NCBI RefSeq assembly: GCF_025136295.1
Contig: NZ_CP062788.1
Location: forward strand, 2,084,001-2,148,000
Reading direction: 5' to 3'
Length of the DNA: 64,000 bases
Origin: Aestuariispira ectoiniformans
GTDB lineage: Bacteria > Pseudomonadota > Alphaproteobacteria > UBA8366 > Aestuariispiraceae
Shown: in pieces, positions 1 through 64,000 of the stretch
How the letters are laid out: the number at the start of each line of letters is the position of its first letter
Numbering within the stretch: the stretch's first letter is position 1
Notes under the pieces: generated by a model
Database searches by the model: none
Seen by the model: only the letters and a program-made list of their open reading frames with translations
What the model was told of the DNA's origin: nothing
Translations under genes and position numbers: made by a program

Positions 1-2
1 AT

Positions 3-1643
3 CCCGCGTTAATTGCCGTCGTGGCTTTGCTAATTCTCGGCAATGGCCTTTGGCGTTCCGGGGCGCTTGATTGGACTTTGGGGCGGTTCCTCAGTCTCAT
101 CGGCAAACGTCGCTTTTTTGCCTTAGGCATTTGTTTCGCGACGGTGTTTGTGGCGAGCCCCTTTGTCAATAATACGCCTGTAGTCGTGATTTTCATACCG
201 ATCCTGGAAACGATCGTGCGGCGTTTCTCCATGGCGCCGAGCAAAGTGATGATGCCGCTATCGTTTGTCGCCATACTTGCTGGGATGCTGACTCTTATCG
301 GATCATCCACAAATCTATTGGTATCTGGCGCCCTCAGCCAATTGGGCAGAGAGCCACTTGGCTTTTTCGATTTCACCATTCCCGGCCTCATACTGGCGGC
401 TGTCGGTGTCATATACATCATTTTGGTCGGGCCCCGCCTTCTACACCGTCGCAATTCTCCCATAGAACGTTTCATAGCCGGCGATCACCGGCGATTCATC
501 ACACAATTCACGGTGGGAGACGAGCCGAAATTATTGGGATTACAGGTTCAGTTTAACCTTTTGCGCATACAAGGAGCCCGCCTCATACTCCTGCAACGTG
601 GCGAGCGTGCCTTAAGTCCACCCTACGGCCAAAACTTGACGATACAAAAGGGCGATGTGCTGGTCGTTATGGCCACACATGATGCATTGACGGAAGCCCA
701 GACTAAGTTCCCAAACCTTATGTTCAGTATGTCGGGAGAGGATGATATTCCGTCCGGCGAGGAAGAACGCAGAGCGCTATTGTCTCGCAACCAGGTCGTG
801 GCGGAAGTCATGATCGCTCCAGGGTCTCGTCTTGCCGGCTACACACTTGAAGATGTGGGCTTTCGTACCCGGTACGGCTGTTTGGTCCTGGGTATCGAGA
901 GGCGGTCTCAGGTCATCCGGCGCCTCATTGGCAACTCCCTTCGGGAAGGTGATGTCCTTGTGGTACAGGGCGATCGACAGGCGCTGGACAGCATGCGAGA
1001 GCATCGCGGGATCATTGTCCTGGACGGTACCGAGCGACCTCTACCAGTTCCACGGTCGGCGAAACTCGCCGGTGCCATCTTCTTTGGCACAATAGTTGTC
1101 GCATCCACCGGCACTCTGCCAATTGCTGCAGCAGCCGTAGTCGGCAGTACTTTGATGCTTATAAGCGGTGTGCTGACTTTAAACCAAGCGACCAACGCCA
1201 TGGATCGAAGAATATTTTTAATGGTGGGGGCATCCCTAGCGCTTGGCGCGGCAATGCTGAAGACGGGGGCAGCAGCCTATCTTGCGCAAAGCCTGCTTGG
1301 GTTGCTTGGCTAAGCCGGACCGGCCGTTGTCCTGTCTGCCCTTTTTTTGATGGTCGCTTTGATGACGAACATCCTATCTAATAACGCAACCGCCGTTCTT
1401 TTTACGCCGATAGCCCTCGAGTTGGCATTCGGCTTACAGGCCGACCCGATGCCTTTCGCACTCGCGGTCCTCTTCGGCGCCAATTGTTCCTTTGCTACAC
1501 CTGTCGGCTATCAGACCAACCTCCTGGTAATGGGCCCCGGTTACTATCGATTCAGGGACTTTCTTTACGTCGGCACGCCACTGGTCGTCCTGTTATGGGG
1601 CGCCTTCAGTCTATTCATGCCCTGGTATTATGATTTATTGTAA
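3..1643 (+). pseudogene. SLC13/DASS-family permease with TrkA-C domains, interrupted by an in-frame stop; 5' end outside window
   Basis: The reading frame is open from the window edge, so the N-terminus is missing. It encodes membrane segments of a divalent-anion:Na+ type permease, with the family NNTP-like motif (FVNNTPVVVIFIP) near the visible start. A central cytosolic part follows with two TrkA-C (RCK_C) domains, roughly 501-690 and 790-1000. Membrane segments then resume. A TAA at 1311-1313 stops the frame, but the same frame continues directly at 1314 through the second family repeat (NILSNNATAVLFTP, then GANCSFATPVGYQTNLL) to a natural stop at 1641-1643. A single base change of a sense codon would explain it. 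The truncated product would lack the last two or so helices and one of the two Na+/anion-binding signature loops, so it is probably inactive unless the stop is a sequencing error or is read through. Confidence 0.85.
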
Positions 1644-2042
1644 AGTCGCAATAATCGACCGATGGCGTTTAGCGGCCGTGACGCTCTGGTATTTCCGCCC
1701 AGTGCGTGTCTGCCCAGAACCCCTCAGGATGCCTGTTCAGCACCCGCCGGTCATCGACACCTGGTGCCCCGCGTGGCTTGTTAGGGCAGTAAAGGTGCGA
1801 TGATCGACCATATCGAAATCCGTCAGTTCCTAGCGGCGGCTCATAAAAACTCTCTCGTTCGGCAACGAGAGACATGAACCACATCGCACTCGAAATGGAA
1901 ATCCTGTTTATGAGTTTACGGCCTAGTTCCAATGACACTTCTGCAAGTGTTTAGTCTAGCGACCAATCCTTGCCAAAAAGTAAAAAGCGTAAAATTTTAG
2001 AAAAATCGCGTGATTGGTGTTTTTTGTGCAGATGCCGTTCCG
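1644..2042. other. Gene-poor stretch between the broken permease and the flgE terminator
   Basis: About 400 bases with no convincing intact gene. An 89-codon minus-strand frame at 1669-1938 has no recognisable family features. The stretch 1930-2040 is visibly AT-rich. The only recognisable trace is the short LysR-like start listed separately at 1800. The region looks like decayed coding sequence behind the broken permease. Confidence 0.5.
1800..1877 (+). pseudogene. Possible remnant of a LysR-type regulator N-terminus
   Basis: An ATG at 1800, preceded by an AAAGG ribosome site at about 1791, opens a 25-codon frame beginning MIDHIEIRQFLAAA. This resembles the first helix of LysR regulators, which commonly starts with an IEIRQFLA-like run. 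The frame then drifts (HKNSLVRQRET) and stops at 1875-1877, before the helix-turn-helix is complete. No continuation was recognised in other frames. It is probably the debris of a deleted or frameshifted LysR gene, but the match is too short to be certain. Confidence 0.35.
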
Positions 2043-2080
2043 TCCAAAAAAAGAAAACCCCGGGAGAAATCCCGGGGTTC
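2043..2080 (-). terminator. Intrinsic terminator after flgE
   Basis: A perfect 9-bp inverted repeat (AACCCCGGG / CCCGGGGTT, 2056-2079) has a 6-base loop. On the minus strand it is followed by a run of T broken by one C. It lies 25 bases beyond the flgE stop and closes the fliK-flgD-flgE unit. Confidence 0.85.
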
Positions 2081-2104
2081 AGTTTGCGGTCATGCTCTCA
2101 CAAT

Positions 2105-3544
2105 TTACCGCTTGGTTCTTATGAGTTCGTCCAACATTTCGTCGGCAGTTGTGATGATCTTGGTGCTCGCGGAGTAAGCACGCTGTGTGGTGATCATGTC
2201 GGTAAATTCGTTGGCGAGGTCCACGGTGGAGGACTCGATTGACGAGGGGGCGATACTGCCAGCCCCACCCGCACCGGAGACATGGGCAATTGCGGCACCC
2301 GATGCATCCGTCTCGATAAAGACGTTGCCGGTTTTCTGCTGCAGGCCGTTCGGGTTGTTGAAGGTGGTAACCGGCACCTGATAGAGCTTGCGGGTGACAC
2401 CGTTGCTGTAGAGAGCGGTTACTTCACCGGCCTCGTTGATGCTGACGCCGGTCAGTGAGCCGAACTGTTCACCATCCTGGTCATACCCTTCAACACCACT
2501 GGCGCCATTATACTGGGTCAGGCCATCGTTGCCGCCAATCGTGCCGAAGTCGATGTTGATTGCGGCTGCGTCGGATACCGTCCCGAGGGCCCCGTCATGG
2601 TCAACAAGCAGTTGGAGTATGCCGCTTGAGGCGTTCCCGTCCACGCCGACGCTGCCGGTACCGTTACCGCCGGTTACCGCGCCCAGGGTGCCATCTGCGT
2701 TGAAGGTGATCTGACCGACAGCAACACCAGAGGCACCAGCCAACGCCATATCGGTATAAGGAGCACCGGTCAATTCCGTGTTGTCGATGATGCCGTCACT
2801 GTTGGCGTCGTCGCCCATACCCGCAGGTAAGCCTGCATCAGGGTCCAGGAACTGTCCGCCGCCAGCCAGGGTCGCGGTGATGTCCCAGGTGTTGGCACCT
2901 GTTTTCTCAAACGTCAGTGTCAGTGTCTTTTGCGTTCCCTGACGGTCGATAATCGGAATTTCCGCATCGACGGTGTCGCCGGTTGCGGCGGTATTCATCA
3001 GGTTTGCGTCGAGGCTGATATTCTGCGTCGGGATCGGGTTGGACGACGAAGTCGCCACGTTGATCCCGTTGAAAGCGGACTGGACGTTGGTCGTGGAATA
3101 GCCGGAGTTGGTGGAGTTGCGCGGCCAACCGGTCAGATAGAAGCCTGCCGCATTGACGAGGTTGCCGTCTTTGTCCGGGCGGAACTCGCCAGCGCGGGTG
3201 TAGAGGATATCGCCCGTGATATCCCAGTTACCGGTGGACGTGTTACGGGTCAGACTGTCGGTCACGGTGAAGAAACCGGACTGATCGATGGCGATATCCG
3301 TTGAGATCGATGAGGATTTCAACAGGCCCTGGACGTCATATTCACGCCCGACCGAGGACTGTACGCCGCCGGAACTGTAAAGTGTCGGCGAGGCGGCTGT
3401 GGTCACCAGCGACGAGAAGCGGGCTTTGCTGACCTTGTAGCCATTGGTGTTCACGTTGGCGATGTTGTCGGAAATCATCGCCATGGACTGGCTTTGGGCG
3501 AAAAGCCCGGAAACGCCAGATCTCAATGCACCGTAAAGACTCAT
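2105..3544 (-). CDS. flgE: Flagellar hook protein FlgE
   Basis: 479 aa. The N-terminus carries the rod/hook signature (ALRSGVSGLFAQSQSMA..., then NIANVNTNGYK) and the C-terminus the matching helix (MITTQRAYSASTK) that pairs with it in the axial structure. The variable middle, Gly/Asp/Thr-rich, forms the exposed hook domains. FlgE is exported by the flagellar type III system and polymerises under the FlgD cap to form the universal joint. A strong GGAGG site 8 bases upstream supports ATG 3544. The gene lies 39 bases downstream of flgD and ends the fliK-flgD-flgE unit, which has a sigma-54 promoter before fliK and a terminator after flgE. Length is within the family range. Confidence 0.96.
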   Translation of the reverse strand: MSLYGALRSGVSGLFAQSQSMAMISDNIANVNTNGYKVSKARFSSLVTTAASPTLYSSGGVQSSVGREYDVQGLLKSSSISTDIAIDQSGFFTVTDSLTRNTSTGNWDITGDILYTRAGEFRPDKDGNLVNAAGFYLTGWPRNSTNSGYSTTNVQSAFNGINVATSSSNPIPTQNISLDANLMNTAATGDTVDAEIPIIDRQGTQKTLTLTFEKTGANTWDITATLAGGGQFLDPDAGLPAGMGDDANSDGIIDNTELTGAPYTDMALAGASGVAVGQITFNADGTLGAVTGGNGTGSVGVDGNASSGILQLLVDHDGALGTVSDAAAINIDFGTIGGNDGLTQYNGASGVEGYDQDGEQFGSLTGVSINEAGEVTALYSNGVTRKLYQVPVTTFNNPNGLQQKTGNVFIETDASGAAIAHVSGAGGAGSIAPSSIESSTVDLANEFTDMITTQRAYSASTKIITTADEMLDELIRTKR

Positions 3545-3583
3545 TTCATATTCCTCCGCTTAATACCTTAACTTTCGCTGCTT

Positions 3584-4279
3584 TCAAGTGTTGGAGGTCT
3601 CTGAACCAGCGGGGTTGAGGATTGCCTCCACCCTGTTGATGTTCACCGGTACATTGCCTAGATACAAAATCGTCTGGCCGTCGGTGTATTCTACAGAGGT
3701 CACCTTCCCGCGGACGCTGTATTTCAGATTTTCTTCGATTGGAGCCTCATCTTTATCGACGGCTTTGATCTCGAAAGAATATGAGCCTTCTGGCAGGTAG
3801 TTCCCGAGCCCATCTTTGCCTTCCCATTCAAAGGAATGGCTGCCTTTCGCGGTTTCCGCCGGGCCGCTGTAAACCAGATTGTCGTCTTCGTCATGAATCT
3901 GGATTACGGCGGTTTTGGCATCTTCCGGCAGGGCGTAGTCCAAGGTCACCGTTTCTTCGGCCCCCTTGGGGAATGCGTTGTAGTCCACTTTGACGGTCTG
4001 CCCCATATAAGAGACCGCGCCGATGGCCTGGTTTGTCCCTTGCAGGGCAATCAGTTTTTCAAGGTTCGCGTTCTGCTGAATGCCTTGCTCCACATCGGCG
4101 TATTGCGTCAACTGCTTGGTAAATTCATTACTGTCCGTAGGTGACAGCGGATCCTGGTTCTGCAATTGTGTTGTCAGGATCATCAGAAAGCTGTCCAGGT
4201 CGTTCGACAGACCTGCAAGTGAGGACTGCGATTTCGTATTGCCCGAGTAATAGGGGGCGGTTACGGATCCGATTGACAT
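3584..4279 (-). CDS. flgD: Flagellar hook-capping protein FlgD
   Basis: 231 aa. The N-terminal motif TTQLQNQDPLSPTDS with the following NEFTKQLTQYADVEQG is the FlgD signature. The rest fits the Tudor-like/Ig-like capping domain (VVYSG-type strand, SYSFEIKAVD). FlgD caps the growing hook and rod so that FlgE can insert, and is discarded at hook completion. The start at 4279 has a GGGAG site 8 bases away. It sits 22 bases after fliK and 39 before flgE, so the three hook-assembly genes are one transcription unit: length control, cap, hook subunit. Confidence 0.96.
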   Translation of the reverse strand: MSIGSVTAPYYSGNTKSQSSLAGLSNDLDSFLMILTTQLQNQDPLSPTDSNEFTKQLTQYADVEQGIQQNANLEKLIALQGTNQAIGAVSYMGQTVKVDYNAFPKGAEETVTLDYALPEDAKTAVIQIHDEDDNLVYSGPAETAKGSHSFEWEGKDGLGNYLPEGSYSFEIKAVDKDEAPIEENLKYSVRGKVTSVEYTDGQTILYLGNVPVNINRVEAILNPAGSETSNT

Positions 4280-4301
4280 GATTAATACTCCCTAACTCTC
4301 G

Positions 4302-5825
4302 CTATACTCTGACATTCAGCCTGCCGTCCTGATCCAGGACCACGTCTTCACCGTCGCCGAGAAGCGGGCTGTCATCCAGAACCGGCGCATCTCCATCAAG
4401 GGAGAAGTCTTCGCCCTGGCCACCGGAACCGCCTGCATCGCCCTGGGCGGTCTGCTGCTGGTTGGAGCCATCCTGCCCCTGAAGGTTGAAGTTCAGGCTG
4501 TTGGCATCTGTTTGCAGGCCTGCGTCATTCAGCGTCAGGATCAGATTGCGGGCGTCATTGCGCAGCATGTCCAGTGTCTCGGGTTTTTCTGCCGAGATCG
4601 TGGCATGCATGCGACCGTCATGGCCCAGTTCCATCTTTACTTCAATCTTGCCCAACTCAAGGGGGCGCAACTGGATATTGATGCGGTCATTTCCCTGACC
4701 GGCCGCGCGTTGAATATTGACCGCGACCTGATCGGCAACGACCTGGGCCGGTACCTGCGGACGGCGCGCGTGACTGGCAACCGGAGTGCTGCCACGTTGA
4801 ATGCTTCCGTTCTGGCCTTGTACGGCGGTCGCGCCAGTCAAAGGATCGGCAGAGGCAATCTGGCCGCTGCTGCCGCCCAGATTGGCGACTGCTGCTTCTT
4901 TGCCGCCAGCGCTGGTTTGGGCGGCGGCCAGTGCATTATTGAAAGATGCACTGCCTGTTGCCTGTTGTTGCTGCTGGGCGGTCGACGTTGCGCCCGCCGC
5001 CTGGGATTGGACGATATTGGCATTGGCTGTCTGGCCATTCGCATTGGTATTGTTCTGGCCCTGATGCTGGCCATTCGTGCCGTTCCCGCCGTTATGTCCG
5101 TTTTGGGCCGCGCCTTTTGCGACAACGGCGCTGCTGCCTTCGGTGCTGGCGTCGGCCATCACAGAAGACTCTGCTGCCAGTTTGCTGGTCGGCTGGGAGC
5201 CAACCGCGCTGCTTTGCGTGGTGACAGAGGCCTTGATCGTGTTGTCGTTAGACCCGGCTGTTGCATTTGCTGTCGCGGTCTGTTGTCCGGTGGCCTGCTG
5301 TTCTGCCTTTGCACTGACTTTTGCCGCGGCTGCGGCCTGCGCCTGATCAGCCTGCGTGGCCTGATTTGCATTCTGCTTCTGTACCGCAGAATTGGCGTTG
5401 GCATGTTCCTTTGCCGCGTCGGCAGCAATAGGTCGCCCTGAAGGTTGATCGGGGCGATGATTCTGTGTCGTTTCCTGACTGCGCTGACGCCCGTCCACTG
5501 CCGTATTCGCCTCTGTGCTGCGTTCGCGTGGGGGCGTGTCATCCCGCGTCGGTTTCGTCGGCTCAGGGGGCGTTTCGTTACGCAATGTATCCCGATCCTG
5601 CGTCCGGTCCATCGCGGCAAATTTTTCCGCGGACGTCCGGCTTGGCTGAGGAACATCGAGGTTAAGGGCAGAGCCTTTGAAAACGGAATGGCTTTGTGTG
5701 TTTTGCGCCATGAATGCGGCAAAAGCGGCTGCAGGATCCTGGGTTTCCTGGCCGTTCTTCTGAGCGTTGTTTTTTTTCGACGCCTGCACTTGGTAGTCGA
5801 AGAGTGAGTTTATTTGCGTGCTCAT
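4302..5825 (-). CDS. fliK: Flagellar hook-length control protein FliK
   Basis: About 507 aa. A long, low-complexity Ala/Gln/Asn/Thr/Ser-rich N-terminal and middle part (the ruler region) is followed by the conserved Flg_hook C-terminal domain from about residue 365, with RPLELGKIEVKM and the following helical EKPETLDMLRNDA segment. This domain contacts FlhB and switches export from hook to filament substrates. Two ATGs lie six bases apart. The downstream one (5825) is preferred because GAGGA lies 6 bases before it; the upstream one (5831) sits directly on that site. A sigma-54 promoter is about 35 bases upstream. The identity rests on the C-domain and the flgD-flgE context; the rest is not conserved. 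Confidence 0.93.
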   Translation of the reverse strand: MSTQINSLFDYQVQASKKNNAQKNGQETQDPAAAFAAFMAQNTQSHSVFKGSALNLDVPQPSRTSAEKFAAMDRTQDRDTLRNETPPEPTKPTRDDTPPRERSTEANTAVDGRQRSQETTQNHRPDQPSGRPIAADAAKEHANANSAVQKQNANQATQADQAQAAAAAKVSAKAEQQATGQQTATANATAGSNDNTIKASVTTQSSAVGSQPTSKLAAESSVMADASTEGSSAVVAKGAAQNGHNGGNGTNGQHQGQNNTNANGQTANANIVQSQAAGATSTAQQQQQATGSASFNNALAAAQTSAGGKEAAVANLGGSSGQIASADPLTGATAVQGQNGSIQRGSTPVASHARRPQVPAQVVADQVAVNIQRAAGQGNDRINIQLRPLELGKIEVKMELGHDGRMHATISAEKPETLDMLRNDARNLILTLNDAGLQTDANSLNFNLQGQDGSNQQQTAQGDAGGSGGQGEDFSLDGDAPVLDDSPLLGDGEDVVLDQDGRLNVRV

Positions 5826-5859
5826 TTCCATTCCTCGTAAACGGAGTGATCTCTCCGCA

Positions 5860-5874
5860 GCAAGGAACGGGCCA
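5860..5874 (-). promoter_or_regulatory. Sigma-54 (-24/-12) promoter of fliK-flgD-flgE
   Basis: On the minus strand the sequence reads TGGCCCG-TTCC-TTGC, matching the consensus TGGCACG-N4-TTGC with the GG and GC at exact spacing. The predicted start is near 5848, leaving a leader of about 24 bases before fliK. Confidence 0.88.
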
Positions 5875-6085
5875 GAATTTAAAAATGTAATTATTTCATA
5901 TGGTTGATTGTTGGGTAAGGGGGGGGAGGGCGCGGCGTGAACGTCGAGAGGCGTGCGGGGATACCGTCTGGCGGAAGAAACTGCATTCCTGGGAGGTAGT
6001 TTTTACCCTTAAAGGGGCATGTGCCGGTCTTCAGGCATGCCAAAATCCCGCATACGAGCAGGGGTGGCGTGCAAAAAAGTCACTG

Positions 6086-6520
6086 TTAAATAGAGCGGTC
6101 CAGCGCGCTGTCTGAATATGCAACGTCTTCCGCCAGGACCTGCTTTGCCTGTTCCGACAGATATTCCACCAATTTCTCTGATGGGATTTTCTGTACGACT
6201 TCCTCTGTCCGGGGCTGAAGAATTTCCAGGAAGACAACCTCGTGATCGTTATCATACTCGAGCCGGGTGTTCAGGCCGTTGATCTTGAGATTTTCGAGTG
6301 TTGCGAGCGGGCTTTGTCGATCGCCCCGGCTTTCACGGCGCGATGCGTCTTCTTCCCGTGTGTTGGGGTTGGCCAAATCGGTCGTTGCCGTGACGACATT
6401 GTCCGGGCTGGTCTGTTCCGTTGCCGTGGCCCCGGCCTGTGCCGTTGCATTCAGGCTTTGCTGTTGCGGTTGCTGCTGCTGCGGTGTCGTTTGCGGCGGC
6501 AGGTTGACTTCGATTACCAT
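6086..6520 (-). CDS. flaG: FlaG-family flagellar protein
   Basis: 144 aa from ATG 6520, chosen over a longer frame because AGAGGT lies just upstream and the extra N-terminus does not look conserved. The N-terminal half is a Gln/Pro/Thr-rich linker. The C-terminal half (from about residue 80) has the FlaG-type pattern: a short beta strand (LNTRLEYDNDHEVVFLEI), then a helix ending in IPSEKLVEYL. In other bacteria FlaG affects filament length or stability; its exact role here is inferred from family and position. It stands alone between the fliK unit and flbT, transcribed divergently from flbT. No sigma-54 promoter was found in front of it. Confidence 0.78.
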   Translation of the reverse strand: MVIEVNLPPQTTPQQQQPQQQSLNATAQAGATATEQTSPDNVVTATTDLANPNTREEDASRRESRGDRQSPLATLENLKINGLNTRLEYDNDHEVVFLEILQPRTEEVVQKIPSEKLVEYLSEQAKQVLAEDVAYSDSALDRSI

Positions 6521-6715
6521 AATGCACCTCTGTTGATGGCTTCTGCCATCCAAAATGGCCTGCATGTCTGGTTCATAAGCAGGCAAATGGTGTTTCGTGC
6601 CATTCTGGGCACCTGGTAGAGTATTGTAATCCTTGAATACATTTCTACCTGGAATGATTATATCGCAGAAAAGTGCGTTTTTTCAAGCTTTCTGACGCGG
6701 GTCGTATGTTTGTGG

Positions 6716-6731
6716 TGGCGTGGCTCTTGCA
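6716..6731 (+). promoter_or_regulatory. Sigma-54 promoter of flbT
   Basis: TGGCGTG-GCTC-TTGCA matches the -24/-12 consensus with exact spacing. Predicted start is near 6742, giving a leader of about 95 bases before flbT at 6837. Confidence 0.8.
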
Positions 6732-6836
6732 CATTCATTGCGCATAGAGTTAGTTGGTCCCTTACACGAATGCTTTTCGATACATATGTATTGTCTTGTC
6801 GGTGCCTAGGGCGATTGTCATTAGAGGGTAAGACGC

Positions 6837-7253
6837 ATGCCTTTAAGAATTAAGCTTCCTGCCAAGGAAAAAATCATCATTAACGGAGCCGTTATTGAGA
6901 ATGCTGGCGAGGCGACTACAGTTATCTTGCATAATAAGGCGGATATCCTTCGCCGTAAGGAAGTCATGAAGGAAGAGGACGCGGTCTCTCCGTCCCGGCG
7001 CATCTATTATTCCCTTCAATGCGCGTATCTGTTCAAGGACGACCGGAAGAAATATCTGGACGCTTTCGAAGGCTATGCCACGGACTATGAGGATGCCGCA
7101 CCCAGCGCGAAGCCGTTGCTGGACGATATCCGCAAATTCGTTGCCCAGGAAAAATACTACGAAGCCTTGCGCAAGACCCTGAAGGTTATCGAGCATGAAA
7201 CCGAACGGCTGATCGAGGTCGGGATTCTTCCGCGCCCGGAAGAGGCCAAATAA
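6837..7253 (+). CDS. flbT: Flagellin post-transcriptional regulator FlbT
   Basis: 138 aa, the usual FlbT length. The start MPLRIKLPAKEKIIINGAV and the internal IYYSLQCAYLF and KYYEALRKTL segments are typical of the family. In Caulobacter FlbT acts on the flagellin mRNA leader to limit translation until the hook is finished, with FlaF as its antagonist; here flaF is encoded 0.7 kb away. The start ATG has GAGGGTAAG in front. Transcription is from a readable sigma-54 promoter, unlike flaF, for which none was found. Confidence 0.95.
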   Translation: MPLRIKLPAKEKIIINGAVIENAGEATTVILHNKADILRRKEVMKEEDAVSPSRRIYYSLQCAYLFKDDRKKYLDAFEGYATDYEDAAPSAKPLLDDIRKFVAQEKYYEALRKTLKVIEHETERLIEVGILPRPEEAK

Positions 7254-7298
7254 ACTGGGCAGATAGGACTTGCAGGAAGGGCGCTGCAGCCTCGCGCA

Positions 7299-7931
7299 TC
7301 AGTGTGAGTTGGTGGGTAGTGGCGAGTAAATCTCTCCGAAAGCCTCCAGGCGCCTCTTCATCTCATTCCGGTCCATGCTTGCCGTAATTTTCCGCATTCG
7401 CTCGTGATCGGCTTTCCGATATGTATGGTCGCCCCATTCCACCTGGACCGGAGGGAGGGGCACGTCGGTTTTTGCGAGTTTCGGGGCGAGCTCCGAGAAT
7501 AACGACGCCGTGGCGGAATAGGCGGCTATCAGAAGGTCGCCGAGGTTACAGCCCGGAGGCACCGCGAATGTGCCCGTGCCCACAATTTCCCCGGCATCCA
7601 CCGTTGCTGTCATGCGGTGAGCGGTGGCCCCGAATGTTGTTGCTCCATTGTAAATGGCAAAGGAGGCGGGGTGATAGCCCGGGTAAGACGGTGGGGCTGG
7701 GTGGAAGTTGTAGCAGTTTCCATCGAGGCTGGAGATTATCTCTTCCGGGACGATTACCGAGGTGCAAAAGCCAATCAGCCGCCTATGTCGTTCCGGACCG
7801 GTCCGGCAGAGCCGTTTAAGGTCTTCAAGAGAACCTGCGTGGCTGATTTCTGCTGACCCGGCGTAAGGGCGCAGCAGGTCGGACAAAAATGGGAATTCGG
7901 TTTCCCCGGTCAGGAGGATGATGTCAGGCAT
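7299..7931 (-). CDS. Formyltransferase-family protein (Formyl_trans_N fold), possible sugar N-formyltransferase
   Basis: 210 aa. The segment NCYNFHPAPPSYPGYHPA contains the N-x-H-x-S/A-type active-site region of formyltransferases (Asn and His visible). GATAHRMTATVDAGEIVG further on matches the conserved His/Asp-containing region that binds the folate and closes the catalytic site. The protein is shorter than methionyl-tRNA formyltransferase (about 310 aa) and lacks its C-terminal tRNA-binding domain, so it more likely formylates a small molecule such as an amino sugar. It lies 48 bases downstream of flaF on the same strand and converges with flbT. A role in the flagellin sugar is inferred only from position. 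The ribosome site is weak. Confidence 0.75.
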   Translation of the reverse strand: MPDIILLTGETEFPFLSDLLRPYAGSAEISHAGSLEDLKRLCRTGPERHRRLIGFCTSVIVPEEIISSLDGNCYNFHPAPPSYPGYHPASFAIYNGATTFGATAHRMTATVDAGEIVGTGTFAVPPGCNLGDLLIAAYSATASLFSELAPKLAKTDVPLPPVQVEWGDHTYRKADHERMRKITASMDRNEMKRRLEAFGEIYSPLPTNSH

Positions 7932-7979
7932 GATGCAGCTTGGCGGTGATGGAGCAGGGCTGCCCGCGGCCCACGACGG

Positions 7980-8453
7980 TTAAACTTCCTGATCGGAGGA
8001 AAGGGCGCTGTCCAGGGCTGCTGCAGGCGTGTCAGCGGCTTTCTCATCCTGGCTGTTGTCGCTGTCGGCGTTCTGGGCTTCGACACCGTCGCCGGGGTTG
8101 CCCATGAGGCCTGCGCCAATCTGCCTGTTGATGTTGATCAGGACCTGCAGCTTTGCTGCGTCGGGGGTTGCCAGGATTTCCGTCGATCGTTTGTCGATGA
8201 AGTTGGACAGGTTGATCAGGTTTTCCCGAATTTCACGCGGAACCTGGCAGTCCGGGTCCACGAGTTCAGACTGAATGATTGTCCAAATGCGCCAGTTCAG
8301 GCGTGTTTGAACCAGGATGTTCTCAATGTCGTCAGGGGCCTGCCGCGCCTTCTCCAGCCGCCGCGCCATTTCAATCAATGCATAGCCTTCCGCCGCTTGC
8401 GGCGACGCATGTTCCAAGGCTGAGCGTTGTTGTTGAGCGTAGGGATTATTCAC
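7980..8453 (-). CDS. flaF: Flagellar biosynthesis regulator FlaF
   Basis: 157 aa from GTG 8453. An upstream TTG (8465) is also open, but GGGAG sits 5 bases before the GTG, and the product then begins MNNPYAQQQ, as expected for FlaF. The body (AAEGYALIEMARRLEKA, LNWRIWTIIQSEL, REIRENLINLSNFIDKR) is the FlaF family. FlaF is needed for flagellin production and works against FlbT, probably as a flagellin-binding factor. The acidic C-terminal tail of about 40 residues is longer than in many relatives. The gene is followed by the formyltransferase-like gene on the same strand; no clear promoter motif was recognised upstream. Confidence 0.9.
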   Translation of the reverse strand: MNNPYAQQQRSALEHASPQAAEGYALIEMARRLEKARQAPDDIENILVQTRLNWRIWTIIQSELVDPDCQVPREIRENLINLSNFIDKRSTEILATPDAAKLQVLININRQIGAGLMGNPGDGVEAQNADSDNSQDEKAADTPAAALDSALSSDQEV

Positions 8454-8673
8454 GTTGACTCCCAACTATTTACTTACAGCTACTGTCCTAACGGTTACCC
8501 TAATTTTTTAGCGTAATCTAGAACAAAAACGTAAAAAGCAAGTTAACGCCACTCCGATACTTTACTCGTTTTAGCGGTGGTTTGCACTTTATCTTAACCG
8601 GACCGGCCTAGATGGCGGCGCAGCGAAAATTTAGGGCCCATTCTTATGCCTGCCTGCAGTTTGCTTCAATAGA

Positions 8674-9702
8674 CTACAGGAAGTTCACAAGGCTGAGCTG
8701 GGACTGTCTGGAGATGGCGGCGTAGGACGACTGGATAAGTGTCTGCAGGGCGGAGAGCTCTGTCGCTGCGGCTGCGGGGTCAACATTCGTCAGGCCATCC
8801 AGATTGATCTGGCTGTTGTTGATAAAGTTCGTATGCAAATCCTTCGTATCCTGAAGCTCGTTGATCACGACGCCGTTTGTGGTTTGCAACTGGCGCAACT
8901 GCGTCCGGGCCGTATCCGCAATGGTGCGGGCATCGGAAAGAAACTGTTTCCGTTGGTCTTCGGTCAGGCCCGATTGTGTTGCGGACTTAAATCGCAGCAG
9001 GGCCTCCACGGTGTTCTGGAAGGCGTCATCGGTGGCTGTGATGCCATAGGTGATCGTCTGATGGTCGGAAACGGAAATCTCGACCTGCTTCCAGGCGTTG
9101 GCATCAATCGTGCCGGAGGCGGTAAAGGAGTTGTGGTAGGACTCGACAGTGTTGGTGCCGCCGGCATCGACCGTGTGTTGCGGTATCTGGTTCGCACCTT
9201 CAATCGTATTGCCTGCGGTCGGCGGCAGGTCGTTCGTCGTATAGAGCGACAATTGCCGCAGGTCTTTCACTGGCGCTGAATTGTAGTTGGTTCCGGCAAA
9301 CAGGTAGCGACCGCCAATATCCAGATTCAGATTGGCCTCGAGGTTCAGCATCAGGTTGTCTGCGATGACGGCATTGTCTGCCGCCCAGTTGGGATCCTGC
9401 GTCGACAGCGGGTCTGCCGCGTCGATCAGGTCCTGCATGCCATCAATGATGCCCTCAAGAGCGGTGTTATAGGCACCCGTTACAATTTCTGTAAGTTCGA
9501 TCGAGCGGACGTAGCTTTCGCGGGATGTTACATCCTGCCGCAAATCCACGACCTTGACCGCGTTGGCACCATAGTCTTTCAGTTCCTGGAATTTTTTGCC
9601 GGTCGAGACCCGGTATGTCAGCAGATTGAAATCCTCCTGGTTTTGGCGGATTCGGTTTTGATTGCTGATTAATGTTCCGACTGTGCTGACAAATTGAACC
9701 AT
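8674..9702 (-). CDS. flgL: Hook-filament junction protein FlgL
   Basis: 342 aa. It has a flagellin-like N-terminal helix (LLTYRVSTGKKFQELKDYG) and C-terminal helix (LQTLIQSSYAAISRQSQLS) around a unique middle that includes the FlgL-typical YLFAGTNY. FlgL (HAP3) sits between FlgK and the filament. The start has GAGGAG 9 bases upstream. A sigma-54 promoter is about 60 bases upstream. The gene stands apart from flgK, which lies 13 kb away in the flgI operon, a split that many alphaproteobacteria avoid. Confidence 0.92.
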   Translation of the reverse strand: MVQFVSTVGTLISNQNRIRQNQEDFNLLTYRVSTGKKFQELKDYGANAVKVVDLRQDVTSRESYVRSIELTEIVTGAYNTALEGIIDGMQDLIDAADPLSTQDPNWAADNAVIADNLMLNLEANLNLDIGGRYLFAGTNYNSAPVKDLRQLSLYTTNDLPPTAGNTIEGANQIPQHTVDAGGTNTVESYHNSFTASGTIDANAWKQVEISVSDHQTITYGITATDDAFQNTVEALLRFKSATQSGLTEDQRKQFLSDARTIADTARTQLRQLQTTNGVVINELQDTKDLHTNFINNSQINLDGLTNVDPAAAATELSALQTLIQSSYAAISRQSQLSLVNFL

Positions 9703-9761
9703 GGGTTTTCACTCCTCAAACTGGCCAATCAAGCTTCTGCCTCTCGGCTGGAATTTAAGAC

Positions 9762-9776
9762 GCAAAACCGGTGCCA
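9762..9776 (-). promoter_or_regulatory. Sigma-54 promoter of flgL
   Basis: Minus strand reads TGGCACC-GGTT-TTGC with exact consensus spacing. Predicted start near 9750, about 48 bases before the flgL start codon. Confidence 0.88.
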
Positions 9777-10061
9777 GTTGTTAAAGGGAACGGGGTGGGC
9801 GGTGTTGAGGTATGTTTTTGCCTAGCGTGCCAGAAGAATCTGTTTGCATTTTATGTATGTTGTAAGCCATTGATTTTATGTATAGTTTTTGGTTTTATTT
9901 ATCGAGGCGATAGGCAAAAACTGCCATAAGAGGTGGCTTCGCTGTATCGGGAGGGTTGAAAAAAGTGCCGATCTCAGATATCAATTTTAACACGTACTCA
10001 AAGAGTGCGAGGGCAGAAGGCCCAAATTGCTAGGCAAAATATTCCAGAAAGGAATAACCAA
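9777..10061. other. Intergenic leader of the first flagellin gene; no sigma-54 promoter seen
   Basis: About 285 bases between the flgL promoter and flagellin 1. No GG-N10-GC match with TGGC was found on the plus strand. A weak sigma-70-like pair, TTGTAA (9860-9865) and TATAGT (9881-9886), has a short 15-base spacer. The absence contrasts with flagellin 2. Confidence 0.4.
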
Positions 10062-10961
10062 ATGAGTGATATTGCTCTTACAGCTGCACAACGCGGCTCC
10101 CTGTTGTCTCTCCAGAACACACAGTCCCTGAGTGAACGTACGCAAACCCGTCTGTCGACCGGTCGTAAGGTCAACAGCGTGGTTGATGACGCCGTTAACT
10201 ACTTTAAAGCAAAAGGCCTGACCGACCGCGCGTCTGACTTTAGCTTGAAGAAAGACGGCATCGGCCAGGGGATTAGCTCCCTGAACTCTGCTTTGAACGC
10301 TATCGAAGGTATCGACAGCCTGCTCAAGCAGATGAAAGGTATTGCAGAGGCAGCGAAATCACAGACCACGACGGAACGTAAGTCTGCCAACAACCAGTTC
10401 ACGGAAATCGGGAACCAGATTTCCCAGTTGGTGGAAGACGCCTCCTATCAGGGTCTGAACCTGCTTAACTCCACGAACTCCACATTGGACGTGTCTTTCG
10501 GTATTCGTACCGCTTCCAAGCTGCAGGTGCAGGGTCTTGACCTGAACAGCAGCGCGGGTGCTGCTGACGGCCTGAAGATGTTCACCATCAATGCCTTTTC
10601 TTCCAGTGGCGATCTGGTATTCTCCGCTTTTGGTTCGTCCAACGGTTTCTCCGCTTTGGGGGCCAACAACTCCAACACGACGTTGGCTGATGCTGTTATC
10701 ACAAAGCTCGACAACGCAGTTTCCACGCTGCGTGGTCAGGCAGCATCCTTGGGTGCGAACGTTGCTATTTTGCAGACCCGTCTCGACTTCACGAATTCCT
10801 ACGTGAACGAGCTGACGGTTGGTTCTGACAAGCTGACCCTGGCTGACCTGAACGAGGAAGGTGCAAACCTGGTTGCACTGCAGACTCGTCAGCAGTTGGG
10901 TATTCAGTCTCTGGCTATTTCCGGTCAGCAGCAGCAGGCAGTGCTGTCTCTCATCGGCTAA
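10062..10961 (+). CDS. fliC: Flagellin (copy 1)
   Basis: 299 aa from ATG 10062; the frame opens earlier, but GAAAGGA precedes this ATG and the product then aligns end to end with copy 2. The conserved N-terminal domain (RTQTRLSTGRK, NYFKAKGLTDRASDF) and C-terminal domain (VAILQTRLDFTNSYVNEL, LALQTRQQLGIQSL-type) form the filament core. The short central part (about residues 165-225), rich in Ser/Asn/Gly, is the exposed domain and the likely glycosylation target. It is followed by a perfect-stem terminator. Two decoration transferase genes lie just beyond copy 2. Confidence 0.96.
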   Translation: MSDIALTAAQRGSLLSLQNTQSLSERTQTRLSTGRKVNSVVDDAVNYFKAKGLTDRASDFSLKKDGIGQGISSLNSALNAIEGIDSLLKQMKGIAEAAKSQTTTERKSANNQFTEIGNQISQLVEDASYQGLNLLNSTNSTLDVSFGIRTASKLQVQGLDLNSSAGAADGLKMFTINAFSSSGDLVFSAFGSSNGFSALGANNSNTTLADAVITKLDNAVSTLRGQAASLGANVAILQTRLDFTNSYVNELTVGSDKLTLADLNEEGANLVALQTRQQLGIQSLAISGQQQQAVLSLIG

Positions 10962-10983
10962 TCTTCGCCAGTACAGTAATGTT

Positions 10984-11016
10984 GAAAGGCCTCCCATTGT
11001 GGAGGCCTTTCTTCTA
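10984..11016 (+). terminator. Intrinsic terminator after flagellin 1
   Basis: Perfect 11-bp stem (GAAAGGCCTCC / GGAGGCCTTTC, 10984-11011) with a 6-base loop, followed by a T-rich stretch. It separates the two flagellin transcripts. Confidence 0.88.
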
Positions 11017-11047
11017 TTTGATTGAAAAATATAAATTTTTGTTCCTC

Positions 11048-11063
11048 TGGCACGGCGTTTGCA
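11048..11063 (+). promoter_or_regulatory. Sigma-54 promoter of flagellin 2
   Basis: TGGCACG-GCGT-TTGCA is a perfect consensus -24/-12 element. Predicted start near 11074, about 48 bases before the start codon at 11122. Confidence 0.93.
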
Positions 11064-11121
11064 CTTTTTGTCGGCAGTGAAGCGCAAAGCGTAATGCCCT
11101 TGTCCAGAAAGGAACAAAGCC

Positions 11122-12021
11122 ATGTCTGATATCGCCCTGACTGCTGCTCAGCGAAATTCGCTCCTGTCTCTGCAGAAGACGCAGACTTTGAGCGAGCGGA
11201 CGCAAACCCGGCTCTCCACAGGTCGGAAGATCAATAACGTCGTTGATGATGCCGTGAACTACTTTCGAGCCAAGGCGCTGACCGACCGCTCCGAAGACTT
11301 CGGTTTGCGTAAGGACGGTATTGACCAGGGTATCAGCGCCATGAACTCTGCATTGAATGCGATCGAGGGGATCGACCGCTTCCTGAAGCAGATGAAAGGT
11401 ATTGTCGAGGCAGCCAAGTCGCAGTCCACCGGCGAGCGTCAGTCCGCCAATACCCAGTTCCAGGAGCTGGGTAAACAGATTTTCCAGCTGGTAGAGGACG
11501 CCTCCTATCAGGGGTTGAATCTGATCGGTTCCACGAACGCCACTTTGGATGTCTCTTTTGGTGTTCGTACGGCCTCCCGCCTTCAGGTGCAGGGGCTTGA
11601 CTTGAATAGTTCGGGGCTTGCAGGCGGGCTGGGGTTGTTTTCCGTTGCGGCTTTTTCCCCCGCAGGGAATACCTTCAATATTTCTGCATTCGGTTTGTCC
11701 AACGGTTTTACCGTGATTGGCGCGAACAACAGTAATAACGCGGCTGCAAGCGTTGCTATTGCCCGTCTGGATTCCACAATCTCCAGGTTGCGTGGTCATG
11801 CGGCGAACCTGGGATCGAATGTGGCGATCCTGCAGACCCGTCTCGACTTCACAAATTCCTATGTGAATGAACTGTCCACTGGGTCTGACAAACTGACCCT
11901 GGCGGACTTGAACGAAGAAGGCGCAAACCTGGTTGCTCTGCAAACGCGCCAGCAATTGGGTATCCAGTCGCTGTCGATCTCCGGTCAGCAACAGCAAGCC
12001 GTTCTGTCTCTGTTGCAGTAA
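11122..12021 (+). CDS. fliC: Flagellin (copy 2)
   Basis: 299 aa, the same length as copy 1 and nearly identical to it in the terminal core helices (LSTGRK, NYFRAKALTDRSEDF; SYVNELSTGSDKLTLADLN). The centre (about 165-225) differs clearly, as expected for two filament subunits with different surfaces. AGAAAGGAAC precedes the ATG. It has its own perfect sigma-54 promoter and its own terminator, so the two flagellins can be expressed at different times or levels. The transferase genes downstream start 156 bases later. Confidence 0.96.
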   Translation: MSDIALTAAQRNSLLSLQKTQTLSERTQTRLSTGRKINNVVDDAVNYFRAKALTDRSEDFGLRKDGIDQGISAMNSALNAIEGIDRFLKQMKGIVEAAKSQSTGERQSANTQFQELGKQIFQLVEDASYQGLNLIGSTNATLDVSFGVRTASRLQVQGLDLNSSGLAGGLGLFSVAAFSPAGNTFNISAFGLSNGFTVIGANNSNNAAASVAIARLDSTISRLRGHAANLGSNVAILQTRLDFTNSYVNELSTGSDKLTLADLNEEGANLVALQTRQQLGIQSLSISGQQQQAVLSLLQ

Positions 12022-12046
12022 ATTCACCAGGGGAAAGTATCAGTTT

Positions 12047-12087
12047 TTGGGGGAGCCGGCATAATGCTTGGCTCCCCAACCCTTTTT
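12047..12087 (+). terminator. Intrinsic terminator after flagellin 2
   Basis: Stem TTGGGGGAGCC / GGCTCCCCAA with one bulged G and a loop of about 12 bases (12047-12079), then CCCTTTTT. It separates the flagellin from the glycosyltransferase genes. Confidence 0.8.
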
Positions 12088-12177
12088 AAATCAAAATAAC
12101 GCAAAGATATAGAATTCACCCCGCGCATGCTGTAGCTTTAAAAGGTAAAGTGGGAAGTAATTACTTATTGAACTTGG

Positions 12178-14094
12178 GTGTGCGTTTTTGTGACTACTGC
12201 AAATTTAACAGACTTCTTGTCGAAGGCTTTGGATGAGGCCGAAAGTGGGGCATTCGTTCAGGCGTTGGAAGCCCTGCAGCAGGCGTCACAGATGGAGCGC
12301 AATTCTTCGTTCATCTATCATGTTATGGGGCTGGTTGCGGTTCGTATGGGTGAAGTGCCGAAGGCAATTGACCTGTTCAAACAAGCACATCAGATGGCAC
12401 CGGAAATGATGGAACATGCGGAAGCACTGTCCATACTTCACGCACGTACTGGTAATGTCAGCGATAGTTTGTATTACGGCAAATTGTCCACTGTCTTGAA
12501 GGCATCCCCCCTGAAGTCCTTGTTGTTGCCGGAATGGCTCGGTTCATTCGAGGGCAGTTTTACCGAAGTTGAAAAAGCACCTTTTCTGGAACGGGGAACA
12601 AAAGCGCTTCGAAGAGGATTGCTGCGTCGCGCGCTGACCGAGTTTCAACGGGAAGCCGAATTGCATCCTAACCATGGTGAGCCATGGCGCTTGCTGGCAC
12701 AGGTGTTGCGGCTTCAACGGCGACCAGTGGAAGAAGCCCTGATTTTGCAGGGGTTGGAAGATTCAGGTGACCTCGTTGCGTATGACTATGCAGAAATTGG
12801 TCACGTACTGAATGCTCTGGGCCGTCGCCAGGAGGCTAAAGCCGCGTATCAATCGGCCAAGGAAAGAGAACCGGACAATCCGGATATTTATGCTCAAGAA
12901 ATTGCGGACCTCTATCATTGCGAGGACCCCGTCACGGATGAAATCCTCGATGCCGAAACTGCATGGGGGCAGGCTTTTGCTGCGGACAATCGAGAGGGGA
13001 GTGCAGGAGAAACAACAGCAAATGTCCAAGGGACGCTGACCGTTGGTTTTGTGTCTTCCCGATTTAGATTAGATGCCGGACTGGATCACCTGCTGCCGCT
13101 GTTTCTTCATCCGCATAGAGGCAGGCTGAAGATCAACCTCTATTGCTACAATGCCTTCGACGACGCAATGACGCGACGGGTTGCCGGGAGCGTGAACGAG
13201 TTCCAGGACCTGAGGAATGTGGACGAAAAAACTGCCGCCACCATAATCAGGAATGACGGTGTGCAGGTTCTGATTGATCTGGATGGTGTCGCAACCCCCC
13301 ATCACACGAGGCTTTACGGAGAAGGGGCCTGTCCCATCCAGTTGCGCTACAACGGTTTGGCTGCTTCCGCCGAAGCCATGGGATATACTGCGGCCTTCGG
13401 GAGCGAGTTCTCCTACTCCGGAGAGCAAAATGACGCATGTTTGGTGAAAGGCGGCTTTTTTGGGTTGCCGTCAGCCTCACAGTCGGAACAGGAAACCCTG
13501 AGTTCCGCAGGCGGTCTGAAAGTCCTGGGATGGATGCCTTGCTTCAACAAGGTGAATGATCATTCCTTGGAAATGTTGAAGAAAATCACGCAAAAATTCG
13601 GTGACATATCGGTACGCGTTTTTTCAAACAGCGTAGGCGGGCCCCAAGGGGTTAATGAGCTTCTAGGGCTGATTTCCAGGCATGGATTACAGCCACTTGT
13701 CGAGTTTTCGGACTGGAGCGCTGACATGGAAGAGGCAAGGTCATCGTTTTTTTCCGGCGTCGACTTGATGCTGGATATTGGCGGTGATGCAGGCACAGAT
13801 AATTTGCTGAGTTCGGTGATGTATGAATTGCCGACGGTAAGCATTCCAGGCCGTCTCCCCGAGGCTCGGGAAGGAAGTTCTATTCTGCAGGCCATCGTTG
13901 GTGACGGTTGGATATGCAGGGACGTTGATGACCTTGTTGCAAAACTCGAACGCTGGAAGAACACACCAGGTCTTTGGAAAAAAGACCGGTCAACGTTTCA
14001 GGAGGATGTTCGGCTTTCCCGGGCGCCACAATATCTCAGTGATCGGTTCTCCGCCTTGGAAGAGGCGCTCTTTCAATTGGTGGGACGAAGCTAG
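12178..14094 (+). CDS. TPR plus GT41/SPINDLY-like protein, probable flagellin glycosyltransferase (FlmG/FlbA-like)
   Basis: 638 aa from GTG 12178; a second GTG at 12190 is equally possible, since no strong ribosome site decides. Residues 1-250 are tetratricopeptide-type helical repeats, including a GEVPKAIDLFKQA repeat and another at GRRQEAKAAYQSAKEREPDNP. From about residue 285 the fold matches O-GlcNAc transferase/SPINDLY: GFVSSRFRLDAGLDHLLPLF, then YCYNAFDDAMTRRVA, VQVLIDLDG and a C-terminal MLDIGGDAGTDNLLSS donor-site segment. FlmG of Caulobacter, which has the same TPR-GT layout, decorates flagellin with a nonulosonic acid. Odd features: the family GHT motif after the LVDLAG-like strand is replaced, and the FNxxxKI motif reads CFNKVND (about 456-462), so the usual lysine is Asp. 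The enzyme may use another residue or be inactive. The base composition seems lower in G+C than in the flagellar genes. Confidence 0.8.
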   Translation: MCVFVTTANLTDFLSKALDEAESGAFVQALEALQQASQMERNSSFIYHVMGLVAVRMGEVPKAIDLFKQAHQMAPEMMEHAEALSILHARTGNVSDSLYYGKLSTVLKASPLKSLLLPEWLGSFEGSFTEVEKAPFLERGTKALRRGLLRRALTEFQREAELHPNHGEPWRLLAQVLRLQRRPVEEALILQGLEDSGDLVAYDYAEIGHVLNALGRRQEAKAAYQSAKEREPDNPDIYAQEIADLYHCEDPVTDEILDAETAWGQAFAADNREGSAGETTANVQGTLTVGFVSSRFRLDAGLDHLLPLFLHPHRGRLKINLYCYNAFDDAMTRRVAGSVNEFQDLRNVDEKTAATIIRNDGVQVLIDLDGVATPHHTRLYGEGACPIQLRYNGLAASAEAMGYTAAFGSEFSYSGEQNDACLVKGGFFGLPSASQSEQETLSSAGGLKVLGWMPCFNKVNDHSLEMLKKITQKFGDISVRVFSNSVGGPQGVNELLGLISRHGLQPLVEFSDWSADMEEARSSFFSGVDLMLDIGGDAGTDNLLSSVMYELPTVSIPGRLPEAREGSSILQAIVGDGWICRDVDDLVAKLERWKNTPGLWKKDRSTFQEDVRLSRAPQYLSDRFSALEEALFQLVGRS

Positions 14095-14097
14095 AAC

Positions 14098-16110
14098 ATG
14101 CCGGTTGGTTTAACTATGAAGTATGATCCGGACCTTTACGAACGTAATCTGCAATGCCTGGAGCAACAACAGCCTGCCTTGGTGGGGCTGCTTCGTTCGC
14201 TGGAAAACATTGCAACAAAGGTGGTGGAGGATGAGGACGGCGGGCTGAACCTGGATCTGGGGCATACCCGCTTCTATGAGAGAGATGCTGAGACCTTTGC
14301 CAAGGACCAGCTCAAACACTACTGGGAACACCCAGACAGGATCGACGTTTCTGGTGCAGGCCTGGGGGTGACCAAGGAGAAGCGGGATATTGATAGCACG
14401 CGGTCACTGGCGGAACGTATGCTTTTGCTTTCCAGAAACTGGATGACGGAAAATGGCCTTGTGGGCAAGTTTGAGTTGAAGGATGCCGATGCAGGCTTTC
14501 TCTTCATACTTGGCATCGGGCTTGGCTGTCATGTTGATTCTCTTCTGGAGGATGCGCAGGTACAGCATATTGTGATCGTGGAACAGTTTCCCGAATTTCT
14601 GTACCACTGCCTGCATCTGCATGACCTTTCCGATTGGTATACTTCCGTTGAGGCAAAGGGGGGATCCTTGATGTTCCTCCTGGGCGACGATCCTTCTTTT
14701 TTGACGACCAATCTGTATTCGATTGTAAAATTCAAGGCCTTTGAAATAACGGATGGGTCATATTTCTACGTTCACTATAATTCCTACTTCCTCAAGCAAG
14801 TTGAACGCGAATTCCGGGAAAAAATCTCGCTGATTACAGCCAATCCTGGCTTCTTCGAAGACGAAATCAAAATGCTTTCGAATTGTTTTCGAAACATCAC
14901 GTCCTATGACCATTTGACGTTTGTTGTGAAAACACGGCTTGAGAAAGAGACACCTATTGTCATCGTCGGTTCGGGCCCGTCCCTGGATACGTCGATTGGC
15001 CTTATCAAAGAAAATAGAGACAAGATTATCGTCTTATCTTGCGGGACCGGTTTAGGGTCTCTTCTGGGGCATGGGGTTACTCCGGATTTTCATGCAGAAT
15101 TAGAAAACACTCCAGGGCCGCTGGAGGTTGTGGGTAATCTGTCAAAACAATATGACTTGTCCCCGATAACCCTGATCGCCTCGAATACGATCAATCCGGA
15201 GCTGCCAAAGCTTTTCAAGCGCAGGATTTTATTCTTCCGGGATTCGGTGACGTCGACTTATGCCTTCGGCGGACCGTATGGGGCGGTTTACAACGCGGCG
15301 CCGACCGTGACAAATGCGGGGGCTCGTCTTGCTGTCGGCCTGGGCTTCAGGAAACTCTATCTCGTTGGAGTGGATTTGGGTTCCCGTGAAAAAGGAAAGC
15401 ATCACTCTGCCCAATCCGTATATGTTGCGGACAAGAATTTTCTCGCGACACATCCGGGCCATAAGGCTGCCTCGAATTTCAAGCATCAGGCGCGCGGAAA
15501 TTTTGGTGGCACAATCCAGACAAATCAGAGTTTCCTGTGGTCTTCGACCATGTTTCAGGCACTGAAGGAATATGACGACAACGTCGAACTCGTCAATTGC
15601 AGTGACGGGATCAGAATTTCCGGTGCCACCCCGCAGCTTCCGGAAACCGTACAGTTCAAGACAAGTGTTGCCCGACGTAACCGCGAACTGGCTATGCTGA
15701 TACAGGAGCATGATGAGGGCGCGGGCAGGCTGCCGATCAATGTCTCGGATATGGAAAAAATAGACAGGAAGATGGCGGCATTCTACGGCGGGATTGAAAA
15801 TGCCCTGGATGGTTTCAGTCCTAGCAAAGCCGATTTTTTCAAGCTCTATGAAGTCTTGCGGGAGTTGACTTACAAGAGCGATAAAGACAACAGTGTCGAA
15901 AGCCGCGTTGTTAGGCAGTTCCATATTGGAACCGTCATGATGTTTATTCAGATTGCACATATAATATTGCGCCGCCTCCCGGAAAACGTGCGTCCCGGCT
16001 ATCTGGAATTCTTCCGTGATCAGTTTGAAGCCTTTCTGTCGGAAATGAGAGAGAAGGGACTGGAATGCACCGGCGGAATTCTCAAGCAGGCAAAAGAACT
16101 TTCACAGTAG
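14098..16110 (+). CDS. maf: Motility-associated glycosyltransferase Maf (DUF115 / MptE-like)
   Basis: 670 aa (664 if the in-frame ATG at 14116, beginning MKYDPDLYERNL, is used). The central domain carries the Maf signature IVIVGSGPSLD (about residues 285-295), with upstream FLFILGIGLGCHVDSLL and downstream TNAGARLAVGLGFRKLYLVGVDLG. These fit the MAF_flag10 / 6-hydroxymethylpterin pyrophosphokinase-like fold. Maf proteins transfer pseudaminic or legionaminic acid to flagellin Ser/Thr. It lies 3 bases after the TPR-GT gene and 15 before the NeuB-type gene, so attachment and sugar synthesis are co-transcribed. Having both a FlmG-like and a Maf-type transferase in tandem is unusual. Confidence 0.9.
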   Translation: MPVGLTMKYDPDLYERNLQCLEQQQPALVGLLRSLENIATKVVEDEDGGLNLDLGHTRFYERDAETFAKDQLKHYWEHPDRIDVSGAGLGVTKEKRDIDSTRSLAERMLLLSRNWMTENGLVGKFELKDADAGFLFILGIGLGCHVDSLLEDAQVQHIVIVEQFPEFLYHCLHLHDLSDWYTSVEAKGGSLMFLLGDDPSFLTTNLYSIVKFKAFEITDGSYFYVHYNSYFLKQVEREFREKISLITANPGFFEDEIKMLSNCFRNITSYDHLTFVVKTRLEKETPIVIVGSGPSLDTSIGLIKENRDKIIVLSCGTGLGSLLGHGVTPDFHAELENTPGPLEVVGNLSKQYDLSPITLIASNTINPELPKLFKRRILFFRDSVTSTYAFGGPYGAVYNAAPTVTNAGARLAVGLGFRKLYLVGVDLGSREKGKHHSAQSVYVADKNFLATHPGHKAASNFKHQARGNFGGTIQTNQSFLWSSTMFQALKEYDDNVELVNCSDGIRISGATPQLPETVQFKTSVARRNRELAMLIQEHDEGAGRLPINVSDMEKIDRKMAAFYGGIENALDGFSPSKADFFKLYEVLRELTYKSDKDNSVESRVVRQFHIGTVMMFIQIAHIILRRLPENVRPGYLEFFRDQFEAFLSEMREKGLECTGGILKQAKELSQ

Positions 16111-16125
16111 TAAAGGTTGCAGACG

Positions 16126-17145
16126 ATGAAGCTGTTTGGAAAAGACCTCGCAAAAGAAGTTGTGCTGGTTGCCGAGATCGGTGTGAACCACGAGGGTGAT
16201 CCCGAAAAAGCTTTTGAACTCATGCGGCTGGCGGCACAGGCGGGTGCGGATGCGGTCAAGTTTCAGTCCTATACGGCCGAACGCTTTATTTCAGCGGTAG
16301 ACCCGGATCGTCTGGAACGTGTTGGGCGATTTGCCCTGGATGAACAGACCCACCGCGAGTTGGCTACTGAAGCGAAGTCACTGGGGGTCAGCTTCTTCTC
16401 CTCCGCGATTTCGGAAGACTGGGTGCCTCTGCTGGCGGAATTGGGCGAGGCGATCAAGATTGCCAGTGGTGATCTGACTTTTGAGCCTGTTATTCGCGCA
16501 GCCACGGAAAGCGGTCGCAAGGTTTTGCTATCGACGGGTGCGTCTGACATTGATGAAATTGACCGGGCCGTGGCCTGGGTCAGGGATGTTGTCGGAGACG
16601 AAAACCTGTCGTCGCGATTGCTGTTGATGCATTGTGTTTCAGCCTATCCAACGCCGATGGAACAGGCGAATTTTCTGTCTATTCCGTTCCTGCAACAGAG
16701 GTATCATCCCGTAGCGGTCGGATACTCCAACCACGTTATTGGAACAGAGGCCGCGATAGCTGCCGTTGCGCTGGGCGCACGCGTGGTGGAAATGCATTTC
16801 ACAGATCAAAAGGACGGGCGGGAATTCAGGGATCATAGCCTTTCTGCAGATGCTGCCGATATTCGATACTTGACTGAAATCTTGCCGAAGGTGGCAGCCG
16901 GAAGGGGCACTTGGGGGAAACCTGTTCAGGCGTGCGAAGAAACGATGCCGGAAATTATCCGCAAAGGTGTTGTTGCCGCGCATGATCTGGAGGCGGGAAC
17001 TGTGCTGAGCCAGGACGATCTGATGTTTGCCCGCCCGGCATCGGAGTATTCCGCAGGAGAATTGCCACAGTTGATTGGGGCGACGTTGAATATGCCCTGC
17101 AGCAAAGGACACCCCATACTCCGAAGCTCTGTGGAGCGTTCCTAG
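16126..17145 (+). CDS. NeuB-family sugar synthase (nonulosonic acid synthase), SAF-domain containing
   Basis: 339 aa from ATG 16126 (AAAGG 9 bases upstream; an earlier TTG is open). The N-terminal TIM barrel has VVLVAEIGVNHEGD, DAVKFQSYTAER, IKIASGDLT, LLLMHCVSAYPTP and YSNHVIGTEAA-type loops, the PEP/metal-binding signature of NeuB/SpsE/PseI/LegI enzymes. The C-terminal part (about 280-339, RKGVVAAHDLEAGTVL) is an antifreeze/SAF domain. It condenses PEP with an N-acyl-hexosamine to form a nine-carbon acid. The product (sialic, legionaminic or pseudaminic type) cannot be told from sequence reading. It is downstream of maf and supports a nonulosonic acid on the flagellins. Confidence 0.88.
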   Translation: MKLFGKDLAKEVVLVAEIGVNHEGDPEKAFELMRLAAQAGADAVKFQSYTAERFISAVDPDRLERVGRFALDEQTHRELATEAKSLGVSFFSSAISEDWVPLLAELGEAIKIASGDLTFEPVIRAATESGRKVLLSTGASDIDEIDRAVAWVRDVVGDENLSSRLLLMHCVSAYPTPMEQANFLSIPFLQQRYHPVAVGYSNHVIGTEAAIAAVALGARVVEMHFTDQKDGREFRDHSLSADAADIRYLTEILPKVAAGRGTWGKPVQACEETMPEIIRKGVVAAHDLEAGTVLSQDDLMFARPASEYSAGELPQLIGATLNMPCSKGHPILRSSVERS

Positions 17146-17184
17146 GCATCTGAAAATTCAATAGAAAGAGCAGTCTGTCGGATC

Positions 17185-18003
17185 ATGACCAGGTTAAACC
17201 CGCCCTGCGAAGCATGCGAAATGTGTGGGGGCATTGAGTGGAACTTCGAAGCCCGTTTCACGGAGCCTCCCAAGGGTGAGACCGATCTCGGTCTTGCGCC
17301 GTATTGTCGTGAGGTTTGGTCATGCGGTGGCTGCGGGCATGTGATTAACCATCACGATATGGATCTCAGCAAGATCTACAGTAAGAAATACTGGGATCAG
17401 ACTTACGCCGACAGGGTTCGCAGCACCTATGATCGAATAATGTCCCTGCCGGAAGACCAGTCGGATAACCAACAGCGTGTCGCTTTTATCAATGAATACT
17501 GGGCCCTGCATCATACGGGGCAGGCCAGAACCTTGCTGGATATCGGGGCTGGATTGGCAGTGTTCCCTGCCGCGATGAGAGAGACGGGCTGGACCTGTAC
17601 GGCGTTGGACCCGGACCCGCGTGCGGCGGAGCATGCGAGGCAGGTCGCGCAGGTTGATGCCATTGCCGCGGATTTTATGGAAGCTGATCTCTCCCGGAAG
17701 TTTAGTCTCGTTTCCCTGAACAAGGTGTTGGAACATGTCCCGGACCCGGTTTCCATGCTGGGCCGGGTAAGGGAAGTTTTGCATCAGGATGGTTTGGTCT
17801 ATCTGGAATTGCCGGATGGCGAGGCAGCGTTAAAAGATACACCTGCCAGACAGGAGATGTTTCTGGAACATTACTGCGCCTATTCCATGGCGTCCATGGC
17901 GCTTCTGATCCTTAAATCTGGTTTCCGCTGTGACTATCTGGATCGTCTGCGCCAGCGGAGTGGGAAATACACGCTGCGGGCCTTTTTGCGACGCCCTCAA
18001 TGA
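17185..18003 (+). CDS. Class I SAM-dependent methyltransferase with N-terminal zinc-ribbon-like Cys pairs
   Basis: 272 aa. Four or more cysteines in the N-terminal 60 residues (CEACEMCG, then CGGCGHV) suggest a zinc ribbon, as in sugar C- and O-methyltransferases. Motif I (TLLDIGAGLAVFPAAM) begins near residue 117; a downstream LVSLNKVLEHVPDP segment matches motif IV/post-IV of Methyltransf_23. It ends at 18003, overlapping the GNAT start by 4 bases (ATGA). It is 39 bases after the NeuB gene. A likely role is methylation of the flagellin sugar or a precursor, inferred from position only. Confidence 0.82.
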   Translation: MTRLNPPCEACEMCGGIEWNFEARFTEPPKGETDLGLAPYCREVWSCGGCGHVINHHDMDLSKIYSKKYWDQTYADRVRSTYDRIMSLPEDQSDNQQRVAFINEYWALHHTGQARTLLDIGAGLAVFPAAMRETGWTCTALDPDPRAAEHARQVAQVDAIAADFMEADLSRKFSLVSLNKVLEHVPDPVSMLGRVREVLHQDGLVYLELPDGEAALKDTPARQEMFLEHYCAYSMASMALLILKSGFRCDYLDRLRQRSGKYTLRAFLRRPQ

Positions 18004-18701
18004 CACACCCTTCCTATATAAGCGAACAGCGGTTTGAGGCTGATTTCCTGAAAGGTCCTGTTTGGCGTCTGGATAAAGCGGAAATGGCTCAGCAGGCTGT
18101 TGCTGACGCCAGACTGGCGGATGTTCGGCTGATGGGGTGCCGTCTGCCGGAGCCGGACGATCGGACTGGATATCTTGAGTCCGCAGGTTTCAGAAAGGTT
18201 GAAACTCTCGTCTCCTTGGCGCGGCCTGTTCGAAGAGGCGTTCCCATGCCCGAGGGTGTTCGCGCTGCGCGATCAGAGGACGCAGATGCTGCAGGATGCC
18301 GTAGGGTTGGGGAGGCCGCATTCACGTCGGATCGATATCATGCCGACCCCGATGTCCCTGACGAGGCAGCAGATGCATTGAAGGGGGCCTGGGCGTATAA
18401 TGCCGTGATGGCGCGCGCGGACCGCGTGTTCATCTATGACGAAGGGAACGGTATTCTTGGTTTCAACGCCTGTTTGTTGAGGGGACAAACGGTTGTTATC
18501 GACCTTATCGGGGTGATGCCGGGACGGCAGGGAGCCGGGATCGGTGCAAAGCTGCTCCTGGCGATGGACGCAGATTACCAGGGACTCGCCGATAGGGTGG
18601 AAGTCGGAACCCAATTTTCCAATTCTGGGTCTCTCTCATTCTACAGGAATGACGGGTTTGAAGAATTCCGACGAGAACAAACCTGGCATTGGACGGCGTA
18701 G
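18000..18701 (+). CDS. GNAT-family N-acetyltransferase (sugar amine acetyltransferase-like)
   Basis: 233 aa. The C-terminal half is a GNAT domain: VVIDLIGVMPGRQGAGIGAK, with the R/Q-x-x-G-x-G/A acetyl-CoA loop, then the NSGSLSFYRNDGFEEF end strand. The N-terminal half (about 1-90) resembles the first domain of two-domain WecD-like acetyltransferases and carries no second CoA loop. It overlaps the methyltransferase by 4 bases, so the two are translationally coupled. In a nonulosonic pathway such an enzyme acetylates the 4-amino sugar made by the DegT aminotransferase, which here is encoded on the convergent strand. Its stop abuts the stop of the next gene with no spacer. Confidence 0.83.
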   Translation: MTHPSYISEQRFEADFLKGPVWRLDKAEMAQQAVADARLADVRLMGCRLPEPDDRTGYLESAGFRKVETLVSLARPVRRGVPMPEGVRAARSEDADAAGCRRVGEAAFTSDRYHADPDVPDEAADALKGAWAYNAVMARADRVFIYDEGNGILGFNACLLRGQTVVIDLIGVMPGRQGAGIGAKLLLAMDADYQGLADRVEVGTQFSNSGSLSFYRNDGFEEFRREQTWHWTA

Positions 18702-19403
18702 TTACTGGTCGAGTTTGCTCAGTATTTCATCCAATGAAGCTTTAACCGGGTCGTCGAGTGAACTGATTACCTGTTTCACCCTCTGCAAGTCTTCCGGTGT
18801 GTCTACGACCAGGCGAATGTCGGCATTAGGGGGCTTTCCGCTGTTGGGCAGATTGCGGATGTCGAAGGATGCCGCGTTTTGATAGGCAAAAAGCGTCACA
18901 TGTTCCAAGAGAGACAGGTCCGCGGTTTCCTCGCATATCCGGCGCATTGCTGTGTGGCTGATGATTTCCGCGCTGGTTCCCAAGGGAAAGGTCCGGGGAA
19001 ATACGTTAGTTGCAAGGTCGCAACCTGTTTCCAGGAAAACGTTGATAACCTCGTCTACGACTTCCGGATCGACCAGTGGACTGTCGGCACAGATGCGCAC
19101 AAACCAGTCCAGTCGATGTGCATCCATGCAATCAAGACAGCGTTTGGCCACATTGTCCAGGTCGCCACGGAAAAGCGGGATACCGTGTTTATCGGCAATG
19201 CCGGATAAGGGAGAATCGATCTCCCTATCCGTCGTTGCAAGGATTAACGGAAGTCCGTGGCGGCTTCGTTTCAGGCGTTCAATGGCAAGGTCCAAGGCAC
19301 ATTGCCCATTGCCCAGGTCCAACAGCTGCTTGCCTGGCAAACGCCGGGAATCAAGACGGGCAAGCAGGACAATAGCACCTCTGCCTCGCTGTGTTTTGTC
19401 CAT
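18702..19403 (-). CDS. SpsF-like cytidylyltransferase-family protein
   Basis: 233 aa. The N-terminus AIVLLARLDSRRLPGKQL is the nucleotide-binding signature (RLxSxRLPGK-like) of the CMP-KDO/CMP-sialate synthetase superfamily, SpsF branch. FVRICADSPLVDPEVVD carries the conserved acidic metal site, and DIRLVVDTPEDLQRVK is the typical C-terminal motif. The expected role is to activate the acid made by the NeuB-type enzyme as a CMP-sugar. It is the last gene of the long minus-strand unit flgI...flgK-sugar genes, 12 bases after the epimerase. Its stop touches the GNAT stop. SpsF enzymes are less well characterised than NeuA, so the substrate is open. Confidence 0.82.
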   Translation of the reverse strand: MDKTQRGRGAIVLLARLDSRRLPGKQLLDLGNGQCALDLAIERLKRSRHGLPLILATTDREIDSPLSGIADKHGIPLFRGDLDNVAKRCLDCMDAHRLDWFVRICADSPLVDPEVVDEVINVFLETGCDLATNVFPRTFPLGTSAEIISHTAMRRICEETADLSLLEHVTLFAYQNAASFDIRNLPNSGKPPNADIRLVVDTPEDLQRVKQVISSLDDPVKASLDEILSKLDQ

Positions 19404-19415
19404 CGCGTCAGGCCG

Positions 19416-20495
19416 TCAGAAAGAATTGGCTTTGTGTTTTGCGCGCTCCCAGGCCTCCACATACCACTCGCAATATTGCTTGTAGCCGACTTCCAGGGGC
19501 CATTCAGGCTCAAACCCGAGGACGTCTTTGGCGCGCTCTGTGGACAGCGTCCCGCGAACCGGTTTGTCGACCATACGCGGGCGTTCCTCAAGGATCGTTC
19601 CCGGCACGACGGATTCGACAATGTCAGCCAGTTCCTTGATCGTCCGGGCGTTGCCAAACGTCAGGTTGAAGGTATTGGAGTGATGGCGACCCTCATGCAG
19701 GGCCAGGGCGCGAACCTGCCCCTGGACCAGGTCTTTGATATAGGTGAAATCCAGACGTCCGTCGCCGCCGCCTTCCAGCAGCAAAGGTTTTCCGGTCAGG
19801 GCATTCTCGACAAATTTCTGGCTGACGCGCTGGCTGATGCAACGCTCACCATAAAGGGCGCTGGGGCGGATGACCGTTGTTCCCAGGTTATACTGACTGC
19901 GATAGGTTCGAACCAGCCGTTCGCCCATGAATTTGGTGTTGGCATAGATGCCTTCCGGGCGGGGGAAGGTGGTTTCGTCGACGGTGTCGCCTTCGAAGTC
20001 CCCATATACCGTGCTGGAGGACATGAACATAACCTGGTTTATGCGGTCGACACGCGGCCGTACCAGTTCCAGCATATTTCGCAGGGTGATCAACTGTAGG
20101 TCAAAGCAAAGGCCCGGTTCTGCCTTGGCATCAACCGCGCTCGCAATGGCGGCCAGATGAACGACTTTCGTCGGTTCATATTCTTCGAAAATCCGCGCAA
20201 GGTCGGTCAGGATACGGGCGTCGCAGTTGCGCAGGTGCACACCGGCATCCCGCAGCATTGAAAACCGTGAAAGAAGGAAGTCCTGATAGGCCTGGCGTTG
20301 GGTCATGTCCTGGCTCGATTGGAAGCAGTTTTCAATCAGGCTGTTGACCATCAGGTTGTCGGCGATCATCACTTCGGCGCCCATCTGGGCAAGTTCCAGG
20401 CCCAGGTTATGACCGATAAAACCGGCGCCACCAACAAGCAGAATACGCTGGCCTTCCAGTTTGGGTTTCAGGCTTTCATAGGGGATATGCGTCAT
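19416..20495 (-). CDS. NAD-dependent epimerase/dehydratase (extended SDR)
   Basis: 359 aa. The Rossmann motif GGAGFIGHNLGLELAQMGAEV begins at about residue 22. VVHLAAIAS, then MFMSSSTVYGD (catalytic Ser/Thr) and YANTKFMGE (YxxxK) give the full SDR active site, so the enzyme should be catalytically competent. Sequence reading cannot separate 4-epimerase from 4,6-dehydratase; no clear dehydratase Asp-Glu pair was identified. It lies 12 bases after the DegT gene and before the cytidylyltransferase, and presumably acts early in making the nucleotide-amino-sugar precursor. A GAGTCAAGAA region upstream gives an acceptable ribosome site. Confidence 0.88.
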   Translation of the reverse strand: MTHIPYESLKPKLEGQRILLVGGAGFIGHNLGLELAQMGAEVMIADNLMVNSLIENCFQSSQDMTQRQAYQDFLLSRFSMLRDAGVHLRNCDARILTDLARIFEEYEPTKVVHLAAIASAVDAKAEPGLCFDLQLITLRNMLELVRPRVDRINQVMFMSSSTVYGDFEGDTVDETTFPRPEGIYANTKFMGERLVRTYRSQYNLGTTVIRPSALYGERCISQRVSQKFVENALTGKPLLLEGGGDGRLDFTYIKDLVQGQVRALALHEGRHHSNTFNLTFGNARTIKELADIVESVVPGTILEERPRMVDKPVRGTLSTERAKDVLGFEPEWPLEVGYKQYCEWYVEAWERAKHKANSF

Positions 20496-20508
20496 TTCTT
20501 GACTCCTT

Positions 20509-21666
20509 TCACGAGCTTCTGCTCTTCACAAGCGCGTCTTTCAACGCTGCGGCAATCCGGTTGACACCGTCTTCAGGCAAATGCGGCCCCAGCGGCAAGG
20601 ACAAGGTCTGCGCTGCGAGCCATTCGGCAACCGGGAACTGCCCCTCTTTGTATCCGTATTTTTCTTTATAATAGGTAAACAGCGGCACAGCCCCGGGATA
20701 GTGCACGGAAAAACCGATCCCAGCGGCCTTCAGATGGTCCATGACCTGATCCCGGTCAATCGACCCATCCTTGGGTAATACGGTATTCAGGCAGTAATAG
20801 CTGGGCTGTGCTGTTTCATGCTGGCCGGGGAAGAGGGTTAATTCTTCAATCTCGGCAAGAGCCGTTGTCAGGGCATTATAGTTGGCCGCGCGGATGGCAT
20901 GAAAGTCGTCCAGACGGGAAAGCTGTGCCAGGCCAACGGCGGCTTCCACTTCACTCATGCGGTAGTTGAAGCCCAACTGGTCTACATCGTAGATGCCGGG
21001 TTTGGCGCGGTCACCCAGGGCGCGGTTGTATCCAAAGGCGCGGCGTTTGCGCAGGGCATCCGCCAAAGCATCGTCATTGGTGGAGACCATACCCCCTTCG
21101 ATCGAGGTCATCTGTTTGACCGGATAGAAGGAAAAGCTGCCCGCCAGTCCCAGGTTGCCTGCCTTCCGGCCCTTATAATCGCTGTCGAGGGCGATTGCGC
21201 AATCCTCGAGGACGAATGCCCCGTGGCGTTCCGCGACGGCGTTGATCCTGTCCATATCACAGGGCGTGCCCAGATAGTGGACCGGCATGATTGCGGCCAA
21301 CGGTTCGTCCTGGCTGTCCAGCAAGTCTGCGGACATATTGCCGGACAAGGGATCCGCATCGACGAAGACCGGCGTTGCGCCCGTCAGTTCAACGCTATGG
21401 GCGGTTGCTACATGGGTCATGGCCGGGACGGCGACGCGATCGCCGGGGCCGATATCCTTGACGAATAAGGTCAGGTGAAGACCTGCGGTACAGCTCGAAA
21501 CCGCAACCGCGTGTTTGGTTCCGATCCGCTCGGCAAAAGCTTCCTCAAAGGCGGGGGTTACTTTGCCATGAACCAGCATCCCGCTTTCCATGACGTCCCG
21601 GATTGCGTCAAGTTCGCAATCGCTGATCTGTGGTTTGCCAAAGGGGATGGGATTGTTTGATGACAT
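20509..21666 (-). CDS. DegT/DnrJ/EryC1/StrS-family aminotransferase
   Basis: 385 aa, PLP-dependent fold type I. The PLP lysine is in SFYPVKQMTSIEGG (Lys about 184), and the pocket motifs VAVSSCTAGLHL, DCAIALDS and MSEVEAAVGLAQL are typical of the family. These enzymes put an amino group on a keto-sugar nucleotide (as PseC, LegC or SpsC do). Between the Gfo/Idh oxidoreductase (16 bases upstream) and the epimerase, it is in the same minus-strand unit as flgK. Together with the NeuB, SpsF-like and GNAT genes, it mirrors the composition of the Bacillus spsC-spsF region. Confidence 0.9.
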   Translation of the reverse strand: MSSNNPIPFGKPQISDCELDAIRDVMESGMLVHGKVTPAFEEAFAERIGTKHAVAVSSCTAGLHLTLFVKDIGPGDRVAVPAMTHVATAHSVELTGATPVFVDADPLSGNMSADLLDSQDEPLAAIMPVHYLGTPCDMDRINAVAERHGAFVLEDCAIALDSDYKGRKAGNLGLAGSFSFYPVKQMTSIEGGMVSTNDDALADALRKRRAFGYNRALGDRAKPGIYDVDQLGFNYRMSEVEAAVGLAQLSRLDDFHAIRAANYNALTTALAEIEELTLFPGQHETAQPSYYCLNTVLPKDGSIDRDQVMDHLKAAGIGFSVHYPGAVPLFTYYKEKYGYKEGQFPVAEWLAAQTLSLPLGPHLPEDGVNRIAAALKDALVKSRSS

Positions 21667-21682
21667 TTAATCAGGTCTCGCT

Positions 21683-22684
21683 CTAGATCGTGTATGTCAC
21701 GTCGACGTTTCGCCTATTTTGAACCGATTCCCAGCAGGCGAAACATATTTCCATGACCCTGAACACATCTTGCGCACCGACGTTGGGTTCCCTGCCTTCA
21801 CGGATTGCCGCGACGAAGTCGGGCAGCAGGTCGCCTTTTTCAACGGCGGGATAGGGGACAGTGAAGGGCTCTTCGTCCTCTGGCCGGTCGCCACGGAAGA
21901 GACGCCCGTCGGGGATGCCGTTTTCGAAGCTGAGCTTGGTTCCATAGAGATTCAGGCTGTGCATCTTATGCCGTTGCGGCCCGAAGGTTGTTGTATTCTT
22001 GGCCAGAGCATCGCTTTCAAAGCGCAGCAAATTGGTCATGACATCCGGGTAGGCAAAGCTGCTTCCCCTTGTTTGTTTCTTTGCGCCCATACTAGTGACT
22101 TCTGTCACCTCTTCACCGATGATCCAGCGCATCAGGTCGATCAGGTGGATGCCGCCGCCATAGGTTACGCAGTAGAAATCCATCTGTCCGCGCCAGCCCT
22201 CGGTGATCTTCCAGAGAATCTGGTGAAGGTAATCGCCTTCCATATAGAAAATGTCGCCGAAGTCACCCCGCTGGACCATTTCGCGTAGCGCGATGAAACG
22301 GGGACTTTGACGCAGGATCAGGTTGGAGGAGATGCGTTTGCCGCTGTCCTGTTGGGCACGGATCACTTTTGCCAGGTCTTCCCGGTTCAAGGTGATCGGC
22401 TTTTCCACCATCACATGCTTTCCCGCGTTGAAGGCCTCGATGACCTGGGCGGCGTGATAGTTATCGTAAGTACAAATGGAAACCGCATCAATGCGCGGGT
22501 CTTCTATAATCTTGCGATAGTCGGTGTATCGTCCGTCCACTTCCTGCCGGTCGGCCACGGCATGCAGCTTTTCTTCGTCCATATCGCAGACAGCGGCGAC
22601 GGTGACGCCGGGGATTTCCCTATAGGCGGCAACATGCCGTTCGCCGACACCCAGGCCGATAACACCTATCGATATTTCTTGCAT
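21683..22684 (-). CDS. Gfo/Idh/MocA-family oxidoreductase
   Basis: 333 aa. The N-terminal Rossmann domain begins IGVIGLGVGERHVAAY; the family's catalytic-loop motif appears as VMVEKPITLNRE (EKP, about 93-104). The C-terminal alpha/beta domain (GGGIHLIDLMRWIIGE) carries the conserved GGG...H...D pattern with Asp and His. Members oxidise or reduce sugars and sugar derivatives with NAD(P). It starts only 13 bases after the flgK stop, so it is presumably translated from the flgK message. The substrate is probably a nucleotide sugar of the decoration pathway. Confidence 0.88.
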   Translation of the reverse strand: MQEISIGVIGLGVGERHVAAYREIPGVTVAAVCDMDEEKLHAVADRQEVDGRYTDYRKIIEDPRIDAVSICTYDNYHAAQVIEAFNAGKHVMVEKPITLNREDLAKVIRAQQDSGKRISSNLILRQSPRFIALREMVQRGDFGDIFYMEGDYLHQILWKITEGWRGQMDFYCVTYGGGIHLIDLMRWIIGEEVTEVTSMGAKKQTRGSSFAYPDVMTNLLRFESDALAKNTTTFGPQRHKMHSLNLYGTKLSFENGIPDGRLFRGDRPEDEEPFTVPYPAVEKGDLLPDFVAAIREGREPNVGAQDVFRVMEICFACWESVQNRRNVDVTYTI

Positions 22685-22697
22685 TTTATCTCACAAA

Positions 22698-24722
22698 TTA
22701 ACGGATCGCTTGTTCAAGGGTGGAGAACATTTCGTCGACCGTCTGGATGACACGGGCCGTGGCCGCATAGGAATTTTGCAGGACTGTCAGCGCCGCCATC
22801 TCGGAGTCGATATCCACACCGACTTCCTGGCGAAGCTGTTCGTCCAGATTGTTATGCAGGGTCATAGAATCTGAATACAGATTGCCGAAACGTTCCGCCC
22901 TTGTGGTTACATCCACGAAGATATCCGATACCAGCCCGGTATAGGAAGTGCCGCTGGTGGAAAAACCGGACCCGTTAATGCCCCGGTTGTTGCCGTTCAT
23001 TGATTGCACAACGCCGGTTGCGGAGGATTTTTTCAGGCTTGCGGTGCCATTGGTCAGCGTGTCGTTTACCCGGAAATTCAGGCGGGTCGCATCAGACAGG
23101 GCAGAGCCGGTTTTAACCTCGAAAAGGTCCAGGTTTTGCTCTCCGGTCTCGCCTCTGTTGGTTACTTCCGCACTGCCGCCGACAAAAGTAAAGCCAAGGG
23201 CAGACAGCGGTGTATTGTTTGTCTGCTGGATATCCAGGCTGCCGCGGGTTGTCGATATCTCCAGTCCACCAGAACTGTTGAGGCGGGCGCGAACACCGTC
23301 AATGTCGTTCAGGTCGTCCAACAGGTCCTGTGTGGAATAGGGAGACGCACCGATTGTGACGGTAACGGCTGCCCCACCGCCAACGGAAACCGAGAACTGA
23401 TCAGCGGCTGCGATACCGGCAAGGGAGGTCAGGTCTGCGTTGCCGGTGATATCCAGGCTGCCCGTGGAATTTTCCTGATTATAGGCGTAGCTGAGCGTCG
23501 GGGGATTGTCCGCCGCCACCGTCGTGGAGGCCCCGAACCCGATTGCTGTCTGGAGGGCACCGGTGGAAACGGCCACTGTCATACCCTCGCCTTCGGTCAG
23601 GATCTGCAATTGGCCATGACCATCGAAGCGGGCAGAGACATTGTCCAGGGCGTTCAATTTCGCCAGTACCGTCGCAGGGGTATCAGCGGCAAGGATGTTG
23701 GCGACCCTAGGCGTGCCGCCCACGGTGACGGTAATCGTGCCAGCCGCGCCAACTGTGGCATTGTCTTCAATGGCGACGCTGCCGCTTGTGCGTGCGGTTG
23801 AATCGTCCATCAGCATGAAGGCCACTTCGTCCAACTGGTTGCGCATTTTCTGAACAACCGCAAATCCACCGTCAGTATTGGCTTCTGCCGCTGTGTCGGT
23901 CCGGATGAAGTCCGTGAGCGATTTCAACTTGCCCTGCGGCAGCAGGCCGCCGGTGATAAGGTCCGTACTGGAATGACCGCTTTTGGTCAGCGCACCGGTC
24001 GAGGTGTCATAATTGAAGGTGGCGGCGTTCAGGTCAACAAGGCTGAGGCCCGTTGAAGACATCACGACAAGATGACCATCCGATGCTTCAAAGGTTTTGA
24101 TGTCCATGATTTCGGACAGTTCTTCCAGCTTTTGATCCCGCAGGTTTTCATTCGCAGAAGTCGGACGGCCTTTTGATTTATCGGAAACGATGTCGTTGTT
24201 CAGACGGTCAATATCGGACAGAAGGTCATTCAGGTCGGATACGGTGCGTGTGGTATCCGTTTTGATTTCCTGCTCTATCTGGTCCAGGCCATCGGAAAGA
24301 CGTGCCATTTCAACAGTGATGTTCTTCGCGGCACTCAGGACCTGGGCCTGTGCGGCGGCGCTTTCGGGCGATGCCTCATACGCCTTCCACGCGGCGTTCA
24401 GGTCTTCCATTTCGTCAGACAACGGGGTCTGCGTCGCGCTGATGCCAAGCAGACTGCTCATCCGCTCGTAGATATCGTTCTGTGTGCCGTAACCGTTACT
24501 GCCTGCGATGGCAGTGGTCAAATCCTGGAAAAGGCCGTTGTTTACAAGCCTCTCGATATCGGCGACGGCAACGCCGCCATGTTGCAGGTTCTGATATTTG
24601 GTCTGGCGGGCGTTGTAATATTTGTTGTTCGCGTTGGCGATATTGTCGGATACCGTCCGCACCGCACTGTTGATCGTGTTGACGGATGTAACAGCAACAT
24701 TCAGCGCTGAAAGCAATGACAT
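22698..24722 (-). CDS. flgK: Hook-associated protein FlgK
   Basis: 674 aa. The N-terminus has the rod/hook family motif as SVNTINSAVRTVSDNIANAN. The C-terminal helix includes VLQNSYAATARVIQTVDEMF. A large, mainly beta middle (about 290-560) explains the length, at the long end for FlgK (about 460-690). FlgK (HAP1) joins the hook to FlgL. It follows flgN (its chaperone) at 42 bases in the flgI-flgJ-flgN-flgK order and is followed at 13 bases by the sugar genes, a strong sign that filament junction and glycan synthesis are co-regulated. Confidence 0.94.
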   Translation of the reverse strand: MSLLSALNVAVTSVNTINSAVRTVSDNIANANNKYYNARQTKYQNLQHGGVAVADIERLVNNGLFQDLTTAIAGSNGYGTQNDIYERMSSLLGISATQTPLSDEMEDLNAAWKAYEASPESAAAQAQVLSAAKNITVEMARLSDGLDQIEQEIKTDTTRTVSDLNDLLSDIDRLNNDIVSDKSKGRPTSANENLRDQKLEELSEIMDIKTFEASDGHLVVMSSTGLSLVDLNAATFNYDTSTGALTKSGHSSTDLITGGLLPQGKLKSLTDFIRTDTAAEANTDGGFAVVQKMRNQLDEVAFMLMDDSTARTSGSVAIEDNATVGAAGTITVTVGGTPRVANILAADTPATVLAKLNALDNVSARFDGHGQLQILTEGEGMTVAVSTGALQTAIGFGASTTVAADNPPTLSYAYNQENSTGSLDITGNADLTSLAGIAAADQFSVSVGGGAAVTVTIGASPYSTQDLLDDLNDIDGVRARLNSSGGLEISTTRGSLDIQQTNNTPLSALGFTFVGGSAEVTNRGETGEQNLDLFEVKTGSALSDATRLNFRVNDTLTNGTASLKKSSATGVVQSMNGNNRGINGSGFSTSGTSYTGLVSDIFVDVTTRAERFGNLYSDSMTLHNNLDEQLRQEVGVDIDSEMAALTVLQNSYAATARVIQTVDEMFSTLEQAIR

Positions 24723-24764
24723 TATCTTTTCCTCCGCGAGTTAGGACCGTCCGCCTAGACCGAC

Positions 24765-25199
24765 CTAAAGGGTCTGGTCCACGGCAATCGGCGCAGCCTT
24801 CCGGGTGTCTTCCCGCTGTGTTCCACTGTTTCCATAAGAAGCAAGATTTGTGCCTGATGCGCGGGTCGCTGCTTCTTTGATCCGTTCTACGATCATGCTG
24901 CTGGTACGTGCCGCCAGGCGCAGCCGCCGCTCGTTTTCTTTTGAAACGCGTTCGAAATCCTCAGACAGCTTTTTGAGCTGACTTCTGAGGTCGTCGCCAA
25001 GAACTGCGGAAAAGCCTGTTGTTGCAGCCAGTTCGCGGATTTGCGTTTCGTATTGCTGGAACAGCTTTTGCTTTTCCTCAACTATCGGGGCCAGATCCTG
25101 CGACCGGGGCCGCTCCAACAGCGTATTTTCGCGTTCCATCACGTCGATCAGGTCACGAAGCAGTTCGAGTAAGCTCGTAGCGCGGATTTCCGGGGTCAT
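24765..25199 (-). CDS. flgN: FlgN-type flagellar export chaperone
   Basis: 144 aa, almost entirely helical (LLELLRDLIDVMERENTLLER, then a long KLFQQYETQIRELAA coil, then RLRLAARTSSMIVERIKEA), with a disordered tail. The FlgN/FliT-like early helical hairpin and the location directly before flgK fit FlgN, the chaperone for FlgK and FlgL. It overlaps the flgJ stop by 4 bases (ATGA). Similarity is to a helical profile rather than to strong residues, so the assignment leans on context. Confidence 0.8.
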   Translation of the reverse strand: MTPEIRATSLLELLRDLIDVMERENTLLERPRSQDLAPIVEEKQKLFQQYETQIRELAATTGFSAVLGDDLRSQLKKLSEDFERVSKENERRLRLAARTSSMIVERIKEAATRASGTNLASYGNSGTQREDTRKAAPIAVDQTL

Positions 25200-25525
25200 T
25201 GACTTGCCTCCTCCTGAATTTTCAGGATTTCCTTTTGAACCATGTCGGCGATACCAATGCCGCCGCTTTTAGCCATTTCATGTCCGTATTCCTGGGACAG
25301 CATGGATCGGAACATCTTTTCGCCACTGCCGCCGCCGAAGTAGCCGTCTTCCGTTTTGACGCCGGAAAACATCTGCTCGACCATCTGTGTGAGAAACATG
25401 GCTTCGAAATTTACCGCTGCTTCATGCGCGGCTTTCTCGGATTTGATCTTGCCAAGATCGGGTGTCTTGTTCTGGAAGGTGCTTTGCAGCGCCTGATCCA
25501 TCTGTGCTGTCAGGGTGGCGTCCAT
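25196..25525 (-). CDS. flgJ: FlgJ-type rod-binding protein (no muramidase domain)
   Basis: 109 aa. The motif FEAMFLTQMVEQMFSG and FRSMLSQEYGHEMAKSGGIG identify the FlgJ N-terminal (rod-binding) domain. The muramidase domain found in enterobacterial FlgJ is absent, as is usual in alphaproteobacteria, where a separate lytic enzyme clears peptidoglycan. It overlaps the flgI stop by one base and flgN by 4, making a tightly coupled block. Confidence 0.92.
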   Translation of the reverse strand: MDATLTAQMDQALQSTFQNKTPDLGKIKSEKAAHEAAVNFEAMFLTQMVEQMFSGVKTEDGYFGGGSGEKMFRSMLSQEYGHEMAKSGGIGIADMVQKEILKIQEEASQ

Positions 25526-26670
25526 TACATCACCTCAATTTCGGCCTGCAGGGCGCCTGCGGCTTTTACCGCCTGAAGGATTGTGATCATGTCGCGCGGG
25601 CCGACGCCCAGGCTGTTCAGGCCGTTCACCAGTTCCTGAAGGCTGACGCCGCCATCAACGACGCCGAGTTGCCTGTCCGCACCTTCATCCACTGTGATCT
25701 GCGTTCTGGGTACCGTGGTGGTGGTGCCGGTATTGGTGAAGGGTTGGGGCTGGGACACCTGCGGCGTTTCGGTAATCCGGATCGTCAGATTGCCCTGAGC
25801 AATCGCGACCTTGTTGATGCGCACATTCTCACCCATGACGATAACGCCGGATTGTTCGTCGATGATGACTTTTGCCACGTTGTCCGGCTCAACCCGCAAC
25901 TGTTCAATGTCAGTGATCATATTGACCACATCCCGGTCGTAATTGGCCGGAACCTTCACCTGGACAGTTGCCGGGTCGGTTGCGGAACTGACGTCCTGGC
26001 CGACAAAGGCGTTGATTGCGCGGCTGATACGGCGTGCAGTGGTGAAGTCCGGGTTGCGCAGGCTCAGGTGGTAAGTCTGGAGGTCCGCCATGCGGAAGGG
26101 CAATTCCTGCTCGACAATGGCGCCGTTGGCAATGCGGCCACTGGTTGGGACGCCCTTGACAACTGTTTCGGCATCGCCTTGTGCGGCAAATCCGCCAACT
26201 GCCAGTGTGCCTTGCGCTACCGCATAGACATCGCCGTCCGCGCCAAGGAGCGGTGTAACCAGCAATGTGCCACCCAGCAGGCTTTTCGAATCACCCAATG
26301 CGGAGACATTAACATCAATGCGTGCGCCCTGCCGGGCAAAGGCAGGAAGGCTTGCCGTTACCATGACGGCGGCGACATTCTTGGTGTTGAGGGAGCCATC
26401 ACGGGCGTTGACGCCAAGGCGTTCCAACATGCCAACAAGGCTTTCCTTCGTGAAAACTGCGCTGTTGAGGGTGTCACCCGTACCGTTCAGACCAACAACC
26501 AGCCCATAGCCGACCAGCATGTTTTCCCGCACGCCTTCTACATCGACGATGTCTTTGATGCGTGATTGCGCCGATGCGGAGAGGCTGCTCAGTGTTATGG
26601 CGGCCAGGCAAATACAAAAAACGGCGATTGTTTTTGCCAATGTCCAGAATGTGGAATGCACATTCATCAT
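25525..26670 (-). CDS. flgI: Flagellar P-ring protein FlgI
   Basis: 381 aa with a signal peptide (about 1-35, ending near LSASAQS). The body has the P-ring signature IKDIVDVEGVRENMLVGYG near the mature N-terminus and TLNSAVFTKESLVGMLERLG further on. FlgI forms the periplasmic ring around the rod. GAGGTT lies upstream of the double ATG at 26670/26667. It is the first gene of the minus-strand unit flgI-flgJ-flgN-flgK-sugar genes, with a sigma-54 promoter 38 bases upstream. Confidence 0.96.
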   Translation of the reverse strand: MMNVHSTFWTLAKTIAVFCICLAAITLSSLSASAQSRIKDIVDVEGVRENMLVGYGLVVGLNGTGDTLNSAVFTKESLVGMLERLGVNARDGSLNTKNVAAVMVTASLPAFARQGARIDVNVSALGDSKSLLGGTLLVTPLLGADGDVYAVAQGTLAVGGFAAQGDAETVVKGVPTSGRIANGAIVEQELPFRMADLQTYHLSLRNPDFTTARRISRAINAFVGQDVSSATDPATVQVKVPANYDRDVVNMITDIEQLRVEPDNVAKVIIDEQSGVIVMGENVRINKVAIAQGNLTIRITETPQVSQPQPFTNTGTTTTVPRTQITVDEGADRQLGVVDGGVSLQELVNGLNSLGVGPRDMITILQAVKAAGALQAEIEVM

Positions 26671-26707
26671 GGTGAACCTCTTTTCTCTTCTCTCGACATT
26701 GCATGAA

Positions 26708-26722
26708 GCGAAAATCGTGCCA
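26708..26722 (-). promoter_or_regulatory. Sigma-54 promoter of the flgI-flgK-sugar gene unit
   Basis: Minus strand reads TGGCACG-ATTT-TCGC: perfect -24, one change in the -12 (TCGC for TTGC), exact spacing. Predicted start near 26696, about 26 bases before flgI. Confidence 0.8.
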
Positions 26723-26893
26723 ATTTATGAAGTGCGGAAATCGTATGAAACATAGGGACGTTTCGTTTTGTCTCTTATTTGCTGTTGGATGGGGCGGCAA
26801 AAAATGCCGGATGCACATCGTGATCAGATGAGTAAAATGTCTGTGCCGGAGGCAGCGGTTTCCGGCAGTGGTAAAAAAGGATAAAATGAAAGA

Positions 26894-27334
26894 ATGAAAG
26901 TCCAAGGACCTGGTTCGACACGACGGACGTCGTCGACAAAGAAGACATCAAAAAGCCGCGGAACAGGCGGTGCGGACTTTGCGCGTGCCTTGAACGATGT
27001 TTCCGGAGAGGACGCGCATACCGAGGCTGCGGCGTCTGCAGGGCCGGTCTCGGCGGTGGATGCTCTTCTCTCTCTTCAGCAGGTTGATGATGCGACCCAG
27101 GGCGGTGGGCGCGCCCAGGCTGTTGCCTGGGGTGAGGATATGCTGGACCGCCTCGAAGCCATTCGGAACGCGCTTTTGATGGGGGCTGTGCCTTACGACC
27201 GTCTCGTGCAATTGGCCGAATCGGTGTCGAAGCAGGCCAAAGTGGCGGGGGATCCGAAGCTGTCTGCCGTTCTTGGAGAGATAGAATTGCGGGCTCAGGT
27301 TGAAATCGCAAAATTGGAAAAAGCCCGGAAGTAA
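26894..27334 (+). CDS. fliX: Flagellar assembly regulator FliX
   Basis: 146 aa. A disordered basic and Ser/Thr-rich N-terminus is followed by the conserved FliX part (about 50-140: SAVDALLSLQQVDD, LDRLEAIRNALLMGAVPYDRL, LSAVLGEIELRAQVEIAKL). FliX links flagellar assembly state to the sigma-54 activator FlbD in Caulobacter. No flbD is in this window. AAGGA is about 12 bases before the ATG at 26894, a little far. It is divergent from flgI; no sigma-54 promoter was seen upstream, consistent with an earlier expression class. Confidence 0.9.
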   Translation: MKVQGPGSTRRTSSTKKTSKSRGTGGADFARALNDVSGEDAHTEAAASAGPVSAVDALLSLQQVDDATQGGGRAQAVAWGEDMLDRLEAIRNALLMGAVPYDRLVQLAESVSKQAKVAGDPKLSAVLGEIELRAQVEIAKLEKARK

Positions 27335-27475
27335 CCGTCTCCGCCTTTTTTTATCCAAATCTGTTTACAAAAAAATAACGAAAAAAAGATTGTATATTCC
27401 GAATGGAACAAATATAAGCGCGTGTACCAGGATTGGGGGTTTTTCAAGGGGTAGCCCTAGTTTGGGAGTTTATTG

Positions 27476-27961
27476 ATGTCGGCGGACCGTAAGCCTGAAG
27501 ATTTCACCGAAGGTGACAGCAATCACTCCAAAGATTCTGCTTTTACAGCGCCACTTCTTCCACCGGATTATATGCCTAGCAATGACGAGGAATTCATGAA
27601 TCCTCTTCAACTGGAGTATTTTCGGCAGAAATTGCTGCGCTGGCGTTCAGAATTGCTGGAGGAATCCACGGAAACATTGGCGAGTATGCAGCAGGAAAAC
27701 CTTGCGCAGCCAGACCTGACAGACCGTGCCAGCATGGAAACAGACCGTGCCATTGAGTTGCGGACGCGGGATCGCGAACGCAAATTGATCTCCAAGATTG
27801 ACGAGGCATTGGATCGGATCGCAAACGGGGTCTACGGCTATTGCGAGGAAACTGACGAGCCAATTTCTCTGAAGCGACTGGAGGCTCGTCCCATTGCCAC
27901 CTTGTCTCTGGAGGCGCAGGAGCGTCACGAAAGAGACGAGCGGACACGCCGGGACGATTAG
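27476..27961 (+). CDS. dksA: DksA/TraR-family RNA polymerase-binding factor (single-cysteine variant)
   Basis: 161 aa from ATG 27476 (GGGAG 7 bases upstream preferred over TTG 27473). A coiled-coil of about 75 residues (YFRQKLLRWRSELLEES...) is followed by the DksA globular end GYCEETDEPISLKRLEARP and a C-terminal helix. Of the four zinc-finger cysteines only the first (GYC) is visible; the others are replaced, as in several alphaproteobacterial DksA proteins that work without zinc. DksA modulates transcription with ppGpp. It follows fliX and ends in its own terminator. The RNA polymerase tip region reads DLTDRASMETDRA, so the DxxDxA motif is present. Confidence 0.92.
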   Translation: MSADRKPEDFTEGDSNHSKDSAFTAPLLPPDYMPSNDEEFMNPLQLEYFRQKLLRWRSELLEESTETLASMQQENLAQPDLTDRASMETDRAIELRTRDRERKLISKIDEALDRIANGVYGYCEETDEPISLKRLEARPIATLSLEAQERHERDERTRRDD

Positions 27962-28010
27962 TCAGCTATTATATATACTATATATACGTTCGGATTTATA
28001 TCCTGCGTTG

Positions 28011-28041
28011 AAAAGGCCGCCCGATCGGGTGGCCTTTTTTT
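28011..28041 (+). terminator. Intrinsic terminator after dksA
   Basis: AAAGGCC-G-CCCGATCGGG-T-GGCCTTT hairpin with one mismatch, followed by TTTTTTT. It lies about 50 bases beyond the dksA stop. Confidence 0.85.
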
Positions 28042-28073
28042 ATGTCCCGGTACTGCCGGGTGGCCTTGGCCAG

Positions 28074-28117
28074 AAGGAAAAAGATAGACGGGCCGGTGTG
28101 GTTACACCGGCCCGTCT
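28074..28117 (-). terminator. Intrinsic terminator of the flgF-flgG-flgA-flgH unit
   Basis: Perfect 14-bp stem (AGACGGGCCGGTGT / ACACCGGCCCGTCT, 28086-28117) with a 4-base loop. On the minus strand it is followed by ATCTTTTTCC, a weak T-run. Confidence 0.85.
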
Positions 28118-28189
28118 GGAATACGCACGCGAGAGGAGAGAAGAGGAGAGAGAGGAGAGACCGCGGGCGTAATCCTGTTCCTGCTGCCG

Positions 28190-28975
28190 TTAGAATGGCA
28201 TGAGTATGTCAATGAATTGGGAGCCCCAGCGAGGTTGCTGCACATCATTGATCTGTCCGCGACCGCCGTAAGCCAGTCGGGCTTCCGCAATCTTGTCGTA
28301 TGAGATTTCGTTACTGTTATCGATATCCTGCGGACGAATGACCCCGGCAAGTTGAAGTTCGCGGACTTCATAGTTTACGCGAGTTTCCTGACGTCCGTGA
28401 ATGACGAGGTTTCCGTTGGGCAGAACCTGCGTGACGACGGCGGCCAGGCTCAGTTCCACCTTTTCCTTCCGGTCAATCGCACCGGTTCCTGCCTGGCTGC
28501 TGGTAGAGCCAAGGTTCAACAGATTGTCCGGTGTTGCTGCTTCCGGAAGGATCGCACCGAGCGAGTTCTGATATCCCAGGAGGCCTGGAACGTCGACGTC
28601 TTCGCTGGAGGCGCGGGTTCGGGTGGTCTCATTGTCGAGTTCGGCTTTGTCGTCGATGGAAATCAGAACGGTCACGATATCGCCAACGCGGTTTGCACGC
28701 AGGTCCTTGAGGAATGCGCGAGACCCGGGACGCCAGAGGGAGTTGGCGTTCCTGCGTGCCGTTTCTGGCGCCGGCATCGGCATGGAGATCGGCCGATAGT
28801 TCGGTTCATGCGTCGGGTTCTTTATCTCGGTCAGTTCAGGCGTCTCGCCGATATCCGACAGGCGCGACAGAGTGTTACAGCCAGATACGACCGTTGCGGC
28901 AAGCAGGGCGATTCCCAGCTTTCCGGCAATTTTGGCAAGCGGGTGTGCTGTTTCACTTTTTATCAGATACTGCAT
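28190..28975 (-). CDS. flgH: Flagellar L-ring lipoprotein FlgH
   Basis: 261 aa. A signal sequence ends at the lipobox VSGC (Cys about 33), so the mature protein is lipid-anchored in the outer membrane. Downstream, RANRVGDIVTVLISIDDKAEL is the FlgH core and GVIRPQDIDNSNEISYDKIAEAR its C-terminal hallmark. Four short ribosome-site candidates precede the ATG (AAGGG, AGAAGAG). It lies 15 bases after flgA and is the last gene of the flgF-flgG-flgA-flgH unit. Confidence 0.96.
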   Translation of the reverse strand: MQYLIKSETAHPLAKIAGKLGIALLAATVVSGCNTLSRLSDIGETPELTEIKNPTHEPNYRPISMPMPAPETARRNANSLWRPGSRAFLKDLRANRVGDIVTVLISIDDKAELDNETTRTRASSEDVDVPGLLGYQNSLGAILPEAATPDNLLNLGSTSSQAGTGAIDRKEKVELSLAAVVTQVLPNGNLVIHGRQETRVNYEVRELQLAGVIRPQDIDNSNEISYDKIAEARLAYGGRGQINDVQQPRWGSQFIDILMPF

Positions 28976-28990
28976 TCTCTTCTGCCCTTT

Positions 28991-29986
28991 CTAGCGCATG
29001 GCCGATTGGAGTGGGCTGACGACTGTGGCCTTGTTCGGGCCGGTAACGATGGCTTCTACCAATTGTTTGCTTTGCAGGTTTTCGACCTTGATCACGTCAC
29101 CTTTTGCACCGCTTTCCAGTGCTTTCGCCTGGACGGTAAGGCGCATAAGCGGCGTTTCCAGCGTGACTGTCAGGATGCCTCTGCGAGAGACGAGCAGGGG
29201 AGGCTCGATATCGTTGTGAGATACCAGACGGCCTTCCTGTAAAGTGTGTTTGGCGCTCTGTCCGACCATGTCCGAGGCATCTATGAGCGCGTTCCGTGTC
29301 AGGCGATTGGCCCGGATCTGGACGTACTGAAGATCCTGATCGGCAACGATATCGCCCCGCTTGATACGGTGGCTCGGGACAGCAACCTCGACCATCCGGT
29401 AGATGCGCCCGCTAACGGGGATGCTAACCTGATGTTGGCCCGTTGCCGGAGCAACAAGGGTCCCGGTGAAATGGCCCCGGGCAGCATCCAGGCGAAGATT
29501 TGCCAACGCAACTGATGCCGGGCTGTCAGAAGTCAGGTTTATGGTGGAGAGCTGGTTGTCCAGTTCAATTTCATAGAGCCCGCCATCTGCAGTTGCTTCT
29601 TCGACAGCCTCTTTTACCTTCTGTGCCTGCAGTTCCGTCGTCAGCTTGACAGCGGTACGATAGACGGTGGAGGTGTCCAACTGACTCGTGGGCTTCCAGT
29701 TCACCTCGAACAGGTTCGCGATACGCCAGAGCCAGGCGGCCTTGAGTGTAAACTCATGGCCCGGCGCTGGTGCGTGGGCGATGGCACGATTGGCATAATT
29801 TTGCACGCCGTTGAAAACGTCACCGAGAAGGATTTTGTCGCTGTCGACGGTCACGGACGACCGCAGGGTGACAGGCAGCGTCTCGGGTTCAGGTGTCGAG
29901 GAGGCACCCCAGGCCGCGCTGCTGGCGGCGAGAAAGATCGCTGCTGCGCCCAGCCTCTTCAATGTTGGATTGATGATCAAAGTCAT
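28991..29986 (-). CDS. flgA: Flagellar basal body P-ring formation protein FlgA
   Basis: 331 aa. An N-terminal signal peptide (AAIFLAASSAAWGAS) points to periplasmic action. The C-terminal SAF/antifreeze-type domain contains SHRIKRGDIVADQDLQ, then the conserved ALIDASDMVGQSAKHTLQEG and LTVQAKALESGAKGD. FlgA is the periplasmic chaperone for FlgI. GGAGG is 7 bases before the ATG. The N-terminal portion (about 30-190) is longer than in enteric FlgA (about 220 aa), as in other alphaproteobacteria. It is 15 bases from both flgG and flgH. Confidence 0.93.
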   Translation of the reverse strand: MTLIINPTLKRLGAAAIFLAASSAAWGASSTPEPETLPVTLRSSVTVDSDKILLGDVFNGVQNYANRAIAHAPAPGHEFTLKAAWLWRIANLFEVNWKPTSQLDTSTVYRTAVKLTTELQAQKVKEAVEEATADGGLYEIELDNQLSTINLTSDSPASVALANLRLDAARGHFTGTLVAPATGQHQVSIPVSGRIYRMVEVAVPSHRIKRGDIVADQDLQYVQIRANRLTRNALIDASDMVGQSAKHTLQEGRLVSHNDIEPPLLVSRRGILTVTLETPLMRLTVQAKALESGAKGDVIKVENLQSKQLVEAIVTGPNKATVVSPLQSAMR

Positions 29987-30001
29987 GACGTCAAACCTCC
30001 A

Positions 30002-30787
30002 TTACCGGATGTTATTGAGCTGTGACATCATCTGGTCGGAGGTTTCGATCACCTTGGAGTTCATCTCATAGGCACGTTGTGCCGTGATGAGGTTCGTGAC
30101 CTCCTCGACCACATTCACGTTCGATGTTTCCAGGAAGCCCTGTTGAAGGGTGCCAAAACCATCCGTCGCAGGGGCGGCCGTTGTCGGCGCGCCGGAGGCG
30201 TCGGTCTCCTTGTAGAGGTTATCCCCGACGGCGAGCAAACCTGCATCATTGGCGAAGTTGGCCAACTCAAGCTGACCGACATTTTGCTGGGCGACCTGGC
30301 CGTCGATGGTGGCAAGAACTTCGCCGCTGCTGTTTACGGTAATGTCCACGGCATTCTGGGGGATCGTGATCCCCGGCTGCACTGTGTAGCCGTCCGCCGT
30401 TACAATCGTGCCGTCATTGCTCAACTGGAAAGAACCGGCGCGGGTGTAGGCGGTATCACCGTTGGGCATTTCGATCTGGAAATAGCCCGAGCCGTTGATG
30501 GCCATGTCGAGAGTGTTTTCTGTCAGAGTCAGGTTGCCGGGCTCGTTGATGCGATATACCGCTGCGGTCTTCACACCCAGGCCAACCTGCACACCGACGG
30601 GGACGATCGTGCCGGCATCGGAAGACGCCGCGCCGACACGGCGCTGGTTCTGGTACAGAAGGTCCTGAAATTCCGCGCGCCGCCGCTGGTAGGCCGTCGT
30701 GTTCATGTTGGCGATGTTGTGGGAAATGACTTCAACATTGAGCTGCTGTGCCAGCATACCCGTCGCGCCAATATTCAAGGAACGCAT
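30002..30787 (-). CDS. flgG: Distal rod protein FlgG
   Basis: 261 aa, the common FlgG length. Starts MRSLNIGATGMLAQQLNVEV with NIANMNTTAYQRRRAEFQD, and ends in the family helix VTNLITAQRAYEMNSKVIETSD. FlgG builds the distal rod under the hook. GAAGGGAG lies 8 bases before the ATG. It follows flgF by 20 bases and precedes flgA by 15. Confidence 0.97.
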   Translation of the reverse strand: MRSLNIGATGMLAQQLNVEVISHNIANMNTTAYQRRRAEFQDLLYQNQRRVGAASSDAGTIVPVGVQVGLGVKTAAVYRINEPGNLTLTENTLDMAINGSGYFQIEMPNGDTAYTRAGSFQLSNDGTIVTADGYTVQPGITIPQNAVDITVNSSGEVLATIDGQVAQQNVGQLELANFANDAGLLAVGDNLYKETDASGAPTTAAPATDGFGTLQQGFLETSNVNVVEEVTNLITAQRAYEMNSKVIETSDQMMSQLNNIR

Positions 30788-30807
30788 TCTAGTCTCCCTT
30801 CACGGTG

Positions 30808-31527
30808 TTACGCCGACGCACGGCCAAGGCGGTTGATCGCGTTTTTCAGGCGGTCATCTTCTGCCTTGATGAAATTCTGAACGGACTGATAGTCACGGTG
30901 GACCTGAATCATGCGGGTGAGCTCGATAATGGGTTTCACGTTCGATTCTTCCAGCATGCCCTGGGCAACGCTGGGGGTGGCCACATTCTGCGGAGGAGTG
31001 TCCGAGCTATAGAGGCCGTCCGCCCCTTTGCGGAGCTGTTGTTCGTCTGCAAAATCAACCAACTGGAGGGTGCCCACAATCCCTTCCTGGGTGGACACCG
31101 TACCATCTTCCGCGATGGTAACCTGCCCCTGGTCCTGCGGGATAATAATAGGGCCTGCGAGGCCGCGTACCGTGTATCCGGCACTGGTTACCAACTGGCT
31201 GTTTGCGTCGATCTGAAAACGGCCATGGCGCGTGAAACGTTGTCCCATGGGGGTGTCGACCACGAAATAGCCTTTGTCCTTGATCGCGACATCCAGCGGA
31301 TTGTTGGTCACCTTCATCGGACCTTCGCTCAAGTCACGGGCCAGACCGACATCCTGGACGAAGGACAGTTTCTCGCCCCGCGTCGGTTTGTCGATGAACT
31401 CCTGGAACACCATCTTCTCGCCTTTGTAGGCGGGGGTGTTGGCGTTCGCGATATTGTTGGCAACGATCGACATCTCGTTGGCCAACGTCATTTGCCGTGA
31501 CAAGGCGATATAGGATGAATTTTCCAT
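30808..31527 (-). CDS. flgF: Proximal rod protein FlgF
   Basis: 239 aa. Starts MENSSYIALSRQMTLANEM with NIANANTPAYKGEKMVFQE, distinct from FlgG, and ends in LTRMIQVHRDYQSVQNFIKAE, the FlgF form of the C-terminal helix. AGAGGAG is 7 bases before the ATG. It is the first gene of the unit, downstream of a sigma-54 promoter about 62 bases away. Confidence 0.96.
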   Translation of the reverse strand: MENSSYIALSRQMTLANEMSIVANNIANANTPAYKGEKMVFQEFIDKPTRGEKLSFVQDVGLARDLSEGPMKVTNNPLDVAIKDKGYFVVDTPMGQRFTRHGRFQIDANSQLVTSAGYTVRGLAGPIIIPQDQGQVTIAEDGTVSTQEGIVGTLQLVDFADEQQLRKGADGLYSSDTPPQNVATPSVAQGMLEESNVKPIIELTRMIQVHRDYQSVQNFIKAEDDRLKNAINRLGRASA

Positions 31528-31588
31528 AGCGCCACTCCTCTTGTTTTGTCCGGTTTCTCAGGCCGGACATCTCCTCGGTGTCTACTAA

Positions 31589-31603
31589 GCAAGGGGTGTG
31601 CCA
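31589..31603 (-). promoter_or_regulatory. Sigma-54 promoter of flgF-flgG-flgA-flgH
   Basis: Minus strand reads TGGCACA-CCCC-TTGC, consensus -24/-12 with exact spacing. Predicted start near 31577, about 50 bases before flgF. Confidence 0.9.
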
Positions 31604-31858
31604 AACACTGTATGGCGCGGAATTCCTGGCTTTATTGACGGGCTGAGGGGAGGGGGTGAGGGTGCTTGAGGTAGAAACTGCCGTCTAACTTTGCCGACCA
31701 GGGGGGAAGTTGCTGCCGCAACGAAGGCATTTCATGGTTATCGCTTTGCGACTACTTTCTTTTCCTGAGATTTTTATTATGTTTCTTTTCTTGTTGGTGC
31801 GTTAGTATTTGGGCCAATCTGACGAATTATGTGACGGAAGACCGGTGGGTAGCTGCGA
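31604..31858. other. Intergenic region upstream of fliL
   Basis: About 255 bases between the flgF promoter and fliL. No sigma-54 match was found on the plus strand, and no hairpin with a T-run was recognised. A G-rich stretch lies at 31645-31665. The fliL promoter is presumably here but unidentified. Confidence 0.4.
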
Positions 31859-32386
31859 ATGAGCGACGAAACAGAGAATCTGGATATCGAAGACGACGAG
31901 GGCGGTGGCTCGCGGGTAAGCGGCAAGAAACTGGTGCTCTTCATTGTGCTTCCTGTCTTGTTGCTGGTCGGTACCGGTGCCGGACTGTTTTTTTCGGGTA
32001 TCCTGGATCCTATTCTGGGGATTGAGGCCGAGGGGGACGCGCATCAGGAAGCCGCAATGGAAGACAAGGCGCCCACGGCGCCGGGTGTCTTCTATGACCT
32101 CGACGAGATTCTGGTGACGTTGCGCACGGCAGGCAGCAAGCAGAAGTTTCTCAAGCTGCAGGTCTCCTTGGAACTGGAAAGCCAGGAAGATGTTGCCAAG
32201 GTGGAGGCGGTGAAGCCTCGCATCATCGACAATTTCCAGGTTTTCCTGCGGGAGTTGCGCCTGGAGGAACTGGAAGGCAGCCAGGGGGTCTATCGAATCA
32301 AGGAAGAGTTGCTTGATCGTGTGAATCAGGCTGTTTACCCCGTGAAGATCAAGGATGTGCTGTTTAAGGACATGTTGATTCAATAG
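31859..32386 (+). CDS. fliL: Flagellar basal body protein FliL
   Basis: 175 aa. An acidic cytosolic N-terminus, one membrane helix (about 24-46, LVLFIVLPVLLLVGTGAG) and a periplasmic domain with YDLDEILVTLRT, FLKLQVSLELE and a C-terminal VKIKDVLFKDMLIQ. FliL surrounds the stator MotA/MotB and raises torque. It is first of the fliL-fliM-DUF6468-motE block, 102 bases before fliM. Confidence 0.93.
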   Translation: MSDETENLDIEDDEGGGSRVSGKKLVLFIVLPVLLLVGTGAGLFFSGILDPILGIEAEGDAHQEAAMEDKAPTAPGVFYDLDEILVTLRTAGSKQKFLKLQVSLELESQEDVAKVEAVKPRIIDNFQVFLRELRLEELEGSQGVYRIKEELLDRVNQAVYPVKIKDVLFKDMLIQ

Positions 32387-32488
32387 GGTTTCTGGTAGTA
32401 TTTGCCCAGGTTGGCGCGGGTTTTGCCTGTCAAAGACCGTGTGTGGAGAAAGTTTCGTCTCCCCTGACCATTGAAAATGGGTGCTGTA

Positions 32489-33562
32489 ATGGCTGACGAC
32501 GACGATCTGGAAGGTATGGACGACGCAGAAGGCGCAGATGATGATGCGCTGGCGGCGGAATGGGCGGCTATGGCCGACGACGAGCCCGACTCCTCTATGG
32601 GGGCGGCGGCGACCCGTGTTCTGGATCAGGATGAAATCGACAGTCTTCTCGGTTTCCAGGAAGGCGGTGACGATCAGGACAAATCCGGTATCGAGGCGAT
32701 CATCGATTCCGGCATGGTGTCCTATGAGCGCCTTCCCATGCTGGAGGTGGTTTACGACCGGCTTGTGCGTATGATGTCGACCAGCCTGCGTAATTTTACC
32801 TCCGACAACGTGGAAGTCAGCCTCGATAACATAACCTCCATTCGGTTCGGTGATTATCTGAACTCGATTCCCCTGCCGGCCATGCTGTCGGTCTTCAAGG
32901 CGGAAGAGTGGGACAACTATGGTCTGATCACTGTCGACAGTTCCCTGATTTATTCCATTGTGGACGTGTTGTTGGGCGGTCGCCGAGGGACGGCGGCAAT
33001 GCGTATTGAGGGACGTCCGTATACCACGATCGAACGCAATCTGGTGGAGCGCATGGTCAGTGTGGTGTTGGCTGACCTGTCCGCAGCCTTCGATCCGTTG
33101 AGCTCTGTCACGATGCGTTTTGAACGGCTGGAGACGAACCCGCGATTTGCCACGATTGCCCGGCCTGCAAATGCGGCGATCCTGGCGCGCCTGCGTATCG
33201 ATATGGAAGACAGGGGGGGGCGTCTGGAACTGCTGTTGCCCTATGCGACGCTGGAGCCGGTTCGCGAACTGTTGCTCCAGATGTTCATGGGGGAAAAATT
33301 TGGCCGGGACAGCATCTGGGAAAACCACCTTGCAACTGAACTTTGGTTCACGGAAGTCCCGATCGAAGTGGTGCTGGACGAGGTGACAACGTCATTGGGC
33401 GATGTGTTAAACTGGGATGTCGGGACGTTTTTGCCGTTGCAGGTGACGCCCGAGTCGGACGTTGAATTGCGGTGCGGCACCGTACCGATGTTTCGTGCGT
33501 CTATGGGCCGAAAGGGGCATAACATCGCTGTGCGCCTGGAAGGCAAAATCGAGGCGGAGTAA
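32489..33562 (+). CDS. fliM: Flagellar motor switch protein FliM
   Basis: 357 aa from ATG 32489 (a TTG at 32471 and an ATG at 32477 are also open; this one gives the typical acidic start MADDDDLEG and was chosen by family form, as no strong ribosome site decides). LDQDEIDSLLGF (45-56) is the CheY-P binding segment of FliM, here behind a longer acidic leader than usual. The middle CheC-like domain follows; the C-terminal SpoA part includes VVLDEVTTSLGDVLNWDVG. FliM forms the C-ring that reverses rotation. It is 8 bases before the DUF6468 gene. No fliN is in the window. Confidence 0.94.
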   Translation: MADDDDLEGMDDAEGADDDALAAEWAAMADDEPDSSMGAAATRVLDQDEIDSLLGFQEGGDDQDKSGIEAIIDSGMVSYERLPMLEVVYDRLVRMMSTSLRNFTSDNVEVSLDNITSIRFGDYLNSIPLPAMLSVFKAEEWDNYGLITVDSSLIYSIVDVLLGGRRGTAAMRIEGRPYTTIERNLVERMVSVVLADLSAAFDPLSSVTMRFERLETNPRFATIARPANAAILARLRIDMEDRGGRLELLLPYATLEPVRELLLQMFMGEKFGRDSIWENHLATELWFTEVPIEVVLDEVTTSLGDVLNWDVGTFLPLQVTPESDVELRCGTVPMFRASMGRKGHNIAVRLEGKIEAE

Positions 33563-33570
33563 GGTATTTT

Positions 33571-34062
33571 ATGGCGTGGCTCGATATAGAGATCTTTGTG
33601 GAAATCGGATTCGCGGTCCTGCTGGTCGCCGTTCTGGTCTACGCCATTCGTCTCAACAGGCATATTGGTGCCCTGCAGAAGAATAAGGCGGACCTGGAAA
33701 AGCTGTTGGCCGGTTTCGTGTCCTCTACAGAACGGGCAGAACAGGCGCTCGATCGTTTGAAGTCCGGCTCCCAGGAAAAAAGTGCCGAATTGGACAGCCT
33801 TGTTGGCAAGGCGGAAACGCTGAGGGCGGATCTGGCCTATATGCTGGATCGGGGCGATGAGATTGCTAACCGGCTGGAAAATGGCATTCGCAGTGGCCGC
33901 AGCGGTGGATCGCCCGCCGCCTCCACGGTGTCATCCGGTGACAGCGGTCCGTCGGACTGGCCGGAGTTGCGTGCATCTCCCGATGAAAAACCGGAGAAAA
34001 GTCGGCAGATCAAGGAAAAGTCAAAGTCTGATTTGCTTAAGGCTTTGCAGGGGATGCGGTAA
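33571..34062 (+). CDS. DUF6468 protein, membrane-anchored coiled-coil, flagellar context
   Basis: 163 aa. One N-terminal membrane helix (about 10-27, VEIGFAVLLVAVLVYAI) is followed by a heptad-like coil (KADLEKLLAGFVSSTERAEQALDRL ... ADLAYMLDRGDEIANRLE) and a Ser/Gly-rich tail ending in KSKSDLLKALQGMR. DUF6468 is known as an uncharacterised family of alphaproteobacteria, commonly beside fliM. It overlaps nothing but lies 8 bases after fliM and 5 before the MotE-like gene. The conserved last ten residues could be a docking peptide. A motor-associated role is inferred from context. Confidence 0.75.
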   Translation: MAWLDIEIFVEIGFAVLLVAVLVYAIRLNRHIGALQKNKADLEKLLAGFVSSTERAEQALDRLKSGSQEKSAELDSLVGKAETLRADLAYMLDRGDEIANRLENGIRSGRSGGSPAASTVSSGDSGPSDWPELRASPDEKPEKSRQIKEKSKSDLLKALQGMR

Positions 34063-34067
34063 TAGAA

Positions 34068-34781
34068 ATGTTCCGTTTTCGTATTTTCTCCATCCTCATT
34101 TTTGCAACGGCCCTGATGCTATCAATCAAGGTCGGGGTGATCTGGCGGGATGTGTCGGAAGTTGCCGGTAAGGCGCAGCCCGACCAGGCGCTGATTGTTG
34201 CGAATACCGCAAAGGCACAGGAAAAAACGCCACCAGCACCGTCGGATGCACCGGCGATGGATGCGCCGTCCGCATTGCCGGAGGCGGGCGCGGTGCCGGA
34301 AAACATGACGCCTGCACCGACTGTGGAAACCGACGACCCTCTCGCAGGTGGGGATTTCTCTGATATGAGCTCCGGGGAGATTCGGCTTTTGCATGATCTC
34401 GCCGGTCGGCGGGAAGAACTGGACAAGCGGGAGCGCCGCCTGCAGGAGAGGGAAGCGCTGTTGCGCAGTGTTGAACAGCAGCTTATCGGCCGGCAGAAAG
34501 AGCTCAACAAGATCAAAGCCGAGATCGACGACATGTTGAAGGTCTATCAGGGCGAGCAGGAAGGCGAAGCGCGCAAGCTGGTCAATATTTATTCCAACAT
34601 GAAACCCAAGGCTGCCGCTGCAATTTTCAACGATATGGATATGGATACGCTGCTGGCTGTGTTGCGGGGGATGAAGGAGCGGAAGATCGCGCCGATCATG
34701 GCTCAGATGAATCCGGAAAAGGCCCGTCTGGTTACCCGGGAGTTGGCCGATATCAAAAATCTGCCGGAGTTGCCCCAGTGA
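34068..34781 (+). CDS. MotE-like (MgtE_N-type) flagellar motility protein
   Basis: 237 aa. A membrane or signal helix at about 6-22 precedes a Pro/Ala-rich stretch; then a long coiled coil (RREELDKRERRLQEREALLRS...). The C-terminal MgtE-N-like domain has IYSNMKPKAAAAIFNDMD, then LRGMKERKIAPIMAQMNPEKA. The Rhizobium MotE protein of this family is a periplasmic chaperone for the motility protein MotC. Here the likely partner could be the 1142-aa exported protein 2 kb downstream, a speculation. It is 5 bases after DUF6468. Confidence 0.8.
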   Translation: MFRFRIFSILIFATALMLSIKVGVIWRDVSEVAGKAQPDQALIVANTAKAQEKTPPAPSDAPAMDAPSALPEAGAVPENMTPAPTVETDDPLAGGDFSDMSSGEIRLLHDLAGRREELDKRERRLQEREALLRSVEQQLIGRQKELNKIKAEIDDMLKVYQGEQEGEARKLVNIYSNMKPKAAAAIFNDMDMDTLLAVLRGMKERKIAPIMAQMNPEKARLVTRELADIKNLPELPQ

Positions 34782-34938
34782 TTCCAAGGGTATAATCTTT
34801 CGATATATTGAAAAGGACACTTGCATTACGCGCCGGTTCGCGCCAGAAAATAGAGTAGGCAAAAGCGGATTGTTGGATTAGGTCAAATGTGACGCCGCGC
34901 TGCCTGAGAGTCATTTGGGAGATTGATCGGAGGAAAAC

Positions 34939-35325
34939 ATGGCTGTCGACAAGAACATGCCGATCCTAATCGTTGACGATTACAAAACGATGCTGCGTAT
35001 CATCAGGAACCTGCTGAAGCAGCTCGGGTTTAACAATGTCGACGAGGCGACAGACGGCAGCGATGCTTTGTCGAAACTGCGCGCCAAGGACTACGGGCTT
35101 GTTATTTCCGATTGGAATATGGAGCCTATGACCGGTATTCAGCTCCTTCGCGAGGTGCGCGCCGACGAACATATGCGTGACATGCCCTTCATCATGATCA
35201 CCGCGGAAAGCAAGACGGAAAACGTGATCGCAGCGAAGGAAGCCGGTGTCAGCAACTACATCGTGAAGCCCTTCAACGCAGCGACATTGAAGGCGAAGTT
35301 GACCAGCGTTATCGGCAATTTCTGA
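34939..35325 (+). CDS. cheY: CheY-type single-domain response regulator
   Basis: 128 aa. Receiver features: acidic pair in [11 protein letters not shown] (Asp 12/13), phospho-acceptor Asp in [12 protein letters not shown], Thr in MITAES, and Lys in YIVKPFNA. Length and the WNMEPMTG loop are typical of CheY. It binds phosphorylated to FliM and changes rotation. CGGAGGAAAAC precedes the ATG. It has its own terminator and sits between the motE-like gene and the MotB-like gene, without other che genes in view. Confidence 0.9.
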
Positions 35326-35364
35326 TTCGCTGTTTCGACCGTTTGGTTTCTGTTACCCTTTTCG

Positions 35365-35401
35365 AAAAGCCGGGCAGGTAAATACTTGCCCGGCTTTTTC
35401 T
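35365..35401 (+). terminator. Intrinsic terminator after cheY
   Basis: AAAAGCCGGGCAGGT / ACTTGCCCGGCTTTTT hairpin with a 4-base loop and two weak pairs, then a T-rich run. Confidence 0.85.
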
Positions 35402-35467
35402 TTCCGTAATCCATGCCGTTTGCTATAAAATTGGCAGGTTTTATTTTGATGGACTAGACCTGCCGAA

Positions 35468-36244
35468 ATGGACGAGGGTAACAGGCCACTTAAATCAAAG
35501 CGGAAAGAGAACGGGCCAATAATGTTTTTGAGCCTGTTTCTTCTGCTGTTGGCTTTTTTCATTTTGCTGAACACCCTGTCTACTCGTGAAGAAACAAAAG
35601 CCCGCAAGGTGATTAATTCGGTTTCCTCAACCTTCCGCACCAAGGTCGATTTTCAGAAAGATCCCCAGGTATTTATTTCATCATTGGGGCCTATTCCCGA
35701 ACCGACGGAAGTCCTGGACGAGGTTGAACGCCTCTGGATGGCCGCCATTCCGCTTGCCAAGGTTGACGTCATGACGGACGAAGGGGTTCTGGAAATGGAG
35801 TTCGAGGCTGGCGATATCTTCGTTGGCGGCTCGCAGACCGTCCGGGCGGACCGGAAGCCGCTTTTGAAAAGTACGGTTGCCGCCTTGTCGGCGCGAATTG
35901 ACGGCTTTGTGACGGAATTGCAGTTCCTGGTCGGCGTGGATGACTTGACGCGGGTTAAGTCGACGTTGTCACCCGGTGCCACGATTACTGAAGATACGAC
36001 CCGTCCCAGTCTGCTGGATTTGTCCGATCCTCTGGCGACCATCGCGGAGGACCCCTTCGGGGACAGGCGGAACCTGGCATTCTTGCGCGCCACAACATTT
36101 GCGGCCAGTCTGCAGGACCTTGGGGCGCCGCCTTCCGGGATCAGTGTTGGTCTGTTGCGGGGGGATGCGAATCGCATTCGTATGCGGTTTTATATCCGAC
36201 CGCAGGCTCGCGCCTTCAATCGTTTCCTCGACATCAAGGAATGA
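35468..36244 (+). CDS. MotB-like inner-membrane protein lacking the proton-binding aspartate
   Basis: 258 aa. A short basic cytosolic N-terminus is followed by one membrane helix (about 17-36, PIMFLSLFLLLLAFFILL). In MotB this helix carries an Asp in a WLxxFxD motif; here no Asp, Trp or Tyr is seen in the helix. The periplasmic part (about 50-258) shows OmpA-like segments but lacks a readable NxxLSxxRA peptidoglycan site. It overlaps the real motB by 4 bases (ATGA), so the two are co-translated, which suggests a partner or regulator of the stator. It cannot conduct protons by the known mechanism. Confidence 0.7.
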   Translation: MDEGNRPLKSKRKENGPIMFLSLFLLLLAFFILLNTLSTREETKARKVINSVSSTFRTKVDFQKDPQVFISSLGPIPEPTEVLDEVERLWMAAIPLAKVDVMTDEGVLEMEFEAGDIFVGGSQTVRADRKPLLKSTVAALSARIDGFVTELQFLVGVDDLTRVKSTLSPGATITEDTTRPSLLDLSDPLATIAEDPFGDRRNLAFLRATTFAASLQDLGAPPSGISVGLLRGDANRIRMRFYIRPQARAFNRFLDIKE

Positions 36245-36963
36245 CGTGTCTCATGTATGAGGACGATGAACATGAAGAAGACGACGTAGAAAAGGCACCG
36301 CCCTGGCTGATCAGCTTTGGCGACGTAACGGCCTTGATGCTCACGTTCTTCGTGATGTTGTTTGCGATGTCGCAGGTTAATTCTGAAAAATGGGATGCGG
36401 TTATATCGGTCATCTCGACGCGGACCAAGATTGATACGAATCTCAAGCCAAATCCAAACGCGGAAAAGAATATCTCCTCGGTGGAGATGCTTCCTGCCCT
36501 GCCTCCCGAATATCTAAGTGGTATTCTCAAGGAGAAACTGGCGGACGATCCGGTTCTGTCGAAAGCCAAGGTTTCGCTGATGGATGAAAGGGTGATCATC
36601 TCCCTGCCGTCCAGAACGCTCTTCCTGCCGGAAAGTTCCCTGATGACCCAGTCGGCTGAACGTTCGTTATTCCGTTTGGCGGGGGTTTTGAATAAATTCG
36701 GGAATCAGATTGTAATAGAAGGTCATACGGACCCGTCACCGGTCAAGACTGGTGCTTTCTCTTCGAATTGGGAGCTTTCCTTGGCGCGCGCTTTAGCTGT
36801 ATCACAGTATCTAAAACAGGCTGGTTATCCTTATGATCTGACGGCCATGGGCGAGGGGAGCGGCAAGTATCGCTTTCTGAATTCTGCCTTGTCGGAAGAG
36901 CGTCGTTATGAGTTGGCTCGGCGTGTGGATATTGTCATTTACGCTGATGCCGGGGGGCAGTAG
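36241..36963 (+). CDS. motB: MotB-type stator protein (OmpA/MotB domain)
   Basis: 240 aa (236 if the internal ATG at 36253 is used). The helix at about 21-43 begins PPWLISFGDVTALMLTFFVML, with the proton-binding Asp 28. After a plug/linker, the OmpA-like domain (about 115-235) has IVIEGHTDPSP and NWELSLARALAVSQYL, the peptidoglycan-binding signature. MotB with MotA forms the proton channel that drives rotation; no MotA gene is in the window. It overlaps the upstream paralogue by 4 bases and the next gene by 3 (TAGTG). Confidence 0.88.
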   Translation: MTCLMYEDDEHEEDDVEKAPPWLISFGDVTALMLTFFVMLFAMSQVNSEKWDAVISVISTRTKIDTNLKPNPNAEKNISSVEMLPALPPEYLSGILKEKLADDPVLSKAKVSLMDERVIISLPSRTLFLPESSLMTQSAERSLFRLAGVLNKFGNQIVIEGHTDPSPVKTGAFSSNWELSLARALAVSQYLKQAGYPYDLTAMGEGSGKYRFLNSALSEERRYELARRVDIVIYADAGGQ

Positions 36964-39900
36964 TGAGTTTAAGTCGGGTCATTGCAAAGCGCCTTGCCAT
37001 CTTGTCATTCGTTGGCGGCGCGGTTCTTCTCGGTGGTGTTTCCTGGGCCCAGGAGGCAATTCGCACCCGTGGCTGGTCTCATGAAGACTTTGGGCGGTTG
37101 GTTTTCGACTGGACGCAGCCGGTTGGCTATCAGGCTGAATTGAAAAATGGGGCGCTGGTTGTCCGGTTTGACGCCGCGATTGCATCTGATTTTTCCAAGG
37201 CTCTGCAACGGTTGAACGGGTATCTTGCGTCGGCGGACCTGTCGAAGGATGGGCGAAGTGTCCGCTTCCGCCTGAAGCAGCCGGTGACATTGAAGAGTTT
37301 CAAAAATGGCAATTCCGTCGTCATCGATCTTAAACCCTCAAAAGCAGACGCGACGAAAAAAGCGGAGACTGCCCCAAGTCCACTGTCTGTTCGGGTTGGC
37401 GTTCATGACAAATACACGCGTTTTGTTTTCGATTGGCCCGTGCCGGTTGATTACGACGTAGCGGAAAATGGCCGGGATCTGACGATCGGCTTCAACAAAA
37501 ATGCAACGCTGGATACGGCCGGGCTGGCGCGTGATCTGCCCTCTGGTTATGGCAGTCCGCGCTTCAAGACCGACAAAGGGCGTTCTGAACTGATGCTGCG
37601 GTTGCCGGAAAACAGCCAGGTCAGGCATTTCAAGAACGGCATGAAAGTCGTTCTGGACGTTCTGGCGGATGAGGCTGCCAAAGACGAGGCCAAGGCGGCA
37701 TCTGCGAAGCCGGAGCAGACCGTGGTTGCGCCGAAGTCCGGTCTACTTCCGAATGCGCAGGAAAAGCCAGAGATGGCCGGTTCAGGCGACAAACCGCCGA
37801 AAGATGCTTCTGCGCCAACCAGCCTGACCCCACCTGACGAAGGAAAAGCGACGGCGGGGCAGGAACCTGCCCCGATGAAGGAAGAGGCGCAGGTGATGCC
37901 TTCGCCATCGCAGGACGTGACGGATGAGGCCGCCATGCCCGCGGCGATGCAAGAGAAGAGCGACGAAACAGGGACAGCAAGCAAAGCAGCGGCTGTCATG
38001 GTGGAGCCGGATAAGAAAGCCGAGGTCGATCTGCAGGGGCCTGCACCTGTCAGCCTGGTCTTCCAATGGCCGGAAGAGGTCGGGGCAGCGGCTTTCCGGC
38101 GCGGGAACAATGTCTGGATCGTCTTCGACCGGCGTGCCCCGATCAATCTGGTTCCGCTGCGCCAACAGGGGGAGCCGCTGATCGAGCGTATCGACCAATT
38201 GGAGGTCGCGGGCTCTACCGTCTTGCGGTTACGGACCAGACCGGGCGTCAATCCTTTCGCCAAACGCGATGGGTATGACTGGGTATTCGATTTCCGGAAG
38301 GCCCCCATCGCGCCGCATCATCAAATCCTGATCCAGGCCCAGGCAGATGCAACGGTCGGCCCGCAGCTTCTGTTCCCCGTGGCAGAACCGGGGTCGATTA
38401 TCAATCTCTACGATCCGGATGTTGGAGATACACTGCGTATCGCGACATACAAGGACCCGGGATACGGTGTTACGGGCGAGAGGACCTATCCGGAATTTGC
38501 CATTTTGCCGTCAGCGCAGGGGCTCGTCATCCAGACCCTGTCCGATAAAGTTCTTTTTGACCGTGATCTGAACGGCTTTGAGCTGTCCAGCCCCGAAGGC
38601 CTGCATATTTCGGCTGTATCGCCGGAAATGCCGGTTTCAACAGGGGCGAAGCTTTCCTCCAAACGGCTGTTCGACTTCAAGAATTGGGCCCAGGGCGGCT
38701 TGGGCGACTATTACGATGCGGAACAGCGGCTTTTCAGGGCGGTCACAGAGGTTCCGGCGGAAAAGAAAACCGATGCCCGGCTGGACCTGGCCCGCTTCTA
38801 TGCGGCCCGTGGGCGCGGGGCAGAGGCTGTCGGGGTTATCCGTACGGTTGAGATGAATGATCCCGATGTGGCGGCGCGTCCCGATTTTCGGGCGCTGAGA
38901 GGCGTGTCTCATTTCCTGAACCGGGAATATGAAAAGGCGCGGCGTGATTTCGATGATCCCCGGCTGGACGGATTTTCGGAGATCGCCATATGGCGTGGCG
39001 CAACCTTGGCGAAACTGGACGAATGGAACGAATCTGCACGACAGTTCCGTGCCGGTGATTCATTGTTGCGTGAGTACCCCTATCCGTTGTTGGGCCGTCT
39101 CGGCCTTGAGCGGGTAGAGGCGGCCCTTGCGACCCGCGATCTGCAAACTGCGGAAAACTGGATGGCCTATCTGGACAAGAAGCCGGAGGACTTGCGCCGC
39201 GGAGAGTTGGCGACATTGCGTTATGATCAGGCGCGGGTTGACCTTACCAATAAGGATGTAGAGGGGGCGCGCGACATCTGGAATGAACTGGCGCATGGGG
39301 ACGACCGGCGCACTGCGGTGCGGGCGGAATATGCGTTGATCAATCTGGGCTTGAAGCAGGGCGACCTTACAGTCGATGAGGCGGTGAAGCGGTTGGAGAA
39401 ACTTCGCTTCAAATGGCGTGGGGATGACTTTGAACTGGGTGTCCTGCGTCGGTTGGGTGAGCTTCATATTGCCAACAATGATTATATGAGCGGCCTGGAA
39501 ATTATGCGCATGGCCGTTACCTATTTCCCCAACAAGCCGGAAGCGCAGAAACTGGCAGAGCGGATGGTGGATATCTTCCGCAGTCTCTATCTGGACGGCA
39601 AGGCCGACAAGTTACCGCCTTTGCGCGCCTTGGCTATTTATGACGAATTCCGTGAGTTGACGCCGTCGGGTGCCGATGGTGACCGGATGGTGGAACTTCT
39701 TGCGGACCGCCTGATTGCCGTCGACCTGCTCGACCGGGCCACCACGTTGCTGGATCATCAGGTGAAGTTCCGCCTGACCGGCGAGGAAAAAGCCCGTGTT
39801 GGCGCAAAACTCGCGCTGATCCAATTGCTGGACGGTAAGTCGGAGGACGCGATCACAACGCTTCGCCAGACCAACTTCCCGCAATTGCCGCGTGACCTGC

Positions 39901-40391
39901 AGGATGACCGTCGCCGCCTGTTGGCAAAGGCCTATTTCGAGACGGGCAATAAGGACGAGGCGATCAAGCTGCTGGCAGGGGATATAAGCCAGGAGGCTGA
40001 TATGCTGCGCCGGGACATCTATTGGTCGGATGAAAACTGGGCGGAAGTGGCAAAGGTCCTGCAACGTCTGGCCGGTGACCCTCCCGATGATCCGGTGGTT
40101 GGCGTTCCCGACGACAAGGCGCGCTATGTCCTGAACTGGGCGGTTGCATTGCGTCTGAATAACGATGAAGACGGTCTGAAGCTGTTGGATGAGCTCTTTG
40201 GCAAGGCCATGCAATACAGCTCGCTTGCCAGTACCTATCAATTTGTGGCGAAGCCCATAGACAACGGATCAAGCGCCAAGCTGCAGGATACGATCCAGCA
40301 ACTCGCCGACAGTGATCTGTTCAACGCCTTCATGAATAACTATCGGGACAAGCTGCTTAAAGAACCCGGCAAGGCCGCAGGGCAGAGTTAG
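36963..40391 (+). CDS. Large exported protein: AMIN-like repeats plus TPR-like helical repeats
   Basis: 1142 aa from GTG 36963, overlapping the motB stop (TAGTG). A signal peptide (about 1-30, ending near SWAQ) points to the periplasm. Three related beta segments, with a hydrophobic-F-D/Q-W core, occur near residues 44 (RLVFDW), 152 (RFVFDW) and 363 (SLVFQW); each is followed by a second strand ending in a (K/R)NG turn, like AMIN domains. An Ala/Pro/Lys-rich stretch at about 240-355 links the second to the third. From about 600 the protein is helical with TPR-like pairs (LARFYAARGRGAEAVGVIRT, LRRLGELHIANNDYMSGLEI). No catalytic motif was found. Its position after motB suggests a stator or cell-wall scaffold, analogous to but unlike MotC. 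Confidence 0.72.
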   Translation: MSLSRVIAKRLAILSFVGGAVLLGGVSWAQEAIRTRGWSHEDFGRLVFDWTQPVGYQAELKNGALVVRFDAAIASDFSKALQRLNGYLASADLSKDGRSVRFRLKQPVTLKSFKNGNSVVIDLKPSKADATKKAETAPSPLSVRVGVHDKYTRFVFDWPVPVDYDVAENGRDLTIGFNKNATLDTAGLARDLPSGYGSPRFKTDKGRSELMLRLPENSQVRHFKNGMKVVLDVLADEAAKDEAKAASAKPEQTVVAPKSGLLPNAQEKPEMAGSGDKPPKDASAPTSLTPPDEGKATAGQEPAPMKEEAQVMPSPSQDVTDEAAMPAAMQEKSDETGTASKAAAVMVEPDKKAEVDLQGPAPVSLVFQWPEEVGAAAFRRGNNVWIVFDRRAPINLVPLRQQGEPLIERIDQLEVAGSTVLRLRTRPGVNPFAKRDGYDWVFDFRKAPIAPHHQILIQAQADATVGPQLLFPVAEPGSIINLYDPDVGDTLRIATYKDPGYGVTGERTYPEFAILPSAQGLVIQTLSDKVLFDRDLNGFELSSPEGLHISAVSPEMPVSTGAKLSSKRLFDFKNWAQGGLGDYYDAEQRLFRAVTEVPAEKKTDARLDLARFYAARGRGAEAVGVIRTVEMNDPDVAARPDFRALRGVSHFLNREYEKARRDFDDPRLDGFSEIAIWRGATLAKLDEWNESARQFRAGDSLLREYPYPLLGRLGLERVEAALATRDLQTAENWMAYLDKKPEDLRRGELATLRYDQARVDLTNKDVEGARDIWNELAHGDDRRTAVRAEYALINLGLKQGDLTVDEAVKRLEKLRFKWRGDDFELGVLRRLGELHIANNDYMSGLEIMRMAVTYFPNKPEAQKLAERMVDIFRSLYLDGKADKLPPLRALAIYDEFRELTPSGADGDRMVELLADRLIAVDLLDRATTLLDHQVKFRLTGEEKARVGAKLALIQLLDGKSEDAITTLRQTNFPQLPRDLQDDRRRLLAKAYFETGNKDEAIKLLAGDISQEADMLRRDIYWSDENWAEVAKVLQRLAGDPPDDPVVGVPDDKARYVLNWAVALRLNNDEDGLKLLDELFGKAMQYSSLASTYQFVAKPIDNGSSAKLQDTIQQLADSDLFNAFMNNYRDKLLKEPGKAAGQS

Positions 40392-40424
40392 GCAGAAACC
40401 GCGTCAAAAGAGAAGCTAAATGAC

Positions 40425-40455
40425 AGGGTCGACAATGATTGTCGGCCCTTTTTCT
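40425..40455 (+). terminator. Intrinsic terminator between the large repeat protein and fliP
   Basis: AGGGTCGACAA / TTGTCGGCCCT hairpin (one mismatch) then TTTTTC. It ends the plus-strand motB unit and overlaps the last bases of fliP on the other strand. Confidence 0.78.
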
Positions 40456-41251
40456 ATACTGGATTAAAGCTTTTCACGAGGCTGCCCACGACCAGATACC
40501 ATCCGTCCACGAGCACAAAGAAGATGAGCTTGAACGGTAGGGAAATCATGACGGGTGGCAACATCATCATCCCCATGGACATCAGAACGGATGCGATCAC
40601 CATGTCGATGATCAGGAATGGAATGAATAGCAGGAAGCCGATTTCAAAAGCGCGCTTGAGTTCGGAGATCATGAATGCCGGAATAAGCGCGCGCAGGGGC
40701 GTCTGGCTGGGGTCTTCGACCGCATCAATCTGACCTACATCCATGAAAAGCTGCAGGTCATGCGGGCGTACATGGCGCATCATGAATGCATGCAGCGGCG
40801 CCATCGTCCGGTCGAAGGCCTCTTCCTCGGTGATCTGTTCTTCTATGAGCGGTGCAATCCCGTCGTTGTAGGACTGTTGCAACGTGGGCTGCATGATGAA
40901 GAAGGTCATGAACAGCGCAAGGCTGATGAGGACGGCATTTGGAGGCGACTGCTGGGCCCCCAGCGCCGTCCGCAGCAGCGACAGTACGATGACGATCCGC
41001 GTGAAGGATGTGACCATAACCATCGCCGACGGGGCCAGGGACAGGACCGTCAGCAGGGCGACAAGCTGAACCAGACGGCCGGTGACTGTGCCGCCTTCGC
41101 CGATATCAATGTTGATTGACTGCGCCTCTGCTGGCAGCCCCCAGAACAGCAGGGCGAGGGGAAACGCCAGGGCAACAGCCGCCAGCGCAAAGCGCTTCAG
41201 TTCCTGTAAAAGGATGCGGCTTTTTGCCTGCCGCGTATTTGACGCCTTCAT
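40454..41251 (-). CDS. fliP: Flagellar type III export gate protein FliP
   Basis: 265 aa from ATG 41251 (AAGGGG 5 bases upstream; a GTG at 41257 overlapping the fliO stop is also open). A signal-like helix near 20-35 is followed by the FliP signature VMVTSFTRIVIVLSLLR and by FLLFIPFLIIDMVIASVLMSMGMMMLPP. FliP pentamers form the core of the export gate with FliQ and FliR. It follows fliO with overlap and closes the flhX-orf91-fliO-fliP unit; its partners fliQ and fliR are 3 kb away in the divergent flgB unit. Confidence 0.96.
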   Translation of the reverse strand: MKASNTRQAKSRILLQELKRFALAAVALAFPLALLFWGLPAEAQSINIDIGEGGTVTGRLVQLVALLTVLSLAPSAMVMVTSFTRIVIVLSLLRTALGAQQSPPNAVLISLALFMTFFIMQPTLQQSYNDGIAPLIEEQITEEEAFDRTMAPLHAFMMRHVRPHDLQLFMDVGQIDAVEDPSQTPLRALIPAFMISELKRAFEIGFLLFIPFLIIDMVIASVLMSMGMMMLPPVMISLPFKLIFFVLVDGWYLVVGSLVKSFNPV

Positions 41252-41253
41252 GT

Positions 41254-41673
41254 TCACCCCTTGTCAGGCCCCTGACCGCCTTTGCCATCCCGCTTCGCGG
41301 TTATGCCGCCAAGCAGATGTTGAAACCGGGATGCCGGCGTCGGCCTGTCGGTCTGTGGTCCCTGATTGTCCTGGGTAATTTTCTCTATGGCGTCACGAGC
41401 GTCAATACCGCTTTCGACGACGACTGCTCCCTGCGGTCCTAACAGGAGGAGATGTTCTTTTCCGTCGCGCCGGACCAGCACCAGGCGGTGTCTGGCGTCT
41501 ATGGCAAGGGCTTCCCGGATGGACAGGCGTCTTATGCCGCCGGGGCCGCCACCAAAAGCCAGGCCGCCGCCGTAGCGCTTGAACAAAAGCGCCAGCAGGC
41601 CGATCAATCCGACAACAAAAACGAGAGCCAGGACAAAGCGAAGTAAATCGCCGACACCGATTACGTCAGTCAT
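41254..41673 (-). CDS. fliO: Flagellar export protein FliO
   Basis: 139 aa. A single N-terminal membrane helix (about 9-28, LLRFVLALVFVVGLIGLLALL) is followed by a short cytosolic domain with RRLSIREALAIDARHRLVLVRRDGKEHLLLLG, the FliO form. FliO is the assembly chaperone for the FliP ring. The ORF stop and fliP start overlap, a sign of coupling. It lies 39 bases after orf91. Confidence 0.88.
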   Translation of the reverse strand: MTDVIGVGDLLRFVLALVFVVGLIGLLALLFKRYGGGLAFGGGPGGIRRLSIREALAIDARHRLVLVRRDGKEHLLLLGPQGAVVVESGIDARDAIEKITQDNQGPQTDRPTPASRFQHLLGGITAKRDGKGGQGPDKG

Positions 41674-41712
41674 GACCGGGCGTCCTCAAGCCTGATGAAC
41701 CATGCAAAGCGT

Positions 41713-41988
41713 TTAGTCCTGTGGGTTTTCTTCTTCTTTCAAACGTCGCTCGATCTCCTGCAACTCGGCGGAGAAGCGTTGCAGGTCTTCCCGGAGTTCT
41801 TCCATGAGCGGGCGAACAGCGACGGCATCCTCTTCATCCAGTGCTGTTGCCTGGGCGCAAATTTCCGTAATGCGCTCACCGATATTGTCCAGTTGACCCG
41901 TTTTGCCCTGGCTCAGATCTATGCGCGTATTTTCAATTTCCTGGATCATGTCACGGAGGCCTTGTTCGACTTCTTCACGGGTCATCAT
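41713..41988 (-). CDS. Small helical protein of unknown function in the flagellar export cluster
   Basis: 91 aa. Nearly all helical and acidic (TREEVEQGLRDMIQEIENTRI, later VRPLMEELREDLQRFSAELQEIERRLKEEEN), with a GQLDNIGERITEI break. No membrane segment, signal or known motif. GGAG precedes the double ATG at 41988/41985. It is 57 bases after flhX and 39 before fliO on the same strand. Size and helical-hairpin pattern resemble FliT/FlgN-type export chaperones, but no specific similarity was recognised. Confidence 0.65.
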   Translation of the reverse strand: MMTREEVEQGLRDMIQEIENTRIDLSQGKTGQLDNIGERITEICAQATALDEEDAVAVRPLMEELREDLQRFSAELQEIERRLKEEENPQD

Positions 41989-42045
41989 TTACTCCTAATG
42001 TGCATCAAATGCAGTTGTCGCCTAGCGGCCTGTTTTGGGAGATAT

Positions 42046-42414
42046 CTAGTCTCCGCCAAGCTTTTTACCGTTTGCCGCATAGACGTATCGAAGGATTTCC
42101 GCGACGGCGATAAAGGCTTCTACAGGGATTTCATCTCCGATCTCCGTTGCGGCCAATATCTGGACCAGATCAGCATCCTTGTGAACGGGAATGCCATGCG
42201 CTTCGGCTTCTGCCAAAATCCGTTCCGCCAACGCACCCTTGCCAGAGGCGAGAATGGAAGGCGCCCGCTCCTTGTCTGACGGATCATACGAAAGCGCGAC
42301 TGCAACGGAATCATCCTTTTCCGATTCGGAGGGCGGCGCAACCTCGGAAGGCTTTTCCGAACCCAAAAAGGATTCAAGGTTATCGCCGTTCTTGGATGGG
42401 GGGGAGGCTGGCAT
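42046..42414 (-). CDS. FlhB C-domain-like protein (FlhX)
   Basis: About 122 aa from ATG 42414 (AGGAG 12 bases upstream, far; a TTG at 42444 is also open). The first half is Ser/Asp/Glu-rich; from about residue 35 it reads VAVALSYDPSDKERAPSILA, then GIPVHKDADLVQILAATEIG and VAEILRYVYAANGK. These match the C-terminal domain of FlhB beginning right after its NPTH cleavage site. The protein thus equals the free FlhB-CC fragment. Such FlhX proteins exist in other bacteria and can replace that fragment in the export switch. It opens the minus-strand unit flhX-orf91-fliO-fliP, divergent from flgB; the true flhB is 3 kb away. Confidence 0.85.
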   Translation of the reverse strand: MPASPPSKNGDNLESFLGSEKPSEVAPPSESEKDDSVAVALSYDPSDKERAPSILASGKGALAERILAEAEAHGIPVHKDADLVQILAATEIGDEIPVEAFIAVAEILRYVYAANGKKLGGD

Positions 42415-42483
42415 GATGGTTGGTCTTCTCCTTGTCTCTGTCAAAGCATAACAGCAAATGAGTCATTTCAGAAAGATATAGAT

Positions 42484-42499
42484 TGGCCCGCTTCTTGCT
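42484..42499 (+). promoter_or_regulatory. Sigma-54 promoter of the flgB-flgC-fliE-fliQ-fliR-flhB-cckA unit
   Basis: TGGCCCG-CTTC-TTGCT matches the consensus with exact spacing. Predicted start near 42510, about 55 bases before flgB. Confidence 0.9.
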
Positions 42500-42564
42500 T
42501 GCCTGAATTGGCGGAGAGAAGTTTCCGGGGGTGAGAGCCCGGATCGAGTGAAGGAGAGAGGAAT

Positions 42565-42969
42565 ATGTCGCTACAGTCCAGCCCGCTCTACAGTATGCTT
42601 GGAGACAAGATGAACTGGTTGACGGAGCGTCAACGGGTTATCTCCCAGAACATCGCCAATTCGGACACGCCCGGTTACCGGGCTAAAGAAATTGCCGACC
42701 TGGACTTTTCCAAGTCTCTGCGGGCTGCAAATCATTCCCTGGCTCTTGAGCGGACTGATGGCGGCCACATTCCTTCACCGAAAGAACGTGAAGACTTCCG
42801 GGTGTCCCGGCAGGGCCGCCCTTATGAGGTTTCACCGTCCGGCAACGCGGTGATCCTGGAAGAGCAGATGATGAAAATGAACGAAACGACGGCGGATTAT
42901 AATCTCGCAACGTCCTTGTTCAAAAAATATCAGGGTCTTTACCAGATCGCCCTGGGCAGCGGCCGTTAA
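42565..42969 (+). CDS. flgB: Proximal rod protein FlgB
   Basis: 134 aa. The N-terminal rod motif VISQNIANSDTPGYRAKEI is the FlgB form, and the C-terminal helix reads NETTADYNLATSLFKKYQGL. FlgB is the first rod subunit on the MS-ring. GAAGGAGAGAGG lies before the ATG. It is the first gene after the sigma-54 promoter, 14 bases before flgC. Confidence 0.95.
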   Translation: MSLQSSPLYSMLGDKMNWLTERQRVISQNIANSDTPGYRAKEIADLDFSKSLRAANHSLALERTDGGHIPSPKEREDFRVSRQGRPYEVSPSGNAVILEEQMMKMNETTADYNLATSLFKKYQGLYQIALGSGR

Positions 42970-42983
42970 GAGGAGAGAAGATT

Positions 42984-43394
42984 ATGGATGATTTGAAAAC
43001 AGCTTTCTTCGTCGCAGGTTCCGGAATGCGGGCACAGGGTACCCGTCTGCGTGTCATCTCTGAAAACGTCGCCAACAAGGATTCCACAGCGAACGAACCG
43101 GGCGGGGACCCGTATCGTCGCAAGGTTGTGACTTTCCAGAACATTCTGGACCGTGAGATCGACGCCAATACCGTGCATGTCCGGCGAATCGGAGAGGACC
43201 TTTCCCCCTTCCAACTGCAATATGATCCGTCCCACCCGGCTGCCGATGCAAATGGTTATGTAAAGCGCCCGAATGTTAACAGCATGCTGGAAATGACCGA
43301 TATGCGTGAGGCCCAGCGTTCCTATGAAGCGAACCTGAGCGTGATCGAAGCCACGAAAACGATGGTTACGAACACGATAGATTTGCTGAAATAG
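42984..43394 (+). CDS. flgC: Proximal rod protein FlgC
   Basis: 136 aa. Rod family motif VISENVANKDSTANEPGGDP followed by YRRKVVTFQNILD is the FlgC form. The helical C-terminus MTDMREAQRSYEANLSVIEA agrees. Forms the proximal rod with FlgB and FlgF. AAGAGGAGAG precedes the ATG; 14 bases after flgB and 88 before fliE. Confidence 0.95.
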   Translation: MDDLKTAFFVAGSGMRAQGTRLRVISENVANKDSTANEPGGDPYRRKVVTFQNILDREIDANTVHVRRIGEDLSPFQLQYDPSHPAADANGYVKRPNVNSMLEMTDMREAQRSYEANLSVIEATKTMVTNTIDLLK

Positions 43395-43482
43395 GGCGAG
43401 GGAGGCTATACTGACGCCCAGGTAACGAACGGATCGGACCGCAGGCAACAATTGCCGGTCCGGTCGCGCGGAGGGACGAATA

Positions 43483-43800
43483 ATGGCAGTTAATCCGGCA
43501 GATGCAGCAGCGGCCTATCGCGCCAATGCCCTGAAGGCTGTCAAAGGCATGGATGGCGGCGACGATGCCAAGACCCAGCCCTCAAGCGCCTTCATGGATA
43601 TGGTCAAAGGGGCGCTTCACGAGACGATTGATGCGAACCGGGAAGCCGAGAAAGTGAGCATGGATGCCGTCGCCGGACGCGCCGACATGACCGATGTTGT
43701 CACGGCTGTTGCCCATGCAGAAAATACCCTGCGCACGGTTGTGACCGTCAGGGACAGGATCATTTCCGCCTATCAGGAAATCCTGCGTATGCCGATTTAA
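43483..43800 (+). CDS. fliE: Flagellar MS-ring-rod junction protein FliE
   Basis: 105 aa. The short, helical sequence with FMDMVKGALHETIDANREAE and VAHAENTLRTVVTVRDRIISAYQEILRMPI is the FliE pattern. FliE is the first exported subunit and joins the export gate to the rod. A GGAGGGAC site lies before the ATG. It is third in the unit, between flgC and fliQ. Confidence 0.92.
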   Translation: MAVNPADAAAAYRANALKAVKGMDGGDDAKTQPSSAFMDMVKGALHETIDANREAEKVSMDAVAGRADMTDVVTAVAHAENTLRTVVTVRDRIISAYQEILRMPI

Positions 43801-43864
43801 TCGCAATGATGCAGCAGGCATCGCAAACGATCCTCTCAGCCAATCACGCATGCAATAGCCGGAC

Positions 43865-44131
43865 ATGAACGAACAGGAAATCCTCGATTTCGCAAGGGAA
43901 GCGATCTTCACATTGTTGAAGCTCGGGGTGCCGGTCATGCTGACCGGTCTGGCGGTGGGCCTCGTTGTGGCTGTATTTCAGGCTCTTACCCAAATTCAGG
44001 AAATGACGCTCACCTTTGTCCCGAAAATCATTGTGGTTTTCCTCTCCCTGCTTGTGTTGATGCCCTGGATGCTGGGAACGATGAGCGATTTCATGGCGCT
44101 GATCGTCGACAAGATTGTCAACATCCAGTAA
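43865..44131 (+). CDS. fliQ: Flagellar export gate protein FliQ
   Basis: 88 aa, two membrane helices (about 15-38 and 52-75), with VFQALTQIQEMTLTFVPKI between, a hallmark of FliQ/SpaQ. It joins FliP and FliR in the export gate. It starts 64 bases after fliE and is followed by fliR at 63 bases. Confidence 0.95.
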   Translation: MNEQEILDFAREAIFTLLKLGVPVMLTGLAVGLVVAVFQALTQIQEMTLTFVPKIIVVFLSLLVLMPWMLGTMSDFMALIVDKIVNIQ

Positions 44132-44194
44132 CCGCCATGTCCTGACCTGTTTTGGACGCTGACAACAGGGCTGAATCGGGGCAAAGTCTAAGGC

Positions 44195-44965
44195 ATGCAT
44201 TTTTATTCGGAACTGGTCCCTCTCGAATTCTTTAAATTCGCCCTTGTGTTCTGCCGCATCGGGGCCTTCCTGATGATTATGCCTACGATTGGCGAAAGCT
44301 ACATCAGCCCACGCGTACGGTTGCTTTTTTCGCTGATGATGACGCTTGTGGTGACGCCGGTTCTGGCGAAAAACCTGCCGGAAATGCCGGTTACGATTGC
44401 CGGGCTGGCGGTTCTGGTTGGAATTGAAATTCTGATCGGTCTGTTCCTGGCCCAGATCATGCGCATTCTGACGACGGCATTGTCGACGGCGGGGACGGTG
44501 ATCGCCTTTGTCACGGGGTTTTCCAATGCGATGCTGTTCAACCCGCTGATCAGCAGCCAGGGGTCTCTGCATTCGGTGCTGTTGTCGATGCTGGGGTCGG
44601 TTCTAATTCTGGCAACCGATATGCATCACCTGATGCTGCGGGCGATAATCGACAGCTATCAGCTTTTTGCTCCGGGCGTGATGCCGGTTGTCGGCGATAT
44701 GGCAGACACGATTGCCAAGACTGTGGCGAAAAGCTTCCTGATGGGCATGCAACTGGCTTCTCCCTTTCTGTTGCTGTCTATTATGTATAACGTGCTTCTG
44801 GGATTGCTGGCGCGGTTGATGCCACAGCTTCAGGTCTTCTTTATTGGTCTGCCTTTGCAGATTATGATGGGGGTTACAGCCCTCGCCATTGGTATTTCAG
44901 GGCTGATGATCTGGTTCCTGCGTTACTTTGCAGAGGGCATTTCGCCCTTCCTGTCGATAGGGTAA
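44195..44965 (+). CDS. fliR: Flagellar export gate protein FliR
   Basis: 256 aa. Membrane helices across the whole length, with FALVFCRIGAFLMIMPTIGE near the start, the VIAFVTGFSNAMLFNPL conserved segment and QVFFIGLPLQIMMG near the end. FliR is in the FliPQR gate and links to FlhB. It is followed by flhB at 3 bases, nearly overlapping. The ribosome site is unremarkable (GGGGC). Confidence 0.95.
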   Translation: MHFYSELVPLEFFKFALVFCRIGAFLMIMPTIGESYISPRVRLLFSLMMTLVVTPVLAKNLPEMPVTIAGLAVLVGIEILIGLFLAQIMRILTTALSTAGTVIAFVTGFSNAMLFNPLISSQGSLHSVLLSMLGSVLILATDMHHLMLRAIIDSYQLFAPGVMPVVGDMADTIAKTVAKSFLMGMQLASPFLLLSIMYNVLLGLLARLMPQLQVFFIGLPLQIMMGVTALAIGISGLMIWFLRYFAEGISPFLSIG

Positions 44966-44968
44966 GCG

Positions 44969-46042
44969 ATGTCGGATTCGGATAGTTCAGATAAGACAGA
45001 AGAACCAACATCCAAAAGGTTGTCGGACGCGCGAAAAAAGGGGCAGGTCCCCATGAGCCGCGAGTTGAATACCTGGATGATGCTGTTTGGCGTCGCCATC
45101 ATTCTGGCGATGATGGCGCCCGGGGTGATGAATGACCTGAAGGTTCTGCTGCGAAATCATATCGAAATGTCCTATCAACTTTCTTTGGGGCCATCGGAGA
45201 TCGGCTCCTATCTGGTCGGTATGCTGGTGGCCTTGTTGAAGATACTGGCCGGACCCTTCCTTCTTCTGGTCATATTCGCCCTGTTCTCAGGCATGAGCCA
45301 GAACGGGATTTTGTTTGCAACGGAACAACTGAAACCCAAGCTCAACAAGATTTCACCGATTGCCGGCGCCAAGAAATGGTTCTCGGTCAAGAACTATGTG
45401 GAGTTCTTAAAGGGGATTTTGAAAATCACCATCGTCGGCATCATGGGGGTGATTATGCTGGCCCCTGAGGCCAACCGTGTGGACACGATGCCCGGTGTGC
45501 CTTTCAGTCATCTCCTGACCGACGTTCATGACCTGATCTTGCGATTGCTGGTCGGTGCCTTGGCGATCCTGTTCATCATTACCATTGCGGATATTTTCTT
45601 CCAGCGGTTCAATCACACCAAACAACTGCGAATGACCAAGCAGGAGGTAAAGGAGGAATTCAAGAATGCAGAAGGTGACCCCCATGTGAAAGGGCGTTTG
45701 CGTCAAATCCGTGCCGAGCGCGCGCGTCAGCGCATGATGCAGGCCGTGCCTGAGGCGGATGTCGTGGTAACAAACCCGACCCACTTTGCGGTTGCTTTGG
45801 CCTACAAGCAGAATGAAATGGACGCACCGAAAGTTGTGGCAAAGGGGCAGGACGTCCTTGCCTTCAAGATTCGAGAGATTGCCGAAGAGCATGACGTGGC
45901 AATCGTGGAAAACCCGCCACTGGCCCGTGCGCTTTATGCAAGCGTTGAGATTGATGAAGTCATCCCGGAGGAACACTACAAGGCTGTCGCGGAAGTGATA
46001 TCCTACGTTTTCTCGCTCAAGAACCGAAAAGGTGTCAGGTGA
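44969..46042 (+). CDS. flhB: Flagellar export switch protein FlhB
   Basis: 357 aa. The start KTEEPTSKRLSDARKKGQVP is the FlhB signature; four membrane helices follow (about 30-210), and the cytosolic domain has VVVTNPTHFAVALAYK at about 266-281, with the NPTH autocleavage site, then IVENPPLARALYASV. The self-cleaved tail (residues after Asn) closely parallels FlhX at 42046. FlhB switches export from hook to filament when FliK signals. It overlaps the cckA start by 4 bases (GTGA). Confidence 0.96.
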   Translation: MSDSDSSDKTEEPTSKRLSDARKKGQVPMSRELNTWMMLFGVAIILAMMAPGVMNDLKVLLRNHIEMSYQLSLGPSEIGSYLVGMLVALLKILAGPFLLLVIFALFSGMSQNGILFATEQLKPKLNKISPIAGAKKWFSVKNYVEFLKGILKITIVGIMGVIMLAPEANRVDTMPGVPFSHLLTDVHDLILRLLVGALAILFIITIADIFFQRFNHTKQLRMTKQEVKEEFKNAEGDPHVKGRLRQIRAERARQRMMQAVPEADVVVTNPTHFAVALAYKQNEMDAPKVVAKGQDVLAFKIREIAEEHDVAIVENPPLARALYASVEIDEVIPEEHYKAVAEVISYVFSLKNRKGVR

Positions 46043-48207
46043 TCACTGAAGAGCCGCATTCAATGGAAGATGAAACCGTGCGGGTGACCAAGCCATTGCC
46101 GGGGCCAGGTTTCTTTACACGGGGCAGGCTGTTGGCGGTGGCGCTGGTCCTGACTTTGGTTGCCCTGTCTGCCTTTATGTTCGCCAGTCGTGTGCCGCTG
46201 CAACTGACCGTTGTGAGCCTGGGGCTGGTTGGCGTATTTGGCGGCTATTGCCTGTTTTGCCTGAACCGTCTCCAGGAAGGCATTGGACGCGCGCGCGATC
46301 GGCTGAACCTGTTGGCGGAGATGGAGGACAACCGGAACATCGGGGCCGCCGTCGAAGATGAGGAAGGCAATGTCGTCTACGCGAATGCCCGCTTTCGGGA
46401 ATGGTTCCCCGCCTGTGAGAACGGATTGATTGGTGCCGTCGCGGAAGGCTTGTCCGGCAATGCCTCCGTTACGCCGGATGTGCTGATAAAGATGCGTATG
46501 CGGGCGTTGAAAGGACGGAAGGGACGGGAGGAAATATCCAACGGGCAGCGCGGTAACGACCTCTGGTACGAAGTTTCCGTCGTGCCGATGGATAACGGAA
46601 TGCTGTCCTGGCAATTCCGTGAGGCAACGGAAAGGCGTCGCCAGATCGAACGCGCAGGCAGCCGGCTTGATTTATTGTCCCGTGCGCTTGAAGGGGCGCC
46701 GTTTGGCATTGTGATGCTGGACGATGCCATGAAGGTGGTTGAGGTCAATAAGGCATTCCGGTCGATTGTTAACGGGCAACCGGTGGCCGGAAAGTCTTTT
46801 ATGGACCTGATCGACCCGGACGACCACGCCACCGTGACCGCCTATTTCGACCTTTGCCGTTCGGAAGACGGACATGGACCGGCCAATGGGGTTGATGCGC
46901 GGGTGGCCAATATTGCGGACTGTACCATTACCATCAACGCGGTGAGGGCCGTCACCACACGGGATCCGGAACCGGGCTTCCTTGTTCATGTGCTGGACGT
47001 AACTGAACGCAAACAGTTGGAAACACAATTCGCGCAGTCCCAGAAGATGCAGGCCGTCGGCCAGCTGGCAGGCGGGGTCGCACATGACTTCAACAACATG
47101 CTGACCGCCATGATCGGGTTCTGCGATCTGCTGCTGCAACGCCACCAGCCGGGTGATCCCTCTTTCGCCGATACGATGCAGATCAAACAGAATGCGAACC
47201 GGGCCGCCGGTCTGGTGCGTCAGCTCCTCGCCTTTTCGCGGCAGCAGCGGGTGCAGCCGCGCATCCTGAGCGTAACCGATGTTCTGGCGGAATTGTCGAT
47301 GTTGCTGCGCCGTTTGCTTGGTGAAACGATTGACCTAGAGATGATTCACGGGCGCGAACTGGGCCGGGTCAAGATGGACCAGGTTCAGTTGGAACAGGTG
47401 ATCATCAACCTTGCGGTGAACGCAAGGGATGCCATGCCGCATGGCGGCAAGCTGATTATCCAGACCGATAACTTCGCCGCGGGCAAACCCTATCAGCTGC
47501 GCGGGGAGACGATGCCACCCGGCGACTATGTGATGATCAGCGTGACCGATACCGGAATCGGTATCGAAAAAGAAGATATGGATCATATTTTTGAACCTTT
47601 CTTCACGACCAAGGATGTCGGGCAGGGAACCGGTCTGGGGCTGTCGATGGTCTTCGGGAGCATTCGCCAGGCAGGTGGTTTTGTGGTTGCCCATAGCGCG
47701 GGTAAGGGCAAAGGCGCGAGCTTTATCCTTTATCTCAAGCGGGTGGCCGACGAAGAGGTGCAGGCCGCGGATGTGGAAGCCGATACGGATCCGGGCGTTG
47801 CTGATGTGACCGGGGGCGGCCGGATTCTTCTGGTGGAAGATGAGGATGCGGTCCGGCTCTTTGCAGCCCGTGCTCTGCGGTCCAAGGGGTATAAGGTCGT
47901 TGAGGCGCGAACGGGCGAATCCGCCCTGGAGATATTGGACGGTGAGGAAGGGGATTTCGATCTGCTGGTGACGGATATGATGATGCCCCGCGTCGACGGG
48001 GTGACGGTTATCAAGCATGCTCGGAAGAAAACGCCCTCTTTGCCCGTTATCTGTATCTCCGGCTATACGCAGGATGCCCTGGCCAAGGAGGTTGCGGATT
48101 TGCCGCGCCTTCATTTCCTCCCCAAGCCGTTCAGCCTGAAACAACTGGCTGGCAAGGTTAAGGGGGCAATGGAAAGCGGAGGCGATTCGCCAACCGGGCG
48201 CGTTTGA
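46039..48207 (+). CDS. cckA: Hybrid histidine kinase CckA
   Basis: 722 aa from GTG 46039. Two membrane helices (about 32-75) without a large periplasmic domain, then two PAS-like segments (about 95-200 and 205-320), HisKA with VAHDFNNMLTAM (His about 349), the HATPase domain (VNARDAMPHG, GTGLGLSMV) and a C-terminal receiver (LLVTDMMMPR, Asp about 645; lysine in PKPFSL). This is the CckA layout. CckA through ChpT phosphorylates CtrA, which in many alphaproteobacteria governs flagellar genes and, in Caulobacter, the cell cycle. Its start overlaps flhB, so it is co-transcribed from the sigma-54 promoter before flgB, or has an internal promoter not recognised. A longer flhB-cckA link is known from some relatives. 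Confidence 0.9.
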   Translation: MITEEPHSMEDETVRVTKPLPGPGFFTRGRLLAVALVLTLVALSAFMFASRVPLQLTVVSLGLVGVFGGYCLFCLNRLQEGIGRARDRLNLLAEMEDNRNIGAAVEDEEGNVVYANARFREWFPACENGLIGAVAEGLSGNASVTPDVLIKMRMRALKGRKGREEISNGQRGNDLWYEVSVVPMDNGMLSWQFREATERRRQIERAGSRLDLLSRALEGAPFGIVMLDDAMKVVEVNKAFRSIVNGQPVAGKSFMDLIDPDDHATVTAYFDLCRSEDGHGPANGVDARVANIADCTITINAVRAVTTRDPEPGFLVHVLDVTERKQLETQFAQSQKMQAVGQLAGGVAHDFNNMLTAMIGFCDLLLQRHQPGDPSFADTMQIKQNANRAAGLVRQLLAFSRQQRVQPRILSVTDVLAELSMLLRRLLGETIDLEMIHGRELGRVKMDQVQLEQVIINLAVNARDAMPHGGKLIIQTDNFAAGKPYQLRGETMPPGDYVMISVTDTGIGIEKEDMDHIFEPFFTTKDVGQGTGLGLSMVFGSIRQAGGFVVAHSAGKGKGASFILYLKRVADEEVQAADVEADTDPGVADVTGGGRILLVEDEDAVRLFAARALRSKGYKVVEARTGESALEILDGEEGDFDLLVTDMMMPRVDGVTVIKHARKKTPSLPVICISGYTQDALAKEVADLPRLHFLPKPFSLKQLAGKVKGAMESGGDSPTGRV

Positions 48208-48311
48208 AGAATCGGTTTCGAAACATATTTTTGTGAAGGATAAACGGTCTGTTGACCGGACATGTCGTGGCAAGTGCTTGAATTCAAGCCGTTTTGGATG
48301 TTCTCTGGTGA

Positions 48312-48326
48312 GAACAAAAAAAGAAC
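48312..48326 (-). promoter_or_regulatory. LexA (SOS) box of recA
   Basis: GAAC-AAAAAAA-GAAC on the plus strand is the direct repeat GTTC-N7-GTTC read on the other strand, the alphaproteobacterial LexA box. It lies next to the -35 of the recA promoter, so LexA would block RNA polymerase. Confidence 0.82.
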
Positions 48327-48354
48327 TTGTTAATGAGAACAAAACTTGTACACT
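48327..48354 (+). promoter_or_regulatory. Sigma-70 promoter of recA
   Basis: TTGTTA (48327-48332) and TACACT (48349-48354) with a 16-base spacer; the LexA box lies directly upstream. Start predicted near 48362, about 42 bases before recA. Confidence 0.6.
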
Positions 48355-48403
48355 AACCCGCGTTGCATCGGGAAACGGCCTGTGACAAAAGGGAAGGTGG
48401 ACT

Positions 48404-49501
48404 ATGTCGCAATCGACTTTGCGTTTGGTGGATAAGGACACAATGGATAAACAAAAGGCATTGGAAGCGGCGCTCAGCCAGATCGAGCGATCCTTCGGTA
48501 AAGGGTCGATCATGAAGCTCGGTCAGCAGACGGCGCTGGACATCGAAGCGGTTTCCACAGGTTCCCTCGGGCTGGATATTGCACTGGGTATTGGTGGTTT
48601 GCCAAAAGGCAGGATTATCGAGGTTTTCGGCCCGGAAAGTTCCGGTAAGACGACGTTGGCCCTGCATTGCGTTGCAGAGGCACAGAAAGCCGGTGGGACT
48701 TGTGCGTTCGTGGATGCGGAACATGCGCTGGACCCGTCCTATGCCAAGAAGCTTGGCGTGGATGTGGATGAGCTGCTGATTTCCCAGCCGGATGCCGGTG
48801 AGCAGGCATTGGAGATTGCGGATACGCTTGTCCGTTCCGGTGCGATTGACGTGCTGGTGATCGACTCTGTCGCGGCCCTGGTGCCGCGGGCGGAACTGGA
48901 AGGCGAGATGGGGGATACCCATGTGGGCCTTCAGGCGCGTCTGATGAGCCAGGCCTTGCGGAAATTGACCGGGTCGATCAAACGGTCCAACTGCATGGTC
49001 ATCTTCATCAACCAGATTCGTATGAAGATCGGCGTCATGTTCGGGAACCCGGAAACGACAACCGGCGGTAACGCCTTGAAATTCTACGCCTCTGTGCGTC
49101 TGGATATTCGCCGTATCGGCCAGATCAAGGACAAGGACGATGTGGTCGGCAACCAGACCCGTGTGAAAGTGGTGAAAAACAAAGTCGCACCGCCTTTCCG
49201 GGTCGTGGAATTCGACATCATGTATGGGGAAGGTATCTCCAAGATGGGCGAATTGCTGGACCTGGGTGTCGGTGCAGGGCTCGTCGACAAATCGGGTGCC
49301 TGGTTCTCCTATAATGGTCAGCGCATCGGGCAGGGCCGCGAAAACGCGAAGAATTTCCTGCGCGCAAATGTCGATATGGCAACGGAGATTGAACGGAAAG
49401 TCCGTGCCAATGCCGGAGTGCTGGACGAGGCCATGCTGGAAGGTCCCGACGGCAAGGAAGCCAAGGAGGCTGAACTCGGGCCGGAGGATGCTCCCGCTTG
49501 A
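48404..49501 (+). CDS. recA: Recombinase RecA
   Basis: 365 aa. The start ([21 protein letters not shown] core) and Walker A GPESSGKT (about 76-83), [26 protein letters not shown] and [20 protein letters not shown] are the RecA hallmarks. It forms filaments on single-stranded DNA for recombination and LexA cleavage. A ribosome site GAAGGTGG precedes the ATG. It has a LexA box and promoter upstream and a terminator downstream, so is separate from cckA. Confidence 0.98.
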
Positions 49502-49530
49502 ACTCAGCGGCAACTTTTTGATTAAGTAAC

Positions 49531-49559
49531 AAGGTGCGGTCTGATGGCCGCGCCTTTTT
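49531..49559 (+). terminator. Intrinsic terminator after recA
   Basis: AAGGTGCGG / CCGCGCCTT hairpin with one wobble pair and a loop of about 7 bases, then TTTTT. It lies 30 bases after the recA stop. Confidence 0.8.
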
Positions 49560-49579
49560 GCTTTGTTAGGGGGAAGGGG

Positions 49580-50032
49580 ATGACAGACCAAGTCAACTGG
49601 CCGCGCCTGATACCGGAGCTTATGGTTTCCGATTTTGAACGTAGTTTGCGTTTCTATCGGGACATGTTGGGGTTTTCTTTGCAATACAGCCGGGAAGACC
49701 CGCTTTTTGCAATGCTGGATCTGGATAATGTCCTGATCATGATTGAGCAGGAACATGATGATCCCGTCTGGTCTGCGGGGCCGCGGGAGGCCCCATACGG
49801 GCGCGGTGTGAATTTCCAGATCGAGGTCAGTGATGTGGAAGGTCTGTACCGTCAGGTGCTGGATGCCGATTGGCCGCTGCGCCTGGACCTGCAGGACGCC
49901 TGGTATGATATCGGCGAGCAACGGGAAGGCGGGAACCGCCAGTTCATGATCAGCGATCCGGATGGGTATCTGCTGCGCTTTTTCCAGGATTTGGGACGGC
50001 GACCGAAACCGGCCCATGACCGGCCCGTTTAA
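49580..50032 (+). CDS. VOC-superfamily protein (bleomycin-resistance/glyoxalase-like)
   Basis: 150 aa from ATG 49580; an earlier in-frame ATG at 49544 sits inside the recA terminator, while GGAAGGGG precedes the chosen start. One VOC fold: PELMVSDFERSLRFYRDMLGF at the N-terminus and QFMISDPDGYLLRFFQDLG at the C-terminus. The four metal-site positions of glyoxalase are only partly conserved (the first His is absent), so it may bind a ligand without catalysis, as bleomycin-binding proteins do. No clear substrate. Confidence 0.8.
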   Translation: MTDQVNWPRLIPELMVSDFERSLRFYRDMLGFSLQYSREDPLFAMLDLDNVLIMIEQEHDDPVWSAGPREAPYGRGVNFQIEVSDVEGLYRQVLDADWPLRLDLQDAWYDIGEQREGGNRQFMISDPDGYLLRFFQDLGRRPKPAHDRPV

Positions 50033-50152
50033 TGAGGTAAGGCCCGGACTGGACAGGGGCTTTCGGAAACGCTACTAAACCTGCTCGTTTGCGTGCAAAA
50101 TTGGTTTGCTGCGTGAACGGCAGGACAAGGCTTGAGTGGATACGTATTAGCG

Positions 50153-52816
50153 ATGATCACGGCGAACGAAATTCGTACGACCTTTTTGAATTATTTCAAC
50201 AAGCACGGGCACGAAATTGTGGATTCGTCGCCGTTGGTGCCGCGCAATGACCCGACGCTGATGTTCACCAACGCCGGGATGGTGCAATTCAAAAATGTCT
50301 TTACCGGTCAGGAAACGCGCGATTACAGCCGCGCGACCACATCTCAGAAATGCGTGCGCGCCGGGGGGAAGCATAACGACCTTGAAAACGTCGGTTATAC
50401 CGCGCGCCACCACACCTTCTTCGAGATGCTGGGGAACTTCTCCTTCGGTGATTATTTCAAAGACATGGCAATCGAACTGGCATGGAACCTGGTTACCAGG
50501 GAATTCGGCCTGCCGGAAGAAAAGTTGCTGGTGACTGTTTATTCCGAAGACGAAGAGGCCGCCGCTCTCTGGAAGAAGATTGCCGGGTTGAGCGACGACA
50601 AGATCATCCGTATCCCGACGTCCGACAATTTCTGGCAGATGGGCGATACAGGCCCCTGCGGTCCCTGCACCGAAATTTTCTTCGACCATGGTGAAGGTAT
50701 TCCCGGTGGCCCTCCGGGCAGCCCGGACGAGGATGGCGACCGTTTCATCGAAATCTGGAACCTGGTCTTCATGCAGTATGAACAGATGGAGCCGGGCAAG
50801 CGGGTGAACCTGCCGAACCCGTCCATCGACACGGGCATGGGGCTGGAGCGCATCACCGCCGTAATGCAGGGCAAGCACAACAACTATGATATCGACCTGC
50901 TGCGCCATATTATCGAGGCTTGCGCGGACCTGACCAATGTCGACCCGGATGGCCCGCAATCGGCCAGTCACAAGGTTATTGCCGACCACCTGCGCGCCAG
51001 TGCCTTTCTGATTGCCGATGGTGTTCTGCCGGCCAAGGACGGTCGTGGTTATGTTCTGCGCCGTATCATGCGCCGTGCGATGCGCCACGCCCATATGCTG
51101 GGCGCGCAGGACCCGCTGATCTATCTTCTGGTACCGGCGCTGGTCTCCAAGATGGGCGGCCATTTCGGCGAGTTGAAGCGCGCGGAGGCCCTGATCACGG
51201 AAACCCTGAAACTGGAAGAAACCCAGTTCAAGAAGACCCTGGACCGCGGGCTTCGTCTGCTGGAAGACGAAACCGACAAACTGGGTGACGGGCAGGCGCT
51301 GAATGGCGACGTGGCTTTCACTCTTTATGATACCTACGGCTTCCCGCTGGACCTGACGCAGGACATCCTGCGTGGCCAGGGTCGCGTTGTTGATATCGCA
51401 GGTTTTGATTCCGCAATGGCGGAACAGAAGGCCAAAGCGCGCGCCGCCTGGTCCGGGTCCGGTGAACAGGCCACCGATGCGGTCTGGTTCGACCTGAAGG
51501 ACAAGATCGGCGCTACTGATTTCCTCGGCTATGAAACCGAGAAGGCGGAAGGTGTCATCACGGCGATTGTCAAAGATGGCCAGCCGGTTGATGCAATTAC
51601 CGAAGGCGACGAAGCCATCATCCTGACGAACCAGACGCCGTTCTATGGCGAATCCGGTGGTCAGGCGGGTGATCATGGTGTCATCAGCGGCTCTGAGACC
51701 TCTGCCCGGTTTGAGGTTGGCAATACCCTCAAGAAGATGGAGGATATGCATCTTCACGTGGGTAAGGCGACCAAGGGCGGCTTCAAGGTTGGCGATATCC
51801 TGGACCTGGAAATCGACAGGGAACGCCGGGCCAAGCTGCGTGCCAACCATTCGGTGACGCATCTGGCCCATGAGGCCCTGCGCCGTGTGCTGGGGGACCA
51901 CGTTACCCAGAAGGGCTCGCTGGTTGCCGCCGATAGCATGCGTTTCGACTTTGCGCATCCGAAAGCCATGAGCGAAGAGGAAATCTCGACGGTTGAGAAA
52001 CTGGTGAACGCGCAGATCCGCGCCAATGCCGACGTCAAAACCCATCTGATGACGCCGGATGCTGCTATCGACGCAGGCGCAATGGCGCTATTCGGTGAGA
52101 AATATGGTGATGAAGTCCGCGTTGTGTCCATGGGCGCGACGGATAGCACCACCAAATCCGGTGTTTATTCCACCGAACTGTGCGGCGGTACCCATGTGCG
52201 CCGTACCGGCGATATTGGTTTCTTCAAAATTGTCTCCGAAGGGGCCGTGGCCGCCGGTGTTCGGCGTGTCGAATGCCTGACCGGGCAGGCGGCAATTGAT
52301 TACGCCAACGAGCGCGACCGGGTTCTGCAGGAAACGGCTGCCGTGTTGAAGGCAGCACCGCTTTCCGTGCCGGAGCGTGTATCCGCGCTGGTTGAAGAAC
52401 GTAAGAAACTGGAACGCGAAGTTTCCGACCTGCGTCGCAAACTGGCGGCCTCTGGCGGTGCCGGTGCGGCTGCCGCGCCTGCAGCAAAGGAAGTTAACGG
52501 CATCAAGTTTGCCTCGCGCCTGCTGGAAGATGTTCCCGCCAAGGAACTGAAGCCGCTGGCCGATGCCTTGAAGAAAGAAGTCGGCTCCGGCGTGGTGGCC
52601 GTGGTGTCCAACAGCGACGGAAAGGCCTCTTTGGTGGTTGGCGTGACCGACGACCTGGTGGACCGTTTCAGCGCCGTTGATCTGGTGCGGGCCGGTTCGG
52701 CCGCCATGGGTGGCAAGGGCGGTGGAGGCCGTCCCGACATGGCGCAGGCCGGTGGTCCGGATGGTGCGGCGGGTGGCAAGGCCATCGAGGCGATCGAAGC
52801 ATCGCTGGCCGGGTAA
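50153..52816 (+). CDS. alaS: Alanyl-tRNA synthetase
   Basis: 887 aa from ATG 50153; a TTG at 50132 is also open, but the chosen start gives the common [15 protein letters not shown]. Class II catalytic core ([19 protein letters not shown], then [14 protein letters not shown] and [13 protein letters not shown]), editing domain HxxxH ([11 protein letters not shown]) with CxxxH (CGGTHV), a C-Ala/DHHA1-like domain ending [16 protein letters not shown]. It charges tRNA-Ala and edits mischarged Ser/Gly. Linked to recA and the VOC gene in many alphaproteobacteria. All motifs present. Confidence 0.97.
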
Positions 52817-52855
52817 ACGCCTGTAAAAATCTGATTTTCTGCGGGCCGTGTCCTC

Positions 52856-53296
52856 TCAGGGGCGCGGCCCGTGTTCCAGATAGGTGTTCAGCACGACATA
52901 GGATCGCGTGCTCTTGACGCCATGCAGCTGATAAATGTGATAGAGCAGGTTCTCCAGTGCTTTCGTATCGGCTGCCCGAACCTTCAACAACATGCAGGTA
53001 TCTCCGGCAACGGAATGGATCTCCTCCACTTCCGGTAGGTCGGACAATTCCATAAGGGCCTCTGTTTTGCCCCAGCCTTCGGAATCAATATGGACAAAGG
53101 CCAACAGGCCGCGCCCGATTTTTTCACCGTCTATGGCAATGGTCGTTTTTTTGATGACGCCGTTTTTGCGGAGCTTCTTGACCCGTTCGTGAACGGCAGG
53201 GGCTGAAAGATGCAACTGTTCGCCCAAAGCGGCATAGCTTTGCAACGCATCCTCTTCCAGCAGGCCTAATAATTTTCGGTCGGTATCGTCTATCAT
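52856..53296 (-). CDS. Lrp/AsnC-family transcriptional regulator
   Basis: 146 aa. The N-terminal winged helix (DRKLLGLLEEDALQSYAALGEQLHLSAPAVHERVKKLRKNG region) is the Lrp/AsnC helix-turn-helix, and the C-terminal RAM ligand domain reads VEEIHSVAGDTCMLLKVRAAD. It binds an amino acid or similar and regulates nearby genes. It is divergent from the MFS gene, and the close spacing (57 bases to the possible early start) suggests it may control that transporter. The stop lies inside a GC-rich hairpin at 52842-52871 shared with the alaS 3' end. Confidence 0.88.
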   Translation of the reverse strand: MIDDTDRKLLGLLEEDALQSYAALGEQLHLSAPAVHERVKKLRKNGVIKKTTIAIDGEKIGRGLLAFVHIDSEGWGKTEALMELSDLPEVEEIHSVAGDTCMLLKVRAADTKALENLLYHIYQLHGVKSTRSYVVLNTYLEHGPRP

Positions 53297-53424
53297 CGCT
53301 TTCCTAATGCCATCTTGCTGAATGGTATTCGTTTTTCAGCACTGGTTGGATAATGTCCTTGTGTTTCGAACGTCATAAGGAGATTTATAAGTTAGATGAA
53401 ATCATATTCAGTGGTGTCTGTTCA

Positions 53425-54585
53425 ATGCCTTTGCAGGTTTGGTTGTTGTTGATCTGTGTCGCGACTGTCGGCTCGAACTCGCTTGTTCTGAGCCCGATCC
53501 TGAGTGATGTGGCCCACGCCTTCGGATCGTCGGCGGCGGAAGTTGCCCGTGCGGCAGCGGCCTATGGTGGGGCAACGGCCTTGTCGGCGCTGGTGTTCGG
53601 GCGATTGACCGATGTCCTCGGCGGGCGCAAGGCGCTGACAATCGGTTTGGCAGCACTAACTGCCGGGATGGCGCTTTGTGCCGTTTCCTGGCGATGGGAA
53701 ATCCTGGCTCTGGGACAGGGGCTGGCCGGGCTCGGCGGGGGCATTCTTCTGCCCGGTGCCTATGCCATGGCGGCGAAGGTTGCTCCGGAAGGGGAGGAGG
53801 CCCGCGTGATGGGCCGGGTGCTGACCGGGTGGTCTGTGTCCTTGGTTGCGGGCGTCCCTACGTCTGCACTGATCACCGACCTTCTCGGCTGGCAGTCTGT
53901 ATTTATCCTTCTGGGCGCAATCGCCTTTCTTGTCCTGCTTTGCTGTCAGACCCTGCCACGCAATGGCGGCGGTGCGGTACAGGAACGCGGATTGGCGCTG
54001 TTTTCCCTGATGCGGCTGCCCATGGTACTGCCGCTGCTTTTCATTTGCCTCGCCTTCATGTCGTCCTTCTACGGTGTTTACGCCTTCCTGGGGGACCATA
54101 TGCGCGTCACGCTCGGTTTGTCGGCCAGTCAGGCGGGGCTTATCGTTCTGGTCTATGGGGTGGGCTTCGGGGTTGCCGGGGTTGGAGACAGACTTATTGA
54201 CCGTTATGGCGCGCGGCGTCTGTTTCCGGTGATCCTGGCGGTGCTATCGCTTGTCTACATCGGGATGTTGCTGGCAATGACGTCGCTGGTGGCAATGCTG
54301 CTGGTCAGCTTCCTCTGGGGGTTCGTGAACCATTTCTGCGTCAATATCCTGATCCTGCTGCTCAGTCGCGCTGGCGGAAATCGGCGGGCGGCGTTGCTTG
54401 GCGTTAACAGCGCGGTGACCTATTTGGGCGCAATGATCGGGGCTACCCTGTTTGGCGAAGTTTATACCGCATACAGTTTTGGTGCCCTGGCGGTCATGGC
54501 ATCGGTATTCCTGGTGGCTGCGGCATTCGTCGCCGCATTTGTCGGTCTCCGTATTCCCGGTGCCAATAGTTCAGTTCGTCCTTAA
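53425..54585 (+). CDS. Major facilitator superfamily transporter
   Basis: 386 aa from ATG 53425; an ATG at 53353 would add 24 residues that are charged and not membrane-like, so the later start is preferred, though its ribosome site is weak. About 12 membrane helices, with the MFS motif A GRLTDVLGGRKAL between helices 2 and 3 and GDRLIDRYGARRLF as its second-half counterpart. Helix 1 reads PLQVWLLLICVATVGSNSLVL. The DHA1-like form suggests drug or amino-acid efflux. It is divergent from the Lrp/AsnC gene, a common regulator-exporter pairing. Confidence 0.85.
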   Translation: MPLQVWLLLICVATVGSNSLVLSPILSDVAHAFGSSAAEVARAAAAYGGATALSALVFGRLTDVLGGRKALTIGLAALTAGMALCAVSWRWEILALGQGLAGLGGGILLPGAYAMAAKVAPEGEEARVMGRVLTGWSVSLVAGVPTSALITDLLGWQSVFILLGAIAFLVLLCCQTLPRNGGGAVQERGLALFSLMRLPMVLPLLFICLAFMSSFYGVYAFLGDHMRVTLGLSASQAGLIVLVYGVGFGVAGVGDRLIDRYGARRLFPVILAVLSLVYIGMLLAMTSLVAMLLVSFLWGFVNHFCVNILILLLSRAGGNRRAALLGVNSAVTYLGAMIGATLFGEVYTAYSFGALAVMASVFLVAAAFVAAFVGLRIPGANSSVRP

Positions 54586-54639
54586 GTAATTCCAAAATGG
54601 TGCATGGCAGTATGCGGGAGATTCGGTTAATCTCCCACT

Positions 54640-55839
54640 ATGACATTGAGACGCCACCTATATTCCATCCTTGAAGGCCGCGAGCAGAGCAGCCGCCTCG
54701 GACTAATTCTCGACTGGATCATCGTGAGTCTGATCCTGGTCAGTGTTGTATCGGTCATGCTGGAAACTGTGATCGGCTACGAAGACAAATATGGCCACTG
54801 GTTCCATCTGGTCGAAGTCTGCTCCGTCGTCGCCTTCACCATCGAATATGTCCTCAGGCTTTGGGTGGCCGTTGAAGAACCGGCGCATCGGGGGCATCCC
54901 TCCTGGAAAGCACGGTTACAATATATGATCCGCCCGCTGGCACTTATTGACCTGTTGGCGATTGCGCCGTTCTATCTCGCCATGGCGGGGGTGTTTGCCG
55001 GTACGGACCTGTTGCTGCTGCGGTTGATTCGTTTGCTGCGAATTTTGAAACTGGCGCATTATTCCCGGGCAATCGGGACGTTTCTGGGCGTTCTACAGGC
55101 GGAATGGCGGGCGCTGGCCTTTGCGTTCAGCATGGTGGCGATCATGCTGGTCCTGTCATCCGCACTGATCTACCATTTCGAGCGTTCGGTCCAGCCCGAA
55201 GCCTTCAGTTCCATCCCGCAGGCCCTGTGGTGGGCGATGGCGACCATGACGACTGTGGGGTACGGTGACATTGTGCCGGTTACGCCGGAAGGCCGGATGA
55301 TCGGGGGGCTGGTGATGTTGACGGGCATCGGGCTGTTCGGTCTGTGGACCGGTATCATCGCCTCGGGCTTCACAGAAGAAATCCGCAAACGCAGCTTCAT
55401 CATCAATTGGGATCTGGTGGCGTCGGTTCCCTTGTTCCAGGACCTTTCGGCCGCCCAGATCGGCCAGATCGTGCGGCTATTGCATCCGCTTGAAGTGCCG
55501 CCACGTTACGCGGTTGTCCGGCGTGGGGAAGAAGTCAGCGGGTTGTATTTCATCGTTGCCGGACAGCTGGAGGCGGATTTGCCGTCGGGACCTTTCCGCT
55601 TGCAGACGGGGGATCATTTCGGCGAACTGGCGCTGCTGTCAGGCAGCCGGACACCGGCGACGATTGTCTCCTTGTCCGCGGCCAGACTTATGGTGCTGGA
55701 GGAAGAGGATTTTCATGAATTGATGGAAGCCCATCCACAGTTGCGGGAAGAATTACAGGCCACGGCGGAGGCACGCAGTCACTGGGTCATGCTGGACCAG
55801 GGGCTTCCGCTGGAAAACCTGAGGCGGGGGAAATCCTGA
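54640..55839 (+). CDS. Voltage-gated-type K+ channel with C-terminal cNMP-binding-like domain
   Basis: 399 aa. Six membrane helices, S4 with regular Arg spacing (RLIRLLRILKLAHYSRA), selectivity filter TTVGYGD at about 204-210 and S6. A cyclic-nucleotide-binding domain follows (about 260-385), with RRGEEVSGLYFIVAGQLEA and FGELALLSG. The phosphate-binding cassette reads SGSRTPATIVS, so the canonical Arg of the GxPRSAT motif is not at its usual place; cNMP binding is uncertain. The layout is that of MloK1-type bacterial channels. It stands alone, 54 bases downstream of the MFS gene. Confidence 0.9.
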   Translation: MTLRRHLYSILEGREQSSRLGLILDWIIVSLILVSVVSVMLETVIGYEDKYGHWFHLVEVCSVVAFTIEYVLRLWVAVEEPAHRGHPSWKARLQYMIRPLALIDLLAIAPFYLAMAGVFAGTDLLLLRLIRLLRILKLAHYSRAIGTFLGVLQAEWRALAFAFSMVAIMLVLSSALIYHFERSVQPEAFSSIPQALWWAMATMTTVGYGDIVPVTPEGRMIGGLVMLTGIGLFGLWTGIIASGFTEEIRKRSFIINWDLVASVPLFQDLSAAQIGQIVRLLHPLEVPPRYAVVRRGEEVSGLYFIVAGQLEADLPSGPFRLQTGDHFGELALLSGSRTPATIVSLSAARLMVLEEEDFHELMEAHPQLREELQATAEARSHWVMLDQGLPLENLRRGKS

Positions 55840-55934
55840 CCGTATGGCGCTTGAGCTTACGTCGGGAGTTCACCATACTGGCGCTGCCCCTGGCTGGCCA
55901 AATCACGAGAAAATATAAACAGTGGGTTTGAAAA

Positions 55935-56780
55935 ATGCGTTTCGAAGGCACCGACAACTATGTCGCCACCGAAGATTTGAAAGTGGCGGTGAATGCGGCA
56001 ATCACCCTGCAGCGGCCCTTGCTGATCAAGGGGGAACCCGGCACCGGCAAGACGGTGCTGGCACAGGAAGTCGCCCGTGGCCTGAACCGCCCGTTGCTGG
56101 AATGGCATATAAAATCGACAACCAAGGCACAGCAGGGCCTGTATGAATATGATGCGGTAAGCCGCCTGCGCGACAGCCAGTTGGGCGATGACCGCGTACA
56201 TGACATTGGCAATTACATTATCCGGGGTAAGCTCTGGGAAGCCTTTGAAGCAGAGGAACCGCCGATCCTTCTGATCGACGAGATCGATAAGGCGGATATT
56301 GAATTCCCCAATGATCTGTTGCTGGAACTCGACCGGATGGAGTTCTTCGTCTATGAGACGAAACAGCGTGTGCAGGCCAGAAACCGCCCCGTTGTCATTA
56401 TTACCTCGAATAATGAAAAGGAACTGCCAGACGCTTTCCTGCGCCGCTGTTTCTTCCACTATATCCAGTTTCCCGACCGTGAGACGATGCAGCAGATCGT
56501 CGATGTGCATTTCCCGGATATCAAACAAAGCCTGGTGCGGGAGGCACTCACCGTCTTTTATGAAGTCCGCGAGATCAACGGCCTGAAAAAACGCCCCTCC
56601 ACATCGGAGCTTCTGGACTGGATCAAATTGCTTATGGCTGAGGATGTGCCTGCGGACGTCTTGCGGGAAAGCGATGCGACCAAAGCGATTCCGCCGCTAC
56701 ACGGCGCATTGCTGAAAAACGAGCAGGACGTGCATCTGTTTGAACGCCTGGCCTTCATGGCGCGCCAGCGTGGGCGTTAG
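55935..56780 (+). CDS. MoxR-family AAA+ ATPase
   Basis: 281 aa. Walker A GEPGTGKT (about 37-44), Walker B PPILLIDEIDKAD, sensor 1 VIITSNNEKELPDAFLRRC, with Arg finger in the same stretch. The sequence RPLLIKGEPGTGKT and EWHIKSTTKAQQGLYEYDAV is typical of MoxR proteins that work with VWA-domain partners as metal chaperones. Usually a VWA (CoxE-like) gene follows; here none does, and the stop overlaps the LysR gene on the opposite strand by 4 bases. Confidence 0.92.
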   Translation: MRFEGTDNYVATEDLKVAVNAAITLQRPLLIKGEPGTGKTVLAQEVARGLNRPLLEWHIKSTTKAQQGLYEYDAVSRLRDSQLGDDRVHDIGNYIIRGKLWEAFEAEEPPILLIDEIDKADIEFPNDLLLELDRMEFFVYETKQRVQARNRPVVIITSNNEKELPDAFLRRCFFHYIQFPDRETMQQIVDVHFPDIKQSLVREALTVFYEVREINGLKKRPSTSELLDWIKLLMAEDVPADVLRESDATKAIPPLHGALLKNEQDVHLFERLAFMARQRGR

Positions 56781-57634
56781 GCTTCTTTTGCCAGCGCCAG
56801 GAAGGCCCGGACCAAACGCAGGTTCTCCCGGCGTTTCAGGTAGAGCAGATAATCGGTCAGCGGCTTTTCCGCCTCAATAACAGGCACAACCCTGACCCGT
56901 CTGTCCTGAGGCATTTCAGCATCCAGCACCAGTCCGTATCCGAGGCCGTTTGCGACCATCTCGAAAACGGCCTCGCGGCTTTCCGCTGTTATCCTTATGG
57001 GAAGGTCGGCGCCGTGCTCTTCGCAAAGGTTTCGCACCTGGCGTCTCGTTCCGGACCCAGTCTCCCGGGCAACAAGGTCAAATCCGGACAAGTTCTTCAG
57101 GGAGACGGGGCCCGCAGGCAGCGGAAAGTCCCGATGACAGATCGCGACTAGGCGTTGTTGGGCAAGGGGCTGACGTCCAAGCAGCGAGTGTTCCTCCGCC
57201 TCGGTCTGAACAGCCAGGTCGGCGTTTTCTGAGAGGATAAGATCCCGGACGACCTGGTAGTTGCCAGGAATGATACGTAAATCAATGCCGGGGAATTTTT
57301 CCCGGAATCGTGCCAGGACGGGCGCGATGCTGTAGGGGCTGCCGACGCAAATCCGCAATGTGCCGCTTTGCAGGCCTTGCTCTGCCGCCAAAACTTCGGC
57401 GGCTTCTTCTTCCAGTGTGAACAGTTTTTGGCTGACGGCTGCAAGTTTTTCACCGGCTTCGGTGAGCGTGATGCTGCGTCCCTGCCGATGAAACAGGGCA
57501 ACGCCATGCCTTTCTTCCAGCGCCGTAATACTGGCCGTTACTGCGGGCTGGGTGATGCAAAGGCGTTCTGCGGCTTTTGTGAAGCTGCCTTCGCGGGCGA
57601 CTGCATGAAAGGCACGGAGCTGGGTTAGATTCAT
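56777..57634 (-). CDS. LysR-family transcriptional regulator, probably of the adjacent ammonia-lyase gene
   Basis: About 285 aa from ATG 57634; an ATG at 57661 would add nine residues before the usual MNLTQLRAFHAVAREGSF. Helix-turn-helix AAERLCITQPAVTASITALEE; ligand domain with RICVGSPYSIAPVLARFREKFP and MVANGLGYGLVL. It is divergent from the PbfA-like gene with a 102-base gap, a layout typical of LysR regulators that activate the divergent gene. Phosphonate-related regulation is inferred from the neighbour. Its 3' end overlaps the MoxR stop. Confidence 0.87.
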   Translation of the reverse strand: MNLTQLRAFHAVAREGSFTKAAERLCITQPAVTASITALEERHGVALFHRQGRSITLTEAGEKLAAVSQKLFTLEEEAAEVLAAEQGLQSGTLRICVGSPYSIAPVLARFREKFPGIDLRIIPGNYQVVRDLILSENADLAVQTEAEEHSLLGRQPLAQQRLVAICHRDFPLPAGPVSLKNLSGFDLVARETGSGTRRQVRNLCEEHGADLPIRITAESREAVFEMVANGLGYGLVLDAEMPQDRRVRVVPVIEAEKPLTDYLLYLKRRENLRLVRAFLALAKEA

Positions 57635-57736
57635 AAATAATCTTTTCTTATGATTGTCCAAATTAAATCAATTGGATTTATATCATTATCTCTCACAGTT
57701 TCCATATATTGATAGAATTGTGAGGGACGAGGGATA

Positions 57737-59119
57737 ATGACGCAGACAGCGGCGCAAAACATGCCGGCAGGGGCGGAGGGGGACGTCAATCATTCTCCGA
57801 GAAGAAAGGCCTGGGCGGAAAGAAATCTGGATGACGGGGCGATGGACCTCCTGCGCCGTGACGCCGATGTTTTCCTGCATCAGTCGGTGTCGACCCCTTG
57901 CCTGTCGGTTATACGCCGGGCCGAGGGACTGTGGGTAGAGGATAACCAGGGCCGCCGCTACATGGATTTCCACGGCAATAATGTCCACCATATCGGATAT
58001 GGCCATCCGCGCCTGATATCAGCGGTTCAAAGACAGATGGAAGAACTGCCTTTCGCGCCGCGCCGCTACACCTGCGAGACGGCGGTGGCGCTGGCGGAAA
58101 AACTGCGGGAAATCACGCCGGGCGATCTGGGCAAGGTCCTGTTTGCGACCGGCGGATCGGATGCGGTGGAAATTGCGCTACGCCTTGCGCGTATTGCCAC
58201 GGGCCGTTTCAAGACATTGTCGTTCTGGGATGCCTTTCATGGGGCAGGTTTTGGCGCAAGCAGTGTCGGCGGTGAGGAAATGTTCCGGGGAGGCCCTCAT
58301 GGTCCGCTGTTGCCGGGGGCGGAGCATGTGCCGCCCTTTGGTGATTACCGCAACGCCTGGGGGGTGACAGAGGGCAGCGGCGACCTCTGCGCCAGCCAGA
58401 TTCGCTATGTGTTGGAAAAGGAAGGGGACATCGGGGCGGTTATTGCGGAGCCGACGCGCGCGGTGCCCTATATCCCTCCGGCGGGTTTCTGGCAGAAAGT
58501 GCGCAAGGCCTGCAATGACGCGGGCGCCTTGCTGATCTTCGATGAAATCCCGACGGGTTTGGGGAAAACGGGCCGGATGTTCTCCTGTGAATATGAGGAG
58601 GTTGTCCCCGATATCATGGTTTTGGGGAAAAGCCTGGGGGGTGGATTACTGCCGATCTCTGCGGTGGTCTGCAGGCCGGGTCTGGATGTGGCCGGGCATT
58701 ATGCAATCGGGCATTACACCCATGAGAAAAACCCCGTGACCGCCCGCGCCGCGCTGACGACGATCGAGATTATCGAAGACGAGGATTTGGTTACGAATGC
58801 GGCCCGGATGGGCGAGATCGCCCTGGAAAGGTTGCACGATATGATGGATCGTCATCCGCTGATTGGCGATATACGCGGTCGGGGATGCCTTTTCGGGGCG
58901 GAACTGGTGCTGGACCGGGACAGTCGTGAACCGGCGCGTGAGGCGGCGGATACGGTCCTATACCGGGCGCTTGAACGGGGGGTGAGCTTCAAGACAACAA
59001 TGGGCAATGTGCTGACATTCACGCCGCCGCTGATTGTCACTGAGGGCCAGATGCATGAGGCAATGTCGATTATTGAAGACTGCATTGCCGGTGTAGAGCG
59101 GGATATCGGATTGGCATAA
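57737..59119 (+). CDS. Class III aminotransferase-fold protein, probable (R)-1-hydroxy-2-aminoethylphosphonate ammonia-lyase (PbfA-like)
   Basis: 460 aa, fold type I PLP enzyme. PLP-lysine in MVLGKSLGGG (Lys about 298); VIAEPTRAVPYIPPAGFW, LLIFDEIPTGLGKTGRM and GHYTHEKNPVTARAAL follow. The family-specific HQSVSTPCLSVI start, DFHGNNVHHIGYGHP and FAPRRYTCETAVALAEKL match PbfA proteins, which remove ammonia from (R)-1-hydroxy-2-aminoethylphosphonate to feed phosphonoacetaldehyde pathways. No phnW, phnX or phnA is adjacent, so the pathway partners would be elsewhere. An alternative is another class III aminotransferase. It ends in a shared bidirectional terminator. Confidence 0.75.
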   Translation: MTQTAAQNMPAGAEGDVNHSPRRKAWAERNLDDGAMDLLRRDADVFLHQSVSTPCLSVIRRAEGLWVEDNQGRRYMDFHGNNVHHIGYGHPRLISAVQRQMEELPFAPRRYTCETAVALAEKLREITPGDLGKVLFATGGSDAVEIALRLARIATGRFKTLSFWDAFHGAGFGASSVGGEEMFRGGPHGPLLPGAEHVPPFGDYRNAWGVTEGSGDLCASQIRYVLEKEGDIGAVIAEPTRAVPYIPPAGFWQKVRKACNDAGALLIFDEIPTGLGKTGRMFSCEYEEVVPDIMVLGKSLGGGLLPISAVVCRPGLDVAGHYAIGHYTHEKNPVTARAALTTIEIIEDEDLVTNAARMGEIALERLHDMMDRHPLIGDIRGRGCLFGAELVLDRDSREPAREAADTVLYRALERGVSFKTTMGNVLTFTPPLIVTEGQMHEAMSIIEDCIAGVERDIGLA

Positions 59120-59149
59120 AAAAGGCGAGACAATGTCCCGCCTTTTTTT
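59118..59149. terminator. Bidirectional intrinsic terminator between the PbfA-like gene and sppA
   Basis: AAAAAAGGCGAGAC / GTCCCGCCTTTTTT hairpin with one mismatch and a 3-base loop, A-run on one side and T-run on the other. It ends both convergent genes. Confidence 0.9.
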
Positions 59150-59150
59150 G

Positions 59151-60947
59151 TTACCGGCTGATCCGAATGGGTGGCATCTGTATCATGCCCACATTCGTTT
59201 GCAGGGCTGACAGGTCACCCAGAACAGCCTCGGCCTGGGCCTTGACAGTTGACTGGACGGCGGATGCCGCAACCAGTTCCAACGGGTTTTCAGCGCTCAG
59301 CAGATGCTGCAGCTCCTCCAGCAGGGTTGGCGGATGTGGGAGAAGGGTGAAGGAAAGTTTTGCCCCCTCGTCCAGTTTCAGCAGACGACGCAGGGCTGCT
59401 TTTGCCTCCGGCAGGCCGCCCAGTTCATCAACAAGACCGACCTGCAGGGCATCTTCCCCGGTCCAGATTCGGCCACGTGCAGCGCGGTCGATACCGGCTT
59501 TGTCCAGCCCGCGGTTATCCGCCGCCTTGCTGGTGAAGTCGTCATAGACAAAATCGAGGAACTGCCGGAATTTGACCAGTTCCTGGTCTGAGAAGTCGGT
59601 AACCATACTCCACATCCCGGCATTCTTGCCGGTTTGCACGCGTTCCCATTTGACGCCAAGCTTGTCCCAAAGCGCCTGTGTCACGAATTTACCGGCATAA
59701 ACACCGATGGAACCGGTCAGTGTTCCCGGCTGGGCGATAACATGATCCGCGCCCATGGAGACGAAATAGCCCCCGCTGGCGGCCATGTCGGTCATTTGCG
59801 CCACCACGGGCTTACCGGCCTCGCGAAGGCGCTGTACCTCACGCCAGACCATGTCGGACTGCGCATAGGCGCCCCCCGGGCTGTCCACACGCAGGAGGAC
59901 GGCCTGGATTTTATCGTCTTCGCGCGCCGTGCGCAGGGCGTCGGCAACAAGATACGGGTCGAAGGTCTTGTCATCCCAAAGTCCCTTGCCGTCACCGTTG
60001 GGCACGATTGCGCCGACACCCTGGATCAGGGCGATCTCCGTGCCGCTATCTGCGTTGTCGTCTGCTTCACCCGCCAATGCGGCCAGATAGGCGGCGGGGG
60101 ATATGGGGGTATAGTCGCCGTCTTTGCCGACGCCAGCCTCCGCACGCAGGTGGTCTTCAAATTCATCACGATAGGCAATGCGGTCGATCAGGCCGTCTTT
60201 CAGCGCATCCTCTGCGAGATAGGGGCCGTTATCCACGAGATTGCGTAACCGGCCTTGCAGTTGGGGGCGGTCGGTTTCCGTGTCCCGAACGATCTGGGCC
60301 ATCCATCCGTCGACCATTTGCTCAAGGGACTGGCGTACGGGCACGGACATGCCTGTACGCGTAAACGGATCTGCGCCGCCCTTGAATTCCTGGCGTTGTT
60401 CAAAGCGGGCCTCGATATTCAGCTTGTCCAGGGCCTTTGCAAAATAGGGTGTTTCCAACGCAAGACCTGTGAGGCCGACACCGCCGGAAGGCTGCAGCCA
60501 GACCTGTTCAAAGGCGGTTGCCGTATAATAGTCCAGGGTGCCGCCCCCAAAGCTGCCCAGGTCTTCGGCGTAGGCAATGGTCATTTTGCCGGATTTGCGG
60601 AAATCTGCTATGGCGTCGCGTAATTCCTGAATATGGGCCGTGCCCAGGCTGCCATATCCGACCAGGGCAACGACGCCGGTGATCCGCGGGTCGTCCTTGG
60701 CCTTCTCTATGGCGTTGAGATGCTCAAGAAAAGTTGCTTGCGGGGCTTCCTGGGAGAAGGGTGTCGGCGCATGAGGTTTTTCCGGAACCGGAGCTGTCAG
60801 GTCCAGCCACAAATAGGCCTGATCGGGCATTTGCGGTGGCTCTTTTTCGTAGCGCAGGACGAGGATGGCAACAGCGACTGTTCCAATGATGACAAGGCCG
60901 CCCAGGGCAGCGAAAAGCCAAAGAAAGAAACGACCGAGATTTCGCAT
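59151..60947 (-). CDS. sppA: Signal peptide peptidase SppA (67K type)
   Basis: 598 aa. One N-terminal membrane helix (about 8-30), then two S49 peptidase domains. The N-domain general-base Lys is in EFKGGADPF (about 188), and the C-domain Ser in DMAASGGYFVSMGAD (about 390), matching the split Lys/Ser dyad of SppA. It degrades cleaved signal peptides in the inner membrane. Length and domain layout are normal. It converges with the PbfA-like gene and precedes the AhpD-like gene by 26 bases. Confidence 0.94.
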   Translation of the reverse strand: MRNLGRFFLWLFAALGGLVIIGTVAVAILVLRYEKEPPQMPDQAYLWLDLTAPVPEKPHAPTPFSQEAPQATFLEHLNAIEKAKDDPRITGVVALVGYGSLGTAHIQELRDAIADFRKSGKMTIAYAEDLGSFGGGTLDYYTATAFEQVWLQPSGGVGLTGLALETPYFAKALDKLNIEARFEQRQEFKGGADPFTRTGMSVPVRQSLEQMVDGWMAQIVRDTETDRPQLQGRLRNLVDNGPYLAEDALKDGLIDRIAYRDEFEDHLRAEAGVGKDGDYTPISPAAYLAALAGEADDNADSGTEIALIQGVGAIVPNGDGKGLWDDKTFDPYLVADALRTAREDDKIQAVLLRVDSPGGAYAQSDMVWREVQRLREAGKPVVAQMTDMAASGGYFVSMGADHVIAQPGTLTGSIGVYAGKFVTQALWDKLGVKWERVQTGKNAGMWSMVTDFSDQELVKFRQFLDFVYDDFTSKAADNRGLDKAGIDRAARGRIWTGEDALQVGLVDELGGLPEAKAALRRLLKLDEGAKLSFTLLPHPPTLLEELQHLLSAENPLELVAASAVQSTVKAQAEAVLGDLSALQTNVGMIQMPPIRISR

Positions 60948-60973
60948 GAAAAATATAGGCTCCTATGCTCGGG

Positions 60974-61546
60974 TCAGCGGTTCATGGCGTGATAGTCCGG
61001 GTTGGGCATCATATCCAGGCCATGTGCCATCCGGTTGGTATAGTTGAAAAAGCCGACAGTCTCGCAGATGTCGAAATAGTCTTCCTGAGTGAAACCGGCA
61101 TCAAGCAAAGCCTGCCGGTCCGCATCAGTGGTTTTGGCCGGGAATTCCGTCATGGCCCAGGCAAAGTTCAGCATGGCCCGATGGCGGTCGGAGAGGGGCG
61201 CGATGCGGTAGTTCATCACCAGCATTTCCCCCAGTTGCGGATCGTCGCTGAGTGCGCGGACCGCCTGACCATGGGCGACAAGGCAGTAATAGCAGCGGTT
61301 GCAGGAACTGACCACGACCGCGATCATCTCGCGTTCCAGTTTGGTGAGGCCGGAGTCGGACAGCATGATTTCATTATAGCTGTCGATAAATTTTCGAAGC
61401 CGTTGTGGGCGGAAGGAATAGGACCGCAGGACATTTGGCACCAACCCCAGCTTTTCTTCACAGATGCGGAAATACTTTTGAAGGTCTGCATCCAACTCAT
61501 CGGTGTCGGGCACCGGCAGGATATGGATATGCTCTGGCTGCGGCAT
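60974..61546 (-). CDS. AhpD-like peroxidase-related protein (carboxymuconolactone decarboxylase family)
   Basis: 190 aa. The family's active-site loop VVSSCNRCYYCLVAHG (CxxC and His, about residues 80-95) is clear, with FRPQRLRKFIDSYNEIML before and DYFDICETVGFFNYTNRMA after. These fit the uncharacterised peroxidase-related enzyme branch of the AhpD-like fold, which reduces peroxides through the Cys pair. It is 26 bases upstream of sppA on the same strand. The substrate is not known. Confidence 0.87.
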   Translation of the reverse strand: MPQPEHIHILPVPDTDELDADLQKYFRICEEKLGLVPNVLRSYSFRPQRLRKFIDSYNEIMLSDSGLTKLEREMIAVVVSSCNRCYYCLVAHGQAVRALSDDPQLGEMLVMNYRIAPLSDRHRAMLNFAWAMTEFPAKTTDADRQALLDAGFTQEDYFDICETVGFFNYTNRMAHGLDMMPNPDYHAMNR

Positions 61547-61611
61547 GCTACTCCCTTTTCGCGAAACTATTATTTTGTCGCTTGTCTATATAGGGATCGC
61601 CCCCATTGATT

Positions 61612-62052
61612 TTAACTGACCAGCCCGTCGTCATTGTGATGGCGAAGGGCCGCGTTATCCAGGCCCATGATGATGCGTTCCAGCAGCGTTTTCGGCATGA
61701 TCGGTTTGGGCAGAACCGAATCGGCCCCGGATCGGATAGCCTCCAGAATAGCCCCCTGATCCTCGACACCGGTCACCATGATAATCGGCAGGTCGCGTGG
61801 CACATCATCATTGTCTTCGCTCAGACGCAGGGTCTGGACGAATTCAATACCACCCATCGGTTTCATATTGATATCAACCAGCGCGAAATCGGGCCGGTAC
61901 TGCCTGAGCTGGGCCAGGGCCTCCCGCCCGTCTGCAACTTCCCGGATTTCGGCAACGGCAACGGTCCGCAAGATGGACTTTATCAGGCGGCGCATTGGCT
62001 CATGGTCGTCGACGACCAGGGCCTTTGTTCCCTTGAACCGTGTCAAATCCAC
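61612..62052 (-). CDS. Stand-alone receiver-domain response regulator
   Basis: 146 aa. Receiver domain: ALVVDDHEPMRRL (acidic pair), phospho-acceptor Asp in FALVDINMKPMGG (about 60), MVTGVED (Thr) and SVLPKPIMPKTL (Lys). The output is absent: a short helical tail of about 20 residues, LRHHNDDGLVS, ends the protein. Compared with CheY at 34939, the loop after the Asp shares a MxPM(T/G)G motif. No kinase lies next to it. It stands between tlyA and the AhpD-like gene. Confidence 0.88.
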   Translation of the reverse strand: MDLTRFKGTKALVVDDHEPMRRLIKSILRTVAVAEIREVADGREALAQLRQYRPDFALVDINMKPMGGIEFVQTLRLSEDNDDVPRDLPIIMVTGVEDQGAILEAIRSGADSVLPKPIMPKTLLERIIMGLDNAALRHHNDDGLVS

Positions 62053-62108
62053 GATTGTTCCCCCGCGACGTGTCGGTCAATCATATCAGGTGCGGGCAAT
62101 TTGTTAAA

Positions 62109-62882
62109 TTATTCCGCATCGGTCCGGCCTGCGTAAATAAGGAATTCGACATTACCCTGTGGCCCGGTGATGGGGCTTTCGGTAATGCCGACGGTATGCC
62201 AGCCTTCCTGCGTATCAATCCAGTTCTTAACTTCTTCGCAGACGGCTGCGTGGAGTTCAGGGTCGCGAACAACGCCGCCTTTGCCCACCTGGCCTTTACC
62301 CACTTGGAACTGCGGCTTGATCAGCGCGACCAGCCAGGCACCCGGGCGGGTGAGGGACATGGCAGCCGGCAAGACCTTTTCCAGACCGATGAAACTGGCA
62401 TCGCAGACAACCGCGTCGATCGGGTCGGGAATGATCTCGGTGGTCAGGTGGCGGGCGTTTGTTTCTTCCAGGACAACAACGCGATCATCCTGCCGCAGGT
62501 TCCAGTGAAGCTGCCCGCGCCCGACATCAACGGCATAGACCTTGGCCGCCCCGTTCTGTAACAGCACATCGGTAAAGCCGCCTGTGGATGCGCCGACGTC
62601 GATTGCGGTGATACCAGTCGGATCAAGGTCGAATTCCTTCAGGCCCTTTTCCAGTTTCAGGCCGCCACGACTGACCCAGGGGTGATCCTGTCCCCGGACT
62701 TCCAGCGGTTTGTCGTCGGCCAGTTTGTCGCCCGGTTTCTGGACCCGTTGTTCCCCGGTGAACACCTTACCCGCCATGATCAGTGCCTGCGCCTTCGTGC
62801 GGCTCTCAACCAACCCACGGTCGACCAACAACTGGTCAACGCGTTGCTTCTTTGGCTTGCTCGGTTTGTTCGTCTGGGTCAT
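62109..62882 (-). CDS. tlyA: TlyA-family rRNA 2'-O-methyltransferase / hemolysin-like protein
   Basis: 257 aa from ATG 62882; an open frame continues 43 codons upstream, but MTQTNKPSKPKKQRVDQLL matches the family start. S4 RNA-binding domain (QRVDQLLVDRGLVESRTKAQALI) then the FtsJ-like SAM domain (VSRGGLKLEKGL, AIDVGASTGGFTDVLLQNGA, AVVCDASFIGLEKV) with the family K-D-K-E-like residues. It methylates 16S/23S rRNA in mycobacteria. It starts 10 bases after the MATE stop. Confidence 0.93.
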   Translation of the reverse strand: MTQTNKPSKPKKQRVDQLLVDRGLVESRTKAQALIMAGKVFTGEQRVQKPGDKLADDKPLEVRGQDHPWVSRGGLKLEKGLKEFDLDPTGITAIDVGASTGGFTDVLLQNGAAKVYAVDVGRGQLHWNLRQDDRVVVLEETNARHLTTEIIPDPIDAVVCDASFIGLEKVLPAAMSLTRPGAWLVALIKPQFQVGKGQVGKGGVVRDPELHAAVCEEVKNWIDTQEGWHTVGITESPITGPQGNVEFLIYAGRTDAE

Positions 62883-62892
62883 GGCATCCAAA

Positions 62893-63999
62893 TTATATCC
62901 TGTTTCGGGTGAGATAGCGGAAACGAAGCGAGAAAGCCAGCGCCGTAAGCACAAGACCGGTCGCCAGTCCCCACCAGATGCCGACAGCGCCCCATTCAAA
63001 AACAAAACCAAACAGGACAGCCACGCTCATGCCGAAGACCCAATAGGTCACCACGGCGATGAGGGTTGGCACCTTCATATCCGACATGCCGTGCAGGATA
63101 CCGGACATCACCAGTTGAAGACCGTCGAATATCTGGAATACGGCGGCGACGGTGATCAGGGATACCGCAAGCAGGATCACCTGCGGGGCATTCGCCGTGC
63201 CGGGGTCAATGAATACGGCGGCCAGACGATCAGGGATCGCCAGGAAAATAATAGCCGAGGTGACCATAATGCACAGCGAAAGTACAAGGGCGGCATAGGC
63301 CGCACGATGAATGCCATTTCCATCCTTGGCGCCAAAGGCATAACCCACGCGTGCAACCGCGGCATCGGCGAGCCCAATGGACCCCATGAAGGAGATGGAC
63401 GTCAGGTTGAGGGCAATGGCGTGAGCGGCGACCTCACGTGGCCCCAGCAGGCCCATCAGCATGGTTGCCGCCGAAAACAGGCCTTCTTCCATGAGAAGCT
63501 GCAGGGAAATCGGCCAGCCCATGGCAAAGAAATTGCGGTAGGTTTGCCAGTCCGGCCGCCAAATGCGGGCGAATATCCGATAGCGGCGAAAGGGTTTGCG
63601 GAAGGCCGTTACGGCGATCATAGCCAACAGCATCAGAATGTTGACGATAGTGCTTGCCACGCCTGCACCGCGCATCCCCATTTCCGGCAATCCGAAATTG
63701 CCGAATATCAGTCCGTAATCCAGGACGATATTCACCGCAACCGCGCCCCACATGATCAGCATTGCGGCAGTCGGGTGACCCAGCGTGATCAGGAAACAAC
63801 GCAGTGCGACATAGGCGATCGCCGGTAAAAGGCTCCACATGAAAAAATGCATATAGGGGGCTGACAGTGCCACCAGGTCCGGGGACTGGCGCAAAAGCAG
63901 CAGAATGTCGTCGATATGCCACAGGACGAAATAACCGGGTATGGCCATTGTCACTGCAACCCATAGCCCTTGCCGGATCACCCGGCGCATCTGCCTCGG
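62893..63999 (-). CDS. MATE-family efflux transporter, N-terminus outside window
   Basis: At least 369 codons are visible; the frame stays open to the right edge (PRQMRRVIRQGLW), so the initial ATG and about 70-90 residues are missing. About ten membrane helices are seen, with the MATE-like GWPISLQLLMEEGLFSAATM, GLLGPREVAAHAIALNL and GLADAAVARVGYAFGAKD segments. It would export drugs or metabolites with Na+ or H+. The C-terminal half is complete to TRNRI. An in-frame ATG at 63990 is not a credible start. Confidence 0.88.
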   Translation of the reverse strand, partial: PRQMRRVIRQGLWVAVTMAIPGYFVLWHIDDILLLLRQSPDLVALSAPYMHFFMWSLLPAIAYVALRCFLITLGHPTAAMLIMWGAVAVNIVLDYGLIFGNFGLPEMGMRGAGVASTIVNILMLLAMIAVTAFRKPFRRYRIFARIWRPDWQTYRNFFAMGWPISLQLLMEEGLFSAATMLMGLLGPREVAAHAIALNLTSISFMGSIGLADAAVARVGYAFGAKDGNGIHRAAYAALVLSLCIMVTSAIIFLAIPDRLAAVFIDPGTANAPQVILLAVSLITVAAVFQIFDGLQLVMSGILHGMSDMKVPTLIAVVTYWVFGMSVAVLFGFVFEWGAVGIWWGLATGLVLTALAFSLRFRYLTRNRI

Positions 64000-64000
64000 T

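Follow-up and report, generated by a model that had tools for sequence, protein, structure and literature searches.

A flagellin-linked gene island of Aestuariispira ectoiniformans and its relatives in several phyla: a candidate separate nonulosonic acid route

A set of sugar genes lies between two flagellin genes and flgK in the marine bacterium Aestuariispira ectoiniformans, which raises the question of which sugar route they encode and for which acceptor. We examined them in a window of 64,000 nucleotides, to which all positions below refer, from a complete, single-contig genome of 4.36 Mb (Aestuariispiraceae). In profile searches, each gene named in the original prediction was an open frame on the strand, at the coordinates and with the domains given there:

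10005-10961, + strand: flagellin, expected acceptor (PF00669 1.5e-13, PF00700 2.5e-6)
11122-12021, + strand: flagellin, expected acceptor (PF00669 5.4e-14, PF00700 1.1e-6)
12178-14094, + strand: TPR plus GT41-like glycosyltransferase, tprGT (TPR 26-239, Glyco_transf_41 281-398)
14098-16110, + strand: Maf flagellin glycosyltransferase (PF20157 3.4e-47, 161.3 bits; PF01973 9.7e-31, 107.3 bits; both above cut-off)
16117-17145, + strand: NeuB-family synthase, predicted PEP-dependent nonulosonic acid (NulO) synthase (PF03102 5.9e-57; SAF domain PF08666)
17185-18003, + strand: class I SAM methyltransferase, predicted sugar methylation (PF13489 6.7e-19)
18000-18701, + strand: GNAT acetyltransferase, WecD-like, predicted amine acetylation (PF13508 8.1e-8; PRK10975 (WecD) 6.2e-12, below cut-off)
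18702-19403, - strand: SpsF-like cytidylyltransferase (CTP_transf_3), predicted CMP-NulO synthetase (PF02348 1.7e-17)
19416-20495, - strand: NAD-epimerase-type extended SDR (PF01370 5e-40)
20509-21666, - strand: DegT/PLP sugar aminotransferase, C4 type, PseC/ArnB-like (PF01041 5.8e-107)
21683-22684, - strand: Gfo/Idh/MocA oxidoreductase (PF01408 3.4e-24)
22698-24722, - strand: flgK (TIGR02492 200.2 bits, above cut-off)

The plus-strand run (tprGT-maf-neuB-methyltransferase-GNAT) is tightly spaced and lies downstream of both flagellin genes, each of which is followed at its 3′ side by a terminator-like stem-loop (10984-11011 and 12050-12077). The minus-strand run (flgK-gfo-degT-sdr-spsF) has gaps of 13, 16, 13, and 12 bases, and the two runs meet where the stop codons of the GNAT and SpsF genes abut, with 0 bases between them. 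The best solved-structure match of SpsF is a cytidylyltransferase (6oew, 8.9e-28). Both the 13-base gap from flgK to gfo and the two convergent runs had been part of the original prediction; the measurements agree with it, and the layout recurs in the family.

We compared 13 relatives of the same family, whose named members include Aestuariispira insulae and Marivibrio halodurans. tprGT adjoins maf in every relative (13/13). In 10 of them flgK is immediately followed by gfo, and eight keep both runs in convergent arrangement, the halves being apart or on separate contigs in the remaining five. The SDR is found in 13/13 (75-84% identity), and the methyltransferase is 50-59% identical in family relatives. 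Since it is conserved in the family, the layout is not due to chance, and this supports flagellin decoration. The original claim of a nonulosonic-type sugar aimed at flagellin is supported by the presence of NeuB, SpsF, and two flagellin-type glycosyltransferases between the flagellins and flgK family-wide, and we consider flagellin decoration the likely reading of this gene arrangement.

The glycosyltransferases point to the same acceptor. With a TPR N-terminus and a glycosyltransferase C-terminus in one protein, tprGT has the FlmG-class architecture and is predicted to be a flagellin O-glycosyltransferase, and Maf carries the Maf N-terminal and MptE-like domains of its class. As in a flagellin glycosylation island, glycosyltransferase and sugar genes are linked to flagellin genes, and the linkage is conserved. 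The likeness of tprGT to Caulobacter FlmG (PMC7591256) is one of architecture, with TPR N-terminus, glycosyltransferase C-terminus, and similar length, and both belong to an alphaproteobacterial flagellin system; unlike FlmG, tprGT adjoins maf, and the route to its donor sugar differs. An FlmG-like enzyme and Maf stand side by side in every family genome seen, whereas in Caulobacter FlmG occurs without a Maf (PMC7591256).

The window genome encodes three NeuBs, one of them in the island. A canonical pseudaminic locus elsewhere carries PseB, DegT, an amidotransferase with HisH and HisF, PseG, and PseI, and a second unlinked operon reads NeuC-NeuB-Gfo-cytidylyltransferase. When sought with family models, the unlinked PseB (508 bits), PseG (301 bits), and NeuC (403 bits) all exceeded their cut-offs, and the sole PseG match of the genome (C1:65411) lies outside the island. 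The island is a third NulO system of this genome, beside two other NeuB pathways. The unlinked PseB and PseG could be lent to it, which counts against a separate route.

Which known route, if any, does the island NeuB belong to? It has the NeuB domain, the SAF domain, and the metal-binding histidines of its superfamily, and keeps the GYSxH and ExHFT motifs when aligned with the solved meningococcal enzyme. In the search against curated families proposed with the original prediction, its scores stayed below the cut-offs of NeuB_NnaB (243.8 bits, cut-off 399.65) and PseI (178 bits, cut-off 340). In a tree with PseI and sialate-type NeuBs, from which long-branch sequences were left out, the island NeuB falls outside the PseI clade (support 100/100) and into a separate clade (support 100/97), outside which the two other NeuBs of the window genome are placed. 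We rejected Asp in place of NmNeuB Glu134 as a marker of this clade, in which it is common; it also occurs in the sialate-type NeuB of the window genome.

Neither a hydrolase (PseG/LegG, NeuC/LegG, or SpsG type) nor a dehydratase (PseB/LegB/SpsM type) was found in the island by profile searches, as the original prediction had noted. The SDR active site follows the GalE-type pattern SSS[T/M]VYG...YxxxK (SSSTVYG in the island protein), T/M being the sole variation among homologues. On motif comparison it lacks the acidic catalytic residue (Asp/Glu) of 4,6-dehydratases. Against the LegB model the island SDR reaches 51.8 bits (cut-off 475), and the fold nearest to its AF2 model (pLDDT 91.9) is UDP-Glc 4-epimerase (4zrm, 3.5e-24). 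From motif and model, the SDR is predicted to be an epimerase/dehydrogenase rather than a dehydratase. DegT likewise stays below the PseC cut-off (293.7 bits, cut-off 423.5) and matches ArnB (8sng, 4.5e-70, 240 bits) better than KdnA (5k8b, 129 bits). Gfo has the subfamily-invariant motifs SNLxLR, WR, GGxxH, and EKP, and its AF2 model (pLDDT 96.5) has as nearest folds mostly oxidoreductases of free sugars. Fold searches with Gfo and the SDR returned general relatives only and indicated no substrate.

The missing steps might be supplied in trans, the island then being part of an ordinary pseudaminic or legionaminic route that borrows a dehydratase and a hydrolase (PseB, PseG, or NeuC). The copies of these genes elsewhere in the window genome and the PseC-like DegT of the island are consistent with such a loan, and B. 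subtilis legionaminic acid synthesis likewise uses a dehydratase, SpsM (PMC7439481). M. halodurans (99% complete) argues against it: its single NeuB is of the island type, no match to PseG or NeuC was found in its genome, and none of the ten SDRs scanned exceeded the PseB or LegB cut-off. Above cut-off, its cytidylyltransferases comprise only the SpsF orthologue and a KdsB-like protein. Gfo was not found in the stretches of this genome that were read, which counts against the separate route. Complete cassettes of other phyla also lack the genes to be borrowed, and the epimerase-type SDR is kept everywhere. We therefore view such a loan as a possibility, but a rather doubtful one.

Because M. 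halodurans has only the island-type NeuB and no PseG or NeuC match, the route is probably independent of these hydrolases. Dehydratases of the FlaA1 and RmlB types are also encoded there; the SDR therefore need not supply the keto sugar, and a general dehydratase may act in trans, which is compatible with the gene content of this species. Two other relatives also lack any PseG or NeuC match although NeuB is matched four times in G006 and six times in G008; the family may therefore contain hydrolases that these two models do not recognise.

We scanned genomes with the SDR and obtained 80 loci, 63 of them at least 15 kb long and outside the window's own; many come from metagenome bins and are mutually non-independent. 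The SDR, SpsF, Gfo, DegT, NeuB, and GNAT are all present in 27 of the 63, and the NeuBs of the SDR-found loci form one clade (100/97). The PseG of the window genome was matched in 0/63 loci and its NeuC in 2/63, and neither PseG nor a dehydratase was found in the related complete cassettes examined. This supports the original remark that the route may be atypical, with no PseG/NeuC and no dehydratase-type SDR in the island or in those cassettes. The cassette occurs in Nitrospira (L204, L212, and L214), Burkholderiales (Betaproteobacteria; L219), Desulfobacteraceae (L222), Oligoflexia (L210), Anaerolineales (L217), and many alphaproteobacteria. Its cross-phylum form comprises spsF, gfo, degT, sdr, GNAT, neuB, AsnB, amidotransferase, and methyltransferase genes, mostly on one strand, the amidotransferase and methyltransferase being missing from some. 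Judged by gene content, the island amounts to a pared-down version of this larger cassette, which is spread over several phyla. A literature search, with most subscription journals outside its coverage, found no description of the gene combination.

Most cassettes outside the family lie away from flagellar genes, which means that the sugar as such is not specific to flagella. The same distribution would suit a lipopolysaccharide, capsule, or exopolysaccharide pathway that merely adjoins flagellar genes in the window, but Maf, the FlmG-like enzyme, the flagellins, and flgK remain linked to the cassette across related genomes, and we regard such a pathway as very improbable. The one-strand cassettes bear on a further alternative, in which NeuB and SpsF make a NulO, Gfo, DegT, SDR, and GNAT make an unrelated amino sugar, and Maf and tprGT attach one each. 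Two different glycosyltransferases are adjacent, the enzymes are split over two operons, and an additional SpsF-DegT pair occurs in some loci, all of which would fit two sugars. In Nitrospira, Burkholderiales, and Desulfobacteraceae, however, the genes share one strand with NeuB mid-run and a single SpsF, and the NeuB clade and the SDR co-occur closely, which makes two sugars unlikely.

Cassettes of relatives contain additional genes between neuB and the methyltransferase gene: an AsnB-type amidotransferase, a WbuX-type N-acetyl-sugar amidotransferase (above cut-off, with HisH/HisF alongside in some), and usually a formyltransferase. A protein of 110-140 aa with no Pfam match is also conserved with the cassette. 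Of the loci with the type-A amidotransferase it is present in 20/22, and of those with HisF in 0/21 (the loci being mutually related). It occurs somewhere in the genome of 13/13 family relatives; it was not found anywhere in the window genome. AsnB, amidotransferase, formyltransferase, and small protein are all absent from the window island, more distant AsnB and amidotransferase homologues lying elsewhere in the genome. The simplest reading is a joint loss, which suggests that the products act together. Compared with acetamidine formation by WbpG/WbuX with HisH/HisF, WbuX is common to the relatives' cassettes and absent from the window island, and the family's WbuX amidotransferase pairs instead with AsnB and the small protein. 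The mutual exclusion of small protein and HisH/HisF, together with the joint absence, points to a candidate component of acetamidine sugar synthesis.

We also considered a hidden hydrolase among unassigned cassette genes and rejected it, the sole conserved extra frame (110-140 aa) being too small and amidotransferase-linked. A 373-aa gene of relatives, taken as a candidate hydrolase, is the WbuX N-acetyl-sugar amidotransferase, and a 611-aa gene, taken as a TPP enzyme, is the AsnB-type amidotransferase.

From the observed gene content, synteny, NeuB clade, and absence patterns, we infer the reactions, the product, and flagellin as acceptor as follows. NeuB would use PEP and a free amino-hexose to form a nonulosonic acid, SpsF would turn this into the CMP-sugar, and the FlmG-like TPR glycosyltransferase, Maf, or both would place the sugar on flagellin. 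An amine would be introduced by DegT (C4 type) and acetylated by the WecD-like GNAT, likeliest on the hexose precursor, to give a 7-acetamido group, and the methyltransferase would add a methyl group to the sugar. The SDR and Gfo/Idh would take the places of the dehydratase and the PseG/NeuC hydrolase of Pse/Leg routes; if they do substitute, the six enzymes (SDR, DegT, GNAT, Gfo, NeuB, and SpsF) would correspond to the six Pse/Leg steps. The SDR would then make a 4-keto sugar without 6-deoxygenation, and Gfo would take part in a redox reaction, in the course of which the free sugar may also be released. NAD-dependent glycosidases of the Gfo superfamily offer a precedent for release by oxidation-elimination.

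Taken as a whole, a flagellin-dedicated, separate NulO route is a reasonably probable reading of the island. The roles given to the SDR and Gfo are tentative and, on balance, doubtful. A fuller scheme would be a distinct NulO pathway dispensing with both 4,6-dehydratase and PseG/NeuC-type hydrolysis, in which Gfo releases the sugar by NAD-dependent oxidation-elimination to yield a 9-hydroxy 7-amino nonulosonic acid and the acetamidine forms of relatives rely on the new small protein instead of HisH/HisF; we offer it as a speculation with a small chance of being right.

The order of steps could also be reversed, with NeuB using free HexNAc and the SDR, Gfo, DegT, and GNAT acting afterward on the free or CMP-linked NulO to place a side-chain amine. 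This would be analogous to KdnB/KdnA acting on Kdo and would make both nucleotide-sugar hydrolase and dehydratase unnecessary, and the nearest folds of Gfo, which mostly act on free sugars, would agree with it. So would three relatives (G002, G006, and G008) that retain the module with neuB absent from the operon; the NeuB of the island clade located elsewhere in the genomes of G002 and G006 counts for the separate route, and none was found in a search of G008 (a 94%-complete bin). Against this order, DegT is nearest to nucleotide-sugar C4 aminotransferases and, by the ArnB and KdnA scores above, distant from KdnA, the SDR resembles nucleotide-sugar epimerases most closely, and M. halodurans would need a source of free HexNAc. 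We think action after NeuB improbable, if not greatly so.

The proposed separate route would share steps with several known systems. With the pseudaminic pathway (PseB-C-H-G-I-F; C. jejuni, Caulobacter flm) the island has in common a C4-type DegT, a GNAT, a NeuB-family synthase, and a CTP transferase, and flagellin, the acceptor there, is the predicted acceptor here. It differs from that pathway in having an epimerase-type SDR and Gfo/Idh instead of a PseB-type dehydratase and PseG, and in a NeuB outside the PseI clade. The LegB/SpsM dehydratase and LegG/SpsG hydrolase of the legionaminic pathway (LegB-C-H-G-I-F or Sps) are absent from the island, and in comparison with sialic acid synthesis (NeuA/B/C) its NeuB is below the curated cut-off and NeuC lies only at the other locus. 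The original prediction had likened the set to Bacillus spsC-F. Analogues of SpsC, SpsD, SpsE, and SpsF of the B. subtilis spsC-G/spsM UDP-legionaminic route are indeed present, but the likeness is loose: legionaminic acid synthesis there requires the SpsG hydrolase and the SpsM dehydratase (PMC7439481), both missing from the island, whose NeuB is far below the PseI and NeuB cut-offs, whose SDR, Gfo, and methyltransferase are extra, and whose context is flagellar rather than that of the spore. In the Shewanella sfm cluster (PMC3765264), an operon that modifies flagellin and lies near maf similarly includes genes for NeuB and a methyltransferase; these are accompanied by a TPP enzyme, an oxoacyl-ACP-reductase-like protein, and an ATP-grasp protein, with no SDR/DegT/Gfo/SpsF set reported in the operon.

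The gene-neighbourhood maps suggested with the original prediction thus extend its remark on an atypical route from one island to a multi-phylum cassette. Prediction of such sugars from genomes relies on the presence of PseB/LegB and PseG/NeuC and on the NeuB clade. With a widespread NeuB clade whose partners are unlike the Pse, Leg, and sialic acid sets, these predictions break down for many marine and environmental bacteria.

A conserved protein of 110-140 aa, which carries the motif RKDWGFYATPSLNGRL and has no match in Pfam, is encoded in cassettes that bear an amidotransferase, at the following loci:

L204 (Nitrospira), 18429-18851
L222 (Desulfobacteraceae), 15843-16241
L092, 11607-11936

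It is associated with the type-A WbuX amidotransferase; its combination with HisH/HisF was never found, and the window genome is without it. Many alphaproteobacterial cassettes (e.g., loci L159, L154, and L199) have a second DegT-SpsF pair immediately past the first SpsF.

In two Aestuariispiraceae relatives, G006 (locus L057) and G002 (L058), a solitary NeuB gene of the cassette clade is present, distant from that genome's island, which has no neuB of its own. The window genome has two other NeuB loci: a canonical pseudaminic locus (L004 and L226, C1:40001-74000), with PseB, one DegT, amidotransferase-HisH-HisF, cytidylyltransferase, PseI, and PseG surrounded by glycosyltransferases, and a NeuC-NeuB-Gfo-PseF-like operon (L005, C1:3715000-3720000), whose Gfo/Idh is the second tied to a NeuB in this genome and differs from that of the island.

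The flagellar locus also includes, between flbT and flaF:

window 7299-7931, minus strand, formyltransferase-fold protein (PF00551), 210 aa

Its position is retained in most family relatives, at 36-45% identity.
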